A stretch of DNA of 64,000 nt from Bacillota bacterium (GTDB taxonomy: Bacteria > Bacillota > TC1): NCBI GenBank assembly GCA_028683955.1, contig JAQUGR010000001.1, positions 248,001-312,000 on the forward strand. The letters run 5' to 3'. The notes beneath the pieces were generated by a model that saw only the letters and a list, made by a program, of their open reading frames with translations, was not told the DNA's origin and searched no databases. Position 1 is the first letter of the stretch, and each line of letters begins with the position of its first letter. Both the position numbers and the translations under genes were made by a program. Shown here in pieces: positions 1 to 64,000 of the stretch.

Positions 1-1
1 A

Positions 2-529
2 TTACATAAGGACTTGACTATTGTAAATGCAGAAGTGATAGGAAGAAGTATTGAAGATTGGTACAGAACTGTTACTATTAATAGAGGATATAGTAGTGGT
101 TTGAGAGAGAATATGCCTGTAATTAATTATAGTGGTTTGATTGGAAGAATATCAAGCGTTACAAATTCAACTGCCGAAATCACTTTATTAACTGATCCTC
201 AATATGGTGCGATAACAGTTGTCACTACAGAGACAGGATATCCAGGTATAGTTATCGGTGATGAGGATGGATTAGGTGGATTACAGATGATTCAAATACC
301 TTCCACAGCTAATATACTAGAAGGTTATGAAGTAGTAACATCTGGTTTAGGAGATTTAGGGTATAAAAATATTAAAATTGGAAAAATTAAAGAAATTGTA
401 AATAGTGCAGATGGACTAATGAAAAAAGCGATTATAGAACCATATGCCGATTTTGATGATTTGCATTTTGTAGGTGTAATAATTAAACAAGAGTTAGCAG
501 TGATAACTTCAGAAGAAGTGAAAAAGTAG
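2..529 (+). CDS. mreC: Rod shape-determining protein MreC (C-terminal part, cut by window edge)
   Basis: MreC is an extracytoplasmic scaffold of the elongasome that links MreB filaments to the PBP2-RodA wall synthase. The frame is open from base 2, so the gene begins to the left of the window; the TTG at 14 is not the real start. The visible 175 residues are the beta-barrel domain: a DLTIVNAEVIGRS stretch, then an INRGYSSGLRENMPVI segment and a GLIGRI turn, all typical of MreC. The N-terminal membrane helix and coiled coil are missing because they lie outside. The stop codon is directly followed by mreD, and the mreC-mreD-PBP2-rodA order supports the call. Confidence 0.93.
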   Translation, partial: LHKDLTIVNAEVIGRSIEDWYRTVTINRGYSSGLRENMPVINYSGLIGRISSVTNSTAEITLLTDPQYGAITVVTTETGYPGIVIGDEDGLGGLQMIQIPSTANILEGYEVVTSGLGDLGYKNIKIGKIKEIVNSADGLMKKAIIEPYADFDDLHFVGVIIKQELAVITSEEVKK

Positions 530-530
530 G

Positions 531-1040
531 ATGAATCTAATGAAAATAATTAAACATGTCATTTTTTTTATAGTAATATGCCTCGCTTTAATAATCGAGG
601 CAACTTTTTTTTCTAGTCTAAAATTTTTTGGTGCAAATCCAAATATAATTTTGGTTATTGTAGTTTCAATATCATTTTTTATAAGCGATAAGACTGCTTT
701 GATTTATGCAGGATTTGCTGGGCTACTGGAAGATTTATTCATTGGATCAATGATTGGTAGTAATATGATAGCATTGATTATTACTATTTATTTAATTAAA
801 ACATATTCTAGTAGAATCATTAGAGAAAATATTATAACACCATTAATTATAATATTTACTTGTTCTATTACATATTATGTTTTAATGGCCGCAATATTAT
901 TCATAGCTGGAAATGGATACTTATTGAATATTGTATATTTGCAAAATACCTTATTTGGAAGTATTTATAATTTATTATTAGCAATTGTAATTTATCCTAT
1001 TAGCTATTTAGTTTTGCACAATTATAAGGGAGAATATTAA
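531..1040 (+). CDS. mreD: Rod shape-determining protein MreD
   Basis: Small integral membrane protein of the elongasome. The 169 residues are almost entirely hydrophobic, with about five predicted membrane segments and an FFGANPNIILVIVVSISFF stretch near the N-terminus that is typical of MreD. The gene begins one base after the mreC stop codon. A second in-frame ATG at 540 has a better-placed AGGA (528-531) and may be the true start. Its last base is shared with the ATG of the following PBP gene. Sequence conservation in MreD is low, so the call rests on hydrophobic pattern, length and position between mreC and the PBP2/rodA pair. Confidence 0.88.
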   Translation: MNLMKIIKHVIFFIVICLALIIEATFFSSLKFFGANPNIILVIVVSISFFISDKTALIYAGFAGLLEDLFIGSMIGSNMIALIITIYLIKTYSSRIIRENIITPLIIIFTCSITYYVLMAAILFIAGNGYLLNIVYLQNTLFGSIYNLLLAIVIYPISYLVLHNYKGEY

Positions 1041-3061
1041 TGGCACAAAAGAAAAGCGCGCACACTAATATATATATATATTTATTATTGTTTTTAGCTA
1101 TATTTATAGTTTTATCAAGCAGATTATTTTATCTGCAGATTCTTAACGGGGAAAAATATCAAACTCAATCAGCTAGTAATAGTTTGAAATTGATAAACTT
1201 ACCTACTAAAAGAGGGGATATATTAGATGCTAATGGGGAAATTCTTGCAACCAGCGTTCCTATAGCCTCAATAAATTTTGATACTAATGCTATAACAGCT
1301 GATAAAGAAACTACAATTCATAATTTAGCAATTTTACTGGCACCCCTTGAAGTTAATGAAGCAAAAATATTAGAAACAATCGATGCAGCAAATAAAAAGG
1401 GCATATATGGGACTATTGAAATAATTAAAATTCCTTATGATCAAAGTCAAGGCTTAGAGATAATAGGTAAATTTTATGAAAGGGCAAAATATTTACCTGC
1501 AGCAACAGTTAATATTATCCCAACTAGATATTATCCTCTAGGACCGACATTAGGTAATATAATTGGTTATGTTGGTGCAATTAGTCAAGAAGAATATACA
1601 GATAATGAAGATATTTATACTTTGACTGATACAGTAGGTAAACTTGGAATAGAACGGTCAATGGAGATATTTAAAAAAGAAGGTTATACTATTAAAGGGT
1701 TAATGGGAACAAAGGGTACACAGGCAGTAGAAGTGGACTCTCAAGGTCGTACGGTGAATGTAAAATCATCTGAGAATGCTTCTATCCCAGGAGATAATGT
1801 AACTCTAACTATTGATATAAGATTGCAAGAAGCTCTGGAAAAAGAGCTGAATAATCAAATTAATATATCTAAGGCAGCTAATAGCAAAGCTGGAGCAGGA
1901 GCTGCAATAGTATTTAATGTTAATACAGGGGAAATTTTAGCGATGTCTTCTAAACCAGATTTAGATCCTAATGATTTTCTAGATGGACTTTCAGATGAGG
2001 AAGTAAAATATTACTTAGAAAATGATCAGTCCCCTATGTTAAATAAAGTGATTAATGTAGCCTATCCACCTGGATCAACTTTTAAAATGATTACAGCTCT
2101 ATCTGGGCTACATTATAGTGGACTTACAGTTGATTATAAAGAGACTTGTACTGGGATTTGGAGAGATAATATTAAATGTACAGGAGTTCATGGAACTATA
2201 AATTTAACGACTGCTTTAACAGTATCTTGTAACGTATATTTCCAATCTTTTGCTGAACAAACTGGTATTGAAAATATATCAAAAACAGCTAGTCAATTTG
2301 GACTTGGTGTTGATACTGGTTTTACAGATTTAAAAGGTGTAACAAAGGGTTTTTTACCAACAGAAGCTTCAAAAGCTATTTATGAAAAAAACTATAGAGA
2401 TGGAATGATTTCGAAAGTTACAGAAGAAACATCTAAGTCTATTGTAGAAATTAATCAAGATAACTCTTTAACCTCTAGTTCTAAAAAAGAACAAATAGAA
2501 GTTTTAGAACAAGAAAAAGATATAACTATCGCTAAATATGAAAGATACTATCAGGAAAATAAAGATTGGTATATACATGATACTGATTTAGTTTCTATTG
2601 GACAAGGTTTGAATAATTATAGCGTTCTTCAATTAGGTGAATATATTTCAACTTTGGCAAATGGTGGAACTAGGTATAAGCCTACTTTGATAAAAAGTAT
2701 AGCTTCGTCTGATGGCAAGAGTGTTTATACGGTAACCCCCTTAATTTTAAATAAAGTTGAAATGACTGAAGAGGAAATAGAACCAGTGAAAATAGGTATG
2801 CAACAAGTTACAACAATAGGAACGGCTAGAAGAATATTTATTGGTAGTGGTTTGTCAGTTGCCGGGAAAACAGGTACAGCAGAAACTGGAAGATCTTCTG
2901 ATATTAAGGAGTATCATGGTGTTTTTGTTGGATATTCACCAGTGGCAAAACCAGAAATTGCAGTAGCAGTTGTTGTTGAATATGCTAAAAATAGCTCAAG
3001 TACTGCTGCCGCAGTAGCAAAGGCTGTTTTACAGAAATATTTTAGTTTGAAAGGGAAATAA
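1040..3061 (+). CDS. mrdA: Class B penicillin-binding protein 2 (peptidoglycan transpeptidase)
   Basis: Cross-links peptidoglycan during cell elongation, as the partner of the SEDS glycosyltransferase RodA encoded next. The 673-residue protein has one N-terminal membrane helix (about residues 12-30), a dimerisation domain containing the TKRGDILDANG motif, and a C-terminal transpeptidase domain. All three catalytic motifs are present: S346-T-F-K349 (acylated Ser346), S396-C-N398 and K610-T-G-T613. The start is supported by AAGGGAG upstream of ATG 1040. There is no PASTA domain, so it resembles elongation PBPs and not sporulation or division PBPs with PASTA repeats. The gene is called mrdA or pbpA in different genomes. 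Confidence 0.95.
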   Translation: MAQKKSAHTNIYIYLLLFLAIFIVLSSRLFYLQILNGEKYQTQSASNSLKLINLPTKRGDILDANGEILATSVPIASINFDTNAITADKETTIHNLAILLAPLEVNEAKILETIDAANKKGIYGTIEIIKIPYDQSQGLEIIGKFYERAKYLPAATVNIIPTRYYPLGPTLGNIIGYVGAISQEEYTDNEDIYTLTDTVGKLGIERSMEIFKKEGYTIKGLMGTKGTQAVEVDSQGRTVNVKSSENASIPGDNVTLTIDIRLQEALEKELNNQINISKAANSKAGAGAAIVFNVNTGEILAMSSKPDLDPNDFLDGLSDEEVKYYLENDQSPMLNKVINVAYPPGSTFKMITALSGLHYSGLTVDYKETCTGIWRDNIKCTGVHGTINLTTALTVSCNVYFQSFAEQTGIENISKTASQFGLGVDTGFTDLKGVTKGFLPTEASKAIYEKNYRDGMISKVTEETSKSIVEINQDNSLTSSSKKEQIEVLEQEKDITIAKYERYYQENKDWYIHDTDLVSIGQGLNNYSVLQLGEYISTLANGGTRYKPTLIKSIASSDGKSVYTVTPLILNKVEMTEEEIEPVKIGMQQVTTIGTARRIFIGSGLSVAGKTGTAETGRSSDIKEYHGVFVGYSPVAKPEIAVAVVVEYAKNSSSTAAAVAKAVLQKYFSLKGK

Positions 3062-3062
3062 A

Positions 3063-4181
3063 ATGAACAAGGATTTATGGAAAAAAGCTGATTGGTCTTT
3101 TGTTTTTTTAACAGTTTTATTAGCAGGTATTGGCTTTGGGCTAACATTTTCTTCTTCACAGGGATTGATGGAAAACTTAGTTCTTAAAACTGGGATATAT
3201 GTAGTTATTGGAATAATAGGTCTATTGGTGATAGCCTCTATTGATTATAATAAATTTGGGGAAATAGAAAAACCTATATATGTTGCAATGATATTAATTT
3301 TAGTACTAGTTTTAATTTTTGGGATTGAAATATATGGCGCTAAAAATTGGATTTATATAGGTCCATTTAGTGTTCAACCATCTGAATTTAGTAAAATACT
3401 TTTTGTCTTAGCTTTTGGAAGTTATCTAACTAGACATTATGAGAATGATGGAAGTTGGAAAAGTATTATAAAAGCATTTGCTTATGCCTTTTTACCATTT
3501 ATATTAATATTGATGGAACCTGATATGGGTACTGCATTGGTTTATTTAGCTATGATTTTTGGGATGATGTATGCATCAACATTAAATAAAAAATATATTA
3601 CAATAATTTTATTTGGAGGATTGGCTTTTGTAGTGGTCTGGATTTCATTACATTTGTCGATAGGTTTACCAATACCATTAGCGGAATACCAAATACAGAG
3701 ATTTACAGTATTTCTTAATCCATATTTAGATGGCAAAAATGGATTGGGAGCAGGTTATAATATTATTCAAGCTCTTATAGCAATTGGTTCAGGTGGTTTA
3801 GGTGGTAAAGGTTTTCTTCAAGGAACACAAGTTAATTTTCTGCCAGTAAAAGAATCTGATTTTATTTTTTCTGTTATTGGAGAAGAATTTGGCTTTATAG
3901 GAACTATAGCAATATTAATTATATATTTCATATTTTTAGTAAAAGCACTAATTATAGCTCATGAATGCTTAGATCATTATGGTTATGTTGTGGTGATGGG
4001 ATTTATTAGCATGTTTTTATTTCATATTGTTGAGAATATTGGCATGAATTTAAGCTTAATGCCTATAACTGGTATACCATTACCATTTTTAAGTGCTGCT
4101 GGTAGTAATCTTTTAGTTAATTTTTTGGCATGTGGTATCATTATTAATATTAGTATGCAACGAACGAAAGTAATATTTTAG
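3063..4181 (+). CDS. rodA: RodA/FtsW/SpoVE family peptidoglycan glycosyltransferase
   Basis: SEDS-family polymerase that extends glycan strands from lipid II during lateral wall growth. The 372-residue protein is polytopic with about ten membrane segments. Family motifs are visible: GAKNWIYIGPFSVQPSEFSK, LLxEPDMGTALV-like ILMEPDMGTALVY, and near the C-terminus NIGMNLSLMPITGIPLPFLS. The conserved acidic residue region KESDFIFSVIGEEFGFIG is present. It starts one base after the PBP2 stop, which matches the usual RodA-PBP2 pairing and argues for RodA over FtsW or SpoVE, although sequence alone separates these poorly. Confidence 0.93.
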   Translation: MNKDLWKKADWSFVFLTVLLAGIGFGLTFSSSQGLMENLVLKTGIYVVIGIIGLLVIASIDYNKFGEIEKPIYVAMILILVLVLIFGIEIYGAKNWIYIGPFSVQPSEFSKILFVLAFGSYLTRHYENDGSWKSIIKAFAYAFLPFILILMEPDMGTALVYLAMIFGMMYASTLNKKYITIILFGGLAFVVVWISLHLSIGLPIPLAEYQIQRFTVFLNPYLDGKNGLGAGYNIIQALIAIGSGGLGGKGFLQGTQVNFLPVKESDFIFSVIGEEFGFIGTIAILIIYFIFLVKALIIAHECLDHYGYVVVMGFISMFLFHIVENIGMNLSLMPITGIPLPFLSAAGSNLLVNFLACGIIINISMQRTKVIF

Positions 4182-4189
4182 GAGAACAA

Positions 4190-6055
4190 ATGGAGATTAG
4201 AAAAACAGTATATAATGAACTACTAATAGAAGTAGAAAAACCAGGAAGATATATTGGTGGAGAGTGGAATAGTACAAAAAAGAAATTTGATGAATCAAGT
4301 TGTCAAATAGTTTTTTGTTTTCCTGATGTTTATGAAGTGGGTATGTCTCATTTAGGTTTACAAATATTATATGGGTTAGTAAATGATACAACTCCCTATT
4401 TAATGGAAAGGGCCTTTATGCCATGGCCTGATATGTACAAAAAAATGGAAGAAAAGGATTTACCTTTATATTCTTTAGAATCATTTACACCATTATATGA
4501 ATTTCCAGTTATTGGATTTACACTTCAATATGAAATGAGCTTTACTAATATACTTGCTATGTTGAAATTAGGGCGTGTACCTTTATTATGTTCAGATAGA
4601 ATGAATGGAACTCATCCTTTAGTGATAGCTGGTGGTCCATGTAGCGTTAATCCAGAACCGATTAGTGATTTTATAGATTTATTTTTAATTGGTGATGGAG
4701 AGTTAGCTTTACCGCAAATATTAAAGATAACTTCTAAATATTTAGTTGATGGTAAAATTAATAATAGACTAGAATTATTAAAAGAATTAGCCAATTTAGA
4801 AGGAGTTTACGTACCTGCTTTTTATAAAGTTGAGTATGATAAGATGGGAAATTATTTAGGTACATTTAATATTTATAATAGAAATGAAATAGTAAAGAAA
4901 ACAACAGTTGCAGATTTAGACAATAGTTATTTTCCAACAAAACTTGTAATTCCTTTTGTTGATGCTATTCATGATCGAATGATGTTAGAGGTATTACGTG
5001 GTTGTACTCATGGCTGCAGATTTTGTCAAGCTGGCAATTATTATAGACCTGTAAGAGAAAAGTCTGTATCAAAATTATTAGAAGTAGCTGATCAATTAGT
5101 TATTGGTAGTGGATATGATGATATATCCCTAACATCACTTAGTACAGCTGATTATACAGGAGTGAAAGAGCTAGTAGATAGTTTATTAGCAAAATATGAA
5201 AAAGATAAAATAAGTATATCTCTACCATCATTAAGGGTAGATACATTTTCTGTAGAATTAGCTTCACAAATACAAAAAGTTAGGAAAACAGGATTTACTT
5301 TTGCACCTGAAGCAGGCACTCAAAGAATGAGAGATATTATTAATAAAGGTGTGACTGAAGAAAACCTTATTGCTTCAGTAGAAGGAGCTTTTAAGGCAGG
5401 TTGGCAAAGGTTAAAACTCTATTTTATGATAGGTTTACCCGAAGAAACTGATGAAGATGTTATTGGTATAATCAAATTAGGAAAAAAAGTTTTAGATATG
5501 GGCAGAAAAATATCTGGAGGTAAAAATATTATAGTAACAGTGAGTGTGGCATCATTTGTACCAAAACCATTTACAGCCTTTCAATGGTTTGGACAAAATA
5601 GTAAAGCAGAACTTATGAGAAAACAATGGTTGCTAAAAGATGCTGTTAGAGAATTTGGAAAAGGATTAAAGTTAAGTTATCACTATTCTGATTTGAGTGT
5701 CTTAGAAGGCATGTTTGCTAGAGGAGATCGCAGGCTTGGAAAAGTTTTATTAAGTCTAAATAATAAAGGGGCAATGTTTGACAGTTGGGATGAATGGTTT
5801 GATATAGACATGTGGAATATTGCGTTAGAGGAAAATGGGATTTCAAAAGAATTGTATAGTGAACATTTCTTTGAAAAAGATGAACCGATGTATTGGGATC
5901 ATTTTAATATTGGTGTTAAAAAACAATATTTATGGAATGAATATCAAAAGTCGAAAAACTTAGAAATCACAAAGGATTGTAGACTCGGTTGCACAGCTTG
6001 TGGTGTTTGTAATGAAGAGTTAAGAATGGATATAAAAGGTGAGTACCATGGCTAG
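4190..6055 (+). CDS. TIGR03960-type B12-binding-like/radical SAM protein
   Basis: 621-residue radical SAM enzyme of the family often fused to DUF2344. Its reaction is not established to my knowledge. The N-terminal third resembles a cobalamin-binding-like domain (PDVYEVGMSHLGLQILYGL region). The radical SAM cluster motif is in LRGCTHGCRFCQAG, a CxxxCxxC that would bind a [4Fe-4S] cluster. The C-terminus carries an additional cysteine group, CRLGCTACGVC, which may bind another metal centre. The gene ends inside the start of the DUF2344 gene (8-base overlap), so the two products are probably made together. In many genomes this pair sits next to the RNase G gene; here it follows rodA. Confidence 0.88.
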   Translation: MEIRKTVYNELLIEVEKPGRYIGGEWNSTKKKFDESSCQIVFCFPDVYEVGMSHLGLQILYGLVNDTTPYLMERAFMPWPDMYKKMEEKDLPLYSLESFTPLYEFPVIGFTLQYEMSFTNILAMLKLGRVPLLCSDRMNGTHPLVIAGGPCSVNPEPISDFIDLFLIGDGELALPQILKITSKYLVDGKINNRLELLKELANLEGVYVPAFYKVEYDKMGNYLGTFNIYNRNEIVKKTTVADLDNSYFPTKLVIPFVDAIHDRMMLEVLRGCTHGCRFCQAGNYYRPVREKSVSKLLEVADQLVIGSGYDDISLTSLSTADYTGVKELVDSLLAKYEKDKISISLPSLRVDTFSVELASQIQKVRKTGFTFAPEAGTQRMRDIINKGVTEENLIASVEGAFKAGWQRLKLYFMIGLPEETDEDVIGIIKLGKKVLDMGRKISGGKNIIVTVSVASFVPKPFTAFQWFGQNSKAELMRKQWLLKDAVREFGKGLKLSYHYSDLSVLEGMFARGDRRLGKVLLSLNNKGAMFDSWDEWFDIDMWNIALEENGISKELYSEHFFEKDEPMYWDHFNIGVKKQYLWNEYQKSKNLEITKDCRLGCTACGVCNEELRMDIKGEYHG

Positions 6056-6713
6056 TTATGTAATGGAGTTTTCAGTAAAAGGTCCTATAGCTTTTCTTTC
6101 TCATTTAGAGTTAATGAAACTATTTAGACAGGCATTTAGAAGAAGCTTATTGCCAATAAGCTTTAGTGAAGGATTTAATCCACATATGAAGTTATCCTTT
6201 GCTATAGCAAAAGGGGTAGGCCTTTTAAGTAATGGGGAATTATTGGAAATTGAAACTTATGAAGTCATTAATGAAGATGAGTTTAAAATTAAAGTCAATC
6301 AGGTATTACCTATAGGTATAGTAGTTAATGACATAAAAGAAAAAACAATATCTACAAAATCTTTAAGCTCAATGTTAAGAAAAGCAGAATATTATTTAGA
6401 GTTTAGTGATGATTTAAATAAAGATAAATATAAAAGTGTTATTGAAGAAAAATTAAGTAAACCAGAAATATTGATGGAAGTTAAAACAAAAAAATCAATT
6501 GGTATAAAAGATATTAAAGAGTTTATCTTAAACTGGAGATTTTTAGAAAAAGGACTCATTATTATTGTATATGCTGGAAGTGATAAAAACTTAAGAATAG
6601 ATAATTTATTGAAATATTTAGAATTAGACCTTAAACCGATAAGAATGAAGTTGATTGGCGAAAATGGACCTATTATAGATAATTTAACATTAGGAGGTAA
6701 AAATGAAATCTAA
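6048..6713 (+). CDS. DUF2344 (TIGR03936) radical-SAM-associated protein
   Basis: 221 residues from ATG 6048. The GTG at 6039 is in frame but AAGGTGA is better spaced to 6048. The segment GPIAFLSHLELMKLFRQAFRR followed by SFSEGFNPHMKLSFAIAKGVG is characteristic of the family that accompanies, or is fused to, TIGR03960 radical SAM proteins. No catalytic residue can be assigned from sequence. The 8-base overlap with the radical SAM gene implies translational coupling and a joint function, probably in RNA modification, but that is inference. The 3' end overlaps the LiaF-like gene by 11 bases. Confidence 0.86.
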   Translation: MASYVMEFSVKGPIAFLSHLELMKLFRQAFRRSLLPISFSEGFNPHMKLSFAIAKGVGLLSNGELLEIETYEVINEDEFKIKVNQVLPIGIVVNDIKEKTISTKSLSSMLRKAEYYLEFSDDLNKDKYKSVIEEKLSKPEILMEVKTKKSIGIKDIKEFILNWRFLEKGLIIIVYAGSDKNLRIDNLLKYLELDLKPIRMKLIGENGPIIDNLTLGGKNEI

Positions 6714-7368
6714 AATTTTATTTGGAATAGTTTTTGTAGTAGTTGGAATTATTTTTGGCTTACAAGAGTTAGGATTAATTACTAACATAGGGTTAGATGG
6801 AAGTATAATATTTCCAATCATAATGATTATTATTGGCATAACAATATTAGTTAACAACCATAATATAATTTTCGGAGGTTTAGTAACTTTCTTGGGGTTA
6901 GTTTATTTAATAGATGGGTGGTATCCACAAGTTCATAAAATTATTTTTCCTGGTATTTTAGTTATAATTGGAATTGAAATTATATTTGGTAGTTTATTTA
7001 AAAAATCTTCGCATCCAAGAGATAATATTTCTATAGATAATGATGATGAAATTAATGCCATTGCTGTTCTTGGTGGGGTTGAGAAAAAAATAATAAGTCA
7101 AAACTTCAGAGGTGGAAAAGCATCAGCCTTTCTTGGGGGTGTGGTTCTTGATTTAACAGAAATTAAATTGGCTTCTGATGCAATTATTGATGTTAATGCA
7201 TTTATGGGAGGAGTAGAAATTAGACTTCCTTCAAATATTAGAATTAAAAGCAATGTAAATGGCTTTCTAGGAGGAGTTGAAATAAAACATAGACCATCTG
7301 AAATTACTAGCGAATTTATTCTAGTCCTTAAAGGTACAGCCCTAATGGGTGGTATTGAAGTTAAATAA
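6703..7368 (+). CDS. LiaF-like membrane protein (DUF5668 plus LiaF C-terminal-like domain)
   Basis: 221 residues. The first 105 hold about four short membrane segments of the DUF5668 type. The rest is soluble and repetitive: AVLGGVEKK, AFLGGVVLD, AFMGGVEIR, GFLGGVEIK, ALMGGIEVK recur about every 20-25 residues, the turn pattern of the LiaF/VraT-type beta-helical C-terminal domain. Family members sense or damp cell-envelope stress, but here no LiaRS two-component genes are adjacent, so a signalling role is only possible. The SD TTAGGAGG is strong and the gene overlaps DUF2344 by 11 bases. It is the last gene before the ribosomal promoter at 7384. Confidence 0.75.
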   Translation: MKSKILFGIVFVVVGIIFGLQELGLITNIGLDGSIIFPIIMIIIGITILVNNHNIIFGGLVTFLGLVYLIDGWYPQVHKIIFPGILVIIGIEIIFGSLFKKSSHPRDNISIDNDDEINAIAVLGGVEKKIISQNFRGGKASAFLGGVVLDLTEIKLASDAIIDVNAFMGGVEIRLPSNIRIKSNVNGFLGGVEIKHRPSEITSEFILVLKGTALMGGIEVK

Positions 7369-7383
7369 ATATAGGGTAATCTA

Positions 7384-7412
7384 TTGCATATAACTATGAA
7401 AAAATATATAAT
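7384..7412 (+). promoter_or_regulatory. Sigma-A promoter of rplU-prp-rpmA
   Basis: TTGCAT (7384-7389), a 17-base spacer and a perfect TATAAT (7407-7412). Transcription should begin near 7419, which separates the ribosomal protein genes from the upstream elongasome operon. Confidence 0.75.
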
Positions 7413-7418
7413 AACAAT

Positions 7419-7501
7419 AGTGTCGTTTGTAAACCCCATAAAAAAGGTTTTAAAGACAAATGTCTACCTTAATAGGGAGTCTTAAGCGAAGGAGGTGCCA
7501 T
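7419..7501 (+). promoter_or_regulatory. 5' leader of rplU, L21-leader-like
   Basis: About 83 untranslated bases lie between the predicted transcription start and the rplU ATG. They can fold into AGAC/GTCT around 7455 and can pair ACCTT (from 7464) with the AAGGAGGT that is the ribosome binding site. Firmicutes rplU genes usually carry an autoregulatory L21 leader in exactly this place (family knowledge). I could not run a covariance model, so membership in that RNA family is an inference from position and shape. Confidence 0.5.
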
Positions 7502-7834
7502 ATGTACGCAATAATTAAAAATGGTGGAAAACAATATAAAGTTGTTGAAGGAGACACACTTCAACTTGAGAAAATTGAAACTGAAGTTGGAAGTTTAGTA
7601 AAAGACTGTAAAGTTCTTTTAGTAGCTGACGGTGAAAGTTTATCTGTAGGAACTCCAGAAGTTAAAGATGCTGAAGTTGTTCTTAAAGTAGTTTCTCATG
7701 GAAAAGGAGAAAAAGTTTTAGTCTATAAGTATAAAGCTAAAAAGAATTATAGAAGAAAACAAGGTCACAGACAACCTTATACAGAAGTGATTGTTGAGAG
7801 CATAGCTCTAAATAAAGAAAGTTCAGATAAATAG
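7502..7834 (+). CDS. rplU: 50S ribosomal protein L21
   Basis: Early-assembling protein of the large subunit that contacts 23S rRNA. The protein should begin [14 protein letters not shown] at ATG 7502 (110 residues), behind the strong SD AAGGAGGTG; an ATG at 7460 in the same frame would add 14 residues with no family match and lies inside the leader. The C-terminal [21 protein letters not shown] is the L21 signature. It is followed at two bases by the Prp protease gene and then rpmA, the conserved Firmicutes order. Confidence 0.97.
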
Positions 7835-7836
7835 TA

Positions 7837-8169
7837 ATGATTAAGGTTACTGTTTACAGGGATGAACTTGGAAACTGGACAGGTTTTAAGTCTGAAGGAC
7901 ATGCAATGCAAAGTGGTAACAGCAAGTATGATTTGGTTTGTTCTGCGATTTCCATGCATTTACAAACTATAGAATATAGTTTGACAAAAATTATAACAAA
8001 TATTAATGTTGAAAAAAAAGATGGCTATTTAGAATTGATTTTTCAAATTAATGAAGATGAAAGACTCAGGGGAATAGAATATATTTTCCTAAACGGCATA
8101 GAAATTCTTCATGAAAATTATAGAAATTCAATAAAGGTCCACAATAAGGAGGTGGAGTTTCATGTTTAA
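7837..8169 (+). CDS. prp: Ribosomal-processing cysteine protease Prp
   Basis: Removes the N-terminal extension of ribosomal protein L27, encoded next, before it enters the 50S subunit. 110 residues. The family's catalytic His and Cys are visible in [19 protein letters not shown]: His at about 22 and Cys at about 34. No strong ribosome binding site precedes ATG 7837, so translation is probably coupled to rplU, which ends two bases before. The 3' end overlaps rpmA by eight bases. The presence of a cleavable L27 directly downstream makes the assignment firm. Confidence 0.93.
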
Positions 8170-8443
8170 GTTAGAACTTCAACTATTTGCCCACAAAAAG
8201 GGACAAGGTAGTTCAAGAAACGGTCGCGATAGTAATGCGCAAAGACTTGGTGTTAAAAGAGGCGACGGTAGTTTAGTTAAAGCAGGAAATATTTTAGTTA
8301 GACAAAGAGGTACTAAAATTCATCCTGGTATAAATGTTGGAATAGGTAAAGACGATACTTTATTTGCTTTAATTGATGGTGTTGTACACTTTGAAAGAAA
8401 AGGCAGAGATAAAAAACAAGCTAGTATTTACGCAGCTCAATAG
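8162..8443 (+). CDS. rpmA: 50S ribosomal protein L27 with cleavable N-terminal extension
   Basis: L27 reaches into the peptidyl transferase centre with its N-terminus. The 93-residue product starts MFKLELQLF, followed by [21 protein letters not shown], the mature L27 start. The LQLF-AHKKG junction is the Prp cleavage site known from Firmicutes; cleavage would leave Ala10 at the N-terminus. A strong SD (AAGGAGGTGG) lies inside the end of prp. The gene is followed by an intrinsic terminator. Confidence 0.97.
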
Positions 8444-8453
8444 TTTTAAAATT

Positions 8454-8480
8454 AACACTCCCTCTAAGGGAGTGTTTTAT
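8454..8480 (+). terminator. Intrinsic terminator after rpmA
   Basis: A 10-bp stem AACACTCCCT/AGGGAGTGTT (8454-8463 with 8467-8476), a 3-base loop, and a short T-rich tail. The tail is only TTAT, so read-through into obg is likely. Confidence 0.75.
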
Positions 8481-8495
8481 CTTTAAGGAGAAATA

Positions 8496-9758
8496 ATGTT
8501 TTACGATAGAACGAAAATTTATGTAAAAGCTGGTGACGGTGGAAATGGAATGGTATCTTTTAGAAGAGAAAAGTATGTTCCTGAAGGAGGGCCAAACGGT
8601 GGCGATGGTGGCAAAGGTGGTAATATATATATACAAGGTGATAATAATTTAACCACTATGATTGACTTTAAATATAAAAAAAATTATAAAGCCGATAAAG
8701 GTGATAATGGAAAAAGTAGTAATATGCATGGTAGAAATGCTTCAGATAGAATTATCAAAGTACCACTAGGTACAATGGTTAAAGATGAATTTAATGAAGT
8801 TATTGCCGACATAGTTGAAGATGGACAAAAACTCTTGGTTGCTCAAGGCGGGCATGGTGGCAGAGGTAACGCAAGATTTATGACTAATAAAAACAAAGAA
8901 CCAAAATTTGCAGAGAATGGGGCTCCTGGGGAAGAGTTGTGGCTGAACTTAGAATTAAAACTTATAGCAGATGTTGGTATTGCTGGATATCCTAATGCTG
9001 GTAAATCAACACTTATAAGTAGCGTATCTAAAGCAAGACCCAAGATTGCAAATTATCCATTTACAACCCTAGAACCACATTTGGGAGTTGTAGAGCTTGG
9101 AGATGATAGCTTTGTTTTAGCTGATATCCCAGGTTTAATAGATGGAGCTAGTCAGGGTGTAGGACTTGGTCATGACTTTTTAAAACACTTAGAAAGAACA
9201 AAATTAATCATACATCTTATAGACGGAGACAGTTTTGATAGATCTATTTATGAAGAATATAAAAATATAAATATGGAATTAAGTCTTTTTAATAAAGAAT
9301 TAAGAGATAAAAAACAAATTATTGCTATAAATAAAATAGATATACCTGGAGTAGAAGAAAGAGCTGATGAATTTATAGAAAAGATGAAATCAGAAGGCTA
9401 TACAGATGAAATATATAAAATTTCAGCAGCAGCTAGAATAGGTTTAGATCCATTAATGTATAAAACATTAGAATTGGTTAGAACTACTCAAAAACCTGCT
9501 ATTTTCAAAGAAGAACATAGAGTTGTAACTCTTAAAGAAAAACCTTTGAAAATTGAAATTATTGATGGAGGCTATGAAGTAACTGGCGATGATGTATTTA
9601 GGGTATTTAAAATGGCATATTTAGACAGTGATGAAGGTGTTATGCGATTCCATAGAGCTCTTGTTAGTATTGGAGTTGATGCACTTCTTAAAGAAAAAGG
9701 AATTGAAGATGGAGACACTGTAAGAATTTATGACACAGAGTTTGATTATGTAGTTTAA
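8496..9758 (+). CDS. obg: Obg/CgtA GTPase, 50S assembly and stress factor
   Basis: Essential GTPase that acts in late 50S maturation and responds to (p)ppGpp. 420 residues in the usual three parts: the glycine-rich Obg fold (about 1-158, with GGxGGxGGxG runs), the G domain (P-loop G164-YPNAGKST172, G3 DIPG, G4 NKID), and the C-terminal OCT domain present in Firmicutes Obg. SD AAGGAG precedes ATG 8496. It heads the conserved obg-yhbY-proB-proA-nadD-yqeK-rsfS cluster, in line with a role shared with YhbY and RsfS at the large subunit. Confidence 0.97.
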   Translation: MFYDRTKIYVKAGDGGNGMVSFRREKYVPEGGPNGGDGGKGGNIYIQGDNNLTTMIDFKYKKNYKADKGDNGKSSNMHGRNASDRIIKVPLGTMVKDEFNEVIADIVEDGQKLLVAQGGHGGRGNARFMTNKNKEPKFAENGAPGEELWLNLELKLIADVGIAGYPNAGKSTLISSVSKARPKIANYPFTTLEPHLGVVELGDDSFVLADIPGLIDGASQGVGLGHDFLKHLERTKLIIHLIDGDSFDRSIYEEYKNINMELSLFNKELRDKKQIIAINKIDIPGVEERADEFIEKMKSEGYTDEIYKISAAARIGLDPLMYKTLELVRTTQKPAIFKEEHRVVTLKEKPLKIEIIDGGYEVTGDDVFRVFKMAYLDSDEGVMRFHRALVSIGVDALLKEKGIEDGDTVRIYDTEFDYVV

Positions 9759-9795
9759 AAAATATATAATTATTGTTGAGAAACATGGAGGATAT

Positions 9796-10086
9796 ATGTT
9801 AACTGGAAAACAAAAAAGATACTTAAGAGGTTTAGCTAGTCTTTTAAATCCTGTAGCCATTGTAGGCAAGGAAGGATTTACACCTGAAGTGATGAAAGAG
9901 ATTAAAAAAGGCATAAAAGCCAATGAATTGATAAAAATTAAAATAGGCAAAAATTCACCTGATGAAAAATTAGAAATCAAAACTATGATTGAAGAAAATT
10001 TCAATGCTGAAATTGTACAAATAATTGGGCGAAGTATAGTCTTGTTTAAAAGTAAGGGTAAGGCAACAATATATAATTTACCATAG
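9796..10086 (+). CDS. yhbY: YhbY/CRM-domain RNA-binding protein
   Basis: 96-residue CRM-domain protein that binds pre-50S particles. The start LTGKQKRYLRGLASLLNPVAIVGKEGFTPEV and the motif IKIKIG, with GRSIVLFKSKGK at the end, match the family. SD GGAGGATAT lies before ATG 9796. It lies between obg and proB as in other Clostridia. The gene stops one base before the first possible proB ATG. Confidence 0.93.
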   Translation: MLTGKQKRYLRGLASLLNPVAIVGKEGFTPEVMKEIKKGIKANELIKIKIGKNSPDEKLEIKTMIEENFNAEIVQIIGRSIVLFKSKGKATIYNLP

Positions 10087-10096
10087 GATGTGTAAT

Positions 10097-11227
10097 ATGA
10101 AGATTGATTATGGACGTGAAATTAAAAGAGTAATAGTTAAGGTTGGAACCAGTACCTTGACCCATGAAAATGGAACTATTAATATTGAAAAAATGGAACA
10201 ATTAGTTAGAGGTGTGGCTGATATAAGCAATAAGGGATATGAGGTTATACTTGTATCTTCTGGTGCTGTAGGAGCCGGTGTAGGTAAACTTCATAAAAAG
10301 AAAAAACCTTCTACTCTACCTGAAAAACAAGCAGTAGCTGCCATAGGACAAGTGACTTTGATGCATCTTTACGAAAAGTTCTTTGGTGAATACAATAAAG
10401 TTGTTGGGCAAATATTACTTACAAAAGATGACTTAGTTAATAGGAAAAGAAATCTTAATGCTAAAAATACTCTTTTAGCTCTATTACAATTAGGCGCGAT
10501 TCCTATAATCAATGAAAATGATACAGTTGCAGTTGATGAAATAAAAGTTGGTGATAATGATAGGCTAGCTGCTTATGTATCAGCTTTGATTGATGCAGAT
10601 TTGTTAATAATTTTATCTGATATTGATGGTCTTTATACTACTAATCCAGCTACTTGTAAAGATGGAGTTTTAGTTGAGAAGGTAGAAAAGATTACCGCGG
10701 AAATTGAAAGTTATGCTGGTTGTGAAGGTTCATCATTTGGCACTGGTGGAATGATGACAAAAATTCAAGCAGCTAAAATTGGTACTGCAGCTGGAGTTTT
10801 TGTAGTTATAGGAAACGGAAATGAAAAAAATCTTATTTCAAATGTTGTCAAAGGTGATTTTAATGGAACTGTTTTTATACCACATAATAAAAAAATTCAT
10901 ACTAAGAAAAAATGGCTATTATTGTCATCAAAACCTAAAGGATCAGTCATTATTGATGATGGAGCTCAAGAGGCTTTGCTCAAAGACGGTAAAAGTTTAT
11001 TGCCAATAGGTATACTAGAAGTTGAGGGTATTTTCGAAGCCGATTCAGTTATTAGTATTAAAAATACTATGGGTAAAGAAATTGGAAGAGGAATATCATA
11101 TTATAACAATATCAATATTTTAAAAATCAAAGGTGTGAAAACTAAAGATTTAGCAAAAATACTTGGTATTGAATATGAATTTGATACTGTCATCCATAGA
11201 GACAATATGTCAGTAATAAATATGTAA
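10097..11227 (+). CDS. proB: Glutamate 5-kinase
   Basis: First step of proline synthesis: ATP plus glutamate to gamma-glutamyl phosphate, the substrate of ProA downstream. 376 residues from ATG 10097; the ATG at 10088 is also in frame but AGGA at 10085-10088 fits 10097 better. The amino-acid-kinase domain shows VKVGTSTLT, VSSGAVGAG, INENDTVAVDE, and GDNDRLAAYVSALIDADLL. The last 100 residues form a PUA domain (KGSVIIDDGAQEALL, IGRGISYYN). Proline feedback through the kinase domain is the family norm. Confidence 0.96.
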   Translation: MKIDYGREIKRVIVKVGTSTLTHENGTINIEKMEQLVRGVADISNKGYEVILVSSGAVGAGVGKLHKKKKPSTLPEKQAVAAIGQVTLMHLYEKFFGEYNKVVGQILLTKDDLVNRKRNLNAKNTLLALLQLGAIPIINENDTVAVDEIKVGDNDRLAAYVSALIDADLLIILSDIDGLYTTNPATCKDGVLVEKVEKITAEIESYAGCEGSSFGTGGMMTKIQAAKIGTAAGVFVVIGNGNEKNLISNVVKGDFNGTVFIPHNKKIHTKKKWLLLSSKPKGSVIIDDGAQEALLKDGKSLLPIGILEVEGIFEADSVISIKNTMGKEIGRGISYYNNINILKIKGVKTKDLAKILGIEYEFDTVIHRDNMSVINM

Positions 11228-11237
11228 GGAGAAAATC

Positions 11238-12488
11238 ATGTTAAAAGAAATTATTGAAGAACAATGTAAATTAGGAAAGAATGCTTCTTATGAATTAGCA
11301 TCGGTATCAATAAATATTAGAAATGAAGCTTTACATGAAATGGCTGATGCCTTAAGGAATAATGTAGATTTAATTTTGGCTGAAAACGCTCTTGATATGG
11401 AAAACGGTAAAGTAGATGGTCTTAGTCAATCTCTAATAGATAGACTTATGTTAAATGCTGATAGAATTGAAGCTATGGCTTGTGGGTTAGAATCTTTGTC
11501 AAAACTAGATGATCCTATTGGACAAACTAAGAGAATGTGGCAAAGACCAAATGGTTTAGAAATCGGTGCTATGTCTGTACCTTTAGGACTTATTGCAATG
11601 GTATATGAAGCTAGACCTAATGTAACAGTTGAAGCTGCTGGACTTTGTGTCAAAACAGGTAATGCGGTAATACTAAAAGGTAGTTCTACAGCATATAATT
11701 CAAATAAAATATTAGCAGCATTGCTTAATGAAGGTGCTTTAAAAGCAGGCTTACCAAGTTATGCTGTACAAATTATTGACTCAAAAGATCGAGAGTCTGT
11801 TAATGTTTTGATGAAGTTAAATAAATATGTCGATGTAATTATACCAAGAGGTGGAGCTGGTTTAATATCGAATGTTGTTAACAATTCAACTGTACCTGTT
11901 ATAGAAACAGGCATTGGTAATTGTCATGCATATGTTGATGATAAAGCGCAATTTTATATGGCTTTAGACATTATCGTTAATGGTAAGACCCAAAGACCAA
12001 GTGTTTGTAATTCTTTAGAAAAAGTATTAGTACACAAAGATATTGCAGAGGAGTTTCTTCCTTTATTGGAATTGAAATTAATTGAAAATACAGTTGAAAT
12101 AAGAGCTTGTGAAAATAGTATGAAAATTTTGAAAAGCGGATGGCCTATTACAGAAGAAGAGTTATATACAGAATATTTAGATTATATAATTGGGATAATA
12201 ATAGTTAATGATGTTAATGACGCTGTGAAACATATCAACAAATATGGTTCTAAACATTCTGAAGTTATTATTTCAGACAGTTATAAAAATGGTAAAATAT
12301 TCCAACAATTGATTGATTCAGCTTGTATTTATCATAATGCATCAACTAGGTTTTCAGATGGAGAAATGTTTGGATTTGGTGCAGAAATCGGTATTAGTAC
12401 ACAAAAAATGCATACAAGAGGACCTATGGGGTTAGAGGCTTTAACTAGTATTAAATATATTATCAATGGTGATGGTCAGGTAAGGTAA
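11238..12488 (+). CDS. proA: Gamma-glutamyl phosphate reductase
   Basis: NADPH-dependent reduction of gamma-glutamyl phosphate to glutamate semialdehyde, the second step of proline synthesis. 416 residues of the aldehyde dehydrogenase fold. Visible motifs are GLIAMVYEARPNVTVEAAGL, LKGSSTAYNSNKIL and the catalytic cysteine in QRPSVCNSLEK. C-terminal EIGISTQKMHTRGPMGLEALT is diagnostic. SD TAAGGAG precedes ATG 11238. The stop overlaps the nadD start in a TAATG. No proC was seen in the window. Confidence 0.96.
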   Translation: MLKEIIEEQCKLGKNASYELASVSINIRNEALHEMADALRNNVDLILAENALDMENGKVDGLSQSLIDRLMLNADRIEAMACGLESLSKLDDPIGQTKRMWQRPNGLEIGAMSVPLGLIAMVYEARPNVTVEAAGLCVKTGNAVILKGSSTAYNSNKILAALLNEGALKAGLPSYAVQIIDSKDRESVNVLMKLNKYVDVIIPRGGAGLISNVVNNSTVPVIETGIGNCHAYVDDKAQFYMALDIIVNGKTQRPSVCNSLEKVLVHKDIAEEFLPLLELKLIENTVEIRACENSMKILKSGWPITEEELYTEYLDYIIGIIIVNDVNDAVKHINKYGSKHSEVIISDSYKNGKIFQQLIDSACIYHNASTRFSDGEMFGFGAEIGISTQKMHTRGPMGLEALTSIKYIINGDGQVR

Positions 12489-13075
12489 TGAAAAAAATAG
12501 GTTTATTAGGTGGGACATTCAACCCTATTCATAATGGCCATTTGCAGCTTGCTGAAGGGGCACTTAAGCTATTTAAACTTGATTTGGTATATTTTATACC
12601 AACAGGGGAATCATATCATAAGGAAGTCCAATATATACCAAGAGATGAAGATAGACTGAAAATGTTGGAATTAGCAATTGAAGATAATCCTAAATTAATG
12701 ATAGCAAAATGTGATATTAATAGAAATGGTCCAACATATACTACTGACACTATAAAAGATATGCAAAATTTAGAACCAAATGCTGAATTTTATTGGGTGA
12801 TGGGGACAGATTCTTTTGTTGACATTCTAAATTGGAAAGATTTAGATGAAATTAGAAAATCGGTTACTTTCTTAGTAGCCTTAAGGCATGGTGATAGTAA
12901 AAGATTTGTAAGTAATTTTAGAGAAACTCTTCCATTTCATGTAAATGAAAAAGTAATTTTATTTGAGTGGCCAATACAAAACATAAGTTCAAATGAGATT
13001 AGAAATAATATGATGAATAAAAAATATTTACCTAAAAGTGTCTATAAATATATAATGTCAAAAGGATTATACTAA
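12488..13075 (+). CDS. nadD: Nicotinate mononucleotide adenylyltransferase
   Basis: Makes deamido-NAD from nicotinate mononucleotide and ATP. 195 residues with the nucleotidyltransferase motif GGTFNPIHNGHL at the N-terminus and the C-terminal ISSNEIRNNM, a variant of ISSTxIR. The WVMGTDSF segment is typical of NadD. Its start and stop are both shared with neighbours in TAATG overlaps, so its expression is coupled to proA and yqeK. Confidence 0.95.
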   Translation: MKKIGLLGGTFNPIHNGHLQLAEGALKLFKLDLVYFIPTGESYHKEVQYIPRDEDRLKMLELAIEDNPKLMIAKCDINRNGPTYTTDTIKDMQNLEPNAEFYWVMGTDSFVDILNWKDLDEIRKSVTFLVALRHGDSKRFVSNFRETLPFHVNEKVILFEWPIQNISSNEIRNNMMNKKYLPKSVYKYIMSKGLY

Positions 13076-13674
13076 TGAATAAATTAGAAAAAATCTTAGG
13101 TGAAATTAAAAAAGATTATAAAGTTTTGCTTGATAATATGAAATTATCTGAAAAAAGGATTACACATATTGATGGTTGTGTAGAAATGGCATATACACTA
13201 GCAGGCAAGTATGGCATTAATCAATACAAAGCAGTTCTAGCTGCTTTAATGCATGATTATTTTAGAGAAGTGGATAATACAGATATCGTTGATATGGCTA
13301 AAAGTTTAAACATTAAGCTGAGTGAATTTGAGTTGCAATATCCTAGAGTCCTTCATGGAAAAGTGGCTGCAAAATATTTTTCTATTAAGGGTTATATAAA
13401 AGATTCAGATATCTTAGAAGCAATAAAGTATCATACATTGGGAGAAGCTAATATTAGTGATCTAGCAAAATTGATTTTTATTGTAGATGCAGTGGAAATA
13501 AATAGAAAATACTTAGGTGTCGAAGAGTTAAGAAATGATATTGAAAATATAAATTTAAATGAAGCTTATATATTAATATTGAAAAGAACAATAATTGATA
13601 TGATAATAAAAAATAAGGTTTTAGCTCCTGCCACAATTGGAGCATATAATTATATGATGGAGGTTAGTTTATGA
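13075..13674 (+). CDS. yqeK: YqeK-type HD-domain diadenosine tetraphosphatase
   Basis: HD-domain hydrolase that splits Ap4A symmetrically in relatives. 199 residues. Metal ligands are visible: HIDGCVEMAY, ALMHDYFRE (the HD pair), LHGKVAAKYF, KYHTLGE and a C-terminal DAVEINRKYLGVEELR. Its place between nadD and rsfS is conserved in Firmicutes. The start overlaps nadD in TAATG, and the stop overlaps rsfS in ATGA. A LytR-type gene often found between yqeK and rsfS is absent. Confidence 0.9.
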   Translation: MNKLEKILGEIKKDYKVLLDNMKLSEKRITHIDGCVEMAYTLAGKYGINQYKAVLAALMHDYFREVDNTDIVDMAKSLNIKLSEFELQYPRVLHGKVAAKYFSIKGYIKDSDILEAIKYHTLGEANISDLAKLIFIVDAVEINRKYLGVEELRNDIENINLNEAYILILKRTIIDMIIKNKVLAPATIGAYNYMMEVSL

Positions 13675-13994
13675 CAGGTTATGAAAAAAGTATAATAGTT
13701 GAAAATGTATTAAATGATAAGAAAGCTATAGATGTTAAAATTGTTGATTTAGCTGGGATTAGTATTATTGCAGATTGTTTTGTAATCGCTACAGGTATGA
13801 ATAAAAAACATATTGAAACATTAGCGGATTACTGTGAAGATGCTTTAGAAGAAAAAGGCGAAAAAAAATTACGTAGAGAAAAATCCAATGATTGGGTTTT
13901 AATTGATTTTGGTGATCTTATCATACATATATTTGATGAAGAATCAAGAAAAAAATACAGCTTGGAAGATCTTTGGTCTGGAAATTTAAAATAG
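13671..13994 (+). CDS. rsfS: Ribosomal silencing factor RsfS
   Basis: Binds L14 on the free 50S subunit and blocks joining with 30S, lowering translation in starvation. 107 residues with ADCFVIATGMNKKHIETLADYCEDALEEKG and the C-terminal WVLIDFGDLIIHIFDEESRKKYSLEDLW, both typical of the family. SD TGGAGG (13658-13663) lies within yqeK and the ATGA overlap implies coupling. It ends the obg-rsfS cluster; the strong 14021-14058 hairpin follows. Confidence 0.95.
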   Translation: MTGYEKSIIVENVLNDKKAIDVKIVDLAGISIIADCFVIATGMNKKHIETLADYCEDALEEKGEKKLRREKSNDWVLIDFGDLIIHIFDEESRKKYSLEDLWSGNLK

Positions 13995-14020
13995 TAAAAA
14001 AATAATAAATATTAAGTAGA

Positions 14021-14058
14021 AAAACCTCCTTTGTTTAATAATAAACAAAGGAGGTTTT
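14021..14058 (+). promoter_or_regulatory. 17-bp hairpin holding the comEA ribosome binding site
   Basis: Perfect 17-bp inverted repeat: 14021-14037 pairs with 14042-14058 around the loop ATAA. The 3' arm contains the AAGGAGG that serves ATG 14062, so the folded RNA hides the start site of comEA. The arm ends in TTTT, so the same element can act as a weak intrinsic terminator for the rsfS transcript. No internal promoter is obvious. Confidence 0.8.
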
Positions 14059-14061
14059 ATA

Positions 14062-14643
14062 ATGAATCAATTCTTAGCTTTAGAAAAAAAGTACCAGAAA
14101 ATATGTGTTTTTATTGTGGTGATTTTTATTATTTCTTGTGGATATTATATTGGAGTTTTAACCAAAAAAAATATATTTAAAAGTACTACTAAATCAGAAA
14201 TTATTTCTACTGAAAGTAATAAAGCAATTAGTGAAAAACAAAAAGTAACTATAAATATAAAAGGTGCAGTGAAAAGCCCTGGTATTTATGAGTTTACTGA
14301 AGAAAATAGAGTTAACGATGCAGTAAAAAAGGCTATCCCCTTAGACAATGCCGATTTGGAACCCTTAAATTTAGCGATGTTTTTAAAAGATGAACAAGAT
14401 ATATATATACCATATCTAGATGAAAATGGTGGGTCAAATGAAAAAGAGGATAATCTTGTTAGCATTAATAATGCTAGTCAAAATGAGCTGGAAATGGTAC
14501 CTGGCATAGGACCGGTAATGGCTAAAAACATTATAAATCAAAGAAAGATAATCGGTCGTTTCCAAAACATAGATGATCTTATGAATATTTCGGGGATTGG
14601 CGAAAAGACATTGGAAAAAATGCGAGCCTATATTAAATTATAA
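14062..14643 (+). CDS. comEA: Competence protein ComEA (membrane-anchored DNA receptor)
   Basis: Binds double-stranded DNA outside the membrane and hands it to the ComEC channel. 193 residues: an N-terminal membrane anchor (about 15-35), a linker, an SLBB domain (INIKGAVKSPGIYEF, about 68-125), and a C-terminal pair of helix-hairpin-helix motifs (SINNASQNELEMVPGIG, GIGEKTLEKMRAYI). The order is the standard ComEA layout. Translation is probably limited by the hairpin that covers the SD. Start and stop overlap directly with comEC in TAATG. Whether the organism is naturally competent cannot be judged here. Confidence 0.94.
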   Translation: MNQFLALEKKYQKICVFIVVIFIISCGYYIGVLTKKNIFKSTTKSEIISTESNKAISEKQKVTINIKGAVKSPGIYEFTEENRVNDAVKKAIPLDNADLEPLNLAMFLKDEQDIYIPYLDENGGSNEKEDNLVSINNASQNELEMVPGIGPVMAKNIINQRKIIGRFQNIDDLMNISGIGEKTLEKMRAYIKL

Positions 14644-16877
14644 TGGAGGAAAAAGAAAATTCTATAATATTGATATTAATATTTATATCAGGGCTAATTT
14701 TAAGTATGAAAGGTTTAAGTCTTTTCAATATATCTTTGCTCATAGTATTTGTCGTATATTTGACAAAAAAATGTAACTTGTTGGAAATTACTGAGAAAAA
14801 TTTTATATGGACTATATTCTTATTATGTGTGATTTTTATTTTAGGTTTTTGTAGAGGTTATATATTTGAACAAAACTATATAAGTAGTATTAATATAGAT
14901 TCATATTATGATAATAATGCTATAGTAAAGAAGGTTTATGATCAAGAATCATATATAGTTAAATTATCAGTTGATCCAGAAAGTTTAGTGATAGTAAAAA
15001 CTAGTCAGAAGTTGTTACCCGGTATGGTTATCGACCTTAAATGTTTTTTAGACATACCCAATGATTCTTTAAATAGTGGCGGGTTTTCTTATAAAAATTA
15101 TCTCAAATATAAAATGATTAAATTTACTACTAAAGCTAAAAATATAATTGTTATTAGACAAGTTAAAAATTTTGATTATTACTTATATAAATATCAAGAA
15201 TATTATTTGAAACAGCTAAAACCATATTTAGGTAATAAAATAAGATTTATAGAAAGTATTTTTTTGGGAAATAGTAAAAAAATGAATGAGGCTGAGATTG
15301 GTACATGGCGTAATATGGGAATATTACATTTGCAAGCTGTATCTGGTTCACAAATTGGTGCCGCTCTAGATATACTTATGTTTATTTTTATATTAACTCC
15401 TAGAAAGGGTTTATCTAAATACATTATTTTTTCAATTCCATTGATATTTTATGGATTTATAACTAATAGTCCTTCAATATGGCGGGTTATTATATATTTA
15501 ATAATTATTAAAATTTTAGAAATTAATAATAAAGGGCATTTTGAAATGTTGTCATTGATGTTATCTTTATTTATATTATTAATGATAAATCCGGGGATGC
15601 TATTTCAAATATCTTTACAACTATCTTATGTTATTACAACTAGTTTATTACTATTCAATGATTATATTAATAAAGTTAAAAATAAAATATATAAAATAAT
15701 TTTGGTTGGTGTTTTAAGTATTCTTTTTAGTTGGCCGATATTAATATATTATTTTCAAGAAATATCTTTATTGAGTGTCATATTTACTCCTTTGTTTGCT
15801 CCATTTATTCAGATTATTATCTTTATCAGTTGTATTTTTTTACTATTTCCGTATTTAATTATTTTTCTAAAACCTCTAGTATATATTTTGAATCAATTAT
15901 TGTTATTTTTGGAGTTAGTGACTAAATTTTTTAGCAACTTCGATTTACCAATATTAAGGGGAAGAGTATATAGTATATTCACAGTCATATTTTTTTATAT
16001 AATGATTATATTTTGGAACAATAATATATATAAAAAGTATTATAGAAAAATATTAGTTTGTATTTTTATTATAATCATGACTTGGAATATTTTTGGTGTA
16101 AATTTTACAAAAGAGCATGTTTTGGTAACTTTTATTAATGTAGGTCAAGGTGATTGTATATTGATAGAGTGTAAAGAGTTAGATAAAACAATTTTAATTG
16201 ATGGAGGACTTAAAAATGAATACTTAGATATGGGAAAGAGTGAAGTAATACCTTTTCTAAAACGCAAGGGTATTTTTAAAATTGATTATTTAATTAGTAC
16301 TCATAATGATAATGATCATAGAGGTGGGTTAGAATCTGTTCTTGAGTCTTATGACGTTATTAATATATTGATACCATATAATCGACGTGCAGAATACACA
16401 GATTGGATTTCTACATATGGCAGTAAAGTTCAAGAAATAAATGAAGGTTATAAAATAGTATTAGGTAATATAACTATTGATATAATAAATCCTCTGAAAG
16501 TGGAAAATGACTTGGATAGTAATGCTTCATCAATAGTCTTGAGTCTTACCTATGGGAAATCAAATATACTACTCACAGCAGATTGTGATATTGATGTTCT
16601 AGACAGACTTCTTAAAGAAGGACGAAATTTTGATGTTATTAAAGCCCCTCATCATGGCAGTAAAAATTCATATAGGGAAAATATTTATGATCAGTTGAAA
16701 ACAAAGTGTGTTATATTTTCAGTTGGTAAAAATTTGTATGGACATCCTAGTAAAGATATTATTAATGATTTAGTATTAAGTAATATTGATTATTTTAGGA
16801 CTGATTACAATAAAGATATTGCTATTAAGTTAAAAAGTAATGAGATAGAGATTAATGATAGAAAATATATAGATTGA
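14643..16877 (+). CDS. comEC: DNA uptake channel ComEC/Rec2
   Basis: Forms the membrane pore that takes up one DNA strand. 744 residues: N-terminal membrane helices, an OB-like extracellular part, the Competence domain (GILHLQAVSGSQIGAALD region and several membrane segments to about residue 480), and a C-terminal metallo-beta-lactamase-like domain (VTFINVGQGDCILIE, STHNDNDHRGGLES with the HxxxDH-like pattern, IKAPHHGSKNSY). Length and order are complete, so the gene is probably functional. It shares TAATG with comEA and is followed by holA after 34 bases. Confidence 0.95.
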   Translation: MEEKENSIILILIFISGLILSMKGLSLFNISLLIVFVVYLTKKCNLLEITEKNFIWTIFLLCVIFILGFCRGYIFEQNYISSINIDSYYDNNAIVKKVYDQESYIVKLSVDPESLVIVKTSQKLLPGMVIDLKCFLDIPNDSLNSGGFSYKNYLKYKMIKFTTKAKNIIVIRQVKNFDYYLYKYQEYYLKQLKPYLGNKIRFIESIFLGNSKKMNEAEIGTWRNMGILHLQAVSGSQIGAALDILMFIFILTPRKGLSKYIIFSIPLIFYGFITNSPSIWRVIIYLIIIKILEINNKGHFEMLSLMLSLFILLMINPGMLFQISLQLSYVITTSLLLFNDYINKVKNKIYKIILVGVLSILFSWPILIYYFQEISLLSVIFTPLFAPFIQIIIFISCIFLLFPYLIIFLKPLVYILNQLLLFLELVTKFFSNFDLPILRGRVYSIFTVIFFYIMIIFWNNNIYKKYYRKILVCIFIIIMTWNIFGVNFTKEHVLVTFINVGQGDCILIECKELDKTILIDGGLKNEYLDMGKSEVIPFLKRKGIFKIDYLISTHNDNDHRGGLESVLESYDVINILIPYNRRAEYTDWISTYGSKVQEINEGYKIVLGNITIDIINPLKVENDLDSNASSIVLSLTYGKSNILLTADCDIDVLDRLLKEGRNFDVIKAPHHGSKNSYRENIYDQLKTKCVIFSVGKNLYGHPSKDIINDLVLSNIDYFRTDYNKDIAIKLKSNEIEINDRKYID

Positions 16878-16911
16878 TTGATATAATAGAGCAAGATAAG
16901 AGAGGTGTTAA

Positions 16912-17844
16912 ATGCAAAAAGATTTACCTATTATGATTTATTATGGTGAGAATGAATATGAATTAAATAATAGCATCAATAATCTAATGATTGAAACAGG
17001 TTACGCCTTAAAGGAAATTAATGATGGATTAGATTTTCAGGATTTAATTGATATTTTAAATACACCATCACTTTTTGAAGGGAATTTAATTTATAAAATA
17101 ACAAATGATAGCATTTTAAATGATGATAGAAATTTTGATGTTATCAAAGAATATTTAGCTAGTCCATCTCCCTTTTCGAAAGGAGTAATAATAGCTAAAA
17201 AAATTGATTTCAGAAAAAAAGCGCCAAAGTTTTTTAAAGAAAATAAAATGATGACAGAATTTCCTTTAAGAAAAGGTGGGGATCTTAGAAGGTGGGTTAA
17301 AGAATTCTTATGGCATCATGGATATAATATAACTGAAGACGCTGTAGCTTATTTAATTGAAGTAGTTGGTGAAAATCAAATAATGATTGAAAATGAAATG
17401 AAAAAAATATTTATATATGAACCTGATCATAAAAATCTTGTCATAAAAGATCTTGATATATTAATTACCAATAATTTTCAAAGTAATATTTTTAATTTAC
17501 TGGATAACATGTTTACTGACCGAGGGAAAATGATTTCTGCTCTTGAAAATTTATTTAAACTAAAGGAACCAATTATTTTGATTATTTATATGATTATTAG
17601 AGATCTTAGGTTGATTGTCCAAATGAAATGGTATTTAAAAGAAAAATATAATGATGACAAAATTGCGAGTTTGTTAAAAATGCATCCTTATGTTGCTAAG
17701 AAAAAAATTGCATTAGCAAGAAAGTTATCTTTTGCAGAAGTATTCAAATATTTGCAATTGTTTTATGATATTGAAGAAAAGATAAAGTCTGGCAGAGGAG
17801 AAGGAAAGCTATTACTTAAGAGTACACTATTATCGATTAAATAA
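16912..17844 (+). CDS. holA: DNA polymerase III delta subunit (clamp loader)
   Basis: Opens the sliding clamp during its loading. 310 residues with family features: an N-terminal MIYYGENEYELNNSI start, a middle MTEFPLRKGGDLRRWVKEF segment, the conserved AVAYLIEVVGENQIMIENEMKKI helix, and the C-terminal KSGRGEGKLLLKSTLLSI. The SD GAGAGGTG precedes ATG 16912. The comEA-comEC-holA-(rpsT) neighbourhood is a common Firmicutes arrangement. The gene ends at a terminator shared with convergent rpsT. Confidence 0.93.
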   Translation: MQKDLPIMIYYGENEYELNNSINNLMIETGYALKEINDGLDFQDLIDILNTPSLFEGNLIYKITNDSILNDDRNFDVIKEYLASPSPFSKGVIIAKKIDFRKKAPKFFKENKMMTEFPLRKGGDLRRWVKEFLWHHGYNITEDAVAYLIEVVGENQIMIENEMKKIFIYEPDHKNLVIKDLDILITNNFQSNIFNLLDNMFTDRGKMISALENLFKLKEPIILIIYMIIRDLRLIVQMKWYLKEKYNDDKIASLLKMHPYVAKKKIALARKLSFAEVFKYLQLFYDIEEKIKSGRGEGKLLLKSTLLSIK

Positions 17845-17850
17845 AAAAAA

Positions 17851-17873
17851 GCCTTCTATAAAGAAGGCTTTTT
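17851..17873. terminator. Bidirectional terminator between holA and rpsT
   Basis: GCCTTCT (17851-17857) pairs with AGAAGGC (17862-17868), flanked by A8 on one side and T5 on the other. It can therefore stop holA on the plus strand and rpsT on the minus strand. Confidence 0.88.
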
Positions 17874-17881
17874 ACTATTTG

Positions 17882-18139
17882 TTATTGAACATTGAATTTT
17901 TTTTGTAAACGGGAGATTTTTCTTCCAGCTGTTTTTGTATGAATGATGCCTTTTTGAGCCATTTTATCAATAACGCTAATGGTTTTGTTTAAAATTGTCT
18001 CTTTATTTTCATCACTTGCTGCAATAGCAGTGTTACACTTCTTAACTTGATTCCTCATAGCTGATCTCTTTTGAGAATTAACAATATTTCTTTGTTCAGC
18101 TATCAAAGCACGTTTTTTTGATGACTTTAGATTTGCCAT
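17882..18139 (-). CDS. rpsT: 30S ribosomal protein S20
   Basis: Primary 16S rRNA binding protein of the small subunit. 85 basic residues starting MANLKSSKKRALIAEQRN, with KGIIHTKTAGRKISRLQKKFN at the end, the standard S20 features. The SD GGGAGGTG lies on the minus strand before the ATG. It has its own promoter (18177-18205) and converges with holA on a shared terminator. The gene lies downstream of metA on the same strand, with no clear terminator between them. Confidence 0.97.
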   Translation of the reverse strand: MANLKSSKKRALIAEQRNIVNSQKRSAMRNQVKKCNTAIAASDENKETILNKTISVIDKMAQKGIIHTKTAGRKISRLQKKFNVQ

Positions 18140-18176
18140 TCTTTCACCTCCCTATAATACTTAAACTACAACAGTA

Positions 18177-18205
18177 ATTATACCATTCAAATATTGTAAA
18201 AGCAA
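18177..18205 (-). promoter_or_regulatory. Sigma-A promoter of rpsT
   Basis: On the minus strand: TTGCTT (18205-18200), 17-base spacer, perfect TATAAT (18182-18177). It gives rpsT transcription that does not depend on the SAM-controlled metA promoter. Confidence 0.78.
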
Positions 18206-18212
18206 TAATAAA

Positions 18213-19130
18213 TTATTTTTTATTTAAATCAAAATCAGTTTCTTGATATACATAATAGTTTATCCAATTAGCATATAGAAGATTTGCATGACTTCTCCAT
18301 GTCACTTTGATATCATTTTTGGGATCATCATCTTCAAAATAAGAATGGGGAACTTCAATATTAAGGCCTTTATTTATGTCTCTTAAATACTCAAGTGAGA
18401 GAGTTTCTTTATCGTACTCAGGATGCCCAGTTATAAATAATTTACGACGATCCTTAGAAGCTATTATATGTGGGCCAGCAATTTCAGAGTTAGCAATTAT
18501 TTCCAAAGAATCATTTTCGATAAGTTCTTCTAAAACTATTTCAGTATTTCTAGAATGTGGAGCATCAAAATAATCATCAAAACCTCTAGTAATCTTTGCA
18601 GTTTTATTAATAACCTTATGATTATATATACCTGATAACTTCTGGTTCAAAGTTCGCTTGTGTATTCCATGATAATGGTACAGTGCTGCTTGTGCTGACC
18701 AACATACAAACATACAAGAATAAATTTTTTCATGTGCCCAATCTAAAATTTCAGTGAATTCTCTCCAATAATCTACATCTTCAAATTCCATAAGTTCTAC
18801 AGGTGCACCTGTTACTATCATAGCATCAAATCGTTTATTATAAATTTCGTTAAATGTGGTATAGAAGGAGTCTAAATGACTCTTAGGTGTGTTTTTAGAT
18901 TCATATGAAGCCATTTGCATAAAAGTTAATTCTATTTGAATAAGGTTATTACTTAAAAGTCTGAGTATTTGTGTCTCAGTTACAATTTTAGTAGGCATTA
19001 AGTTTAATATTAATATTTGTAATGGTCGGATATCTTGTGTTGTAGCTCTTCTTTTGTTCATTACAAATATATTTTCTTTATTTAATTGTTCAGTAGCTGG
19101 TAAGTGTTCAGGTATTACAACAGGACTCAT
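18213..19130 (-). CDS. metA: Homoserine O-acetyltransferase of the MetA family
   Basis: Activates homoserine for methionine synthesis. 305 residues, full-length MetA fold: PLQILILNLMP, RLLSN, RNTP-like KNTPKSHL, and the catalytic cysteine C143 in FVCWSAQAALYHYHGI, with His and Glu in TGHPEYDKETL. The acyl-donor residue equivalent to E. coli Gly111 is Glu112 here (GAPVELMEFEDVDYW); in characterised relatives Glu at this site means acetyl-CoA and Gly means succinyl-CoA. So I call acetyl transfer although many annotations would say O-succinyltransferase. The gene is controlled by the SAM-I riboswitch at 19157-19292. Confidence 0.95.
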   Translation of the reverse strand: MSPVVIPEHLPATEQLNKENIFVMNKRRATTQDIRPLQILILNLMPTKIVTETQILRLLSNNLIQIELTFMQMASYESKNTPKSHLDSFYTTFNEIYNKRFDAMIVTGAPVELMEFEDVDYWREFTEILDWAHEKIYSCMFVCWSAQAALYHYHGIHKRTLNQKLSGIYNHKVINKTAKITRGFDDYFDAPHSRNTEIVLEELIENDSLEIIANSEIAGPHIIASKDRRKLFITGHPEYDKETLSLEYLRDINKGLNIEVPHSYFEDDDPKNDIKVTWRSHANLLYANWINYYVYQETDFDLNKK

Positions 19131-19156
19131 ATTTACCTCCTAATAATATTATTATC

Positions 19157-19292
19157 AAAAAAAAATCTTCCCACAGGAAGATGACAAATTTTGTTATGCT
19201 TTCATCTTGCAGTAAAACTGAGGAGTTAGCACCTTGCATATGCAGGTTGCTGAGGTTTCATAGGGCCGATCCCTTCACCTCTCTTGATGATT
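19157..19292 (-). promoter_or_regulatory. SAM-I (S-box) riboswitch upstream of metA
   Basis: On the minus strand the leader carries the S-box core: AGAGAGGTGAAGGGATCGG, GGCCCTATGAAACCTCAGC, and GGTGCTAACTCC. P1 pairs TCATC (19290-19286) with GATGA (19206-19202). AAGATGA at 19208-19202 can instead pair with TCATCTT at 19184-19178, which frees no terminator arm: this is the antiterminator. When SAM holds P1, ATCTTCC (19182-19176) pairs with GGAAGAT (19171-19165) followed by eight T residues, a terminator. So high SAM should switch metA off. Confidence 0.96.
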
Positions 19293-19300
19293 ATTTTAAG

Positions 19301-19328
19301 TATATAACATTTAGGCTGAGTTTGTAAA
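19301..19328 (-). promoter_or_regulatory. Probable metA promoter
   Basis: On the minus strand, TTTACA (19328-19323), 16-base spacer, TATATA (19306-19301) preceded by TG one base away. It lies just upstream of the riboswitch aptamer. The divergent recA promoter lies about 130 bases away. Confidence 0.55.
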
Positions 19329-19453
19329 TACAAAATCAGTTAAATAATTGTTTATTCCTTGGAAATATAAATAGTAAAGTAGAAAATAACTAATATTAGA
19401 TTAATAATATTAATTATTTTACTTTTAAATGATATTTTAAGGAGAGGTTTTTA

Positions 19454-19462
19454 TGTTATAAT
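19454..19462 (+). promoter_or_regulatory. Extended -10 promoter of recA
   Basis: TGTTATAAT: a TG dinucleotide one base before a perfect TATAAT (19457-19462). The -35 region at 19434-19439 (ATTTTA) is poor. No GAAC or GTTC half-site, as expected in a Firmicutes LexA box, occurs between metA and recA. Confidence 0.6.
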
Positions 19463-19520
19463 AAATGTATTGTATTTATAAATAAGTTAATTAAACTATT
19501 AGATAGAAAGAGGCGCAAAA

Positions 19521-20543
19521 ATGGAAAAAGAAAAAGAAAAAGTACTTGAAATCACCCTTGGCCAAATAGAAAAACAATTTGGTAAAGGTAGCATAATGAG
19601 ACTAGGCGATGGTGGTAATTATAGAAATGTTGAAGCAGTTTCAACTGGTATATTGCCTCTGGATGTAGCTATTGGTATTGGTGGTTATCCAAAAGGTAGA
19701 ATTATTGAAATATATGGTCCAGAATCTTCTGGGAAAACTACAGTGTCTTTACATGCTGTAGCTTCAATCCAAAAAAATGGTGGAACAGCTGCATTTATAG
19801 ATGCTGAACATGCATTAGATCCTATTTATGCTAAAAATTTAGGCGTGAATACGGAAGAATTACTTGTATCACAACCTGATACTGGAGAGCAAGGTTTAGA
19901 GATTTGTGAAGCACTTGTTAGAAGTGGTGCAGTGGATATAATCGTTGTCGATTCTGTGGCAGCACTAGTTCCTAGAGCTGAAATAGAAGGGGAAATGGGC
20001 GACTCACATATGGGTCTACAAGCTAGATTGATGTCTCAAGCGTTAAGGAAATTAGCGGGAGTTGTTAATAAATCAAATACAATAATAATTTTCATTAATC
20101 AACTACGTGAAAAAATTGGAGTTATGTTTGGTAGTCCTGAAACAACAACAGGCGGACGTGCACTAAAATTTTATGCTTCAGTTAGGATAGATGTAAGGAA
20201 AACTGATAATATCAAAAAAGGTGTTGATATGATTGGAGTAAGAACAAAAGCTAAAATTGTTAAAAATAAAGTGGCGCCACCATTTAAAATTGCTGAATTT
20301 GATATAATGTATGGCGAAGGAGTCACTAAAGAAGGTTGCGTACTTGATATGGCAGCAGATTTAGATATTATACAAAAAGCAGGTGCTTGGTATAACTATG
20401 GTGATGAAAAATTAGGACAAGGAAGAGATAATTCAAAGATGTATTTAAGACAACACCCAGAATTGTTACAAGAATTAGAGGAAAAAGTTATTGCCAAAGC
20501 ATTGAATTTTACTTCTGATGATAAAGATAAGGTTAATGCGTAA
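19521..20543 (+). CDS. recA: Recombinase RecA
   Basis: ATP-dependent strand exchange protein for recombinational repair and SOS signalling. 340 residues: Walker A G66-PESSGKTT74, [19 protein letters not shown], loop L2 region [21 protein letters not shown] and a normal acidic C-terminus. No intein is present. SD AGAGG-like AAGAGGCG precedes ATG 19521. recX overlaps its end by eight bases, a standard arrangement in which RecX restrains RecA. Confidence 0.98.
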
Positions 20544-20970
20544 TTTAAAAAATTACGCCTTATATTTACTCAGCAAAAGAGACTATGGGGTAAAAGAACT
20601 TGAAAGAAAATTATTACTTAAAGGATATGAAATTGAAGAAGTTGAAGATTTGCTTGAATATTACATCAGCATAGGATACTTAAATGATGAGAAATTAATT
20701 GAACGCTTAATATTCTATCAAATTAGCAAGGATAAAAATAAAAAGCAAGTGGAAATTTATCTATTTGGAAAGGGATTTGACAATCATTTGATTAAGTCTC
20801 ATCTTGAAAAAATCAATTTTTATGAACTAGAAGAAACTATGGTTCAAAAACAGATTGTTAAATATTTGGAATCTAGTAAACCTATAACAAAAGAAAAAAT
20901 CATCAATAGATTGCTGAACAAGGGTTATTCTTATCAAAGTATAAAAAATCATTTGGAAAAGCATACTTAA
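20536..20970 (+). CDS. recX: Regulatory protein RecX
   Basis: Binds RecA filaments and modulates them. 144 residues from ATG 20536, which has AAGG in the preceding recA codons and gives [21 protein letters not shown]; the earlier ATG 20518 in the same frame adds six residues with no match. Tandem three-helix repeats are visible: [43 protein letters not shown] and [22 protein letters not shown]. It overlaps recA by eight bases, consistent with coupling. The gene is at the short end of the family. Confidence 0.88.
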
Positions 20971-20983
20971 TAGGCATATACTC

Positions 20984-21012
20984 TTGACAATGTAACGCAT
21001 TTTTTCTACAAT
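20984..21012 (+). promoter_or_regulatory. Near-consensus sigma-A promoter of rny
   Basis: Perfect TTGACA (20984-20989), a 17-base spacer, and TACAAT (21007-21012). The expected transcription start is near 21019-21020. It gives a leader of about 180 bases before the rny ATG. Confidence 0.8.
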
Positions 21013-21114
21013 AAATCATAGATGAATATAAATATTTGTGAAAAAGTAATTTGACTATATAATTGTATAGTATTTTATATATAATTTATAAGTTAATAAA
21101 GAGGTAAAATAGCG

Positions 21115-21147
21115 ATGCGAATAGCACACTACTTTTTTACGTTTTAA
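21115..21147 (+). CDS. Candidate 10-codon leader peptide MRIAHYFFTF upstream of rny
   Basis: ATG 21115 is preceded by AAAGAGG (21098-21104), ten bases away. The open frame reads MRIAHYFFTF and stops at TAA 21145-21147, which lies over the first bases of the terminator hairpin that begins at 21146. This is the geometry of translation-dependent attenuators: a ribosome at the last codons would cover the 5' arm. Three of ten residues are Phe and one Tyr. The product is unrecognised, and the peptide itself may have no function. Confidence 0.5.
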   Translation: MRIAHYFFTF

Positions 21148-21179
21148 CATGTTAGGTATATTCATCTAACATGTTTTTT
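21146..21179 (+). terminator. Intrinsic terminator (attenuator) inside the rny leader
   Basis: AACATGTTAG (21146-21155) and CTAACATGTT (21166-21175) form a perfect 10-bp stem with a 10-base loop, followed by TTTT. It lies between the promoter at 20984 and rny, not after a gene. Bases 21157-21167, mostly the loop, are perfectly complementary to 21020-21030 at the start of the expected transcript. Confidence 0.82.
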
Positions 21180-21198
21180 AATATAAGGAGGAAAGAAG

Positions 21199-22755
21199 AT
21201 GAATGGTATAATAATTCCGGTAATAATTGCTATTCCTACAATAATAATAGGATTTATAATAGGTTATGTTTTTAGAAGAACTTTATCAGAAGGCAAATTA
21301 AATAATGCGACTCTAAAAGCGAACGAAATTGTTGATTTAGCTCAAAAAGAAGCTATTACAAAACAAAAAGAAGCTATTATTGAGGCAAAAGAACAAATAC
21401 AAAAAATGAAAGAAAAGATGCACGAAGAAATTACTAAGGAGCAAAGAGATAGAAAAAGCGAATGGGGTCAAGTAGAAAAAAGATTGCATGATAAAGAGGA
21501 TATGTTAGATAAAAAACAGAATACTCTAGATGCAAGAGAAGAAACTATACATAAACAAGAAGTAATAGCATCTGATTTAGCAGAAAAAACGAAAAAATTA
21601 CATGATGAACAGTTAATAAAGTTGCAAGAAATTTCTGGGGTCACAGTCGAAAAGGCCAAGGAATACTTGTTAAATAATGTTGAACAAGAAATAAGACAAG
21701 AAACAGCAGTATTAATTAGAGAAATTAAAGAAAAAGCAAAAGAAGAAGCGGATAAAGAAGCGAAAGAAATAGTTATGCGAGCTATACAAAGATGCGCAAC
21801 TGATCATGTAGCCGAAGCTACAGTATATGTCGTGTCACTCCCTAATGATGAAATGAAGGGCAGAATAATAGGTAGAGAAGGTAGAAATATTAGAACAATT
21901 GAAACTTTAACCGGAGTTGATTTGATAATTGATGACACGCCTGAAGCAGTTGTATTATCTGGTTTTGATCCTGTAAGAAGAGAGATAGCTAGAATTACAT
22001 TAGAAAAACTAATAACTGATGGTCGTATACATCCAGGTAGAATAGAAGAAACTTATGAAAAAGCTAAGCTTGAAGTTGAAAAAGAAATAAAAGAAGCTGG
22101 TGAACAAGCTTTACTTGAAGTTGGAATCAGTAGAATACATCCAGAATTAGTTAAATTGATAGGTAGATTGAAATATAGAACAAGTTACGGACAAAATATT
22201 TTGAAGCATTCTCTTGAGGTAGCTCATTTGTCAGCTAATTTAGCTTATGATTTAGGTGCTGATCCAGATATTGCTAGAAGAGCAGGACTTTTGCATGATA
22301 TAGGTAAAGGTGTTGATCATGAGATTGAAGGAACACATGTGGAAATTGGCGTTAACCTATTACATAAGTATAAAGAAAATAGTGCTGTTATCCATGCTGT
22401 AGAAGCACATCATGAAGATGTTGAAGCTCAAACAATGGAAGCTGTTATAGTTCAAATAGCTGATTCTTTATCAGCGGCAAGACCGGGAGCAAGAAGAGAA
22501 ACATTAGAGTCTTATATTAAACGTTTGCAAAAACTTGAAGAAATTGCTGACGGTTTTGAAGGTGTAGAAAAATCATATGCTATTCAAGCTGGTAGAGAAG
22601 TTAGAATAATGGTTAAACCTGATGCCATTGATGACTTAGAAGCAATTAACTTGACAAGGTCAATCGTTAAAGAAATTGAATCGGAAATGGATTACCCTGG
22701 TCAAATAAAAGTCATGGTAATAAGAGAAACAAGATCAATTGAATATGCTAAGTAA
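21199..22755 (+). CDS. rny: Ribonuclease Y
   Basis: Membrane-anchored endoribonuclease that starts mRNA decay in Firmicutes. 518 residues: an N-terminal membrane helix (about 4-24), a long coiled coil (about 30-200), a KH domain ([31 protein letters not shown] region), and an HD domain with [26 protein letters not shown] precedes ATG 21199. It sits downstream of recX but has its own promoter and leader. The next genes are ymdB and spoVS, as in many clostridia. Confidence 0.97.
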
Positions 22756-22780
22756 AATCTAATAGAAATTTGGAATTAAA

Positions 22781-23557
22781 ATGAAATTATTGTACTTTGG
22801 TGATATAATTGGGAAAAATGGTATTCGTGCTTTAGAAAAATTCCTTCTAGCTTATTTAAAAGAAAATAAAGTTGACTTTATTTTTGCTAATGGTGAAAAT
22901 TTAGCAGGTGGCAAAGGGATCACCAAAAAATATTTTTTAGAAGCGAAAAAAATAGGAATTGATGGTGTTTCTACAGGTAATCATATTTTTGACAAGAGAG
23001 AGATATATGGACAATTAAAAGAATTTCCAGAAATAATCAGACCATTAAATTATCCTGTAGGTACTCCAGGTAAGGGATTTCATATATTTTTAAAAAACGA
23101 TATGAAAGTAGCTCTTATAAATGTTTCTGGAAGAGTATTTATGAAGACTTTGGATTGTCCCTTTAGAAGGATAGAAGAAATTATTAGTAGCTTGAGAAGT
23201 GAATGTAAGACCATAATAGTTGATATTCATGCAGAAGCGACTAGTGAAAAGAAAGCAATGGGTTATTTTCTTGATGGAAAAGTTACAGCAGTAGTAGGTA
23301 CTCATACGCATACTCAAACTAATGATTGTCAATTATTACCGAATAAGACATTCTATATGAGTGATTTAGGTATGGTTGGAGCTAAAACTAGTATTTTAGG
23401 AGTAAAGAAAGAAGTAATCATAAATCATTTTCTGACAGGTATGCCTTTTGCACTTGAAGTTGCAGAGGAAGGACTAGCTAATATTAATGGTGTTGAATTA
23501 GATATTGATGTTGAGGGTAAAGTAACAAGTTATAAAATTATCAACCAAGATATATGA
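22781..23557 (+). CDS. ymdB: YmdB-family metallophosphoesterase (TIGR00282)
   Basis: Calcineurin-like phosphodiesterase; the Bacillus member hydrolyses 2',3'-cyclic nucleotides and affects biofilm and motility choice. 258 residues with the metal-binding stretches YFGDIIGKNG, NGENLAGGKGIT, STGNHIFDKRE, DIHAEATSEKKAMG and GTHTHTQTND. The ribosome binding site is weak (TTGGAAT), so expression may rely on rny transcription and coupling. It directly follows rny, the RNase with which its role is tied in Bacillus. Confidence 0.93.
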   Translation: MKLLYFGDIIGKNGIRALEKFLLAYLKENKVDFIFANGENLAGGKGITKKYFLEAKKIGIDGVSTGNHIFDKREIYGQLKEFPEIIRPLNYPVGTPGKGFHIFLKNDMKVALINVSGRVFMKTLDCPFRRIEEIISSLRSECKTIIVDIHAEATSEKKAMGYFLDGKVTAVVGTHTHTQTNDCQLLPNKTFYMSDLGMVGAKTSILGVKKEVIINHFLTGMPFALEVAEEGLANINGVELDIDVEGKVTSYKIINQDI

Positions 23558-23588
23558 TTAAGAACAGTTAAATAAGGAGGCAGTCATT

Positions 23589-23852
23589 ATGGAAGTCTTA
23601 AAAGTATCAACCTCATCTAAACCAAATCTGGTGGCAGGTGCGCTTGCGGCAATGATTAGAGAGACTGGAACAGTTGAAATACAAACTATTGGAGCTGGAG
23701 CACTAAATCAAGCTATTAAAGCTATTGCTATAGCTAGAGGCTTTGTTGCACCTGGTGGAATAGATATTGTTTGTATTCCTGCGTTTACAGAGGTCGAAAT
23801 TGATGGGGAAAAGAGAACAGCCATAAAACTTATTGTTGAACCTAGAAAATGA
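23589..23852 (+). CDS. spoVS: Stage V sporulation protein SpoVS
   Basis: Small Alba-fold protein that promotes sporulation steps in Bacillus. 87 residues: MEVLKVSTSSKPNLVAGALA, GAGALNQAIKAIAIARGFVAPGGIDI, and IPAFTEVEIDGEKRTAIKLIVEPR are near-invariant in the family. SD AAGGAGG is strong. Its presence fits a spore-forming lineage, but homologues also occur in non-spore-formers, so it is not proof. A terminator follows. Confidence 0.96.
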   Translation: MEVLKVSTSSKPNLVAGALAAMIRETGTVEIQTIGAGALNQAIKAIAIARGFVAPGGIDIVCIPAFTEVEIDGEKRTAIKLIVEPRK

Positions 23853-23872
23853 TTATAAGTAATAAAGTTATT

Positions 23873-23902
23873 AAAAACTACAGGTTTTCCTGTGGTTTTT
23901 TA
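23873..23902 (+). terminator. Intrinsic terminator after spoVS
   Basis: AAAAACTACAGG (23873-23884) pairs with CCTGTGGTTTTT (23889-23900) around TTTT, with one T-G wobble, then T. It closes the rny-ymdB-spoVS unit. Confidence 0.88.
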
Positions 23903-23922
23903 ATGATAACAGACTTGATTTT

Positions 23923-23931
23923 TGATACAAT
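23923..23931 (+). promoter_or_regulatory. Possible extended -10 promoter of alaS
   Basis: TGATACAAT: TG one base before TACAAT (23926-23931). The -35 is not recognisable. The leader to the alaS ATG (23958) is only about 20 bases, too short for a T-box. Confidence 0.4.
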
Positions 23932-23957
23932 TAAAAAAAGTAATAAGGAGAATATAT

Positions 23958-26588
23958 ATGTATACAACTGTACAAATCCGAGAAAAATTTCTTAAATATT
24001 TTGAAAGTAAACAACATCAGAGGATTTCCAGTTCCTCGTTGATTCCTGCTGAGGATCCAACATTGATGTTTGTTAATGCAGGAATGGTTCAATTTAAGAA
24101 TGTTTTTTTAGGTTTGGAAGAAAGAGCTTATAAGAGGGCTACTTCATCTCAAAAATGTTTAAGAATTAGTGGAAAACACAATGATTTTGAAGCAGTTGGG
24201 CGGACACCAAGACATCATACATTCTTTGAAATGCTTGGAAATTTTTCTTTTGGAGATTATTTTAAAAAGGATGCTATCCTTTTTGCTTGGGAATTTTTAA
24301 CTAAAGAACTTAAATTACCAAAAGAAAAACTTTGGGTAACTATTTATGAAAAAGATGAAGAAGCTGGTAAATTATGGCTTGCTTTAACTGACATATCACC
24401 GGAGCGTATTGTTAAACTAGGTGAAAAGGATAATTTTTGGTCTATGGGTGATGTTGGTCCTTGTGGTCCATGCACAGAGATTCATTATGATCGAGGAATA
24501 GATTATTCTTGTGGAGATGAATGCGGACTTGGTAAATGTGAATGTGATAGAATAACAGAAATTTGGAATTTGGTATTTATGGAATTCAATAGAGATGATA
24601 AAGGAGTATTAACCCCCCTGCCAAAGCCAAGTGTAGATACTGGTATGGGTTTAGAAAGAATTGCTGCCGTTATGCAAGAAGTTGATAGCAACTATGATAC
24701 AGATTTGTTTCAACCAATTATTAGAAAAATTGAGGGATTAACAAACCTTAAATATTATAATAATGATGAGGGATTTCCATTTAGAGTAATAGCTGATCAT
24801 ATTAGATCAAGTTCATTTTTAATCGCGGATGGTGTATTGCCAAGTAATGAGGGTAGAGGCTATATTTTAAGACGTATTCTTAGAAGAGCAGTAAGATATG
24901 GTAAAACTTTAGGCTTGAACAAACCTTTCTTATCTATACTAGTGGATACTTTAATTGAAGTTATGGGTAGTGCGTATAGTGAATTAATAGAAAAAAGAGA
25001 CTTTATAATTAAAGTTTTAAAAGTAGAAGAAGAAAGATTTCTAGAGACTTTAAACGAAGGAATGGTACTTACAGAAAATATTCTGAATAAAATGAGAAAA
25101 GAAAAAAGGACTGTAATGACTGGCGAAGAGGCATTTATTTTGTATGATACCTACGGATTTCCAGTTGAATTAACTGAAGACCTAGTAAAAGAAAATAATC
25201 TTAGTTTAGATAAAGCTGGATTTATTCTAGCAATGGAAAAACAAAAAGAATTAACAAGACTTAGTAGTGGTAAAAATAATTTCAGTCAAAATATAGCTTT
25301 CGCTAATGAATTAGTTAAATTAAATAACACTGTTTTTACTGGATATGATAGTATGGAGGAAACAACAGAAATATTAGGAGTGTTTTCTTTATATGGAGAA
25401 AAATTAAATGAAATAAATTTGAATACAGAAGTAATTTTAATAACTGCTAAAACACCTTTTTATGGTGAAAGTGGTGGTCAGATAGGTGATATTGGCAAGA
25501 TATATGCAAATGATCTATATGTAGGCGACATAATGGATTCCAAAAAGTCTACTGATGGAAGAATTTATCATATAGCTAAATTCTTTAGTATTGTTGAAAT
25601 AAATGGTAAAATCAGCATAAAACTTGATAAGCTAAGGCGAGAAGCTATTATGAGAAATCATTCAGCTACACACTTATTGCATAGAGCATTGAATAATGTA
25701 TTAGGTAAACATGCAACGCAAAAAGGATCATTTGTTGATGATAAGTATCTTAGATTTGATTTTTCCCATTTTGAAAATTTAACGAGAATTGAAATAGATA
25801 AAATCGAGGATTTGGTTAATGAGTATATCTTAGCGCATGAAGACGTTGCTACTCAAATTTTACCAATTGAAAAAGCTAAGAAACTTGGAGCTATGGCGAT
25901 TTTCGGAGAAAAATATGGTGATGAAGTAAGAGTTGTAACAATGGGAGATATTTCATTAGAATTTTGCGGTGGTACTCATGTGAAAAACACTAGCCATATT
26001 GGCAGTTTCAAAATTTTAAGTGAAAGTAGTATTGGTGCAGGATTAAGAAGGATTGAAGCATGTACAGGTTTAGAGACTATACAAAAAACAAGAGAGTTAG
26101 ACGCAATAATAAATAGCTTAAGTGGACATTTAAAAGTTCCACCTAAGGAAATTACACTTAAAATATTTAATTTACAAAAAGAATTAAAAGAACTTCAAAT
26201 GGAAAAACAAAAATTAAATATGGAGTTAGCGAAAACAGAAGTTAATAGATCTTTAGATAAAGTTGAAGAAATAAATGGTGTTCCAGTACTTATAGAAGAA
26301 TTTGTTGGTAAAACAATGGAAGAACTTAGACAAATATCAGATATGTATAGAGATAAGTTAGGAACTATTTTAGTTGTATTGGGTTCGAAGGAAAAGAACA
26401 AAGTTAATTTATTAGTAACAGTAACTAAAGATTTAGTTAACAAAAATGTTAGTGCAGGGAGTATAATAAAGAATATAGCACCAATTGTCGGTGGTGGTGG
26501 TGGTGGTAGGCCTGATATGGCTCAAGCCGGTGGCAAGCTTCCTGATAAATTAACGGAAGCATTAATGGAAGTTAAAAATATATTGTAA
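23958..26588 (+). CDS. alaS: Alanyl-tRNA synthetase
   Basis: Charges tRNA-Ala and edits mischarged Ser and Gly. I place the start at ATG 23958 (876 residues, MYTTVQIREKFLKYFESK) behind AAGGAG; the frame is open 36 bases earlier, but without match. Class II motifs are seen in the N-terminal 450 residues (MFVNAGMVQFKNVFLG, GRTPRHHTFFEMLGNFSFGDYF, GYILRRILRRAVRYG). The editing domain has HSATHLLHRAL and FCGGTHVKNTSHIGSFKI (zinc-site Cys and His). The C-terminal C-Ala domain ends with a GGGGGGRPDMAQAGG stretch. All parts are intact. Confidence 0.98.
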   Translation: MYTTVQIREKFLKYFESKQHQRISSSSLIPAEDPTLMFVNAGMVQFKNVFLGLEERAYKRATSSQKCLRISGKHNDFEAVGRTPRHHTFFEMLGNFSFGDYFKKDAILFAWEFLTKELKLPKEKLWVTIYEKDEEAGKLWLALTDISPERIVKLGEKDNFWSMGDVGPCGPCTEIHYDRGIDYSCGDECGLGKCECDRITEIWNLVFMEFNRDDKGVLTPLPKPSVDTGMGLERIAAVMQEVDSNYDTDLFQPIIRKIEGLTNLKYYNNDEGFPFRVIADHIRSSSFLIADGVLPSNEGRGYILRRILRRAVRYGKTLGLNKPFLSILVDTLIEVMGSAYSELIEKRDFIIKVLKVEEERFLETLNEGMVLTENILNKMRKEKRTVMTGEEAFILYDTYGFPVELTEDLVKENNLSLDKAGFILAMEKQKELTRLSSGKNNFSQNIAFANELVKLNNTVFTGYDSMEETTEILGVFSLYGEKLNEINLNTEVILITAKTPFYGESGGQIGDIGKIYANDLYVGDIMDSKKSTDGRIYHIAKFFSIVEINGKISIKLDKLRREAIMRNHSATHLLHRALNNVLGKHATQKGSFVDDKYLRFDFSHFENLTRIEIDKIEDLVNEYILAHEDVATQILPIEKAKKLGAMAIFGEKYGDEVRVVTMGDISLEFCGGTHVKNTSHIGSFKILSESSIGAGLRRIEACTGLETIQKTRELDAIINSLSGHLKVPPKEITLKIFNLQKELKELQMEKQKLNMELAKTEVNRSLDKVEEINGVPVLIEEFVGKTMEELRQISDMYRDKLGTILVVLGSKEKNKVNLLVTVTKDLVNKNVSAGSIIKNIAPIVGGGGGGRPDMAQAGGKLPDKLTEALMEVKNIL

Positions 26589-26601
26589 TTGGAGGTCGGA
26601 T

Positions 26602-26850
26602 ATGAATTCAATGGAAAATACTGTAAGATTTACAGGTGATGAAATGGCAGAACAGACTATTAAAGAAGTTCTAAATAAGGTATATCAAGCACTAGAAGAA
26701 AAAGGTTACAATCCTATAAATCAAATATCTGGTTATTTATTATCAGGAGACCCTGCATATATTACTAGTTATAATAATGCAAGAGCCTTGATTCATCAAA
26801 TAGACAGAGATGATATAATCAGACACCTAGTTAGATCATATTTGAAATAA
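26602..26850 (+). CDS. ireB: IreB-family regulatory phosphoprotein (DUF965)
   Basis: 82 residues. In enterococci the homologue is phosphorylated by the PASTA kinase IreK and lowers cephalosporin resistance. Family features are TVRFTGDEMAEQTIKEVLNKVYQALEEKGYNPINQISGYLLSGDPAYITSYNNAR near full length. Phosphosite threonines (Thr4 and Thr7 in enterococci) have counterparts near the N-terminus, but numbering differs. It lies between alaS and ruvX as in most Firmicutes. SD TTGGAGG precedes ATG 26602. The stop is shared with the ruvX start in TAATG. Confidence 0.92.
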   Translation: MNSMENTVRFTGDEMAEQTIKEVLNKVYQALEEKGYNPINQISGYLLSGDPAYITSYNNARALIHQIDRDDIIRHLVRSYLK

Positions 26851-27254
26851 TGAGATGCTTAGGATTAGATTATGGTCAAAAAAGAATTGGGCTTGCTATT
26901 AGTGATTTATCTAACACAATTGCTACAACTTATGACTTGTTAATTAATAATAAAAGTCTTGATGAAAAGTTAATGAGCATTATTGCCAAGGAAAAAATTA
27001 CGCATATAGTTATAGGTCTGCCTTTACATATGAATGGAGATAAGGGTGATAAAGCTCTGTTGGTAGAAGCATTTGGTGCTGCTATAGAAAAAAATTTTAA
27101 TATAGAGATTATTTATGAAGATGAAAGACTAACTACTGTTTCAGCCCAAAGAATTTTAATCGACGGGGATGTAAGACGTGATAAAAGAAAAGGGAAAATT
27201 GATGCGCTAGCTGCTACATTTATTCTGCAAAAATATCTTGATAAGCAAAAATGA
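26850..27254 (+). CDS. ruvX: Pre-16S rRNA nuclease / Holliday junction resolvase-like protein YqgF
   Basis: RNase H-fold nuclease of 134 residues. Motifs: GLDYGQKRIGLAISD (first catalytic Asp), IVIGLPLHMNGDKG, IIYEDERLTT (Glu), and KIDALAATFILQ (final Asp). Homologues process the 16S rRNA 5' end. It overlaps ireB in TAATG. A separate promoter follows for the DUF1292 gene. Confidence 0.93.
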   Translation: MRCLGLDYGQKRIGLAISDLSNTIATTYDLLINNKSLDEKLMSIIAKEKITHIVIGLPLHMNGDKGDKALLVEAFGAAIEKNFNIEIIYEDERLTTVSAQRILIDGDVRRDKRKGKIDALAATFILQKYLDKQK

Positions 27255-27279
27255 CACAAGGCATTATTTATGCTATAAT
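27251..27279 (+). promoter_or_regulatory. Sigma-A promoter upstream of the DUF1292 gene
   Basis: ATGACA (27251-27256), 17-base spacer, perfect TATAAT (27274-27279) with TG at 27271-27272 (extended -10). It overlaps the ruvX stop. Confidence 0.65.
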
Positions 27280-27311
27280 AAATAAAATCACAAAGAGGAA
27301 GGAATAATAAA

Positions 27312-27620
27312 ATGGAAAATATCGATGAAAAAGATGTCGTAATATTAACTGATGAGGAAGGTTTAGAACATCAGTTTATTATAGTAGATATGGTTGAGGT
27401 AGAAACTGGTGTTTATGCAATGTTAATGCCAATGGAGATCGAAGGGGAAGATGATGATTATTACGTAATTATGAAAGTAATAAAAGAAGATGATGAAGAA
27501 ATACTAATGACAATTGAAGATGATGATGAATATCAAGCAGTAGCTCAAGCAATTGAAGAACTATACTCTGAGGAGAATGAGGAAGATCAAGAGATTATTG
27601 ACTCAATTAGTGATAAGTAA
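27312..27620 (+). CDS. DUF1292 (YrzB-like) acidic protein
   Basis: 102 residues, very acidic (C-terminal runs such as EEILMTIEDDDEYQAV and EENEEDQEI). The pattern VILTDEEGLEHQFIIVDMVEVETGVYAMLMPMEIEG is characteristic of the DUF1292 family, which lies next to ruvX and mltG in Firmicutes. Function is unknown. SD AGAGGAAGGAA precedes ATG 27312. Its own promoter lies upstream. Confidence 0.88.
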   Translation: MENIDEKDVVILTDEEGLEHQFIIVDMVEVETGVYAMLMPMEIEGEDDDYYVIMKVIKEDDEEILMTIEDDDEYQAVAQAIEELYSEENEEDQEIIDSISDK

Positions 27621-27635
27621 TTTAGAGGTGATTAA

Positions 27636-28715
27636 TTGAGAAATAAAAAGGTTATAGTGAAAAATACACGAACAAAGCGATCAGGGAAAAATAATAAGAA
27701 TAATAGCAATATAAAAATAGCACTTATTTTTATATTGCTATTTGTTATAGTAATTGGAGCAATCAATATTAGTAATTCCTTTAGTCAGCCAAAAATAAAA
27801 GGTGAAGTAAATATTACCATTGATAAAGGATCAGGATTAAGTCAGATAAGTGACGTACTAGAAGAAAATGACATAATTAATTCAACAACTTCCTTCAAAA
27901 TATATTGTAAAGTATTTTCAGATAGTTCTAAATTTCAAGCTGGGCAATATAAAATTGAGAGACCAATAAGCATGAAAGATTTAACTAATCTTTTAATAAA
28001 AGGTTCAAATGTTGATGAAGGAGTTAAGGTTACAATTCCGGAGGGATTTGTTATAACTCAGATAGCAACTTTATTAGAAAGTAAGGAACTCGGAAATAAA
28101 GCAGAATTCTTAGATTTAGCAAAAGAAGGGGAATTTGAATATGAATTTCTGGATTTTGATGCACCATCTTCACTAAAGTATAAACTTGAAGGTTTTGTCT
28201 ATCCAGATACCTACTATTTTTATCCAGAGGCTACAAGCGAAGAAATTTTGAAGGTGTTATTAGATACATTTGAAAGTAAAGTTTGGACTAAGTTGAAAAC
28301 AGCTTCTAATAAAAATGGATATGATTATTTTCAAATATTGACATTAGCATCTATTGTTGAAAAAGAAGCAGTTGTCGATGATGAAAGAGCAAAAATTGCA
28401 GGAGTTTTCTTTAATAGATTGGATATTGATATGAGTCTTCAATCATGTGCTACTGTGCAATATGCATTAAATAAAGAGAAATTCTCAAAAGTTGTTACTA
28501 TAGCAGAAACACAGATAACATCACCATACAATACTTATAAATATCCTGGGTTACCCCCAGGCCCAATCTGTAATCCAGGAATAAAATCAATTGAAGCAGC
28601 AATCAATCCAGATAATAATAAATATTTATTTTTTGTAGCAAAGGGTGATGGGACACACTATTTTAGTTTGACCTATGAAGAACATTTAAATGCAATTCAA
28701 AAATATCAAAAATGA
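27636..28715 (+). CDS. mltG: Endolytic murein transglycosylase MltG
   Basis: Membrane-anchored lytic transglycosylase that cuts nascent glycan strands. 359 residues from a TTG start (27636) with GAGGTG five bases upstream. A basic N-terminus is followed by one membrane helix (about residues 28-48), then a LysM-like part (ITIDKGSGLSQISDVLEENDII), and the YceG catalytic domain: EGFVYPDTYYFYP, ASIVEKEAVVDDERAKIAGVFFNRL (catalytic Glu), and YNTYKYPGLPPGPICNPG. The final residues IQKYQK are typical. The U32 gene follows. Confidence 0.95.
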   Translation: MRNKKVIVKNTRTKRSGKNNKNNSNIKIALIFILLFVIVIGAINISNSFSQPKIKGEVNITIDKGSGLSQISDVLEENDIINSTTSFKIYCKVFSDSSKFQAGQYKIERPISMKDLTNLLIKGSNVDEGVKVTIPEGFVITQIATLLESKELGNKAEFLDLAKEGEFEYEFLDFDAPSSLKYKLEGFVYPDTYYFYPEATSEEILKVLLDTFESKVWTKLKTASNKNGYDYFQILTLASIVEKEAVVDDERAKIAGVFFNRLDIDMSLQSCATVQYALNKEKFSKVVTIAETQITSPYNTYKYPGLPPGPICNPGIKSIEAAINPDNNKYLFFVAKGDGTHYFSLTYEEHLNAIQKYQK

Positions 28716-28725
28716 AGGAGTTAAT

Positions 28726-29937
28726 ATGAATAATATAGAAGTATTGTCTCCGGCGGGTAATTTAGAAAAATTGAAAATTGCTTACCTTTATGGTGCAGAT
28801 GCAGTATATGTAGGTGGCAAGGATTTTAGTTTAAGATCTAAGGCAGGAAACTTTGATTTAGAACAATTAAAAGAAGCAAAAAAAATAAGTGTAGAGTTAA
28901 ATAAAAAGCTCTATATTGCTTTAAATATTTTTGCCCATAATGATGATTTAAAATATATAATCGACTATCTAGAACAATTAGATGAGATAAGATTAGATGC
29001 TATGATAGTTTCTGATCCGGGAATTATATATTTAGCAAAAAAACATGCACCTAATACGCCTATTCATTTAAGTACACAAAGTAACACTCTCAATTGGGCT
29101 GGATGTCAATTTTGGCTTGAACAAGGATTGGAGAGAGTTGTGTTAGGTCGGGAAGTCTCTTTAAAAGAAATTGCTAATATTCATAAAAATACAGAAGTTG
29201 AACTAGAGGCTTTTGTTCATGGAGCAATGTGTATGGCTTATTCTGGTCGTTGTATGTTAAGTATGTATATGACAGGAAAAAGTGCTAATAGTGGTAGTTG
29301 TACACACCCTTGTAGATGGGAATATTATGTTGTAGAAAAACAAAGAAGTGACCAGTTTATGCCGATTGAAGAAGATGAGAGAGGTACATATATTTTTAAT
29401 TCAAAGGATTTGTGCATGCTACCCTATCTTGATAGGTTTATTAAAGATGGGATTACAAGTCTTAAGATTGAAGGAAGAATGAAAAGTATACACTATGTTG
29501 CAACAGTAACTAAAGTATATAGAGAAGCTGTCGATATAATAAAGGCAGGTGGAGATTTTGAATCAGCAATTCCTAAGTTTATGAGTGAATTAAATGGGAT
29601 TGGTGAAAGAGATTATACTACAGGATTTTATTTAGATGAAAAAGACGAAAAAATGCAACAGTATGAGCCTTTTAACGTTGAAAAAAATATAAAATTTGTA
29701 GGTAAAGTATTAGAAGTTCTAGAAAATGAAATTTTAATTGAACAAAGAAATAAATTTATTATAGGAGATACTTTGGAAGTATTATTGCCAATCGGAGAGA
29801 ACTTGAATATTAATATATCAAGTATAGTTAATGAATTAGGGGAATCTGTTGATAGTGCACCACATCCAAAGGAAAAATTATTAATTAATAAGATACCAGG
29901 CGTTGTAGCAGGTTCATTACTTAGGATTAGGAGTTAG
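28726..29937 (+). CDS. U32-family protein, probable tRNA hydroxylation protein TrhP
   Basis: 403 residues from ATG 28726 (AAGGAG upstream); the frame extends upstream into mltG without support. Family motif: EAFVHGAMCMAYSGRCMLSMYM and GSCTHPCRWEYYV give the conserved Cys set (about Cys168, 176, 192 and 196 in this numbering, approximate). U32 proteins were named peptidases, but the Bacillus homologues next to mltG work in 5-hydroxyuridine formation at tRNA position 34. Bacillus has two adjacent copies, here only one is seen. A role in tRNA modification is therefore inferred. Confidence 0.85.
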   Translation: MNNIEVLSPAGNLEKLKIAYLYGADAVYVGGKDFSLRSKAGNFDLEQLKEAKKISVELNKKLYIALNIFAHNDDLKYIIDYLEQLDEIRLDAMIVSDPGIIYLAKKHAPNTPIHLSTQSNTLNWAGCQFWLEQGLERVVLGREVSLKEIANIHKNTEVELEAFVHGAMCMAYSGRCMLSMYMTGKSANSGSCTHPCRWEYYVVEKQRSDQFMPIEEDERGTYIFNSKDLCMLPYLDRFIKDGITSLKIEGRMKSIHYVATVTKVYREAVDIIKAGGDFESAIPKFMSELNGIGERDYTTGFYLDEKDEKMQQYEPFNVEKNIKFVGKVLEVLENEILIEQRNKFIIGDTLEVLLPIGENLNINISSIVNELGESVDSAPHPKEKLLINKIPGVVAGSLLRIRS

Positions 29938-29938
29938 A

Positions 29939-30439
29939 ATGATAGATTTGAAGCCAGATTATTTTGTTGATACAATATATGATATAGATTTAACAGTTTT
30001 GAAAAAAAATGAAATTAATACAATCTTAATTGACATTGATAATACAATTGTGCCCTTTAAAACAATGGAACCAGACGATAAAGTTCTTGCTTGGATTAAA
30101 CTCTTGAAAAATGAAGGATTTAAGCTTTGTTTAGTTTCTAATGCTTACCCAAGAAGAGCACAAATTATAGCTGGCCGCTTAGACATTCCAGTTATATATA
30201 TGGCTAAAAAGCCATTTAAAAAAGGGGTTGTAGATAGCCTTAAGTTAATAAAAAGTAAAAACTATGAGTCGATTTTAGTTGGTGATCAGATTTTCACCGA
30301 TATATTTGCTGCTAGACTTGCTGGAGTGAAAAGTATTTTGGTTGAACCGATGACTACCAGCGATTTCTTTATGACTAAAATATATAGAGTTTTTGAATTT
30401 TTTGTAAAAAGACATTTAATAAAGGAGAAGATGAAGTAA
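29939..30439 (+). CDS. yqeG: YqeG-type HAD-IIIA phosphatase
   Basis: 166 residues. HAD motifs: IDIDNTIVPF (nucleophile Asp), LVSNAYPRR (Ser/Thr motif II) and AKKPFKKG (Lys) with VGDQIFTDIFAARLAGVKSILV (acidic motif IV). Related eukaryotic enzymes hydrolyse phosphatidylglycerophosphate; the bacterial substrate is not established to my knowledge. In Bacillus it precedes yqeH and aroE. Here YqeH is missing and aroE follows with a TAATG overlap. SD AGGAG precedes ATG 29939. Confidence 0.9.
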   Translation: MIDLKPDYFVDTIYDIDLTVLKKNEINTILIDIDNTIVPFKTMEPDDKVLAWIKLLKNEGFKLCLVSNAYPRRAQIIAGRLDIPVIYMAKKPFKKGVVDSLKLIKSKNYESILVGDQIFTDIFAARLAGVKSILVEPMTTSDFFMTKIYRVFEFFVKRHLIKEKMK

Positions 30440-31290
30440 TGAGAAACTTACTAGGTATTATTGGTAAACCATTAGGTCATAGTTTGTCGCCTTTACTTCA
30501 TAATGTAGCTATTGAAAAATTAAAATCTGATTATAAATATAAAAAATGGGAGTTAGAAGAGTCAGAACTTAAACAATTTTTTATTAATCTAAGAAAAGAA
30601 GATAGTAATATTTTAGGTTTTAATGTAACGATTCCTTATAAGGAAAAAGTAATACCTTACTTAGATGAATTAGATGAACTAGCAATTAAACTTAAAGCAG
30701 TAAATACAGTCAAATATGAAAATGGAAAATTAAAAGGATATAATACCGATGGTTTAGGTTTTTTAGAAACATTAATAAAAAATAATATTGAGTTTAAAAA
30801 TAAAAATTTTTTAATATTAGGTAGCGGTGGTGCATGTAAAGGTATCGCCTTGTTTTTAGCGCAAAATAATGTCTCTTCAATAGATATAGTGGCAAGAAAT
30901 AAAAATGAAAGCTCAATTATTAGTAATGATTTGATACAATTAGGCATTGAAAGTGAAAATTTTTCGTGGTATGACTTGCCAATGTTAAATATAGCTAAAT
31001 ATCAAATTATAGTTCAAACAACACCTTTAGGAATGAAAAATAATAATATTAATATAGATTTTCCTTATGAAAAACTGTCAAATAAGCAGATAATAATTGA
31101 TATAGTATATAATCCTATAGAAACTAATTTCTTAAAAAATGGGAAGCTTAATAATGTTAGATGTCTTAATGGATTAGAGATGTTAGTTTACCAAGGCTAC
31201 CATAGTTTTAAAATTTGGACTGGATTAGAAGAGGATACAAATTTGATGCTCAATACAGGTAAAAAGATATTGGAGGGTGAACGTGAATAA
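30439..31290 (+). CDS. aroE: Shikimate dehydrogenase
   Basis: NADP-dependent reduction of 3-dehydroshikimate to shikimate. 283 residues with IGKPLGHSLSPLLHN (shikimate site), FNVTIPYKEKV (catalytic Lys), NTDGLGF, and the dinucleotide motif GSGGACKGIA. Its TAATG start is coupled to yqeG and its end overlaps the aroK frame. AroE and AroK catalyse consecutive steps. AroQ is nearby at 34552. Confidence 0.95.
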   Translation: MRNLLGIIGKPLGHSLSPLLHNVAIEKLKSDYKYKKWELEESELKQFFINLRKEDSNILGFNVTIPYKEKVIPYLDELDELAIKLKAVNTVKYENGKLKGYNTDGLGFLETLIKNNIEFKNKNFLILGSGGACKGIALFLAQNNVSSIDIVARNKNESSIISNDLIQLGIESENFSWYDLPMLNIAKYQIIVQTTPLGMKNNNINIDFPYEKLSNKQIIIDIVYNPIETNFLKNGKLNNVRCLNGLEMLVYQGYHSFKIWTGLEEDTNLMLNTGKKILEGERE

Positions 31291-31801
31291 TATAATTTTA
31301 ATAGGATTCATGGCTGTAGGAAAAACAACTATAGGTAAATCTCTTAAAGATATACTCGGTTATTCATTATTTGATATAGATAAATTAATTGAAAAAGAAG
31401 AAAAGATGCAGATTTTTGAAATATTTAAAATTAAAGGTGAAGAATATTTTAGAAATGTTGAAAAAGAAATATCTTTAAGGTTATTTAGTCGTAATAATAA
31501 TATTATAAGTGCTGGTGGTGGTCTTTTTCTAAATGAAGAAATTAGAAAAGTTGCATTGGAAAATAATTTTGTTGTATTTTTAGATCTAGACATTAAAGAA
31601 GTATATAAAAGAATAAATAGAAACAACTTAAGGCCTTTAGCTAAAGGCAAGTCTATTATAGAGTTAAAAGAACTTTATGAAAAAAGGGTGCCATTTTATC
31701 TTGAAGCTAATATTCGCATAATTACTGATAATAAAACACCTAAACAAATAGCAGAAGAAATAAAAGAAAATTATTATAAATGGTTAAATAAGGAGCTCTA
31801 A
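31283..31801 (+). CDS. aroK: Shikimate kinase
   Basis: Phosphorylates shikimate at O3. 172 residues from GTG 31283, chosen because GGAGGG sits six bases upstream; GTG 31277 would give two more residues. P-loop GFMAVGKTT, shikimate-binding DIDKLIEKEE (Asp33-type), GGGLFL, and the lid arginine in RNNLRPLAKGKSI are present. It overlaps the aroE stop by eight bases. The product is one of a cluster of shikimate enzymes, with other pathway genes elsewhere. Confidence 0.94.
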   Translation: MNNIILIGFMAVGKTTIGKSLKDILGYSLFDIDKLIEKEEKMQIFEIFKIKGEEYFRNVEKEISLRLFSRNNNIISAGGGLFLNEEIRKVALENNFVVFLDLDIKEVYKRINRNNLRPLAKGKSIIELKELYEKRVPFYLEANIRIITDNKTPKQIAEEIKENYYKWLNKEL

Positions 31802-31802
31802 G

Positions 31803-33185
31803 ATGATTGAAAAAATTATACTCGAAAAAACAATGGAGAAGCTAATATCTAAAGGATGTGAGTTTGCAGATATCTACTTAGAATCAAAAAGCACCTTGGG
31901 ATTAGTTTTAGATAATAATAAAATTGAAAGAATAACTAGAGGATGTAGATTAGGAGCCGGATTAAGAGTTATTTATGATGGAAGAACATACTTTGCATTT
32001 ACAGAAGATTTAAGTGAAAAAGCTTTATTTAAAATTGCCAGTGACTTAGCTAATAAAGAAAATGGAAATAATATCCTAAAAGAGCCTGTATTTAATTTGA
32101 TTGATGGTTTGACTGATTATCGTTACAGTTCATCAATTGAAAAAGGCTCATTAAAGGAGAAAGCAAATTTACTTTTACATTTAAATGAACTAGCTTGGAA
32201 AGACAAGGGCTCATTGACACAATTAACATTGTCCTATGGTGATGTTGATCAAGAAGTTTATATTATGAATTCTAATGGAGTTTATGTTCATGATATAAGA
32301 CCAAGGTCAAAAGCTATTATTCAAGGTGTTTTTCAAAAGGATAACCAAGTACAAAGTGCTTATGATGTTGTTGGTGCACTTGGTGATTATGGATTTATAA
32401 AAACGAGGAATATGGATGAGTTAGTATTAGGCGTTAAAATAAAAGGTGAAAATTTATTAAAGGCAAAAGAAGCACCTAGTGGAACAATGCCTGTAATTAT
32501 TTCTGGTGAAGCTGGTGGAACTATGGTTCATGAAGCATGTGGACATGGACTAGAAGCAGACATTGTGAAAAAAGGAATGTCAGTCTATGGAAATAAAATT
32601 GGTAATAAAGTTGCATCTGATCTAATTACAGTAGTGGATGATGGAACAATAAAAGGTAGATATGGTTCTAGCTCATTTGATGATGAAGGAACTCAAACAA
32701 AAGAAAATATATTAATTGAAAACGGAATACTTAAAAGATATATGAGTGATCTTGAATCTGCTAAAGAATTAAAGATAGCTCCTTCGGGAAATGGTAGAAG
32801 AGAAGGTTATCATGCTATACCAATAACTCGAATGACTAATACATATATTAGAAGAGGAGCTAGTAATAAAGATGATATTGTTGCTTCAGTAAATAATGGA
32901 TTATTTGTTAAACATATGGGTGGAGGTCAAGTTAATACAGCAACGGGAGATTTTGTTTTTGAAGTTTCTGAAGGATACTTGATAAAAAATGGGAAAATTG
33001 AAGAACAAGTTAGAGGCGCTACCTTGATAGGCAATGGACCTGAGGTTTTAAATAAAATAGATATGGTTGCCAATGATTTTGGTTATTCACTTGGAACGTG
33101 TGGAAAAGATGGACAAGGTGCTCCAGTAGCTGATGGTCAACCAACACTTAGAATACCTAGTTTAGTTGTCGGAGGTACAAATTAA
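31803..33185 (+). CDS. tldD: Metalloprotease subunit TldD
   Basis: Zinc-dependent subunit of the TldD/TldE heterodimeric protease that trims unfolded peptides and, in some species, RiPP precursors. 460 residues with the catalytic HExxxH at H243-EACG-H248, plus SFDDEGTQTKENILIENGIL and TNTYIRRGASNKDD. The C-terminal ends GAPSLxVGG-like (PTLRIPSLVVGGTN). SD AAGGAG precedes ATG 31803. The tldE gene begins in a TAATG overlap, as expected for a heterodimer. Confidence 0.95.
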   Translation: MIEKIILEKTMEKLISKGCEFADIYLESKSTLGLVLDNNKIERITRGCRLGAGLRVIYDGRTYFAFTEDLSEKALFKIASDLANKENGNNILKEPVFNLIDGLTDYRYSSSIEKGSLKEKANLLLHLNELAWKDKGSLTQLTLSYGDVDQEVYIMNSNGVYVHDIRPRSKAIIQGVFQKDNQVQSAYDVVGALGDYGFIKTRNMDELVLGVKIKGENLLKAKEAPSGTMPVIISGEAGGTMVHEACGHGLEADIVKKGMSVYGNKIGNKVASDLITVVDDGTIKGRYGSSSFDDEGTQTKENILIENGILKRYMSDLESAKELKIAPSGNGRREGYHAIPITRMTNTYIRRGASNKDDIVASVNNGLFVKHMGGGQVNTATGDFVFEVSEGYLIKNGKIEEQVRGATLIGNGPEVLNKIDMVANDFGYSLGTCGKDGQGAPVADGQPTLRIPSLVVGGTN

Positions 33186-34501
33186 TGAAAAACTTATCAG
33201 ATGCAATTGATTATGGATTAAGTAAAGGCTGTAATGATATTGAGATATATATAGAAAAAAGTGATGATTTAAGTATAGAGATAAGAGCAGGAAAAATTGA
33301 TAAATATCAGGAATCAAAATCACAGGGTATTGGTGTAAGAGTTATTAAAGGAAATAAACAAAGTTTGGTTTATGGAACTAGTGATAATACACCTGATTTG
33401 CAAAAAAGTATAAATGATGCCATTGAAATTATAGAATTCATGGATGAAGATGATATTATTCTTAATGGTAATGAAGAATTCCAGGGAAATATTGACAGCA
33501 GTAAAATTTTAGAAACAAAATTCGAAGATAAAATTGAATACCTGATTGATCAAGAAAAAAATGGGATTGGAGAAGGTGACAATAAAGCTTTAGTAGAGAG
33601 TACTTCATATGAAGAAAATAAATATTCTAAATTAATTATTAATTCAAAAGGATTATTAAAACAAGAAACTGGGGCCTATTGTGGTAGTTCAATATCTTTA
33701 GCTATTAATAAAGGTGGCATTAATGAAACTGGTTATGCCTATTACTATACAAGAGATATGGATAAATTGTTAAAACAAAGATTAGGTATTGAAGCCTATG
33801 AAAAAGCTTATGAAATGATAGGAGCAGGAATAGTTAATTCAAAGAAATATGTTGCTCTATTTACCCCAGATGTTATCGTAGATTTATTAAGATTATTATC
33901 CTATTCATTTAATGGAGAAAATATTTATAAAGGAAAATCATTATTTAAAGATAAACTGGGAGAAAAAGTTGTTTCAGATAAAATAAATATTGTTGATAAT
34001 GGAATTGAAAAAGGCGCTTTAGGTTTTAGCTATTTTGATGGTGAAGGTATTAATACTGTTGAAAATAGGATTATCGATAAAGGGGTTTTTTTAGGAGGGC
34101 TATATAATTTATCAATAGCTAAAAAAACAGGACTAAAAACTACTGGTAATGCATCTAGATCATATGCTTCTTTGCCAAGTGTTGGATATCATAATCTTTA
34201 CATTGAAAATGGACAAACAAAGATTGATGATATGCTAAAAGATTTGAATGATGGTATCCTTATAAAGGAATTAATGGGGTTACATATGGCTAATCCGATT
34301 ACAGGCGATTTTTCTCTAGGCGCATCAGGACTTAAGGTGAATAATGGCAAACTAAGCGGAGGTTTTAGAGGTGTAACTATATCAGGAAATATTTTGGATA
34401 TTTTCTCAAATATTCTAGCTGTAGGTAATGATTTTCAAAGAAGAACATCGGTTGGAGCGCCATCATTATTAATACAAGATGTTATAGTCAGCGGTAGTTA
34501 A
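33185..34501 (+). CDS. pmbA: TldE/PmbA metalloprotease partner subunit
   Basis: 438 residues, homologous to TldD but lacking the HExxxH, as usual for the non-catalytic partner. Family features are EIRAGKIDKYQESKSQGIGVRV, FDGEGINTVENRIIDKGVFLGGLYNL, TGNASRSYAS, LMGLHMANPITGDFSLGASG and SVGAPSLLIQDV. It starts in a TAATG overlap with tldD. No small peptide gene resembling a RiPP precursor was seen near the pair. Its substrates in this organism are unknown. Confidence 0.94.
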   Translation: MKNLSDAIDYGLSKGCNDIEIYIEKSDDLSIEIRAGKIDKYQESKSQGIGVRVIKGNKQSLVYGTSDNTPDLQKSINDAIEIIEFMDEDDIILNGNEEFQGNIDSSKILETKFEDKIEYLIDQEKNGIGEGDNKALVESTSYEENKYSKLIINSKGLLKQETGAYCGSSISLAINKGGINETGYAYYYTRDMDKLLKQRLGIEAYEKAYEMIGAGIVNSKKYVALFTPDVIVDLLRLLSYSFNGENIYKGKSLFKDKLGEKVVSDKINIVDNGIEKGALGFSYFDGEGINTVENRIIDKGVFLGGLYNLSIAKKTGLKTTGNASRSYASLPSVGYHNLYIENGQTKIDDMLKDLNDGILIKELMGLHMANPITGDFSLGASGLKVNNGKLSGGFRGVTISGNILDIFSNILAVGNDFQRRTSVGAPSLLIQDVIVSGS

Positions 34502-34514
34502 AAGATACTATTTA

Positions 34515-34523
34515 TGATATAAT
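34515..34523 (+). promoter_or_regulatory. Extended -10 promoter upstream of aroQ
   Basis: TGATATAAT: TG one base before perfect TATAAT (34518-34523). The -35 hexamer is not recognisable. It lies 20 bases after the tldE stop. Confidence 0.55.
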
Positions 34524-34551
34524 CTGAAAAAGAGCTATAAAGAGGTATTAT

Positions 34552-34989
34552 ATGAAAATATTAATTGTAAATGGTCCAAATTTAAATGCATTAGGGCAAA
34601 GAGAGAGAAAAATTTATGGTGCAGAAACTTTAGAAGAACTAGAAAATCAATGGATTTCTTATGGAGCTTCTAATGGTGTGGAAGTAGTTGTTTTTCAATC
34701 GAACATTGAGGGAGAAATTATTGATTACCTGTATAAGATGAAAGATAGTGTTAGTGGTATAATAATTAATCCAGGTGCTTTAACACATTATAGTTACTCA
34801 TTACGAGATTGTATATCAGCTATTGAAAAAGATGTGCTAGAAGTTCATTTATCTAATATAGATAAAAGAGAAGAATTTAGAAAATTATCTGTAATTACTC
34901 CAGTTTCATGTGGTAAAATTACAGGGTTAGGTAAAGAAGGCTATATTTTAGCAATAAATTACTTCATTTTGAAAAATGAAAACAAATAG
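34552..34989 (+). CDS. aroQ: Type II 3-dehydroquinate dehydratase
   Basis: Dehydrates 3-dehydroquinate to 3-dehydroshikimate, the substrate of AroE at 30439. 145 residues with NGPNLNALGQRERKIYG (catalytic Tyr), FQSNIEGEIID, NPGALTHYSYSLRD and EVHLSNIDKREEF (catalytic His). The loop reads QSNIEG where many members have QSNHEG, a position that varies in the family. AGAGGTA precedes ATG 34552. Its end overlaps the next gene by 14 bases. Confidence 0.93.
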   Translation: MKILIVNGPNLNALGQRERKIYGAETLEELENQWISYGASNGVEVVVFQSNIEGEIIDYLYKMKDSVSGIIINPGALTHYSYSLRDCISAIEKDVLEVHLSNIDKREEFRKLSVITPVSCGKITGLGKEGYILAINYFILKNENK

Positions 34990-36031
34990 TATAAATAAAA
35001 TACAATCAGGGCTATCAAATGATGCTTATTTATTTACAAGAAAAACTAATATCCATTATCTATTAGGGATTAGCAACCTTGAAGGTAGCTTATTAATAAC
35101 TAAGAATGATATAATATATTTTACTGATTTCAGATATTTTGAAGAAGCTTGTAATAAACTAACAATTGAAGTGGTAGATTTTGTTGGTAAAAAACTTGAA
35201 TGTATAAACAAGCATGTTAAGAAATTAGGTATTAATAAAATTTATTTTGAAAAAGATTTACCATACATACAAGCTATATCAAATCAAAAGTTTTTTAAAA
35301 CAAAATCTATTTCCTATGAAATGGCTGGTTCACTAATTGAAGAATTGAGAATCATAAAGACTGAAAGTGAAATAGACTTGATTAGATCTAGTGCATTAAT
35401 AAATGATGAAATATTTAATAGACTTCTTAAAGAAATTAAAATAGGAGTTACAGAAATTGAATTAAAAATATTTCTAGAGAATCAAATTAGAAAACTTGGT
35501 GGAGAAGGAAGTAGTTTCGATTTAATAGTGCTTTTTGGCAAGAAGACTAGTATGCCTCATGGAGTATCAGGTGATTTTTATTTAACTGCCAATACACCAA
35601 TATTAATAGATATAGGTGTTAATTATAAAGGTTATGCATCAGATATGACAAGAACAATATTTTTTGGAAGTCCTGATGAAGATTTCATAGAAATATATGA
35701 GATTGTAAAAGATGTTCAAAGAAAAGCATTGAATATGGTGAAACCAGGAGCTAGAATTAAAGATATTGATCAAAAAGTTAAAGATGTCTTAGCACTTAAG
35801 GGCTATATTTTAGGTCATAGTACAGGGCATGGAGTAGGGTTGGAAATTCATGAAGCTCCATTTATAAATGTTAATAATGATGGTATTCTTGAAGAAAACA
35901 TGGTAATTACAATTGAACCAGGAATATACTTATTCAATAAATTTGGAGTTAGAATTGAAGATTTAGTTGTAGTTACTAAAAATGGTTATGAAATATTATC
36001 GAATATAGATAAAGAATTAATAATAGTGTAA
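34976..36031 (+). CDS. pepQ: M24-family Xaa-Pro aminopeptidase
   Basis: Metallopeptidase that removes N-terminal residues before proline. 351 residues: an N-terminal creatinase-like domain and a pita-bread catalytic domain with the metal ligands in DIGVNYKGYASDMTRT, GHSTGHGVGLEIHE, ITIEPGIY and GVRIEDLVVV. ATG 34976 has no clear SD and overlaps the last 14 bases of aroQ, so translation is probably coupled. It is directly followed by efp, the common Firmicutes order; Xaa-Pro peptidase and EF-P both deal with proline-rich chains. Confidence 0.93.
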   Translation: MKTNSINKIQSGLSNDAYLFTRKTNIHYLLGISNLEGSLLITKNDIIYFTDFRYFEEACNKLTIEVVDFVGKKLECINKHVKKLGINKIYFEKDLPYIQAISNQKFFKTKSISYEMAGSLIEELRIIKTESEIDLIRSSALINDEIFNRLLKEIKIGVTEIELKIFLENQIRKLGGEGSSFDLIVLFGKKTSMPHGVSGDFYLTANTPILIDIGVNYKGYASDMTRTIFFGSPDEDFIEIYEIVKDVQRKALNMVKPGARIKDIDQKVKDVLALKGYILGHSTGHGVGLEIHEAPFINVNNDGILEENMVITIEPGIYLFNKFGVRIEDLVVVTKNGYEILSNIDKELIIV

Positions 36032-36047
36032 GGAAGGGGAATTTTAA

Positions 36048-36608
36048 GTGATTTCAACAAGTGATTTTAAAACAGGCATGACGATAGAATTTGACAATGA
36101 TATTTTTACAATTGTGGAGTTTCAACATGTTAAACCGGGAAAAGGGGCAGCATTTGTACGTACTAAATTAAAAAACAGGAGATCAGGATCTATTGTTGAA
36201 AAAACTTTTAGATCAGGAGAAAAAGTAGAAAAAGCCATTTTAGAAAAGAAAGAAATGCAGTATTTATACAATGAAGGTGATGTATATAATTTTATGAATA
36301 CTGAAACATATGAACAAATTACTTTATCTGCTGTACAGATAGGCGAAGACAATATGAAATTCTTAAAGGAAAATATGATGATTCAGGTTATGTTCTATAA
36401 AGAAGAAACTATTGGTGTGGATTTACCAACTACAGTGATACTTAAGGTTATTGAAACTGAACCTGGAGTAAAAGGGGATACCGCTTCTAATGTTACAAAG
36501 GCGGCTATTGTTGAAACTGGGGCAGTTGTTAAAGTTCCACTTTTCGTTAATGAAGGTGATGAATTGGTTATAGATACTCGAAATGGCGAGTATGTATCTA
36601 GAAATTAG
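36048..36608 (+). CDS. efp: Elongation factor P
   Basis: Rescues ribosomes stalled at polyproline. 186 residues from GTG 36048 (AAGGAAGGGG upstream). Three domains are intact. The tip loop is VKPGKGAAF with Lys32, the residue modified in other bacteria; the modifying enzyme is not encoded here. C-terminal [23 protein letters not shown] is diagnostic. It follows pepQ by 16 bases. Confidence 0.97.
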
Positions 36609-36628
36609 AAGTTGAGGAGGAATTTATT

Positions 36629-37006
36629 ATGAGTGAATCAGAAAAAAGTACACAAGCAGGTAAAATTAAAATTGCGGATAATGTTGCAGCAGCTATAGCT
36701 AATATCGCCGCTCAAGAAGTTGAAGGTGTGATTAAAGTTATTGGTAGCTCAACATCTCAAATTTCAGAAATGTTTGGCAAAAAGAATTTAGCAAAAGGTG
36801 TAAAAATAAACATGGATGAAGAAGGTACTAATATTGAATTAGCCTTAGTTATTCTACATGGTGTGAATATTGTCCAAATTGCTGAAGAAGTGCAAAAAAA
36901 TGTTAAAGAAGCTGTTGAGTCAATGACTGGAATAAGTGTTAAAAATGTTGATATTACAATAAGTGACATTGTATTCGAAGAAAAAAAAGAGGAAGTGAAG
37001 GAGTAA
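36629..37006 (+). CDS. Asp23/Gls24-family envelope stress protein
   Basis: 125 residues with ADNVAAAIANIAAQEVEGV at the N-terminus and ALVILHGVNIVQIAEEVQKNVKEAVESMTGISVKNVDI, the standard Asp23/YloU/YqhY signature. In Firmicutes this position between efp and nusB is taken by YqhY, which is linked to control of acetyl-CoA carboxylase in Bacillus; that role is not shown here. SD GAGGAGG precedes the ATG. The downstream gene encodes an AmaP-like membrane anchor, its probable partner. Confidence 0.9.
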   Translation: MSESEKSTQAGKIKIADNVAAAIANIAAQEVEGVIKVIGSSTSQISEMFGKKNLAKGVKINMDEEGTNIELALVILHGVNIVQIAEEVQKNVKEAVESMTGISVKNVDITISDIVFEEKKEEVKE

Positions 37007-37009
37007 ATT

Positions 37010-37510
37010 ATGATTAGAAGAATTTTGTCTATACTGATTCTTTTTGTTATTGTAGTTTTGTCTTTTGCTGAAACAATGGTCTGGTTATTAGGAATAGATT
37101 TGAATGTTTCTAATGACTATATAACATTAGGTGTTTTTGTTTTATCTTTAATCACATTATTTATATTGTCAGGTGGTAACAGTAAAAAAGATACAGAAAA
37201 GAAAATTTATATAAAGCAAGACCAAGATAGTGTTTTAATTACAGAAAATGCAATAAATCAAATGGTTGAAAATGCTATTAATAAAGTATCAGAAGTTGTA
37301 TCTAGCGATATAAAAATTTCCTACAATAAAGAGAAAAAAGTAACCTTAAAAGTTTCTATTGTTTTAGATGTTGGAAGTAATCTTCCAAAAGTTACAGCTG
37401 ATGTAGAACAAAATGTTCGCCAAGTATTTGCTGGACTTCTAGAAGAAAAATTCGAAAGTGTCCAAGTAGTTATAAAAGGGTTTAAAGATGGTTCTATAGG
37501 AATAAAGTAA
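37010..37510 (+). CDS. amaP: AmaP-like alkaline shock membrane anchor
   Basis: 166 residues. Two N-terminal membrane segments (about residues 4-26 and 36-54) are followed by a soluble part of Asp23-like beta and alpha character (VLITENAINQMVENAINKVSEVVSSDIKISYNKEKKVTLKVSIVLDVG). In Staphylococcus AmaP holds Asp23 at the membrane. Here the Asp23-type gene lies four bases upstream, SD GGAG just before ATG 37010. Family call rests on layout and pairing. Confidence 0.82.
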   Translation: MIRRILSILILFVIVVLSFAETMVWLLGIDLNVSNDYITLGVFVLSLITLFILSGGNSKKDTEKKIYIKQDQDSVLITENAINQMVENAINKVSEVVSSDIKISYNKEKKVTLKVSIVLDVGSNLPKVTADVEQNVRQVFAGLLEEKFESVQVVIKGFKDGSIGIK

Positions 37511-37529
37511 ATTGAAGTCGAGGTGCCAA

Positions 37530-37937
37530 GTGAGCAGAAGAGAGTCTAGAATATATGCTATGGAAATAATTTATCAAAAAGAGTTGGAAACATATGAAAA
37601 TGAGACTCAACAAATATCTAGCTTGAAAATTAAAGATGAAATTTTTGGTAACACCTTGATTGAAAAGATGGAAGAAGATAAAGAAAACATAGTTGATAAT
37701 ATTAATAATTGTTTAATGGAATGGAGTTTTACTAGACTTGGTTTTTTAGAACGTAGTATTCTATTATTAGGGTTTGCAGAAATGAAAAAATTTCAAGAAA
37801 TTCCTTTAAACGTATCTTTAGATGAATGGGTTGATATTGCTAAAGATTATTGTGGTGAGGATGCAAAGAAATTAGTAAATGGAGTATTAAATAATTATAA
37901 AAATATTTTGATAAAAGATAAAATAAGAGTAGAGTAA
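37530..37937 (+). CDS. nusB: Transcription antitermination factor NusB
   Basis: With NusE binds boxA RNA and supports rRNA transcription. 135 residues from GTG 37530, chosen because GAGGTG lies five bases before it and MSRRESRIYAMEIIYQ fits the family; an in-frame TTG 37512 would add six residues. The C-terminal half has the LGFLERSILLLGFAEMKKFQEIPLNVSLDEWVDIAKDYCGEDAKKLVNGVLNNY signature. It ends the efp operon, and a strong terminator follows. Confidence 0.93.
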   Translation: MSRRESRIYAMEIIYQKELETYENETQQISSLKIKDEIFGNTLIEKMEEDKENIVDNINNCLMEWSFTRLGFLERSILLLGFAEMKKFQEIPLNVSLDEWVDIAKDYCGEDAKKLVNGVLNNYKNILIKDKIRVE

Positions 37938-37961
37938 TTAATACTTTGATTTTTAGTAGTT

Positions 37962-37996
37962 AAAAGACTAACATGATTTTTTGTTAGTCTTTTTTA
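37962..37996 (+). terminator. Intrinsic terminator after nusB
   Basis: AAAAGACTAACA (37962-37973) pairs with TGTTAGTCTTTT (37982-37993), 12 bp, loop TGATTTTT, then T residues. Confidence 0.92.
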
Positions 37997-38348
37997 TTTA
38001 CTTAGCATCAAAATTGTATCATTATTATTAAGACTATTATAGACTAAGTCTCTTGTCAATTGGCTGAAAAAATGTTAATCTTACTCTTAGCGGGATGATG
38101 AAAAGACTAAAATATATATTTAAATAATTATCTATACTTTAGTAAAAACAATTGGCCATATATTTGATCATTATCTTGTTATAATATAATTATTGTTGGT
38201 GGTGTGACATCCAATAAATGAATCAGAAATATTATATGAAATTTCTGATGTAATATTGTTTTTTTTTGTAAAGTGATTTACAAGAAATTACAGTTTAGGT
38301 GTTGTTCTTGTAATGAGAACATATTAATCTTAAGGAGGTCTTACTAAA
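37997..38348 (+). promoter_or_regulatory. Non-coding region with promoter and structured leader of nfnA
   Basis: About 350 bases without a normal gene. An extended -10 promoter is at 38177-38185 (TGTTATAAT), giving a leader of about 155 bases. It contains two mutually exclusive hairpins: ATCAGAAAT/ATTTCTGAT (38222-38230 with 38241-38249) and AATATTA/TAATATT (38228-38234 with 38251-38257), the latter followed by G and nine T residues at 38259-38267, like a terminator. Further pairs are TGTAAA/TTTACA (38267-38282) and TACAAGAA/TTCTTGTA (38279-38286 with 38305-38312). An 11-codon ORF with a weak SD (38218-38253, MNQKYYMKFLM) overlies both first hairpins. I do not recognise a known riboswitch. 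Confidence 0.5.
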
Positions 38349-39176
38349 ATGTACAAAATAATGAAAAAAGAAATTCTCAATCCTAGTGTAGTATTAATGG
38401 ATGTATATGCTCCTGATATTGCTAAAACATGTAAAGCTGGACAATTTATAGTACTTCGTATTGACGAAGTTGGTGAAAGAATTCCATTGACTATAGCCGA
38501 TTTTTTTCCAGAAGAAGGTTTGGTTAGGATAGTTACACAAACAGTAGGCTATACTAGTAGAAAATTAATGAACATGGAACAAGGCGATAGTTTTCTTGAC
38601 TTTATTGGACCTTTAGGACAAGAAAGTGAAATAGAAAATTATGGAACAGTACTTTGTGTCTGTGGAGGATTAGGCATTGCACCAATGTATCCAATTGCCA
38701 GGGAATTAAAAAAAGCTGGGAATAAAGTGATTACAGTAGTTGGCGCTAGAAATAAGGAACTTTTAATTTGGGAAGATGTTTTAAAAGAGGTTAGTAATGA
38801 GATATATGTTACAACTGATGATGGGTCATATGGAAGAAAAGGTTTAGTAACTGATGTATCTAAAGAAATCTTAGAAAGAGAAAAAATAGATCATGCTTGG
38901 GCAATTGGTCCTGTAATTATGATGAAATTTACAGCGCTTTTAACTAAAGAATATAATGTGCCAACTATAGTAAGTATGAATCCAATAATGGTTGATGGAA
39001 CTGGTATGTGTGGTGCTTGCAGATTAGAGGTTGATGGAAAAACTAAATTTGCTTGTGTCGATGGTCCAGAATTTGATGGTCATAAAGTTAATTGGGATCT
39101 TTCAATGAGAAGAATGAATATATATAAAGCTAAAGAAGAAATAGCTTTAGAAAAAGCTATTAAGGGAGGTTTTTAA
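38349..39176 (+). CDS. nfnA: NfnA-type ferredoxin:NADP reductase small subunit
   Basis: Small subunit of the electron-bifurcating NADH-dependent reduced ferredoxin:NADP oxidoreductase. 275 residues: FAD-binding barrel (about 1-100, RIPLTIADFF), NAD-binding part (GGLGIAPMYPIA, about 106-117), and a C-terminal [2Fe-2S] site with D216, C221, C224, C236; the Asp-plus-three-Cys ligand set is that known in NfnA. SD AAGGAGG precedes ATG 38349. Other members of this superfamily are PyrK and SudB-like proteins, but the partner gene nfnB follows after one base. Confidence 0.88.
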   Translation: MYKIMKKEILNPSVVLMDVYAPDIAKTCKAGQFIVLRIDEVGERIPLTIADFFPEEGLVRIVTQTVGYTSRKLMNMEQGDSFLDFIGPLGQESEIENYGTVLCVCGGLGIAPMYPIARELKKAGNKVITVVGARNKELLIWEDVLKEVSNEIYVTTDDGSYGRKGLVTDVSKEILEREKIDHAWAIGPVIMMKFTALLTKEYNVPTIVSMNPIMVDGTGMCGACRLEVDGKTKFACVDGPEFDGHKVNWDLSMRRMNIYKAKEEIALEKAIKGGF

Positions 39177-39177
39177 C

Positions 39178-40569
39178 ATGGCACTTAATTTAAATAGAGT
39201 AGATATGCCAAATAGAGACCCTGATGCTAGAAATAAAGATTTTATAGAAGTCGCTGAAGGTTATAATGTTGATATGGCAGCTGAAGAAGCAAGTAGATGT
39301 TTGAACTGCAAAAAACCACTTTGTAGAAGTGGATGCCCAGTAAATATCGATATTCCAAGATTTATCAATCAAGTAACAAAAAAAGATTATGATGCTGCTT
39401 ATTATACTTTAAAAGAATTCAGTCTTTTACCAGCTGTTTGTGGTAGAGTATGTCCACAAGAACATCAGTGTGAAGGCGCATGTATTCTTAATCCAAAAGG
39501 AGCAGCTATTGGAATTGGACGATTAGAAAGATATGTAGCTGATAAGTTTAGAGAAAGTGGCAAAGAAGAAGTATTGCAAAAAGCACCAGACACAGGTAAA
39601 AAAGTCGCAGTTCTTGGTGGTGGTCCTGCAGGGTTAGCTTGTGCCTATGATTTAGCAAAATTAGGGCATTCAGTGACAATATATGAAGCTTTACATACTT
39701 TGGGTGGCGTTCTAATGTATGGTATTCCTGAATTTAGGTTACCGAAAAACATAGTAAATAAGGAAATCGAAAATATTGAAAAGCTAGGTGTGAAAATTGA
39801 ACTTAATAGTGTTGCTGGTAGAGTTAACACTGTTGAGAAACTAATGAAAGAAGATGGCTTTGATGCTGTATTTATTGGTACAGGTGCAGGTTTACCATAT
39901 TTCTTGAATATACCAGGTGAAAACTTAAATGAAGTATACTCAGCAAACGAATTCTTAACTAGAGTTAATCTTATGAAAGCTTATAAATTCCCTGAATATG
40001 ATACACCAGTTTTTGTAGGAGAAAAAGTAGCCGTAGTTGGCGCTGGTAATGTAGCTATGGATGCAGCTCGAACAGCAAAAAGATTAGGTGCAAAAGATGT
40101 ATACATTGTATATAGAAGATCAAAAGACGAAGTGCCTGCTAGACTAGAAGAACTTGAGCATGCAGAAGAAGAAGGCGTGAAATTACAATTACTTACTAGC
40201 CCTATAGAGGTAATAGGGGATGAAAATGGACATGTTACAGCTTTACGTTGTGTAAGCTATGAGTTAGGTGAACCTGATGAAGGTGGAAGAAGAAAACCAG
40301 TTGAAATACCAAATTCAGAGTTTGATATGCCTATGGATATGGTTGTTATGGCTATTGGACAAGGACCTAATCCATTATTACTTGAAACAACAAAAGGGTT
40401 AGAGTTAAACAAAAGAGGCAATATTGTAGCAGATGATGATGGGAAAACATCAATCGAAGGAGTTTTTGCAGGTGGAGATATTGTTACAGGCGCAGCAACT
40501 GTTATATTAGCTATGGGAGCTGGTAAAAAGACTGCACAAAGTATTCATGATTACTTAAACAATAAATAA
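39178..40569 (+). CDS. nfnB: NfnB-type NADP reductase large subunit (GltA-like, glutamate synthase beta family)
   Basis: 463 residues. Two N-terminal cysteine sets for [4Fe-4S] clusters are C41, C44, C49, C53 and C88, C92, C98, C102. GGGPAGLACAYDLAKLGH binds FAD near the middle, GAGNVAMDAARTAKRLGA binds NADP(H), and GGDIVTGAATVILAMGAGKKTA closes the FAD site. Such proteins are often annotated as glutamate synthase small subunit, yet no GltB large subunit is here and NfnA is adjacent, so the Nfn complex (NADH plus 2 reduced ferredoxin plus 2 NADP to 2 NADPH) is preferred. Its start follows nfnA after one base. Confidence 0.88.
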   Translation: MALNLNRVDMPNRDPDARNKDFIEVAEGYNVDMAAEEASRCLNCKKPLCRSGCPVNIDIPRFINQVTKKDYDAAYYTLKEFSLLPAVCGRVCPQEHQCEGACILNPKGAAIGIGRLERYVADKFRESGKEEVLQKAPDTGKKVAVLGGGPAGLACAYDLAKLGHSVTIYEALHTLGGVLMYGIPEFRLPKNIVNKEIENIEKLGVKIELNSVAGRVNTVEKLMKEDGFDAVFIGTGAGLPYFLNIPGENLNEVYSANEFLTRVNLMKAYKFPEYDTPVFVGEKVAVVGAGNVAMDAARTAKRLGAKDVYIVYRRSKDEVPARLEELEHAEEEGVKLQLLTSPIEVIGDENGHVTALRCVSYELGEPDEGGRRKPVEIPNSEFDMPMDMVVMAIGQGPNPLLLETTKGLELNKRGNIVADDDGKTSIEGVFAGGDIVTGAATVILAMGAGKKTAQSIHDYLNNK

Positions 40570-40610
40570 GTTTATTATTAAGATAATATATATTTTAAGG
40601 AGGAAATTAT

Positions 40611-41462
40611 ATGTCAGCAAATTTATTAGATGGGAAAGCCATTGCTAAACAAATTAGAGAAGAGGTAAAAGCTGAAGTTCTTGAATTAAAAGAACAAGGA
40701 ATTGAGCCTAAAATGGCAGTAATATTATGTGGAGATGATCCTGCAAGCATATTTTATGCGCAAAGCAAGGAAAAAGCAGCAGCTAACGTTGGAATTGGTT
40801 TTGAATTCTATAATCTTCCTGGAAATACACCTGAAGATGAACTCTTGGCTATTGTAGACAAATTAAACAAAGATGACTCAATTCATGGTGTTATGATTGA
40901 ACTTCCATTACCAAGTCATATTAACAAAGAAAAAGTTATGGAATCAGTTTTACCAGAGAAAGATGTAGATGGAATACATCCTAAGAACAGAGGATACATA
41001 TTAAGTGATGGACCTGGACTATTTCCAGCTACACCACAAAGTTGTATTGAATTAATGTTAAGAAGTGGTGTAGAAATTAAAGGCAAACATGCAGTAATTG
41101 TAGGACGTGGAGAAACCGTAGGTAAGCCATTGGTTTTCTTATTATTAAAACATAATCCAACTATTACTATTTGCCATTCAAGAACAACAGATTTAGCATC
41201 TTTTGTAAGACAAGGCGATATAGTAATTGCAGCAGTTGGTAGACCTAAAATGATAACAAAAGATATGATTAAACCAGGTGCAATTGTAGTTGATGCCGGT
41301 ATTAATGAAATCGAAGGTGGATACTGTGGCGATGTAGATTTTGATGAAGTTAAAGAAGTTGCTAGTATGATTTCACCAGTACCTGGTGGAGTTGGTTCAT
41401 TAACTACTGCTATTATCTTTAAAAACCTTTTAAAAGGTTTGAAAATGCAAAAAGGTTTATAA
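40611..41462 (+). CDS. folD: Bifunctional methylene-THF dehydrogenase / methenyl-THF cyclohydrolase FolD
   Basis: Oxidises 5,10-methylene-THF to methenyl-THF with NADP and hydrolyses it to 10-formyl-THF. 283 residues: SIFYAQSKEKAAANVGI carries the YxxxK catalytic pair, GIHPKNRGYI and PATPQSCIELM are substrate-site motifs, GRGETVGKPLVFLLL the dinucleotide-binding part, and PVPGGVGSLTTAIIFKN the C-terminal signature. SD AAGGAGG precedes ATG 40611. It lies between nfnB and fchA, suggesting shared control. Confidence 0.95.
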   Translation: MSANLLDGKAIAKQIREEVKAEVLELKEQGIEPKMAVILCGDDPASIFYAQSKEKAAANVGIGFEFYNLPGNTPEDELLAIVDKLNKDDSIHGVMIELPLPSHINKEKVMESVLPEKDVDGIHPKNRGYILSDGPGLFPATPQSCIELMLRSGVEIKGKHAVIVGRGETVGKPLVFLLLKHNPTITICHSRTTDLASFVRQGDIVIAAVGRPKMITKDMIKPGAIVVDAGINEIEGGYCGDVDFDEVKEVASMISPVPGGVGSLTTAIIFKNLLKGLKMQKGL

Positions 41463-41472
41463 GGAGAAAAAA

Positions 41473-42102
41473 ATGAGTAGATATTTTGATAAATCATATA
41501 CAGAAATATTAGCTGAATCTAAATCTTCTTCCCCAACTCCAGGTGGTGGAAGTGCTTCTGCTATTGTAGCTTGTATGGGAAATGCGATGGTATCAATGGT
41601 AGCAAACCTAACATCGGGCAAAGAAAAGTATGCAGAACACCAAGATAAAGTTGATGCTTTGTTAGTAAAAACTGAAGATATAATGGTTAGACTAGAAGAC
41701 CTAGTTGACCAAGATATGCAAGTATTTGATAAGTTTATGTCAGCGATAAAGCTTCCTAAAGGAACTGATGACGAAAAAAAAGTTAGATCTGATGCAATAG
41801 AAGCAGCTAGTATAGTAGCTACAGATGTTCCATTAATGATTGCTGAAACATGTGTTGAAATAATTGTCTTAGCATCAGAAATATGTTCTTATGGTAATAA
41901 AGGTGCGATAAGTGATGTTGGAGTTGGTGCATATGTTGCAGAAGCAGCTATGCATGGTGCGATTTTAAGTGCGGATATTAATCTAGGTGGAATAAAAAAT
42001 GAAACTTATGTTAAACAAGCCACAGAAAAGAGAAACAAATTAATTGAAACAGCAACAAAATCAAGAGAAAAAGCTATTTCAATTGTAAGAGAAAGAATGT
42101 AA
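41473..42102 (+). CDS. fchA: Methenyl-THF cyclohydrolase FchA (formiminotransferase-cyclodeaminase family)
   Basis: 209 residues of the cyclodeaminase-like helical fold. SPTPGGGSASAIVACMGNAMVSMVANLT is the family signature, and SDVGVGAYVAEAAMHGAILSADINLGGIKNE marks the C-terminal part. Alone, without a formiminotransferase domain, such proteins act as methenyl-THF cyclohydrolase in organisms that grow through folate one-carbon units. It duplicates FolD's second activity, suggesting either flux demand or a FolD that works mainly as dehydrogenase. SD AAGGAG precedes ATG 41473; a terminator follows. Confidence 0.88.
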   Translation: MSRYFDKSYTEILAESKSSSPTPGGGSASAIVACMGNAMVSMVANLTSGKEKYAEHQDKVDALLVKTEDIMVRLEDLVDQDMQVFDKFMSAIKLPKGTDDEKKVRSDAIEAASIVATDVPLMIAETCVEIIVLASEICSYGNKGAISDVGVGAYVAEAAMHGAILSADINLGGIKNETYVKQATEKRNKLIETATKSREKAISIVRERM

Positions 42103-42115
42103 TTCAATAATATTT

Positions 42116-42147
42116 AAAGAGTAGTAAATATTTACTACTCTTTTTTT
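42116..42147 (+). terminator. Intrinsic terminator after fchA
   Basis: Perfect 14-bp palindrome AAAGAGTAGTAAAT/ATTTACTACTCTTT (42116-42129 with 42130-42143), then TTTT. It closes the nfn-fol unit. Confidence 0.93.
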
Positions 42148-42174
42148 ATATTTATGTATTTAGAAAATTATTTT

Positions 42175-42183
42175 TGGTATAAT
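42175..42183 (+). promoter_or_regulatory. Extended -10 promoter upstream of xseA
   Basis: TGGTATAAT: TG one base before TATAAT (42178-42183). The -35 region (TGTATT at 42155-42160) is weak. Confidence 0.55.
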
Positions 42184-42222
42184 TAAGACTATATGACTCA
42201 AGGTGAAATAGGATGATAAATT

Positions 42223-43437
42223 TTGGAAAAAGAAATAAGAACAATAACAGTCAAAGAATTAAATGATTATGTTAAAAGTATTCTCGAAAATGACCAAATA
42301 ATAAAAAACATATGGATAAGAGGAGAAATTTCTAATTTAAAACATGCTATGTCAGGACACTATTATTTCACTTTGAAAGATGATGAAGGTAGTATTTCCG
42401 TTGCTCTATTTAAAACATATGCTAATAGTCTTAATATAAAATTAAAGGAGGGACAAGAAGTATTAATAAAGGGTAAAGTTTCTATTTATCAAAAAACTGG
42501 CAGTTATCAACTTTATGCTCAGGTAATTGAAGAAATGGGCATGGGTAATATCTATTTGCAAATTGAACAGCTTAAACAAAAGTTGCAAAAAGAAGGAATC
42601 TTTAATAATGAATTTAAAAAACCATTGCCAAAGAAAATTGATAGAATTGGAGTTGTAACTTCAAGTAAAGGTGCAGTTATACATGATATTCAAAAAGTAG
42701 TTAATAAAAGAAATCCTTTTGTAGAACTTGTTATTTATCCAGTAACTGTTCAGGGTGATACAGCTCCTGAAGAAATAATAAGAGGTATAGAGGTATTAAA
42801 TAGATACGGGGAAATTGATGTGATAATTGTTGGTAGAGGTGGAGGAAGTCTTGAAGATTTAATGGCTTTTAATAATGAAAATGTATTAAGAACTATCTTT
42901 GCATCAAAAATACCAGTTATATCTGCAGTTGGACATGAAACAGATACTACATTATCTGATTATGTTGCAGATATCAGAGGTGCAACACCATCACATGCGG
43001 CAGAAATTGCAACAATTAGTATTAACGATAATTTTATTTGGTTAAGAAATAGACTAAGTAATGATTATAAACGTATTCTCAGAATGTTGAATGAATACTA
43101 TTTGAACCTAGATCTTAAAATGGAAAAATTTAAATCTTTTTCAGAAAAAAAAGATTTATTGAAAGATAAATTAATAACAAATATTAAGATGGTTGAGAAG
43201 AACTTTTTCAGACTAATTGATTTAAATAAAAGAATGCTTATGCATAGAGCAGAAAAACTAAATTTACTTAGTCCATTAGCTATTTTGACTAAAGGTTATT
43301 CCATAGTTTATGATAAAAATAAAAATATTATAAAAAAAGCTAGTGATATAAATATTGGTGATGAAATAGATATTAGAATGATTAATAGTGAAATTAAATG
43401 TCAGGTTAAAGGAAAGGGAAACTTTGATGGGAAATAA
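42223..43437 (+). CDS. xseA: Exodeoxyribonuclease VII large subunit
   Basis: Degrades single-stranded DNA in both directions, together with XseB. 404 residues from TTG 42223 with AGGA nine bases upstream. N-terminal OB fold (ITVKELNDYVKSILENDQ, IWIRGEISNLKHAMSGHYYFTLKDDEG) and a catalytic part with GVVTSSKGAVIHDI, PVTVQGDTAPEEI, IIVGRGGGSLEDLMAFNNE, ISAVGHETDTTLSDYVADIRGATPSHAAE. All motifs are intact. The xseB gene begins 11 bases before its stop. Confidence 0.96.
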   Translation: MEKEIRTITVKELNDYVKSILENDQIIKNIWIRGEISNLKHAMSGHYYFTLKDDEGSISVALFKTYANSLNIKLKEGQEVLIKGKVSIYQKTGSYQLYAQVIEEMGMGNIYLQIEQLKQKLQKEGIFNNEFKKPLPKKIDRIGVVTSSKGAVIHDIQKVVNKRNPFVELVIYPVTVQGDTAPEEIIRGIEVLNRYGEIDVIIVGRGGGSLEDLMAFNNENVLRTIFASKIPVISAVGHETDTTLSDYVADIRGATPSHAAEIATISINDNFIWLRNRLSNDYKRILRMLNEYYLNLDLKMEKFKSFSEKKDLLKDKLITNIKMVEKNFFRLIDLNKRMLMHRAEKLNLLSPLAILTKGYSIVYDKNKNIIKKASDINIGDEIDIRMINSEIKCQVKGKGNFDGK

Positions 43438-43648
43438 TAAAAAGTTTATTGAGTTAATGTCAGAATTAGAAAATATTGTAAGTGATTTAGAGAAGGACGA
43501 TCTTGATATAGAAGAAGGTTTGGTTAAATTTGAACAAGGCTTAAAACTATTTAGATTATGCCAGGAAAAATTAAATAATATAGAGGCAAAAACAAAAGTT
43601 TTAAAAGAGGAAAATGGTGAATTCTTTTTAAGTGATTTGGAGGACTAA
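43427..43648 (+). CDS. xseB: Exodeoxyribonuclease VII small subunit
   Basis: 73 residues from ATG 43427, preceded by AAAGGGAA; the longer frame from 43388 adds 13 unmatched residues inside xseA. FIELMSELENIVSDLEKDDLDIEEGLVKFEQGLKL is the family signature. It overlaps xseA by 11 bases and shares TAATG with ispA. XseB chains surround the XseA catalytic subunit. Confidence 0.94.
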   Translation: MGNNKKFIELMSELENIVSDLEKDDLDIEEGLVKFEQGLKLFRLCQEKLNNIEAKTKVLKEENGEFFLSDLED

Positions 43649-44541
43649 TGTCATTAGATTTTTTGAAAGAATATGAATTAATAATAAATGAAAATATAAA
43701 AAAAAATATTGATAAAATTAGAGTGTTGGATAAAAGCCATTCATCAATCATTGATGGAATGGAATATACCTTATTAGCTGGAGGTAAAAGGATAAGACCT
43801 TCTCTTTGCCTATTAGGGGCTGAAATTGGTGGGTTAAATAAAGAGAATATTTTAAATTTTGCTGCAGGAATAGAATTTATTCATACCTATTCATTAGTAC
43901 ATGATGATTTACCAGGTATGGATGATGATAATTTGAGACGAGGAAAACCGACCTGCCATATAAAATATGGTGAGGGAGAAGCAATATTAATTGGTGATGC
44001 TTTATTAACACATGGGGTTAGACTGCTTATGGAAGAAATTTCAACAGTAAAAATAGCAAGCCAGTTTGAAGCAATTAAACTTATGCTTGATTCTATTGGA
44101 TTACTAGGAATGATTGGTGGCCAAGCAGCTGATTTACAACAAGAAAAAGCTGGGAATAAAAGTCTAGGGATTTTAGAATATATACATAAACACAAAACTG
44201 GAAGTTTATTAGAAGGCTCATTATTAGCTGGAGCTATACTTGCTAATAGTGATAATCAAATAAAAAAAGATCTTATATCTTATTCAGAAAGCTTTGGATT
44301 AGCTTATCAAATAACTGATGATATTTTAGATGAAGAATCAAGTGTTGAAGAATTAGGCAAACCAATAGGCAGTGATGTGAAAAATGAAAAATTGACTTAT
44401 TTAAAGATATTTGGGATAAATAAAGCTAAAGAAATGGCTGTAATAGAAGTAGATAAGTGTAAAAAAAGTATTGGGAATTATGGTATATATGGAAATCATT
44501 TAATAGATTTGGCAGATTATTTATTAGAAAGAAGAAAGTAG
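43648..44541 (+). CDS. ispA: Polyprenyl (farnesyl/geranyl) diphosphate synthase
   Basis: Chain-elongating prenyltransferase of isoprenoid synthesis. 297 residues. First aspartate-rich motif DDLPGMDDD, GGKRIRPSL at the N-terminus, KTGSLLEGS and second motif DDILD in the C-terminal half are all present. xseA-xseB-ispA is a conserved cluster in Firmicutes. Product chain length cannot be read reliably, but FPP is likely from context. The start overlaps xseB in TAATG. Confidence 0.92.
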   Translation: MSLDFLKEYELIINENIKKNIDKIRVLDKSHSSIIDGMEYTLLAGGKRIRPSLCLLGAEIGGLNKENILNFAAGIEFIHTYSLVHDDLPGMDDDNLRRGKPTCHIKYGEGEAILIGDALLTHGVRLLMEEISTVKIASQFEAIKLMLDSIGLLGMIGGQAADLQQEKAGNKSLGILEYIHKHKTGSLLEGSLLAGAILANSDNQIKKDLISYSESFGLAYQITDDILDEESSVEELGKPIGSDVKNEKLTYLKIFGINKAKEMAVIEVDKCKKSIGNYGIYGNHLIDLADYLLERRK

Positions 44542-44549
44542 GTATTTTT

Positions 44550-45539
44550 ATGGTGAAAATAGCTTTTGATGTTATGGGTGGAGATTTAGGTTATCAAGAA
44601 ATGGTAAAAGGAGCTGTTATGGCTAACAATCAAGATATTGAAATAATTTTAGTGGGTGATGAAAATCTTCTGAAAAATGAATTAGAAAAATATGATGATA
44701 TGAAAAATATTTCAATTGTTCATGCCAGTCAATTGATAGGTATGGATGAAGAACCAGCTACTGCATATAAAGAAAAAAGAGATGCTTCAATAACAGTTGC
44801 AACAAGATTAGTTAAAGATGGACTAGCTGATGCAGTGATTTCTTCTGGTAGTACTGGAGCACAAATGACGGCAGGTATTTTTGTTTTAGGTAGAATTAAA
44901 AATATTAAAAGACCAGCTATTGCAACATATTATCCAACAGCGAATGGAATTAAAATTTTATTAGATGCTGGAGCTACTCCTGATTGTGACAAAGAAAATC
45001 TACACCAATTTTCCTTAATGGCTTCTATTTTCGGAATTAGTTTTTTAAAAATGGATAATCCAACTGTTGGATTATTAAATATTGGATCTGAAGATAAAAA
45101 AGGAAGTATTTTATATAAAGATGCATTTAAATTATTAAAAGAAGATAGTAAATTGAACTTTTATGGAAATATTGAAGGTAGAGATGTACCAAAGGGCATT
45201 GTAGATATAGTGGTCTGTGATGGTTTTGTTGGTAATATAGTTCTAAAACTAATGGAAGGTTTATCCTCAGTTTTGTTAAATCAAATAAAGGAAAATATTA
45301 CTAGTAAAATTATCTATAAAATAGGAGGTCTATTATCAAAAGGTGCATTTAGGAATATAAAAGCTCAACTTGACTATACAGAATATGGTGGAGCTCCATT
45401 ACTGGGCCTTAAAGGTATATCTATGATTAGCCATGGAAGTTCAGATGCTAAAACTATGATGAATGCGATATTTGCTGCTAAAAGAGCAGTCGAAAGTAAA
45501 TTTAATGAAGAATTAATCAAATATTTTGAGGGAGTATAG
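44550..45539 (+). CDS. plsX: Phosphate acyltransferase PlsX
   Basis: Makes acyl-phosphate from acyl-ACP for phospholipid synthesis. 329 residues: VKIAFDVMGGDLG, SGSTGAQMTAGIFVLGRIKNIKRPAIATYYP, LDAGATPDCDKENL, VCDGFVGNIVLKLMEG and GAPLLGLKGISMISHGSSDAKTMMNA are diagnostic. plsX-acpP-rnc is frequent elsewhere, but acpP is not between plsX and rnc here. AGGT precedes ATG 44550. fabD/fabH are not in the window. Confidence 0.95.
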   Translation: MVKIAFDVMGGDLGYQEMVKGAVMANNQDIEIILVGDENLLKNELEKYDDMKNISIVHASQLIGMDEEPATAYKEKRDASITVATRLVKDGLADAVISSGSTGAQMTAGIFVLGRIKNIKRPAIATYYPTANGIKILLDAGATPDCDKENLHQFSLMASIFGISFLKMDNPTVGLLNIGSEDKKGSILYKDAFKLLKEDSKLNFYGNIEGRDVPKGIVDIVVCDGFVGNIVLKLMEGLSSVLLNQIKENITSKIIYKIGGLLSKGAFRNIKAQLDYTEYGGAPLLGLKGISMISHGSSDAKTMMNAIFAAKRAVESKFNEELIKYFEGV

Positions 45540-45541
45540 AT

Positions 45542-46240
45542 GTGTTAGAAACAACTTTAGAGTGCCAAAAATCATTTTTAAATTTTGGCATAGAAATTGA
45601 AAATTTAGAAATTTTAGAAATGGCTTTGACTCATCCTACATATTCTTATGAACATGGATTAAAAGATAATAACCAAAGATTAGAATTTTTAGGTGATACA
45701 GTTCTTTCATTAATTATTGTAGAGTATCTCTATAATACTTATCCAGAAAAACATGAAGGTGAGTTATCTAAAATCAAAAGTGTAGTTGTATCAGGAGAAT
45801 CTCTGGCAAAAGGTGCTAGAAAATTTAAATTATATGATTATATTTTAATTGGAAAGGGCGAAGAAAAAGTAGGCGGTAGATATAGGGATTCTGTATTAGC
45901 TGATGCTTTCGAAGCAATTCTAGCAGCAATTTATATAGATTTAGGTTATGATAAGGTTAAAGAATTTCTTTTTCAAATACTAGATGAAATAATTGAAGAA
46001 ATCATTACTAAGGGTGTTAAAGATTACAAAACAATTCTTCAAGAATTATTACAAAAAGATTTTAAAAAAAGTGTAGAATATAAAGTCTTGGCTGAAAAAG
46101 GACCTGATCACGAAAAAGTTTTTACAATTGGTCTTCTATGGGAAGATGAAGTAATTGCAATCGGTTTAGGTAAAAGTAAAAAGGAAGCAGAAAGACAAGG
46201 GGCAAAGATAGCTATCGATTATTTTTTAAATAAAGGTTAG
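45542..46240 (+). CDS. rnc: Ribonuclease III
   Basis: Cuts double-stranded RNA in rRNA maturation and decay. 232 residues from GTG 45542; an ATG two bases earlier is followed at once by a stop. The catalytic motif NQRLEFLGDTVLSLII, ending with VLADAFEAILAAIYIDLGY (second acidic site), is followed by a dsRNA-binding domain (YKTILQELLQKDFKKSVEYKVLAEKGPDHEKVF). It lies between plsX and smc as in other Firmicutes. Confidence 0.96.
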   Translation: MLETTLECQKSFLNFGIEIENLEILEMALTHPTYSYEHGLKDNNQRLEFLGDTVLSLIIVEYLYNTYPEKHEGELSKIKSVVVSGESLAKGARKFKLYDYILIGKGEEKVGGRYRDSVLADAFEAILAAIYIDLGYDKVKEFLFQILDEIIEEIITKGVKDYKTILQELLQKDFKKSVEYKVLAEKGPDHEKVFTIGLLWEDEVIAIGLGKSKKEAERQGAKIAIDYFLNKG

Positions 46241-46249
46241 GAGATTAAA

Positions 46250-49200
46250 GTGTTTTTAAAAAGTTTTGATTTACATGGTTTCAAGTCATTTAAAGATAGA
46301 ACAAAATTAGAATTCAGTAATGGTATTACAACTATTGTAGGACCTAATGGCAGTGGTAAAAGTAATATTGCTGATGCTTTTAGATGGGTTCTAGGTGAAC
46401 AACGAATAAAAGCACTTCGAGGTAATAAAGGCGAAGATGTCATATTTGGAGGTACTAAGGTGCATAAAGCTCTTGGTGTTGCTTCAGTTTATATGAATAT
46501 TGATAATCATGATGGACTTTTAAATATTCCATATGAGGAAGTCAAAATTGGACGTAAGATATATAGGTCAGGTGAAAGTGAATATACAATAAATGGTAAT
46601 AGTTGTAGATTGAAAGATATTCATGAATTATTTAATGACACTGGTCTTGGTAAAGATTCTTTTTCAATTATAGGACAAGGTGAAATAGAAAAAATACTTA
46701 ATGCCAAGGCAGAAGACAGACGAGGCATAATTGAAGAATTAGCTGGTATAGTCAAATATAGAAATAGAAAAGAAGAATCTCTAAGAAAAATTGAACATTC
46801 TGAAGTTAATCTAAGACGTATATTAGATATTATTGAAGAACTTGAAAATAATTATGATTTATTAGAAGATTCAGCTAAAAAAGCCAAGTATTATATAGAA
46901 ATAAAAGAATTATCAGATAAACTGGAATTAAATTTAATACTAAATGATATATTTGATGGTGATTTAGAATTGGAAATGCTGACTAAAGAATTAAATAGCT
47001 TGAAAGATAGCATTTCAAAGGATCAGACTGATTTAAGGCAAATGGAAGCTAGTTATGAAAAAAACAACATGTCATTAATGAGTATAGAAGAAAATTTAAA
47101 ATTTAATAGAAATAAACTTATGGAGTTGAAGGATTCTGTTAATATATTAAATACTGAAGTAATAACTATTGATAATACAATTTCAAATAATGAAGATAAA
47201 ATTAGAAGTATTGAAGAAGAAATATCAGAAATAGAAAATAAAAGTTTGAATCTTGAAATTATCTATAAAGATAAAATTGAAAAGAAGGCTCAATGGACTG
47301 CACTTAAAGAAGAAAAAAATAAATTTATTAAAGAATTAGAAATTAAAATGCAAGATATTACCAAAGAAAAAAATTGTTTACTGGAAATTGGTGAGGATAT
47401 TAGATATTCACTAATTGATATTTTTCAAGATATTGCAGTTTTACATAATGAAATTAAATCTGTTGGTGATGAAGAAAAAGCACTTATAAATAAAGAACAA
47501 AATAGTAAAAATGAAAGGGCTGCTCTTGAATTATACAAAAAAGACCTAGCAGATAATTTTAATGTAAAAGTTACCAATCTTTCTGCTTTAGAAATAAAGA
47601 TGAATGAATTTAATAAAGATGTAACCGGTTTAATTAAGGAAAAAGAAGATTTTATAATTAGAAAGGACAGCTTAACTGATGAAAGAATAATGTTAAGTGA
47701 CAAGTATCAGCAAGTTAATTCTAAATACAAAGCTTTAATTGATATACAGCGAGAGTATCAGGGTTATTATGCAGGCGTGAGAAGTATACTGCAACAAAGA
47801 GATAAAGGGACTTTAAAAGGTGTATGTGGAGTTGTAGGAGATCTTATAAAAGTTGATGTGAAATTTGAAAAAGCTATAGAAACAGCTTTAGGGGGCTCGT
47901 TACAAGACGTTATCGTAAATGATGTTAATTCTGCTAAAAAAGCAATAGAATATTTAAAAAAAGAAGAAAAAGGAAGAGCTACATTTTTACCATTAGACAC
48001 AGTTAAAACAAGAAAATTAAATCAAGAATTTAATAAGCTTTTAAATGAATCAGGAGTCTATGATATAGGGAGTAAATTAGTAAAAATAGATGCTAAATAT
48101 AAAGCTGCTATAGAGAATTTACTTGGAAATGTTGTAATAGTTGATAATATGGATATTGGTATAAAAATATCCAAAATGGCTAATCAATCCTTGAAAATTG
48201 TAACTTTAACAGGAGACCAATTTAATCCGGGGGGTTCTATGACGGGTGGACATAGTGGAAAGATAAATAGTGTCTTAAGTAGGAACAGACTAGTGGAAGA
48301 ATTAGGTTCTGAAGTTGTTAATTTGAAAAAGCAACTCGATGATGTATCAAATGTAATAGAATCTATTAATCAGCAACTATATCCATTAGAAGGTAAGATA
48401 AGTGCCAAGAATATTAAATCAAAAGATATTAATGATAACATTATAAATCTAAAACATGATATTGATTTAAGACAGCAAGAAATTAACAATATTGATGAAA
48501 AAATTAATTTAATGGGATATAATGTCGAAAATATATCTGATGAAATGATAGGTTTGAATAAAGAAAAGTTGTTATTAAATAAGAAATTAGAAGAAAAAGA
48601 ATTGGAAAAAGAGAGTAAAGAAAAATTCAAGGTTGGCAAAGAAAAAGAAGTTAAAGAATTAGATTTATCAATTGAAACAATAAATGATGAAATATTGGAA
48701 GAAAAACTATCTCTAAATACTTTGATAGAAAAAGAAAAAGCATTCAATGAATCTTTAGAGGCCTATTATAATGAACAACAAGATATAAAATCTCTTGTAA
48801 ATAAAAAGTATACAATACTAAATGATTGTAAGATAGTAATTACTAATAATAAAAGTAGAAAAGAAGAAGTTTTAAATTCATCAGAACTAAGGCAAGAAGA
48901 ATATTTGGAACTTCAAAAATCATTAAATCAAAGTGACTCTTTAAAAGATGGTTTATTAGCTACTAATATGGAATTAGATAAAATTATTAAAGAAAATAGT
49001 AAAAAACTTAAAGTTGTTGAAGATAGGTTACACGAATTAGATATAAAAATTGCTAAATTAGAAACTGACAAATTAAATAAAATTACGATTCTTCAAGAAA
49101 AGTTTCAATTTCTTCCATATGAAGTCATGGATAAAAGAGAGAATATAGCCGACAAAAAAAGTTATATTCGTGATTTGAAAAGCTACCAACAAAAAATAGT

Positions 49201-49822
49201 CTCATTAGGGGTAGTAAATATTGGTGCTATTGAGGAGTTTGATAGAGTTTGTGAAAGATTAACATTTTTAAAAACTCAAGAAGGGGATCTTAGAAAGACA
49301 ATTGATAGTTTGATTGAGATAATAAATGATATTGATAAAATAATGACAGTAAGATTTATTGAAGCCTTTGATTTATTGAATTCAACATTTAGAGAAACCT
49401 ACAGTGCCTTATTTAGTGGAGGCGAAGCCTATATTGAATTAACAGAAAAAAATGATATTCTTAATTCAGGCATAGAAATTTTTTCAAAACCACCTGGTAA
49501 GACACCTAAGAATATGTCAATGTTATCTGGTGGGGAACGTGCTTTAACTGCATTAGCTTTATTATTTTCTTTATTGAAAATAAAACCTAGTCCATTATGT
49601 ATTATTGATGAAGCTGATGCTTCATTAGATGAAAGAAATGTTGCTAATTTTGCTAATTATTTAAAAAGTTATTCTAATAATACACAGTTTGTTGTTATAT
49701 CTCATAGACAAGGTACTATAGAAGAATCGGACAATCTTTATGGAGTGACTATGAATAAAAGTGGAATATCAAAAATAATATCAGTTAGTTTAGAAAAACA
49801 CAGGAGGGAAAAAAATGCTTAA
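46250..49822 (+). CDS. smc: Chromosome segregation ATPase SMC
   Basis: Core of the bacterial condensin. 1190 residues from GTG 46250 (TAGGAG upstream). Walker A G31-PNGSGKSN39, a long coiled coil, a hinge around 515-650 (LKGVCGVVGDLIKVDVKFEKAIETALGG, GGSMTGGH), a second coiled coil and the C-terminal signature L1092-SGGERA, Walker B LCIIDEADASLDERN. Complete and undisrupted. ScpA/ScpB are elsewhere. ftsY follows with an eight-base overlap, the canonical rnc-smc-ftsY order. Confidence 0.98.
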   Translation: MFLKSFDLHGFKSFKDRTKLEFSNGITTIVGPNGSGKSNIADAFRWVLGEQRIKALRGNKGEDVIFGGTKVHKALGVASVYMNIDNHDGLLNIPYEEVKIGRKIYRSGESEYTINGNSCRLKDIHELFNDTGLGKDSFSIIGQGEIEKILNAKAEDRRGIIEELAGIVKYRNRKEESLRKIEHSEVNLRRILDIIEELENNYDLLEDSAKKAKYYIEIKELSDKLELNLILNDIFDGDLELEMLTKELNSLKDSISKDQTDLRQMEASYEKNNMSLMSIEENLKFNRNKLMELKDSVNILNTEVITIDNTISNNEDKIRSIEEEISEIENKSLNLEIIYKDKIEKKAQWTALKEEKNKFIKELEIKMQDITKEKNCLLEIGEDIRYSLIDIFQDIAVLHNEIKSVGDEEKALINKEQNSKNERAALELYKKDLADNFNVKVTNLSALEIKMNEFNKDVTGLIKEKEDFIIRKDSLTDERIMLSDKYQQVNSKYKALIDIQREYQGYYAGVRSILQQRDKGTLKGVCGVVGDLIKVDVKFEKAIETALGGSLQDVIVNDVNSAKKAIEYLKKEEKGRATFLPLDTVKTRKLNQEFNKLLNESGVYDIGSKLVKIDAKYKAAIENLLGNVVIVDNMDIGIKISKMANQSLKIVTLTGDQFNPGGSMTGGHSGKINSVLSRNRLVEELGSEVVNLKKQLDDVSNVIESINQQLYPLEGKISAKNIKSKDINDNIINLKHDIDLRQQEINNIDEKINLMGYNVENISDEMIGLNKEKLLLNKKLEEKELEKESKEKFKVGKEKEVKELDLSIETINDEILEEKLSLNTLIEKEKAFNESLEAYYNEQQDIKSLVNKKYTILNDCKIVITNNKSRKEEVLNSSELRQEEYLELQKSLNQSDSLKDGLLATNMELDKIIKENSKKLKVVEDRLHELDIKIAKLETDKLNKITILQEKFQFLPYEVMDKRENIADKKSYIRDLKSYQQKIVSLGVVNIGAIEEFDRVCERLTFLKTQEGDLRKTIDSLIEIINDIDKIMTVRFIEAFDLLNSTFRETYSALFSGGEAYIELTEKNDILNSGIEIFSKPPGKTPKNMSMLSGGERALTALALLFSLLKIKPSPLCIIDEADASLDERNVANFANYLKSYSNNTQFVVISHRQGTIEESDNLYGVTMNKSGISKIISVSLEKHRREKNA

Positions 49823-50735
49823 TAAATGGTTGAATGGATTTAAAAAAACTCAGGAAAATATTCTAGGTAGACTAAATGCATTAGTTAAAATTGGTCCAAC
49901 AATTAATGATTTGTTTTATGATAATCTTGAAGAAATATTAGTAACTTCAGATATAGGTATTAAAACTTCTATGGAATTAGTACGAACATTAAAAGAAGTA
50001 GTTAAAAAGGATAAAATTAAGGAAACACAAAAAGCAATTGAGAAATTAAGAGAATTAATAGTTGATATTGTTAAAATAAATAATCAAAAATTGAATATTA
50101 GCAAAGATGAGTTATCAATTTATTTATTTATAGGTGTCAATGGTGTAGGTAAAACTACAACTATAGCTAAAGTAGGGAATTTATTACAAAAAAGAGGACT
50201 TAAAGTTATGTTCTCTGCTGGAGATACATTTAGGGCCGGGGCTATTGAACAATTAAAGGTTTGGGGGAAAAGTTTGGAAATACCTGTTATATCCCAACAA
50301 GAAGGTAGTGATCCAGCTGCTGTAATATTTGATAGTATTGAAGCTGCGAAAGCAAGGGATATTGATGTTTTACTTATTGATACAGCAGGCAGATTACATA
50401 ACAAGAAAAATCTTATGGAAGAAATGAAAAAAATCAATAAAGTTATTCAACGTGAAGATGGGAAAAAACCAGAAGAAATATTCTTGGTTATTGATAGTGG
50501 GACAGGTCAGAATGCATTGGCATCTGCAGAAGAATTTATTAAAAATGTCCCTGATATAACTGGATTAATTTTAACTAAACTTGATGGAACTGCAAAAGGT
50601 GGTATGGCTATACCATTGATTAAAGAATTAAATATCCCTATAAAATTTGTTTGTCTAGGAGAGGGAGTAAAAGACATAGATGAATTTATTCCTGAAAAAT
50701 TCATAGAAGGAATATTGGGAGAGGTAGCAAATTAA
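49815..50735 (+). CDS. ftsY: SRP receptor GTPase FtsY
   Basis: Receptor for SRP-ribosome complexes at the membrane. 306 residues containing only the NG domain: helix bundle N, then GVNGVGKTTTIAKVG (G1), GDTFRAGAIEQL, DTAGRLHNKKNLMEEM, TKLDGTAKGG. The acidic A domain of proteobacterial FtsY is missing, as usual in Firmicutes. ATG 49815 overlaps smc by eight bases. The ylxM and ffh genes that often follow are absent. Confidence 0.96.
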   Translation: MLNKWLNGFKKTQENILGRLNALVKIGPTINDLFYDNLEEILVTSDIGIKTSMELVRTLKEVVKKDKIKETQKAIEKLRELIVDIVKINNQKLNISKDELSIYLFIGVNGVGKTTTIAKVGNLLQKRGLKVMFSAGDTFRAGAIEQLKVWGKSLEIPVISQQEGSDPAAVIFDSIEAAKARDIDVLLIDTAGRLHNKKNLMEEMKKINKVIQREDGKKPEEIFLVIDSGTGQNALASAEEFIKNVPDITGLILTKLDGTAKGGMAIPLIKELNIPIKFVCLGEGVKDIDEFIPEKFIEGILGEVAN

Positions 50736-52039
50736 TGGGTTATTTATTTAAAAATATTTCTATTATTACTATGGACGATGAAAGACAACCAGTTATTATT
50801 AGTGATCTATTAATTGAAGGTTCTAAAATATCTAGAATTGATACTAATATACCTAAAATGGCCCATAAGGTTATAGAGGGTAAAAACTTACTTGTAATGC
50901 CAGGATTTATAAATACCCATACACATGTCTCAATGTCATTGTTACGTGGATATGGAGACGATTTGGAGCTTTTTGAATGGCTTTCAAGTAGGATATGGCC
51001 AATAGAAGCTAAATTAACAAAAAACGATGTATATGTTGGAGCTAAACTTGGGATAGCTGAAATGTTATTATCAGGAACAACTACATTTTTAGATATGTAC
51101 CAAGATATGGAGATGGTAGGGAAAGCAAGCCAAGAAATCGGAATACGATGTCATTTAAGTAGAGGGACAATCTATACTGGAATTGAAAATAAAGATAATG
51201 AAGCTCTTAAGCAATTAGAAGAATTAATTGATAAATTTCATGACTATGATGAAGGCAGAATAAAAGTTCTGGCTGGTCCACACGCTATTTATACTAATAA
51301 TACAGAATTTCTAAAAGCTCAATTAGAAATTGCAAAACGTAGAAATATAGGCGTTAATATTCATGTTTCTGAAACTAAAAAGGAAAATGAAGATGCAATA
51401 TTATCATTAGGTAAAACACCAATTGCCTATCTTGATGAGATAGGCTTATTAGATGCTCCATATGTAGTTGCCGCTCATATGATTTATTTAAATAAAGAAG
51501 ATCAAAAGATAGTTAAAAACAAGAAGATTGGAATAGCACATAATCCGAAAAGTAATCTTAAACTAGGATCTGGAATTGCAAATGTACAAAAGTATATAAG
51601 TGATGGGATAAAGGTTGGAATTGGTACTGATGGTGCAGCATCAAATAATAATCTGGACATGTTAAGTGAACTTCAATATGCTTCTTTACTACAAAAAGGC
51701 TTAAATCTTGATGCTACATCTTTAAATGCTTACGAAACACTTAAAATGGCTACGATTGAAGGTGCTAAAGTACTGAATATAAGTGATAGAGTTGGTATGT
51801 TAAAAGAAGGTTATGATGCGGATTTAATAATGTTTGATCTAAATCAACCACATTATTATCCGATAGAAAATAGCCATATATCAAAAATAGTTTATAGTGG
51901 TAAGTCTTCAGATATAATTATGACAATGGTAAAAGGTAAAACTTTAATGGTTAATAGAGAGTTGAAAACAATTGATTTGGACAAAACTTATAACGAGGTT
52001 TCTGAAATAATCGAAAGGGTACATAAAGAAAATGATTAA
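50735..52039 (+). CDS. mtaD: 5-methylthioadenosine / S-adenosylhomocysteine deaminase (MtaD family amidohydrolase)
   Basis: Deaminates methylthioadenosine and S-adenosylhomocysteine in characterised relatives. 434 residues of the SsnA/TrzN-type amidohydrolase barrel: metal ligands in GFINTHTHVSMSLLRG, HVSETKKENEDA, and GTDGAASNNNLDMLSELQYASLLQKG; GHNPKSN-like IAHNPKSNLKLGSGI is present. Substrate is inferred from motif resemblance; guanine deaminase and other amidohydrolases cannot be fully excluded. Start in TAATG with ftsY, end overlaps the ACT gene by eight bases. Confidence 0.85.
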   Translation: MGYLFKNISIITMDDERQPVIISDLLIEGSKISRIDTNIPKMAHKVIEGKNLLVMPGFINTHTHVSMSLLRGYGDDLELFEWLSSRIWPIEAKLTKNDVYVGAKLGIAEMLLSGTTTFLDMYQDMEMVGKASQEIGIRCHLSRGTIYTGIENKDNEALKQLEELIDKFHDYDEGRIKVLAGPHAIYTNNTEFLKAQLEIAKRRNIGVNIHVSETKKENEDAILSLGKTPIAYLDEIGLLDAPYVVAAHMIYLNKEDQKIVKNKKIGIAHNPKSNLKLGSGIANVQKYISDGIKVGIGTDGAASNNNLDMLSELQYASLLQKGLNLDATSLNAYETLKMATIEGAKVLNISDRVGMLKEGYDADLIMFDLNQPHYYPIENSHISKIVYSGKSSDIIMTMVKGKTLMVNRELKTIDLDKTYNEVSEIIERVHKEND

Positions 52040-52448
52040 ACAAATTTCAATGTTTCTGAAGAATCAACCTGGTGAATTAGCAAAAATAATGACTGCATTT
52101 GAAGAAGATAGTATCAAAATAATAGCTATGTGTATAACTGATACAAATGAAAATGGTATATTTAGAGTTATTGTTGACAAGCCAATAAAGGCACAGTTAG
52201 CATTAAAAAAAATAAAAGTTAATACTTATACAAGTAGAGTTTTAATTGTTGAAATTACAGAAATAAAAAAACTATTTATAGAAATGAATGCAAACAAACT
52301 AAATGTAGAATATATGTATAGTCTAGATTTAAATAATCTTGTGATTAAATTCGATGATCTAGAAAAAGGTTATGATATTCTTTTTAAACTAGGCTATAAA
52401 CTACTAGCAGAAACAGATATATTTATGGAGGAAAGTAATGAAAATTGA
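52032..52448 (+). CDS. Tandem ACT-domain protein
   Basis: 138 residues. IKQISMFLKNQPGELAKIMTAFEEDSIKIIAMCITDTNENGIFRVIVDKP is a clear ACT domain and the second half (about 70-138) looks like a second one. ACT domains bind amino acids or similar ligands as regulatory units. No enzyme domain is attached. It overlaps mtaD by eight bases and hisC by eleven, so it is expressed with both. Its ligand may be Met, SAM-related or aromatic, but this is a guess. Confidence 0.78.
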   Translation: MIKQISMFLKNQPGELAKIMTAFEEDSIKIIAMCITDTNENGIFRVIVDKPIKAQLALKKIKVNTYTSRVLIVEITEIKKLFIEMNANKLNVEYMYSLDLNNLVIKFDDLEKGYDILFKLGYKLLAETDIFMEESNEN

Positions 52449-53538
52449 ATGGAAGGGCAGGGAGGCAATAAATAATATTAAGGCCTACTCGCCGGGTAAA
52501 GCTATTGCGGAAGTAAAAAAAGAACTTGGATTAGACAATGTATATAAGATGGCTTCTAATGAGAATCCTTTAGGACCATCCCCATTAGCAATTGAATCAA
52601 TAAAAAATAATATGGCTAATATTCATATTTATCCTGATGGTAGTTCTTTAATATTAAAAAAAGAATTAGCAATAAAAAATGAAATTAAAGTTGAAAATAT
52701 TATAGTTGGTAATGGATCAGATGAAATTATTAAACTTTTAGGAGAAAGTTTTCTTGAAGAAGGAGATACAATAATAATGGGCGATCCTTCATTTTCCGAA
52801 TATGATTATATTGGAAATTTAATGGGAGCAAAAGTTAAAAAAATACCACTAGTTAATTTTGCATTTAATTTAGAAGATATATTAGATAATTTAGATGATT
52901 CAGTAAAAATAATAGCTTTATGTAATCCTAATAATCCAACCGGAACTGTTTTAGGAAAAGAAGCATTGATTGATTTTATTGATAGAATACCAGAAAATAT
53001 TATAGTTGTTTTAGATGAAGCTTATAAAGAATATGCAGGTGAAAATTTCTTTAGTGGTATAAATTTTGTCAAAGAAGGTAAAAACAATGTACTTATATTA
53101 AATACTTTTTCTAAGATATATGGATTAGCTGCTTTAAGAGTAGGGTATGGTATAGGTAGTGAACCATTAATTAGTTGGATTACAAGAGCAAAAGAACCTT
53201 TTAATGTAAATGTTCTTGCACAAGTTGGTGCAAAAGCTGCATTAAATGATGTTGATCATGTAAAACAATCAATTGAATTAAATCTTAAAGGAAAAGAATT
53301 TCTTTATAAGGAGTTTCTAGCTAGAGGTTTTGCTTATAGCGAAAGTGGTGCTAATTTTATTTGGGTTGATATAAAACATGATAGTAAAAAAGTTTTTGAA
53401 GGTTTGTTGAAAAAAGGGGTGGTTATAAGACCGGGTAATGTTTTTGGTGCTAATAATCACATAAGAGTTACAATAGATAAACCTGAAATAAATAAATATT
53501 TTATTGATATGTTAGATGAAGTGATAAGAGAAATATAA
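52438..53538 (+). CDS. hisC: Histidinol-phosphate / aromatic aminotransferase (HisC family)
   Basis: PLP-dependent class I/II aminotransferase of 366 residues. It begins with IKAYSPGKAIAEVKKELG, followed by NENPLGPSPLAIE, the aspartate in CNPNNPTG, LDEAY and the PLP lysine in NTFSKIYGLAALRVGYG. No other his gene is present, so it could serve histidine synthesis or aromatic amino acid transamination, a dual role known in HisC relatives. It overlaps the ACT gene by 11 bases and precedes murI. Confidence 0.9.
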   Translation: MKIEWKGREAINNIKAYSPGKAIAEVKKELGLDNVYKMASNENPLGPSPLAIESIKNNMANIHIYPDGSSLILKKELAIKNEIKVENIIVGNGSDEIIKLLGESFLEEGDTIIMGDPSFSEYDYIGNLMGAKVKKIPLVNFAFNLEDILDNLDDSVKIIALCNPNNPTGTVLGKEALIDFIDRIPENIIVVLDEAYKEYAGENFFSGINFVKEGKNNVLILNTFSKIYGLAALRVGYGIGSEPLISWITRAKEPFNVNVLAQVGAKAALNDVDHVKQSIELNLKGKEFLYKEFLARGFAYSESGANFIWVDIKHDSKKVFEGLLKKGVVIRPGNVFGANNHIRVTIDKPEINKYFIDMLDEVIREI

Positions 53539-53548
53539 TGGAGGCAAA

Positions 53549-54319
53549 ATGGCAGTAGGAGTTTTTGATTCTGGTATTGGTGGAATGACAGTTGTAAGGG
53601 AGATTAGAAAGAGATTTCCTAACGAAAAGATTATATATTTTGGGGATACGAAAAGAGTTCCTTATGGGGAAAAGACCCAGGAAGAACTTATTAGTTTTTC
53701 TGAACAAATTGTAAGTTTTTTAATAAGCCAAGGAGCAAAAGTAATAGTTGATGCTTGTAATACAACTTCTGCTTTAGCTTTGCCTTATTTAAAAAAGAAG
53801 TTTGATATACCTATAATAGGTGTATTAGAGCCTGGTGCTAATAAAGCAGTTGATGTGGCTATGAAAAAAATTGGATTAATTGCAACATCGGCAACCATAA
53901 ATAGTAATTCTTATCAAAAAAGTATTAATATTTTAAAATCTGATATTGAAGTTACTGCAGTTGCTTGTCCTAAATTAGTTGGATTTATTGAAGATGGAGA
54001 TTTGAATTCTGATTATTTAAAAAAAGTCTTAAATAATTATTTAAATACAATATTTCTAAATAATTGCGATACACTTATACTTGGGTGTACACATTATCCT
54101 TTTTTGACTAAAACTATAGCTGAAATTATAGGCGAGGATATAAAATTAGTTGATCCTGCTATTTCCACTGTAGATATTTTAGAGAAATATCTAGATGGAT
54201 CACATAGTGAAGAAATATGTTATGTTAGTGGTGATTATCATAGTTTTAATAATACATTAATGAAACTTTATCCAAAACATGGTTTTGAAAAAATAGTAGA
54301 ATTTGACCCGATAAAATAA
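53549..54319 (+). CDS. murI: Glutamate racemase
   Basis: Supplies D-glutamate for peptidoglycan. 256 residues: VFDSGIGGMTVVREI, two catalytic cysteines in DACNTTSALAL and LGCTHYPFL, with FGDTKRVPYG (proton-transfer site). Both Cys-containing halves are complete. SD TGGAGGC precedes ATG 53549. rph follows, a common Firmicutes pairing. Confidence 0.95.
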   Translation: MAVGVFDSGIGGMTVVREIRKRFPNEKIIYFGDTKRVPYGEKTQEELISFSEQIVSFLISQGAKVIVDACNTTSALALPYLKKKFDIPIIGVLEPGANKAVDVAMKKIGLIATSATINSNSYQKSINILKSDIEVTAVACPKLVGFIEDGDLNSDYLKKVLNNYLNTIFLNNCDTLILGCTHYPFLTKTIAEIIGEDIKLVDPAISTVDILEKYLDGSHSEEICYVSGDYHSFNNTLMKLYPKHGFEKIVEFDPIK

Positions 54320-54330
54320 GGGGAATTAGT

Positions 54331-55035
54331 ATGAGAAAAATAAGTCTTAAAAAAGTAGCATTAAAATATCCAGAAGGTTCTTGTTTGATTAGAATGGGCG
54401 ATACAATTGTACTAGCAACTGCTTCTATTGAAGAAAAAGTACCACCATTTCTTATTGGAACAGGCAAAGGTTGGGTTACAGCTGAGTATAATATGTTGCC
54501 AAGATCAAATAAAAACAGAAAAATTAGAAGCAATAATCTTATTAAACCTGATGGTAGAGCTTTGGAAATCCAAAGATTAATAGGTAGGGCTTTAAGAACT
54601 GCAGTTGATAGGAAAATGTTAGGTGAACGTACAATAACAATTGATTGTGAGGTTATTCAAGCTGATGGTGGGACAAGAACAGCATCAATAAATGCTGGCT
54701 TCGTAGCCTTATATGAGGCCTGTCAACATCTGGTTAATACGAAAACAATAAAAATTTTCCCAATAAGATTCTTTGTAGGTGCTGTAAGTGTTGGCAAAGT
54801 AGGTAAAAAATATATTCAAGATTTATGCTACGCAGAAGATAGTAAAGCTATTGTTGATATGAATATAGTGTTGAATGAGTTTGGTGATTTTATTGAATTA
54901 CAAGGATCTGGTGAAGAAGATGTATATTCAAAAGATGACTTAAATGAATTAATTGCACTAGCACAAAAGGGTATTGAAGAAATAATATTAAAGCAAAAGG
55001 AATTAGTTAATGAAAATACTATTGGCAACATATAA
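54331..55035 (+). CDS. rph: RNase PH with short N-terminus
   Basis: Phosphorolytic 3' exoribonuclease for tRNA ends. 234 residues. Core motifs: VPPFLIGTGKGWVTAEYNMLPRS, EIQRLIGRALRTAVD (substrate-site Arg), CEVIQADGGTRTASINAGFVAL, and ELQGSGEEDVYSKDDL. The N-terminus reads MRKISLKKVALKYPEGS and lacks about ten residues including the family's usual DGRxxDELRP stretch. No in-frame upstream codon can restore it, as a TGA is met at 54304. Activity and hexamer formation could differ. SD AAGGGG precedes the ATG. Confidence 0.9.
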   Translation: MRKISLKKVALKYPEGSCLIRMGDTIVLATASIEEKVPPFLIGTGKGWVTAEYNMLPRSNKNRKIRSNNLIKPDGRALEIQRLIGRALRTAVDRKMLGERTITIDCEVIQADGGTRTASINAGFVALYEACQHLVNTKTIKIFPIRFFVGAVSVGKVGKKYIQDLCYAEDSKAIVDMNIVLNEFGDFIELQGSGEEDVYSKDDLNELIALAQKGIEEIILKQKELVNENTIGNI

Positions 55036-55600
55036 TAATCATAAACTTCATGAGTTTAAAACTTTGGTAGGTAATGCTAATATTGAACTAATTAGTTTAT
55101 CGGATGTTGGATTTACTGAAGAAATTATTGAAAATGGAAATAGTTTTATCGAAAATGCCCTGATTAAAGCAGAAACTATTTATAATATTTATAAAATACC
55201 AACATTGGCCGATGATTCAGGTATTTGTATAGATGCATTAGATGGGGAACCTGGTATACATTCAGCAAGGTTTGCAGGTGAAGAAACAAAAGCTCAGGAA
55301 AAAAATAAAATTATTATTGATCTATTAAAAGGCAAAGTCGATAGAAATGCACATTATACTTGTGCTTTAGCATTCGTAAGTAATAATGAAAAATTTGTAA
55401 TAGAAAAGTATTGTCATGGAACTATAATTGAAAAAGAAATTGGAGTTAATGGATTTGGTTATGATCCAATATTTTACCTAGAAAAATTCAATAAAACATT
55501 AGGTGAAATTTCTTTAAAAGAAAAAAATTTGATTAGCCATAGAGGACAAGCTTTTATGGAATTTAAAAAATATATAGAAAGTAAAAATAGCATAGAATAA
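55010..55600 (+). CDS. rdgB: XTP/dITP pyrophosphatase (RdgB/HAM1 family)
   Basis: Removes deaminated purine nucleoside triphosphates from the pool. 196 residues: LATYNNHKLHEF, ENALIKAETIY, ADDSGICIDALDGEPGIHSARFAG, GVNGFGYDPIF and SHRGQAF are the family motifs. The gene begins 26 bases inside the end of rph; the fusion of frames is not seen, so this is overlap only. A hairpin terminator overlaps its stop codon. Confidence 0.94.
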   Translation: MKILLATYNNHKLHEFKTLVGNANIELISLSDVGFTEEIIENGNSFIENALIKAETIYNIYKIPTLADDSGICIDALDGEPGIHSARFAGEETKAQEKNKIIIDLLKGKVDRNAHYTCALAFVSNNEKFVIEKYCHGTIIEKEIGVNGFGYDPIFYLEKFNKTLGEISLKEKNLISHRGQAFMEFKKYIESKNSIE

Positions 55601-55617
55601 TCTATGCTATTATTTTA
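55586..55617 (+). terminator. Probable intrinsic terminator after rdgB
   Basis: AATAGCATAG pairs with CTATGCTATT (55586-55595 with 55602-55611), loop AATAAT, then a TATTTTA tail. The T tract is imperfect. Confidence 0.65.
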
Positions 55618-55624
55618 ATATAAC

Positions 55625-55653
55625 TTAAAATAATTACTGAAAAGTAGTATAAT
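55625..55653 (+). promoter_or_regulatory. Probable promoter of lepA
   Basis: TTAAAA (55625-55630), 17-base spacer, perfect TATAAT (55648-55653). The -35 hexamer is a weak match. Confidence 0.5.
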
Positions 55654-55685
55654 GATAGAATAGGTAAAAAATTACGAGGTGAAAG

Positions 55686-57491
55686 ATGACTGATTTAAGC
55701 AATATAAGAAATTTTTGTATTATAGCACATATAGATCATGGTAAATCAACATTAGCAGATAGACTAATAGAATATACTGGTGCTGTTGAAAAAAGGGATA
55801 TGACATCTCAATTATTGGATCAGATGGATTTAGAACAAGAACGTGGAATTACTATTAAACTTCAAGCGGTTAAAATGAAGTATTTTGCCGATGATGGTAG
55901 AGAATATTTATTAAATTTAATAGATACTCCAGGTCATGTAGATTTTACATATGAAGTTTCAAGAAGCTTAGCTGCTTGTGAAGGGGCATTATTAGTTGTT
56001 GATGCATCACAAGGTATTGAAGCACAGACTTTGGCTAATGTATATTTAGCACTTGAAAATAATTTAGAAATAATTCCAGTAATTAATAAAATTGATCTTC
56101 CAAGTGCAGAACCTGAAAAAGTTAAACAAGAAATAGAAGATATAATTGGGTTAGATACTTCAAATGCAATATTTACTTCTGCCAAGACTGGTGAGGGAAC
56201 AAAAGAAATTCTTGAAGCAATAGTGAGATATGTCCCTGAACCAATTGGTGATTATGAAGCTCCATTAAAAGCTTTAATATTTGATTCAAACTTTGATGCA
56301 TATAAAGGTGCATTATCTTATGTAAGAATTATTGATGGATCTGTAAAAAAAGGTATGAAAATTAGAATGTTTGCAACAGGTAAAGAATTTGAAGTTACTG
56401 AAGTAGGAATATTTGAACCTTTACACAAGGTTGTAGACTCATTAAAAGCTGGAGAAGTTGGTTATATAGCAGCTAGCATTAAAAAAGTAGCTGATACTAG
56501 AGTCGGTGATACAATAACTGGAGCTGCAAATCCATGTATAAAACCTTTAGAGGGATATAAAAAAGCTGTGCCAATGGTTTATTGTGGGTTATATCCAATT
56601 GATAATGATCAATATAATGAGCTGAAAGATGCTTTGGAAAAATTGCAATTAAATGATGCCTCACTATTATTTGAACCAGAAACTTCGTCTGCTTTAGGCT
56701 TTGGATTTAGGTGTGGATTTTTAGGCTTATTACATATGGAAATTGTTCAAGAACGATTAGAAAGAGAATATAATTTATCATTGATTACTACCGCACCAAG
56801 CGTTATATTTATTGTTCATTTAACAGATGGAACAACAATGAAAATAGATAGTCCAGCTCAATTACCTGATACCAGATTAGTGGATTACTTAGAAGAACCC
56901 TTGGTCAAAGCATCGATAATGGTACCGAATGAATATGTTGGGACAGTAATGGATTTATGTCAAGATAAAAGGGGCGTATTTGTAAATATGGAATATATAA
57001 CTCCTAAAAGAGTTGTACTAACCTATAAATTACCATTAGGTGAAATAATTTATGATTTCTTTGATCAATTAAAATCTCGTACTAAAGGTTATGCTAGTTT
57101 AGACTATGAATTAGCTGGGCATGAAAGATCTAGTTTAGTTAAATTAGATATTTTATTAGCAGGAGAGATTATTGATGCTTTGTCCTGTATAGTTCATAGA
57201 GATAAAGCTTATCATAGAGGTAGAGCTTTAGTTAGTAAACTTAGACAATTAATACCAAGACAAATGTTTGAAGTGCCAATTCAAGCTGCAATTGGCACTA
57301 AAGTTATAGCTAGAGAGACAGTCAAAGCTATGAGAAAAGATGTGCTGGAAAAATGTTATGGTGGTGATATATCTAGGAAAAGAAAGCTTCTTGAAAAACA
57401 GAAGGAAGGTAAAAAAAGAATGAAGCAGGTTGGTAGAATAGAAGTACCACAAGAAGCATTTATGGCAGTTTTAAGTTTAGATGATGAATAA
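55686..57491 (+). CDS. lepA: Elongation factor 4 (LepA)
   Basis: Ribosome-bound GTPase that aids translation and 30S assembly. 601 residues: G1 [19 protein letters not shown]3 [17 protein letters not shown]4 NKIDLPSA and the LepA-specific C-terminal domain ([55 protein letters not shown]). GAGGTGAAAG precedes ATG 55686. The end overlaps hemW by 11 bases; lepA-hemW is the conserved order. Confidence 0.97.
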
Positions 57492-58605
57492 GAATATAGG
57501 AGTATATATACATATTCCTTTTTGTATACAAAAATGTAATTATTGTGACTTCGTTTCATTTACAAATTATGGGTTAGAAGATAAATACTTCCAAAAACTA
57601 CTTATGGAAATTGATTTATTAGAATATGATGGCAGACCTATAAATACAATATATTTTGGTGGTGGTACACCCTCCACCGTAAAGCCTGAAAATATTGAAC
57701 TAGTTGTTTTAAAATTAAAAGAAAAACTAGACCTATCAAATTTAGTAGAAATGACTATTGAAATTAATCCAGGAACCTGTAATAATGATAGCATAGGTAA
57801 ATACTATGAAATGGGGTTTGACAGGATTTCAATAGGAGTGCAAACCTTTGATGAAATTATGTTAGGTAAATTAGGAAGAATACATGGGGAAGCAGATATA
57901 TATAAAACAATTAATCTAGCAAAGAAAGTTGGATTTAAAAATATTTCTATCGATTTAATGTTTGGCTTGCCGGGTGATAGTCTTGAAAGATTAGATAGAG
58001 ATTTAGGAATAGCAATGGATTTAAATCTTCAACATATTTCAACATATGGCTTAATAGTAGAACCTGGTACAAAATTTTATGAAGAGCAAAAAAAGGGAGT
58101 ATTAAAATTACCAGAAGAAGAACTGCTGTTAAATATGCGGAAATTAATAAATAAGAAATTAAGCAAATTTAAATTTAGTCGGTATGAGATTGCAAATTAT
58201 GCAAGAGTAGGATATGAATCTAAGCATAATCTGATTTATTGGAATAATGATGATTATTATGGATTTGGACTTAATAGCACTAGTAAAATTAGAAATCTTA
58301 GATTTAAAAATGAATCTGATTTAAATAAATATATTAATATGGATAATTTTGATAAACATAATCTGGAAGAAATAACAAATGAGATGGAAATAGAGGAAGG
58401 AATTTTCCTTGGACTAAGATTATTAACTGGCATTGATTTAGAAGATTTTCTGAACAGATATAAAATAGATATTAAAAAGAAATATGAAAAAGTTCTTGGT
58501 GAATTATTAGAAATAAATGCAATTATAGTAAATGATAAGATGCTGAAGCTAACTGATTATGGAATGGAGATTTCTAATTATTGCATGGCGAAGTTTTTAT
58601 CATAA
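57481..58605 (+). CDS. hemW: HemW-like radical SAM protein
   Basis: Heme-chaperone-like member of the oxygen-independent coproporphyrinogen III oxidase family. 374 residues from ATG 57481 (second codon also Met). Radical SAM motif [10 protein letters not shown] (CxxxCxxC), GGGTPSTV, and the HemW-domain segment near [19 protein letters not shown]. The CNYC set lacks the extra fourth Cys that marks HemN. In several bacteria HemW inserts heme; heme synthesis genes are not seen here. It follows lepA by overlap. Confidence 0.92.
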
Positions 58606-58614
58606 GGAGGAAGT

Positions 58615-61600
58615 ATGGAAACACTTAGATTAGGAATGGATGTAGGATCAACGACCGTTAAAGTTGTTGTTGTAGATAAAGATGATAATTGTCTTTTCAA
58701 GTCGTATGAACGACATTATTCAGAAATTATAAAAACAGGAATTGATATGTTAAAGTCAGTTATGGTAATGTTCCCTGACTATACTTTTAAAATGATGTTT
58801 AGTGGATCTGGGGGCATGGGGTTAGCAGAAAAGCTTAAAATGCCTTTTGTACAAGAAGTTATAGCCCTAACAGAGGCTATAGAAAAATATATACCACAAA
58901 CTGATGTTGCAATTGAACTAGGTGGTGAAGATGCTAAAATAACATACCTTGGTGCTAGTAGCGAACAAAGAATGAATGGTGTATGTGCTGGTGGAACCGG
59001 AGCTTTTATTGATCAGATGGCACAATTACTACAAGTTGAAGTTAATGAATTAAATGAAATGGCAAAAAAATATAACACCATTTATCCAATAGCATCAAGA
59101 TGTGGAGTATTTGCTAAATCTGATGTACAACCATTGATTAATGAAGGGGCTAATGTATCTGATATTGCTGTGTCAATATTCCAAGCAGTAGTAAACCAAA
59201 CTATTAGTGGATTGGCCTGTGGACGTCCGATTAGAGGCAAGGTGGCTTTCTTAGGAGGACCCTTAACCTTTATGTCAGAATTGAGAAATAGATTTATAGA
59301 CGTATTGAAATTAACTGATGAAGATATTATTTTCCCGGAAAATTCTCAATATTTTGTAGCATTGGGAACAGCTGAATTAGTAAAAAAGGAAGAAAAAGAA
59401 TTTAAACTATCAGAAGTATTAAGTGCGATAGCAGATAGAGATATATCATCAGAAAATATTTCTACTTTACCACCTTTATTTAAAGATGAAGCTGAATATA
59501 ATGCTTTTAAAGAACGTCATGCTAAAGCTAAAGTGGATAGAGTGGATTTTGATAAGAGTACTCCTCCATATTTCCTAGGAATAGATGCAGGATCAACAAC
59601 AAGTAAAATGGCAATAATTGATAATAATGGTGCGCTGGTTTGGTCATTTTATGGAAGTAATGAAGGTAAACCACTATCCAATATTGTTTTACAATTATTA
59701 AATCTATATAAGGATATACCAAAGCTTAAAATTGCTAGATCTGGAGTAACAGGTTATGGTGAAGGTCTTATAAAAGCCGCTTTACAAGTTGATGAGGGTG
59801 AAATAGAAACTGTTGCACATTTTAAAGCAGCAAATTTTTTCAAATCTGGTGTTGACTTTATATTAGATATTGGTGGTCAAGATATGAAGTCTCTACAAGT
59901 TAGAGATGGGGTAATAACTAGTATAATGTTAAATGAAGCTTGCTCATCTGGCTGTGGTTCATTTATAGAAACATATGCAAATTCTCTTTCATTACCTGTT
60001 AAAGAATTTGCTCAAAAAGCATTATTGTCACCAAGTCCAGTTGATCTTGGAACTAGGTGTACTGTATTTATGAATTCTAAAATAAAACAAGCTCAAAAGG
60101 ATGGGGCAAGTGTAGGCGATATATCAGCTGGTGTCTCTTATTCAGTTATAAAAAATGCTTTATATAAAGTGATTAAATTAAAAAACACTGCAGAATTAGG
60201 AGAAAATATAGTAGTTCAAGGTGGAACATTTTACAATGATGCAGTTTTGAGAGCCTTTGAACTTATTATCGAAAGAGAAGTTATCAGACCTGATATAGCC
60301 GGTATAATGGGTGCTTTTGGTATGGCTTTAATAGCAAAAGAGCGATATAGTGTTGAGGATAAAAGCATATTACTAGGTCAAAAAGATTTAGTTAAATTTA
60401 ATTATGTTAATGATATGAAACGTTGTGGATTATGTGGTAACAATTGTTTATTAACAATTAGTACATTTCCAACTGGTGATTTCTTTGTGTCTGGAAACAG
60501 GTGCGAAAGAGGTGCCGGTATAGCTGAAGATGCTAAAAATAAGTTGCCGAATGTTTATGAGTATACTTATAATAGACTGTTTAGTTATTATCATCCATTA
60601 GATAAATCGCTTGCTAGAAGAGGTACAATAGGCATACCTAGAGCTCTAAATGTATATGCACATTATCCTTTGTGGTTCACATTTTTTACTGAGCTTGGAT
60701 TTAGAGTAGAATTATCTAACAGAAGCTCGAAAAAGATATATGAATCAGGAATGGATTCAATACCATCGGAATCTATGTGTTATCCAGCGAAAATTACTAA
60801 TGGACATATAATGAATCTGCTGAAAAAAGGGGTTAAAACTATTTTTTATCCATCTATTCCTTATGATATTAAGGAAGAAGAAACTGCTGAGAATCAATAT
60901 AACTGTCCTATAGTTACAAGTTATCCTGAAGTGATTGAAAATAATATTGATGATATAAGAAATGATGATATAACTTTTATTCATCCATTTTTACCAATAT
61001 ATGATCAGAAAAAAATGGCTATTAGACTATATGATTCTCTTAAAAAAGATTTTAATATTAGTAAAAAAGAAATTATATTTGCATTAGAAAAAGCATATGA
61101 CGAATTGGGTAGATATAAAAGAGATATAGAAGAAAAAGGTATAGATATAGTAAATAAAATGCATGAAAAAGGCATGAGAGGTATAGTTTTAGCAGGCAGA
61201 CCATATCATGTAGATCCAGAAATTCACCATGGAATTCCTGAGATGTTCACACAACTTGGATTAGTAGTATTATCTGAAGAATCAATAGCAAAATTAGCTG
61301 AGGATAAAGATCATTTGCGAGTTGTTAATCAGTGGGTTTATCATTCAAGGCTATATAATGCCGCAGAATTTGTTAAAAATGAACCAACTATTGAATTAGT
61401 TCAATTAACATCATTTGGGTGTGGTTTAGATGCTATAACAACTGATCAAGTAAAAGAAATCCTTGATCGACATGGTAAACTTTATACATTAATTAAAATA
61501 GATGAAATTAATAATTTAGGAGCGGCTCGTATTCGTGCAAGATCTTTATTAGCTGCGATGAATGAAAGAACAAAAAATGTTGACGACTTTGTTAAAAAAC

Positions 61601-62859
61601 CAGTTCTGAAAACTCCTACTTTTAAAAAAGGAATGGAAGATTATACCTTATTGGCACCACAAATGTCTCCAATACATTTTCAGTTTTTGAAAGAAGCATT
61701 TAGATATCATGGATATAAATTGGAAGTATTAGAAGATATTTCAAACAAGGGTATGGACTTGGGTTTGCAATATGTTAATAATGATGCTTGTTATCCTACG
61801 CTAGTTGTTATAGGACAAGTTCTTGAAGCTTTAAGAAGCGGTAAATATGATCTTAAAAAGATTGCAATATTAATGACTCAAACAGGTGGTGGTTGTAGAG
61901 CAACAAATTATATTGCTTTAATGACAAAAGCTTTACATGATGCTGGATATCCTGATATTCCAATTATTCCTATAACAGCATCAAGTAACTTAGAAAAATC
62001 AACTGGTTTCAAAATTAGTATGAGCTTTTTACATCGTGTTCTAATGGCTATTATTTATGGTGATGTGTTACTTAGAGTATACAGAGCTACAAAGCCATAT
62101 GAAGCTACTGAAGGCTCAACTGAAGCTTTATATAAAAAGTGGGTAGAAAAGTGTGATGATTCAGTATATAAAGGAAAATTCAAGCAATTTTCTAATTATA
62201 TGAAAAAAATTGTTGAAGAATTTGATGAATTACCTAGATTAGACATAAAAAAACCTAAAGTTGGAATAGTTGGCGAAATTCTAGTTAAATTTCATCCTTT
62301 TGCAAATAATAGTGTAGTAGACTTTTTAGAAAAAGAAGGAGCAGAAGTTGTAGTTCCAGATTTATTAGATTTTTTCCTTTACTCTCTTTATAGCAATATC
62401 TTTAAATTTGAAAAATTAGCAGGAAAGAAAAAAGAGAAAACTTTAGCTATTTGGGCAATTAACGCTTTAGAGGTTTATAGGCGTTCTGCAAGAAATGCTT
62501 TGCGTAAATCAAAACATTTTCATGAGCAAGCAACTATAGGATCCCTCACAGAAGGTGCTAAACCCATACTATCTTTGGGTAATAGTATGGGAGAAGGTTG
62601 GTTTTTAACTGGTGAAATGGTAGAACTGATTGATAGCGGAGTGGAAAATATTGTTTGTGTACAACCATTTGGCTGTCTTCCGAATCATATTACTGGTAAA
62701 GGTGTAATTAAAGAACTCCATCATAGATATAATGATGCAAATATTGTTGCAGTAGATTATGATCCTGGAGCTAGTGAAGTTAATCAAATTAACAGATTAA
62801 AATTAATGTTATCAAAAGCATATAAAAATATTAATAATAATGCGAAAAATGATAAATAA
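58615..62859 (+). CDS. Large fused 2-hydroxyacyl-CoA dehydratase activase-type protein
   Basis: 1414 residues. First ASKHA ATPase domain begins GMDVGSTTVK (8-17) with CAGGTGAFIDQM; second begins GIDAGSTTSK (about 322-331) with EACSSGCGSFIETYA. Together they resemble two HgdC-type activators in tandem. Next comes a DUF2229-type stretch beginning near residue 668 (IGIPRALNVYAHYPLWFTFF), then an HgdB-like dehydratase-D-component domain to the C-terminus (GGCRATNYIALMTKALHDAG, QPFGCLPNHITGKGVIKELHHRYND). Such fusions are common in strict anaerobes with unknown partners. SD AAGGAGG precedes ATG 58615. Confidence 0.9.
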   Translation: METLRLGMDVGSTTVKVVVVDKDDNCLFKSYERHYSEIIKTGIDMLKSVMVMFPDYTFKMMFSGSGGMGLAEKLKMPFVQEVIALTEAIEKYIPQTDVAIELGGEDAKITYLGASSEQRMNGVCAGGTGAFIDQMAQLLQVEVNELNEMAKKYNTIYPIASRCGVFAKSDVQPLINEGANVSDIAVSIFQAVVNQTISGLACGRPIRGKVAFLGGPLTFMSELRNRFIDVLKLTDEDIIFPENSQYFVALGTAELVKKEEKEFKLSEVLSAIADRDISSENISTLPPLFKDEAEYNAFKERHAKAKVDRVDFDKSTPPYFLGIDAGSTTSKMAIIDNNGALVWSFYGSNEGKPLSNIVLQLLNLYKDIPKLKIARSGVTGYGEGLIKAALQVDEGEIETVAHFKAANFFKSGVDFILDIGGQDMKSLQVRDGVITSIMLNEACSSGCGSFIETYANSLSLPVKEFAQKALLSPSPVDLGTRCTVFMNSKIKQAQKDGASVGDISAGVSYSVIKNALYKVIKLKNTAELGENIVVQGGTFYNDAVLRAFELIIEREVIRPDIAGIMGAFGMALIAKERYSVEDKSILLGQKDLVKFNYVNDMKRCGLCGNNCLLTISTFPTGDFFVSGNRCERGAGIAEDAKNKLPNVYEYTYNRLFSYYHPLDKSLARRGTIGIPRALNVYAHYPLWFTFFTELGFRVELSNRSSKKIYESGMDSIPSESMCYPAKITNGHIMNLLKKGVKTIFYPSIPYDIKEEETAENQYNCPIVTSYPEVIENNIDDIRNDDITFIHPFLPIYDQKKMAIRLYDSLKKDFNISKKEIIFALEKAYDELGRYKRDIEEKGIDIVNKMHEKGMRGIVLAGRPYHVDPEIHHGIPEMFTQLGLVVLSEESIAKLAEDKDHLRVVNQWVYHSRLYNAAEFVKNEPTIELVQLTSFGCGLDAITTDQVKEILDRHGKLYTLIKIDEINNLGAARIRARSLLAAMNERTKNVDDFVKKPVLKTPTFKKGMEDYTLLAPQMSPIHFQFLKEAFRYHGYKLEVLEDISNKGMDLGLQYVNNDACYPTLVVIGQVLEALRSGKYDLKKIAILMTQTGGGCRATNYIALMTKALHDAGYPDIPIIPITASSNLEKSTGFKISMSFLHRVLMAIIYGDVLLRVYRATKPYEATEGSTEALYKKWVEKCDDSVYKGKFKQFSNYMKKIVEEFDELPRLDIKKPKVGIVGEILVKFHPFANNSVVDFLEKEGAEVVVPDLLDFFLYSLYSNIFKFEKLAGKKKEKTLAIWAINALEVYRRSARNALRKSKHFHEQATIGSLTEGAKPILSLGNSMGEGWFLTGEMVELIDSGVENIVCVQPFGCLPNHITGKGVIKELHHRYNDANIVAVDYDPGASEVNQINRLKLMLSKAYKNINNNAKNDK

Positions 62860-62869
62860 ATTGGTTTTT

Positions 62870-62905
62870 AAAAGGATGTGTGCTATGGTGCCACATCCTT
62901 TTATA
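62870..62905 (+). terminator. Intrinsic terminator after the activase gene
   Basis: AAAAGGATGTG (62870-62880) pairs with CACATCCTTTT (62892-62902), 11 bp, followed by ATA; the T run lies in the stem, so it could also stop the opposite strand. Confidence 0.8.
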
Positions 62906-62914
62906 TACTTTAGG

Positions 62915-62942
62915 TTGTTATTATGATATTATGTATTAAAAT
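62915..62942 (+). promoter_or_regulatory. Tentative promoter of the AIM24-family gene
   Basis: TTGTTA (62915-62920), 16-base spacer, TAAAAT (62937-62942). Other AT-rich hexamers are nearby, so this is only one possible reading. Confidence 0.35.
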
Positions 62943-62988
62943 TCACATTATACAAATTTAATTATTAAATTGAAAAGGAGTGACATAG

Positions 62989-63708
62989 ATGAAATATCAA
63001 TTAAGCAGTGATGGACCTTTTGCCCTGGTTAAATTACACTTGGCTAAAAATGAGGAAATAAAAATTGAAAAAGGTTCAATGGTATATCATAACGGAAATG
63101 TCACCCTAGAAGGAAAAATAAATAGTAACAATAAAAACACTTCTGTTCTTGGAAATATGCTTAAATCAGTTGCAAAATCAGTTGTAAGTGGGGAAAGTTT
63201 TTTTGTTACAATTGTTAAAAGTTTTACTGATGATGGAGAAATTAATATTGCCCCTCCAGCAATTGGCACAATAAAAGAATTGGAAATAGGCCCTTTACAA
63301 TGGTTTTTGAATGATGGAGTTTTTTTAGCTTGTGATAAAACAGTTGAATATTCCATGAAAAGACAATCTATGGGAAAAGCTGTTTTTGGTGGAACTGGTG
63401 GTTTGTTTGTTATGGAAACATCTGGAGTTGGGTCAATGATTATAAGCAGTTATGGTGAAATTGAAGAAATTGAATTAGATGGTAGTAATAAATTTATTGT
63501 TGATAATCGACATGTTTTAGCATGGGAAACTTCATTAGATTATGAGATAAAAGTAGCATCTGGTATCTTTGGTTTTTCAACAGGTGAAGGTTTAGTTAAT
63601 GAATTTAAAGGTAAAGGGAAAATTTTAATACAAACGAGAAATATTGCAAGTTTTGCCTCCTTTTTAGCATCTTGTGGAAGTCATAATCAAGGAATGACAT
63701 TTATTTAA
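62989..63708 (+). CDS. AIM24-family protein (TIGR00266)
   Basis: 239 residues of the tryptophan-RNA-binding-attenuator-like fold. Family pattern: VKLHLAKNEEIKIEKGSMVYHNGNVTLEGKI near the N-terminus, GEINIAPPAIGTIKELEIG, GTGGLFVMETSGVGSMIISSYGEIEEIEL, and the C-terminal GEGLVNEFKGKGKILIQTRNIASFA. Function is unknown in bacteria; the mitochondrial relative supports inner-membrane organisation. SD AAAGGAG precedes ATG 62989. It is a single-gene unit, closed by a strong terminator. Confidence 0.9.
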   Translation: MKYQLSSDGPFALVKLHLAKNEEIKIEKGSMVYHNGNVTLEGKINSNNKNTSVLGNMLKSVAKSVVSGESFFVTIVKSFTDDGEINIAPPAIGTIKELEIGPLQWFLNDGVFLACDKTVEYSMKRQSMGKAVFGGTGGLFVMETSGVGSMIISSYGEIEEIELDGSNKFIVDNRHVLAWETSLDYEIKVASGIFGFSTGEGLVNEFKGKGKILIQTRNIASFASFLASCGSHNQGMTFI

Positions 63709-63731
63709 AATTTAATATTAGAGAAAATTGA

Positions 63732-63772
63732 TAAATAAAAACAAAGCACATTTTGTGCTTTGTTTTTATTTA
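63732..63772. terminator. Bidirectional terminator between the AIM24-family gene and thrC
   Basis: 19-bp stem: 63732-63750 pairs with 63754-63772, core AAAAACAAAGCACA/TGTGCTTTGTTTTT, loop TTT. A and T tracts on both sides let it work for both converging genes. Confidence 0.9.
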
Positions 63773-63782
63773 AATATATTAA

Positions 63783-63998
63783 TTATATCTTTAAATAATC
63801 TTTTAATGTTAATTCCATTTCATTTGAAGAAATAACATCTTTGAAACGAACAACTTTACTATCAAGATTTTTTAAACCCTCTGGTATTGGGCTATGAGTA
63901 AGTTCGTTTATTGCTTTTAATTGTTCTATATCATCAAGTTTACTATAATTAGACAAAATAGCTTTAGCAACAGCTCCATTGAATTTATAAGGACTAGC
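63783..63998 (-). CDS. thrC: Threonine synthase (C-terminal 71 residues, cut by window edge)
   Basis: Minus-strand frame open from the right edge to TAA at 63785-63783. The visible end reads ASPYKFNGAVAKAILSN, then DDIEQLKAINELTHSPIPEGLKNLDSK, matching the C-terminus of PLP-dependent threonine synthases (SPYKF near the end and an IPxxLxxL segment). The PLP lysine and the N-terminus lie outside. It converges on the AIM24-family gene. The call is from a short segment and so is moderate; no internal defect is visible. Confidence 0.72.
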   Translation of the reverse strand, partial: ASPYKFNGAVAKAILSNYSKLDDIEQLKAINELTHSPIPEGLKNLDSKVVRFKDVISSNEMELTLKDYLKI

Positions 63999-64000
63999 TG

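Follow-up and report, generated by a model that had tools for sequence, protein, structure and literature searches.

A probable transcription attenuator upstream of rny, with the mRNA 5' end as its putative antiterminator

RNase Y sets the decay rate of many Gram-positive mRNAs. We consider it likely that its gene, rny, is controlled in a Bacillota bacterium by a transcription attenuator in which the 5' end of the mRNA itself acts as antiterminator, a judgement that covers the attenuator and its 5'-end antiterminator and not the signal to which it responds. The anatomy of the leader and its conserved complementarity, together with the mutual exclusion of the two folds in the window (the whole 64,000-nucleotide stretch analysed here), are established from sequence and computed folds; from these we infer that termination occurs at the leader hairpin and that in vivo the 5' strand serves as antiterminator. 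Recurrence of the same layout, with differing sequences, in most of the sampled families points to a widespread and apparently undescribed switch, which probably lets RNase Y limit its own production.

The rny leader and its two folds

The leader lies downstream of recA and recX, and rny is the sole match in the genome to PF12072, the RNase Y N-terminal family. Farther upstream, the window holds a SAM riboswitch on the minus strand (19199-19293, RF00162, 75 bits), upstream of a minus-strand metA-type homoserine acyltransferase gene. The features of the locus are as follows.

20984 to 21012, forward strand: promoter of the rny transcript, TTGACA-17-TACAAT, 11/12 consensus matches
21019 to 21030, forward strand: 5' strand of helix P1 (putative antiterminator strand, transcript 5' end), UAGAUGAAUAUA; identical in the window and in three further members of the genus, with an 8-bp core kept in a fourth, L006
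21037 to 21048, forward strand: 5' strand of helix P2, UGUGAAAAAGUA; GUAAAAAAG:CUUUUUUAC retained in L006 by inspection
21049 to 21129, forward strand: AU-rich spacer between the 5' and 3' strands, candidate region for RNase Y cleavage
21098 to 21147, forward strand: SD-like AAAGAGG followed by the ten-codon frame (MRIAHYFFTF); unlikely to be the conserved device
21130 to 21141, forward strand: 3' strand of P2, UACUUUUUUACG, within the ten-codon frame; pairs with 21037-21048
21146 to 21179, forward strand: intrinsic terminator, with a 12-bp stem at 21146-21175, a 6-nt loop and a T-run to 21179; kept in all genus members
21157 to 21168, forward strand: 3' strand of P1, UAUAUUCAUCUA, overlapping the terminator loop and 3' arm; its pairing with 21019-21030 excludes the terminator
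21199 to 22755, forward strand: rny, ribonuclease Y, 518 aa, the controlled gene (TIGR03319 equivalog, 723 bits)
22781 to 23557: gene for a YmdB-like phosphoesterase, downstream of rny
23589 to 23852: small gene after the YmdB-like gene, spoVS according to the sequence-only reading

The near-consensus promoter described in that reading was borne out, with its -35 element at 20984-20989, a 17-nt gap and its -10 element at 21007-21012, and the transcript is predicted to start at about 21018-21020. The placement of rny only 3' of the terminator was likewise confirmed; the gap between terminator and start codon being only ~20 nt, polymerase starting at the promoters seen must pass the terminator to transcribe rny. 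Two other features were real but had been drawn too short. The terminator is present with a T-run after its stem, but the stem has 12 pairs including one G-U rather than a perfect 10 bp, and the complementarity between the 5' end and the terminator extends over 12 nt rather than 11. When the 5' segment was dinucleotide-shuffled 5000 times, a complement at least as long as this perfect 12-nt one, which forms P1, arose in 7 cases. The second helix, P2, had been missed altogether, and comprises 12 pairs including two G-U.

P1 and the terminator are mutually exclusive in the window. When each fold was forced on 21019-21179, the terminator reached -34.1 kcal/mol and P1 with P2 -32.8 kcal/mol. In computed folds, P1 had a probability of 1.00 in RNA ending at 21168 or 21172, and the terminator a probability of 0.78 in the full-length RNA to 21179. 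These models suggest that the nascent RNA would adopt the antiterminator fold first and that the finished terminator would be favoured only slightly, which would make the arrangement bistable. At 21105-21140, GUAAAAUAG and CUACUUUUUUAC can form a local hairpin that also occupies the 3' strand of P2, and AAAAAAG/CUUUUUU forms its counterpart in L006; it is possible that this hairpin represents a third state and gives another reason for the SD-like purine run.

In the switch that we propose, the 5' strands of P1 and P2 would be synthesised first. The 3' strand of P2 would emerge after the AU-rich spacer, pair back and bring P1 beside the terminator, whereupon P1 would capture part of the terminator and RNA polymerase would read into rny. 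Were the 5' strand missing or blocked, the terminator would form and rny would be off. The part of the terminator paired by P1 is the loop and 3' arm in the genus of the window organism, and the 5' arm and loop in most other families.

The ten-codon frame and conservation in the genus

The sequence-only reading had favoured control by a ribosome held on a leader peptide, with pairing of the 5' end to the terminator loop as an alternative switch. It is the alternative that fared better, this pairing being a real alternative fold and itself the conserved core. The ten-codon frame itself is where it had been described, running from the ATG at 21115 to the TAA at 21147, with its stop codon on the terminator arm and the SD-like AAAGAGG (21098-21104) 10 nt upstream of the ATG. 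Conservation of the frame and of the hairpin in relatives had been suggested as a check. All four other species of the genus (L003, L004, L005 and L006) retain the terminator hairpin, along with the promoter, the pre-terminator CUUUUUUAC and the 5' AUAGAUGAA segment. The start, frame and SD-like sequence are kept in four of the five (the window and L003-L005) as M[RLQ][IR]A[HY][YN]FFTF; L006 has lost the frame while retaining the promoter, both helices and the terminator.

Under a loose criterion, a scan of 116 leaders picked out five frames that are led by an SD and end close to the terminator. Three are the genus frame (L002, which is the window, to L004) and the remaining two are unrelated; the frame of L005 was missed because its SD lies farther away. 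Outside the genus, the genus frame was thus not found among the ~110 other leaders scanned. Furthermore, in the four species where the frame survives its substitutions are mostly non-synonymous, the distance between SD and ATG drifts within the genus (10 to 13 nt), and the conserved codons (TTT TTT AC) coincide with the 3' strand of P2, the invariant part of the frame, CTTTTTTAC, pairing with GT(A/G)AAAAAG near the 5' end. The leaders therefore lack the conserved, translated short frame overlapping the switch that marks a leader-peptide attenuator. It is accordingly very unlikely that rny is read because a ribosome stalls on MRIAHYFFTF and masks the terminator arm, despite the position of the stop codon and the retention of the frame in most of the genus, and we rejected the leader peptide as an explanation of the device. 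Within this genus, translation may be coupled locally to the switch, but such coupling cannot be the conserved mechanism.

Compensatory changes in the two helices, also suggested as a check, were found across families but are thin within the genus, since P1 and P2 of the window are conserved mostly by invariance. P1 of L006 retains UAGAUGAA:UUCAUCUG, in which an A-to-G change gives a U-G pair. The class holding the window organism comprises ten genomes only. For L007, of the sister genus, P2 can be made out by eye with two mismatches but no P1 can be recognised; among the order-level relatives, L008-L011, pairing does not exceed that of shuffles. A 6S RNA gene lies close downstream of rny in order-level relatives (L008:426-595, minus strand; L010:3893-4061, plus strand); no 6S RNA was found in the window at the Rfam gathering threshold.

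Distribution and pairing across the phylum

The wider sample consisted of rny upstream regions from 126 genomes in 54 families of the phylum, and leans to nearer relatives because it was chosen from the best RNase Y matches. A promoter (TTGACA-17/18-TANAAT) scoring at least 11, where each of the 12 consensus positions that matches counts 1 and a 17-nt spacer adds 0.5, was present in 124/126 regions. A terminator lay between promoter and rny in 116/126, 96 of these 116 being of the CCGAG...CTCGG type, with a T-run after the hairpin in nearly all leaders, so that a promoter and then an intrinsic terminator precede the gene as in an attenuator. The scan found no terminator in the other ten regions. 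At least four of these ten (L029, L169, L178 and L179) lack the whole leader and terminator and carry a near-consensus promoter ~50 nt from rny, an apparent natural loss of the switch. In 20 more distant families, about half had the terminator. The exact core CCGAGTTTCTACTCGG occurs at 16 sites in 299 whole genomes, all directly upstream of rny, and repeats of the leader elsewhere in the genome were not found at the DNA level.

Gut Clostridia were considered as further carriers and rejected: the TTGACA promoter is present with almost no terminator (one exception, L052). Many of the gut Clostridia MAGs L053-L089 share an AU-rich 'AAAATATATT...TTCGAACATTGAAAATTAAATAAG' element just before the SD of rny, which looks like another conserved type of rny leader.

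Pairing was evaluated in the 85 leaders whose terminator is preceded by 95 nt or more. The first 55 nt were matched against a 3' segment made up of the terminator arm and loop and the 40 nt preceding the terminator. Cognate pairs averaged -29.4 kcal/mol versus -18.4 kcal/mol for non-cognate pairs (z -22.9), and no permutation came near the cognate value; dinucleotide shuffles of either strand averaged -17.5 kcal/mol and the recX-tail control -15.6 kcal/mol. The best duplex had a median of 33 base pairs. A median of 2.5% of GC-matched non-cognates were equally stable, and against shuffles of their own sequence the leaders had a median z of -4.0, with 79% at p<=0.05. Taken separately, each helix was specific: z was -18.5 for the pre-terminator part (P2) and -9.1 for the arm and loop of the terminator against the 5' end (P1), with 0/10000 permutations as low in either case. 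These permutation tests do not fully remove the effect of relatedness, a concern that the slid and GC-matched controls reduce. In nascent folds of the same 85 leaders, at least one base of the terminator arm or loop was paired with the first 60 nt (probability >0.5) in 94%, versus 58% when the 60 nt were shuffled.

The complementarity also follows changes in the terminator itself. In families without the CCGAG type, the 5' end is complementary to quite different terminators, pairing as AGUAGCCC:GGGCUAC in L149, GGAGAAUUCAG:CUGAGUUUUCC in L171 and CCCCUGG:CCAGGGG in L190. Within one family, the terminator arm itself shows a compensatory change, with GUUUC:GAAAC in L195 and GUCUC:GAGAC in L200 and L204. 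It is highly improbable that the arrangement is due to chance or is a plain recA-recX operon-end hairpin with no regulatory role: the hairpin does come after recX, but a near-consensus promoter sits between the two and, over 54 families, the two sides of the pairing covary.

When 41 joined half-leaders were run through RNAalifold, no long-range consensus emerged, seemingly owing to misalignment of the helices by MAFFT; clade alignments and the cognate/non-cognate comparison were used in its place. In the f29 clade, RNAalifold found the helix with little covariation, the clade being too similar. In group A3, a six-genome clade alignment, both sides had changed in 9/23 pairs, with a covariation of 0.44 versus 0.04-0.08 in slid controls. 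The A3 helix touches only the first bases of the terminator stem, and helix and terminator could for that reason stack rather than compete. Evolutionary conservation of an alternative pairing that excludes the terminator is found, except that the A3 helix reaches only the first stem bases, L007 has no recognisable P1 and L008-L011 pair no better than shuffles. Such stacking, together with a pairing that starts at the predicted 5' end and an RNase J homologue encoded in the genome of the window, would also fit a role in which pairing of the 5' end serves chiefly to protect or position the mRNA (keeping its 5' end from RNase J and pyrophosphohydrolase) and the hairpin is a 5' stabiliser causing little termination. 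We regard this as unlikely, given the T-run that follows nearly every hairpin and the exclusion of the terminator by P1 in the window.

Candidate signals and known systems

Within the attenuator reading, the leading candidate for the signal, at somewhat less than an even chance, is cleavage by RNase Y of its own nascent AU-rich leader. Excess RNase Y would cut the leader and detach the antiterminator, shutting its own gene in a negative feedback. Several observations favour this signal: the exact core is confined to rny; in B. subtilis, RNase Y represses its own gene by cutting the rny mRNA, the strongest 5'-UTR cuts falling in the first 50 nt (PMC10303841); and the enzyme has a preference for a G/A step within unpaired, AU-rich RNA (PMC11780869). 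It is further favoured by the enrichment, ~42-45 nt from the start, of AU-rich ATAGAT (35/101 vs 8.6) and TTATATA (31/101 vs 8.3). The spacer, whose length varies between genomes, has an AT content of 69% versus 56% in the recX tail. More tentatively, the leaders may form a phylum-wide class of riboregulators in which RNase Y gauges its own activity by cutting the nascent leader, the terminator then closing, and spacer length would set the time available for cutting.

Short leaders count against an RNase Y cut, since they leave little time before termination. About 30 are under 95 nt, in some of which the terminator follows after only 18-40 nt, and as a group they show a weaker signal of pairing between 5' end and terminator (z -3.0). 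In L027, L166, L202, L203 and L213, the CCGAG terminator comes only ~18-25 nt after the predicted start. The same switch might instead answer to another signal, namely RNase III acting on the long helix, a protein or small molecule at the conserved 5' GGGAGAAAC or loop elements, or temperature, a possibility that competes only with the RNase Y signal and is nested in the attenuator reading. Conservation of the 5' GGGAGAAACTAG and of the internal GGGTTTCTTATATATAGAT seems to exceed what pairing by itself would require, and an RNase III gene is encoded in the genome; however, no ligand or protein is indicated, and the restriction of the exact-match core to rny favours an rny-specific signal. We rate this possibility only a little below the RNase Y signal. 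Rfam covariance models gave only weak and irrelevant matches in the leaders, with no riboswitch, T-box or other family, and a known RNA family was rejected.

If the attenuator reading is true, an rny-dedicated attenuator in dozens of families constitutes an undescribed RNA family of very simple design, and how a cell measures its RNA-decay capacity becomes testable with one reporter. What would be new here is a terminator/antiterminator attenuator that uses the mRNA 5' end as antiterminator and is dedicated to a decay nuclease. The feedback of RNase Y known from B. subtilis is post-transcriptional, and we know of no terminator involved in the rne feedback of E. coli RNase E. That 5'-UTR feedback resembles the rny leader in that a decay-initiating nuclease is sensed via its own leader, and differs in being post-transcriptional, with RNase E binding a stem-loop and cleaving elsewhere in the transcript (as cited in PMC10303841). 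In the open-access literature, subscription papers lying outside the search, we found no rny attenuator and only the stability mechanism of B. subtilis. The latter concerns the same gene, with a ~164-nt 5' UTR and a sigma-A promoter, and RNase Y lowers its own mRNA; in contrast to the switch proposed here, it works on mRNA stability, and the text of the paper mentions neither a terminator nor termination (PMC10303841). The trp and erm leader-peptide attenuators share with the genus of the window a short frame running into the terminator arm, whereas here that frame is not conserved beyond the genus and the gene under control serves neither biosynthesis nor resistance. The rny leader also resembles attenuators with intrinsic terminators (riboswitch, T-box and leader-peptide), which have a mutually exclusive antiterminator and terminator in the 5' leader (PMC2965389); the main text of that survey of premature terminators names no ribonuclease genes. 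It differs from these attenuators in having no known aptamer, tRNA or peptide sensor, in an antiterminator strand that would be the extreme 5' end of the transcript, and in its target, a decay nuclease.
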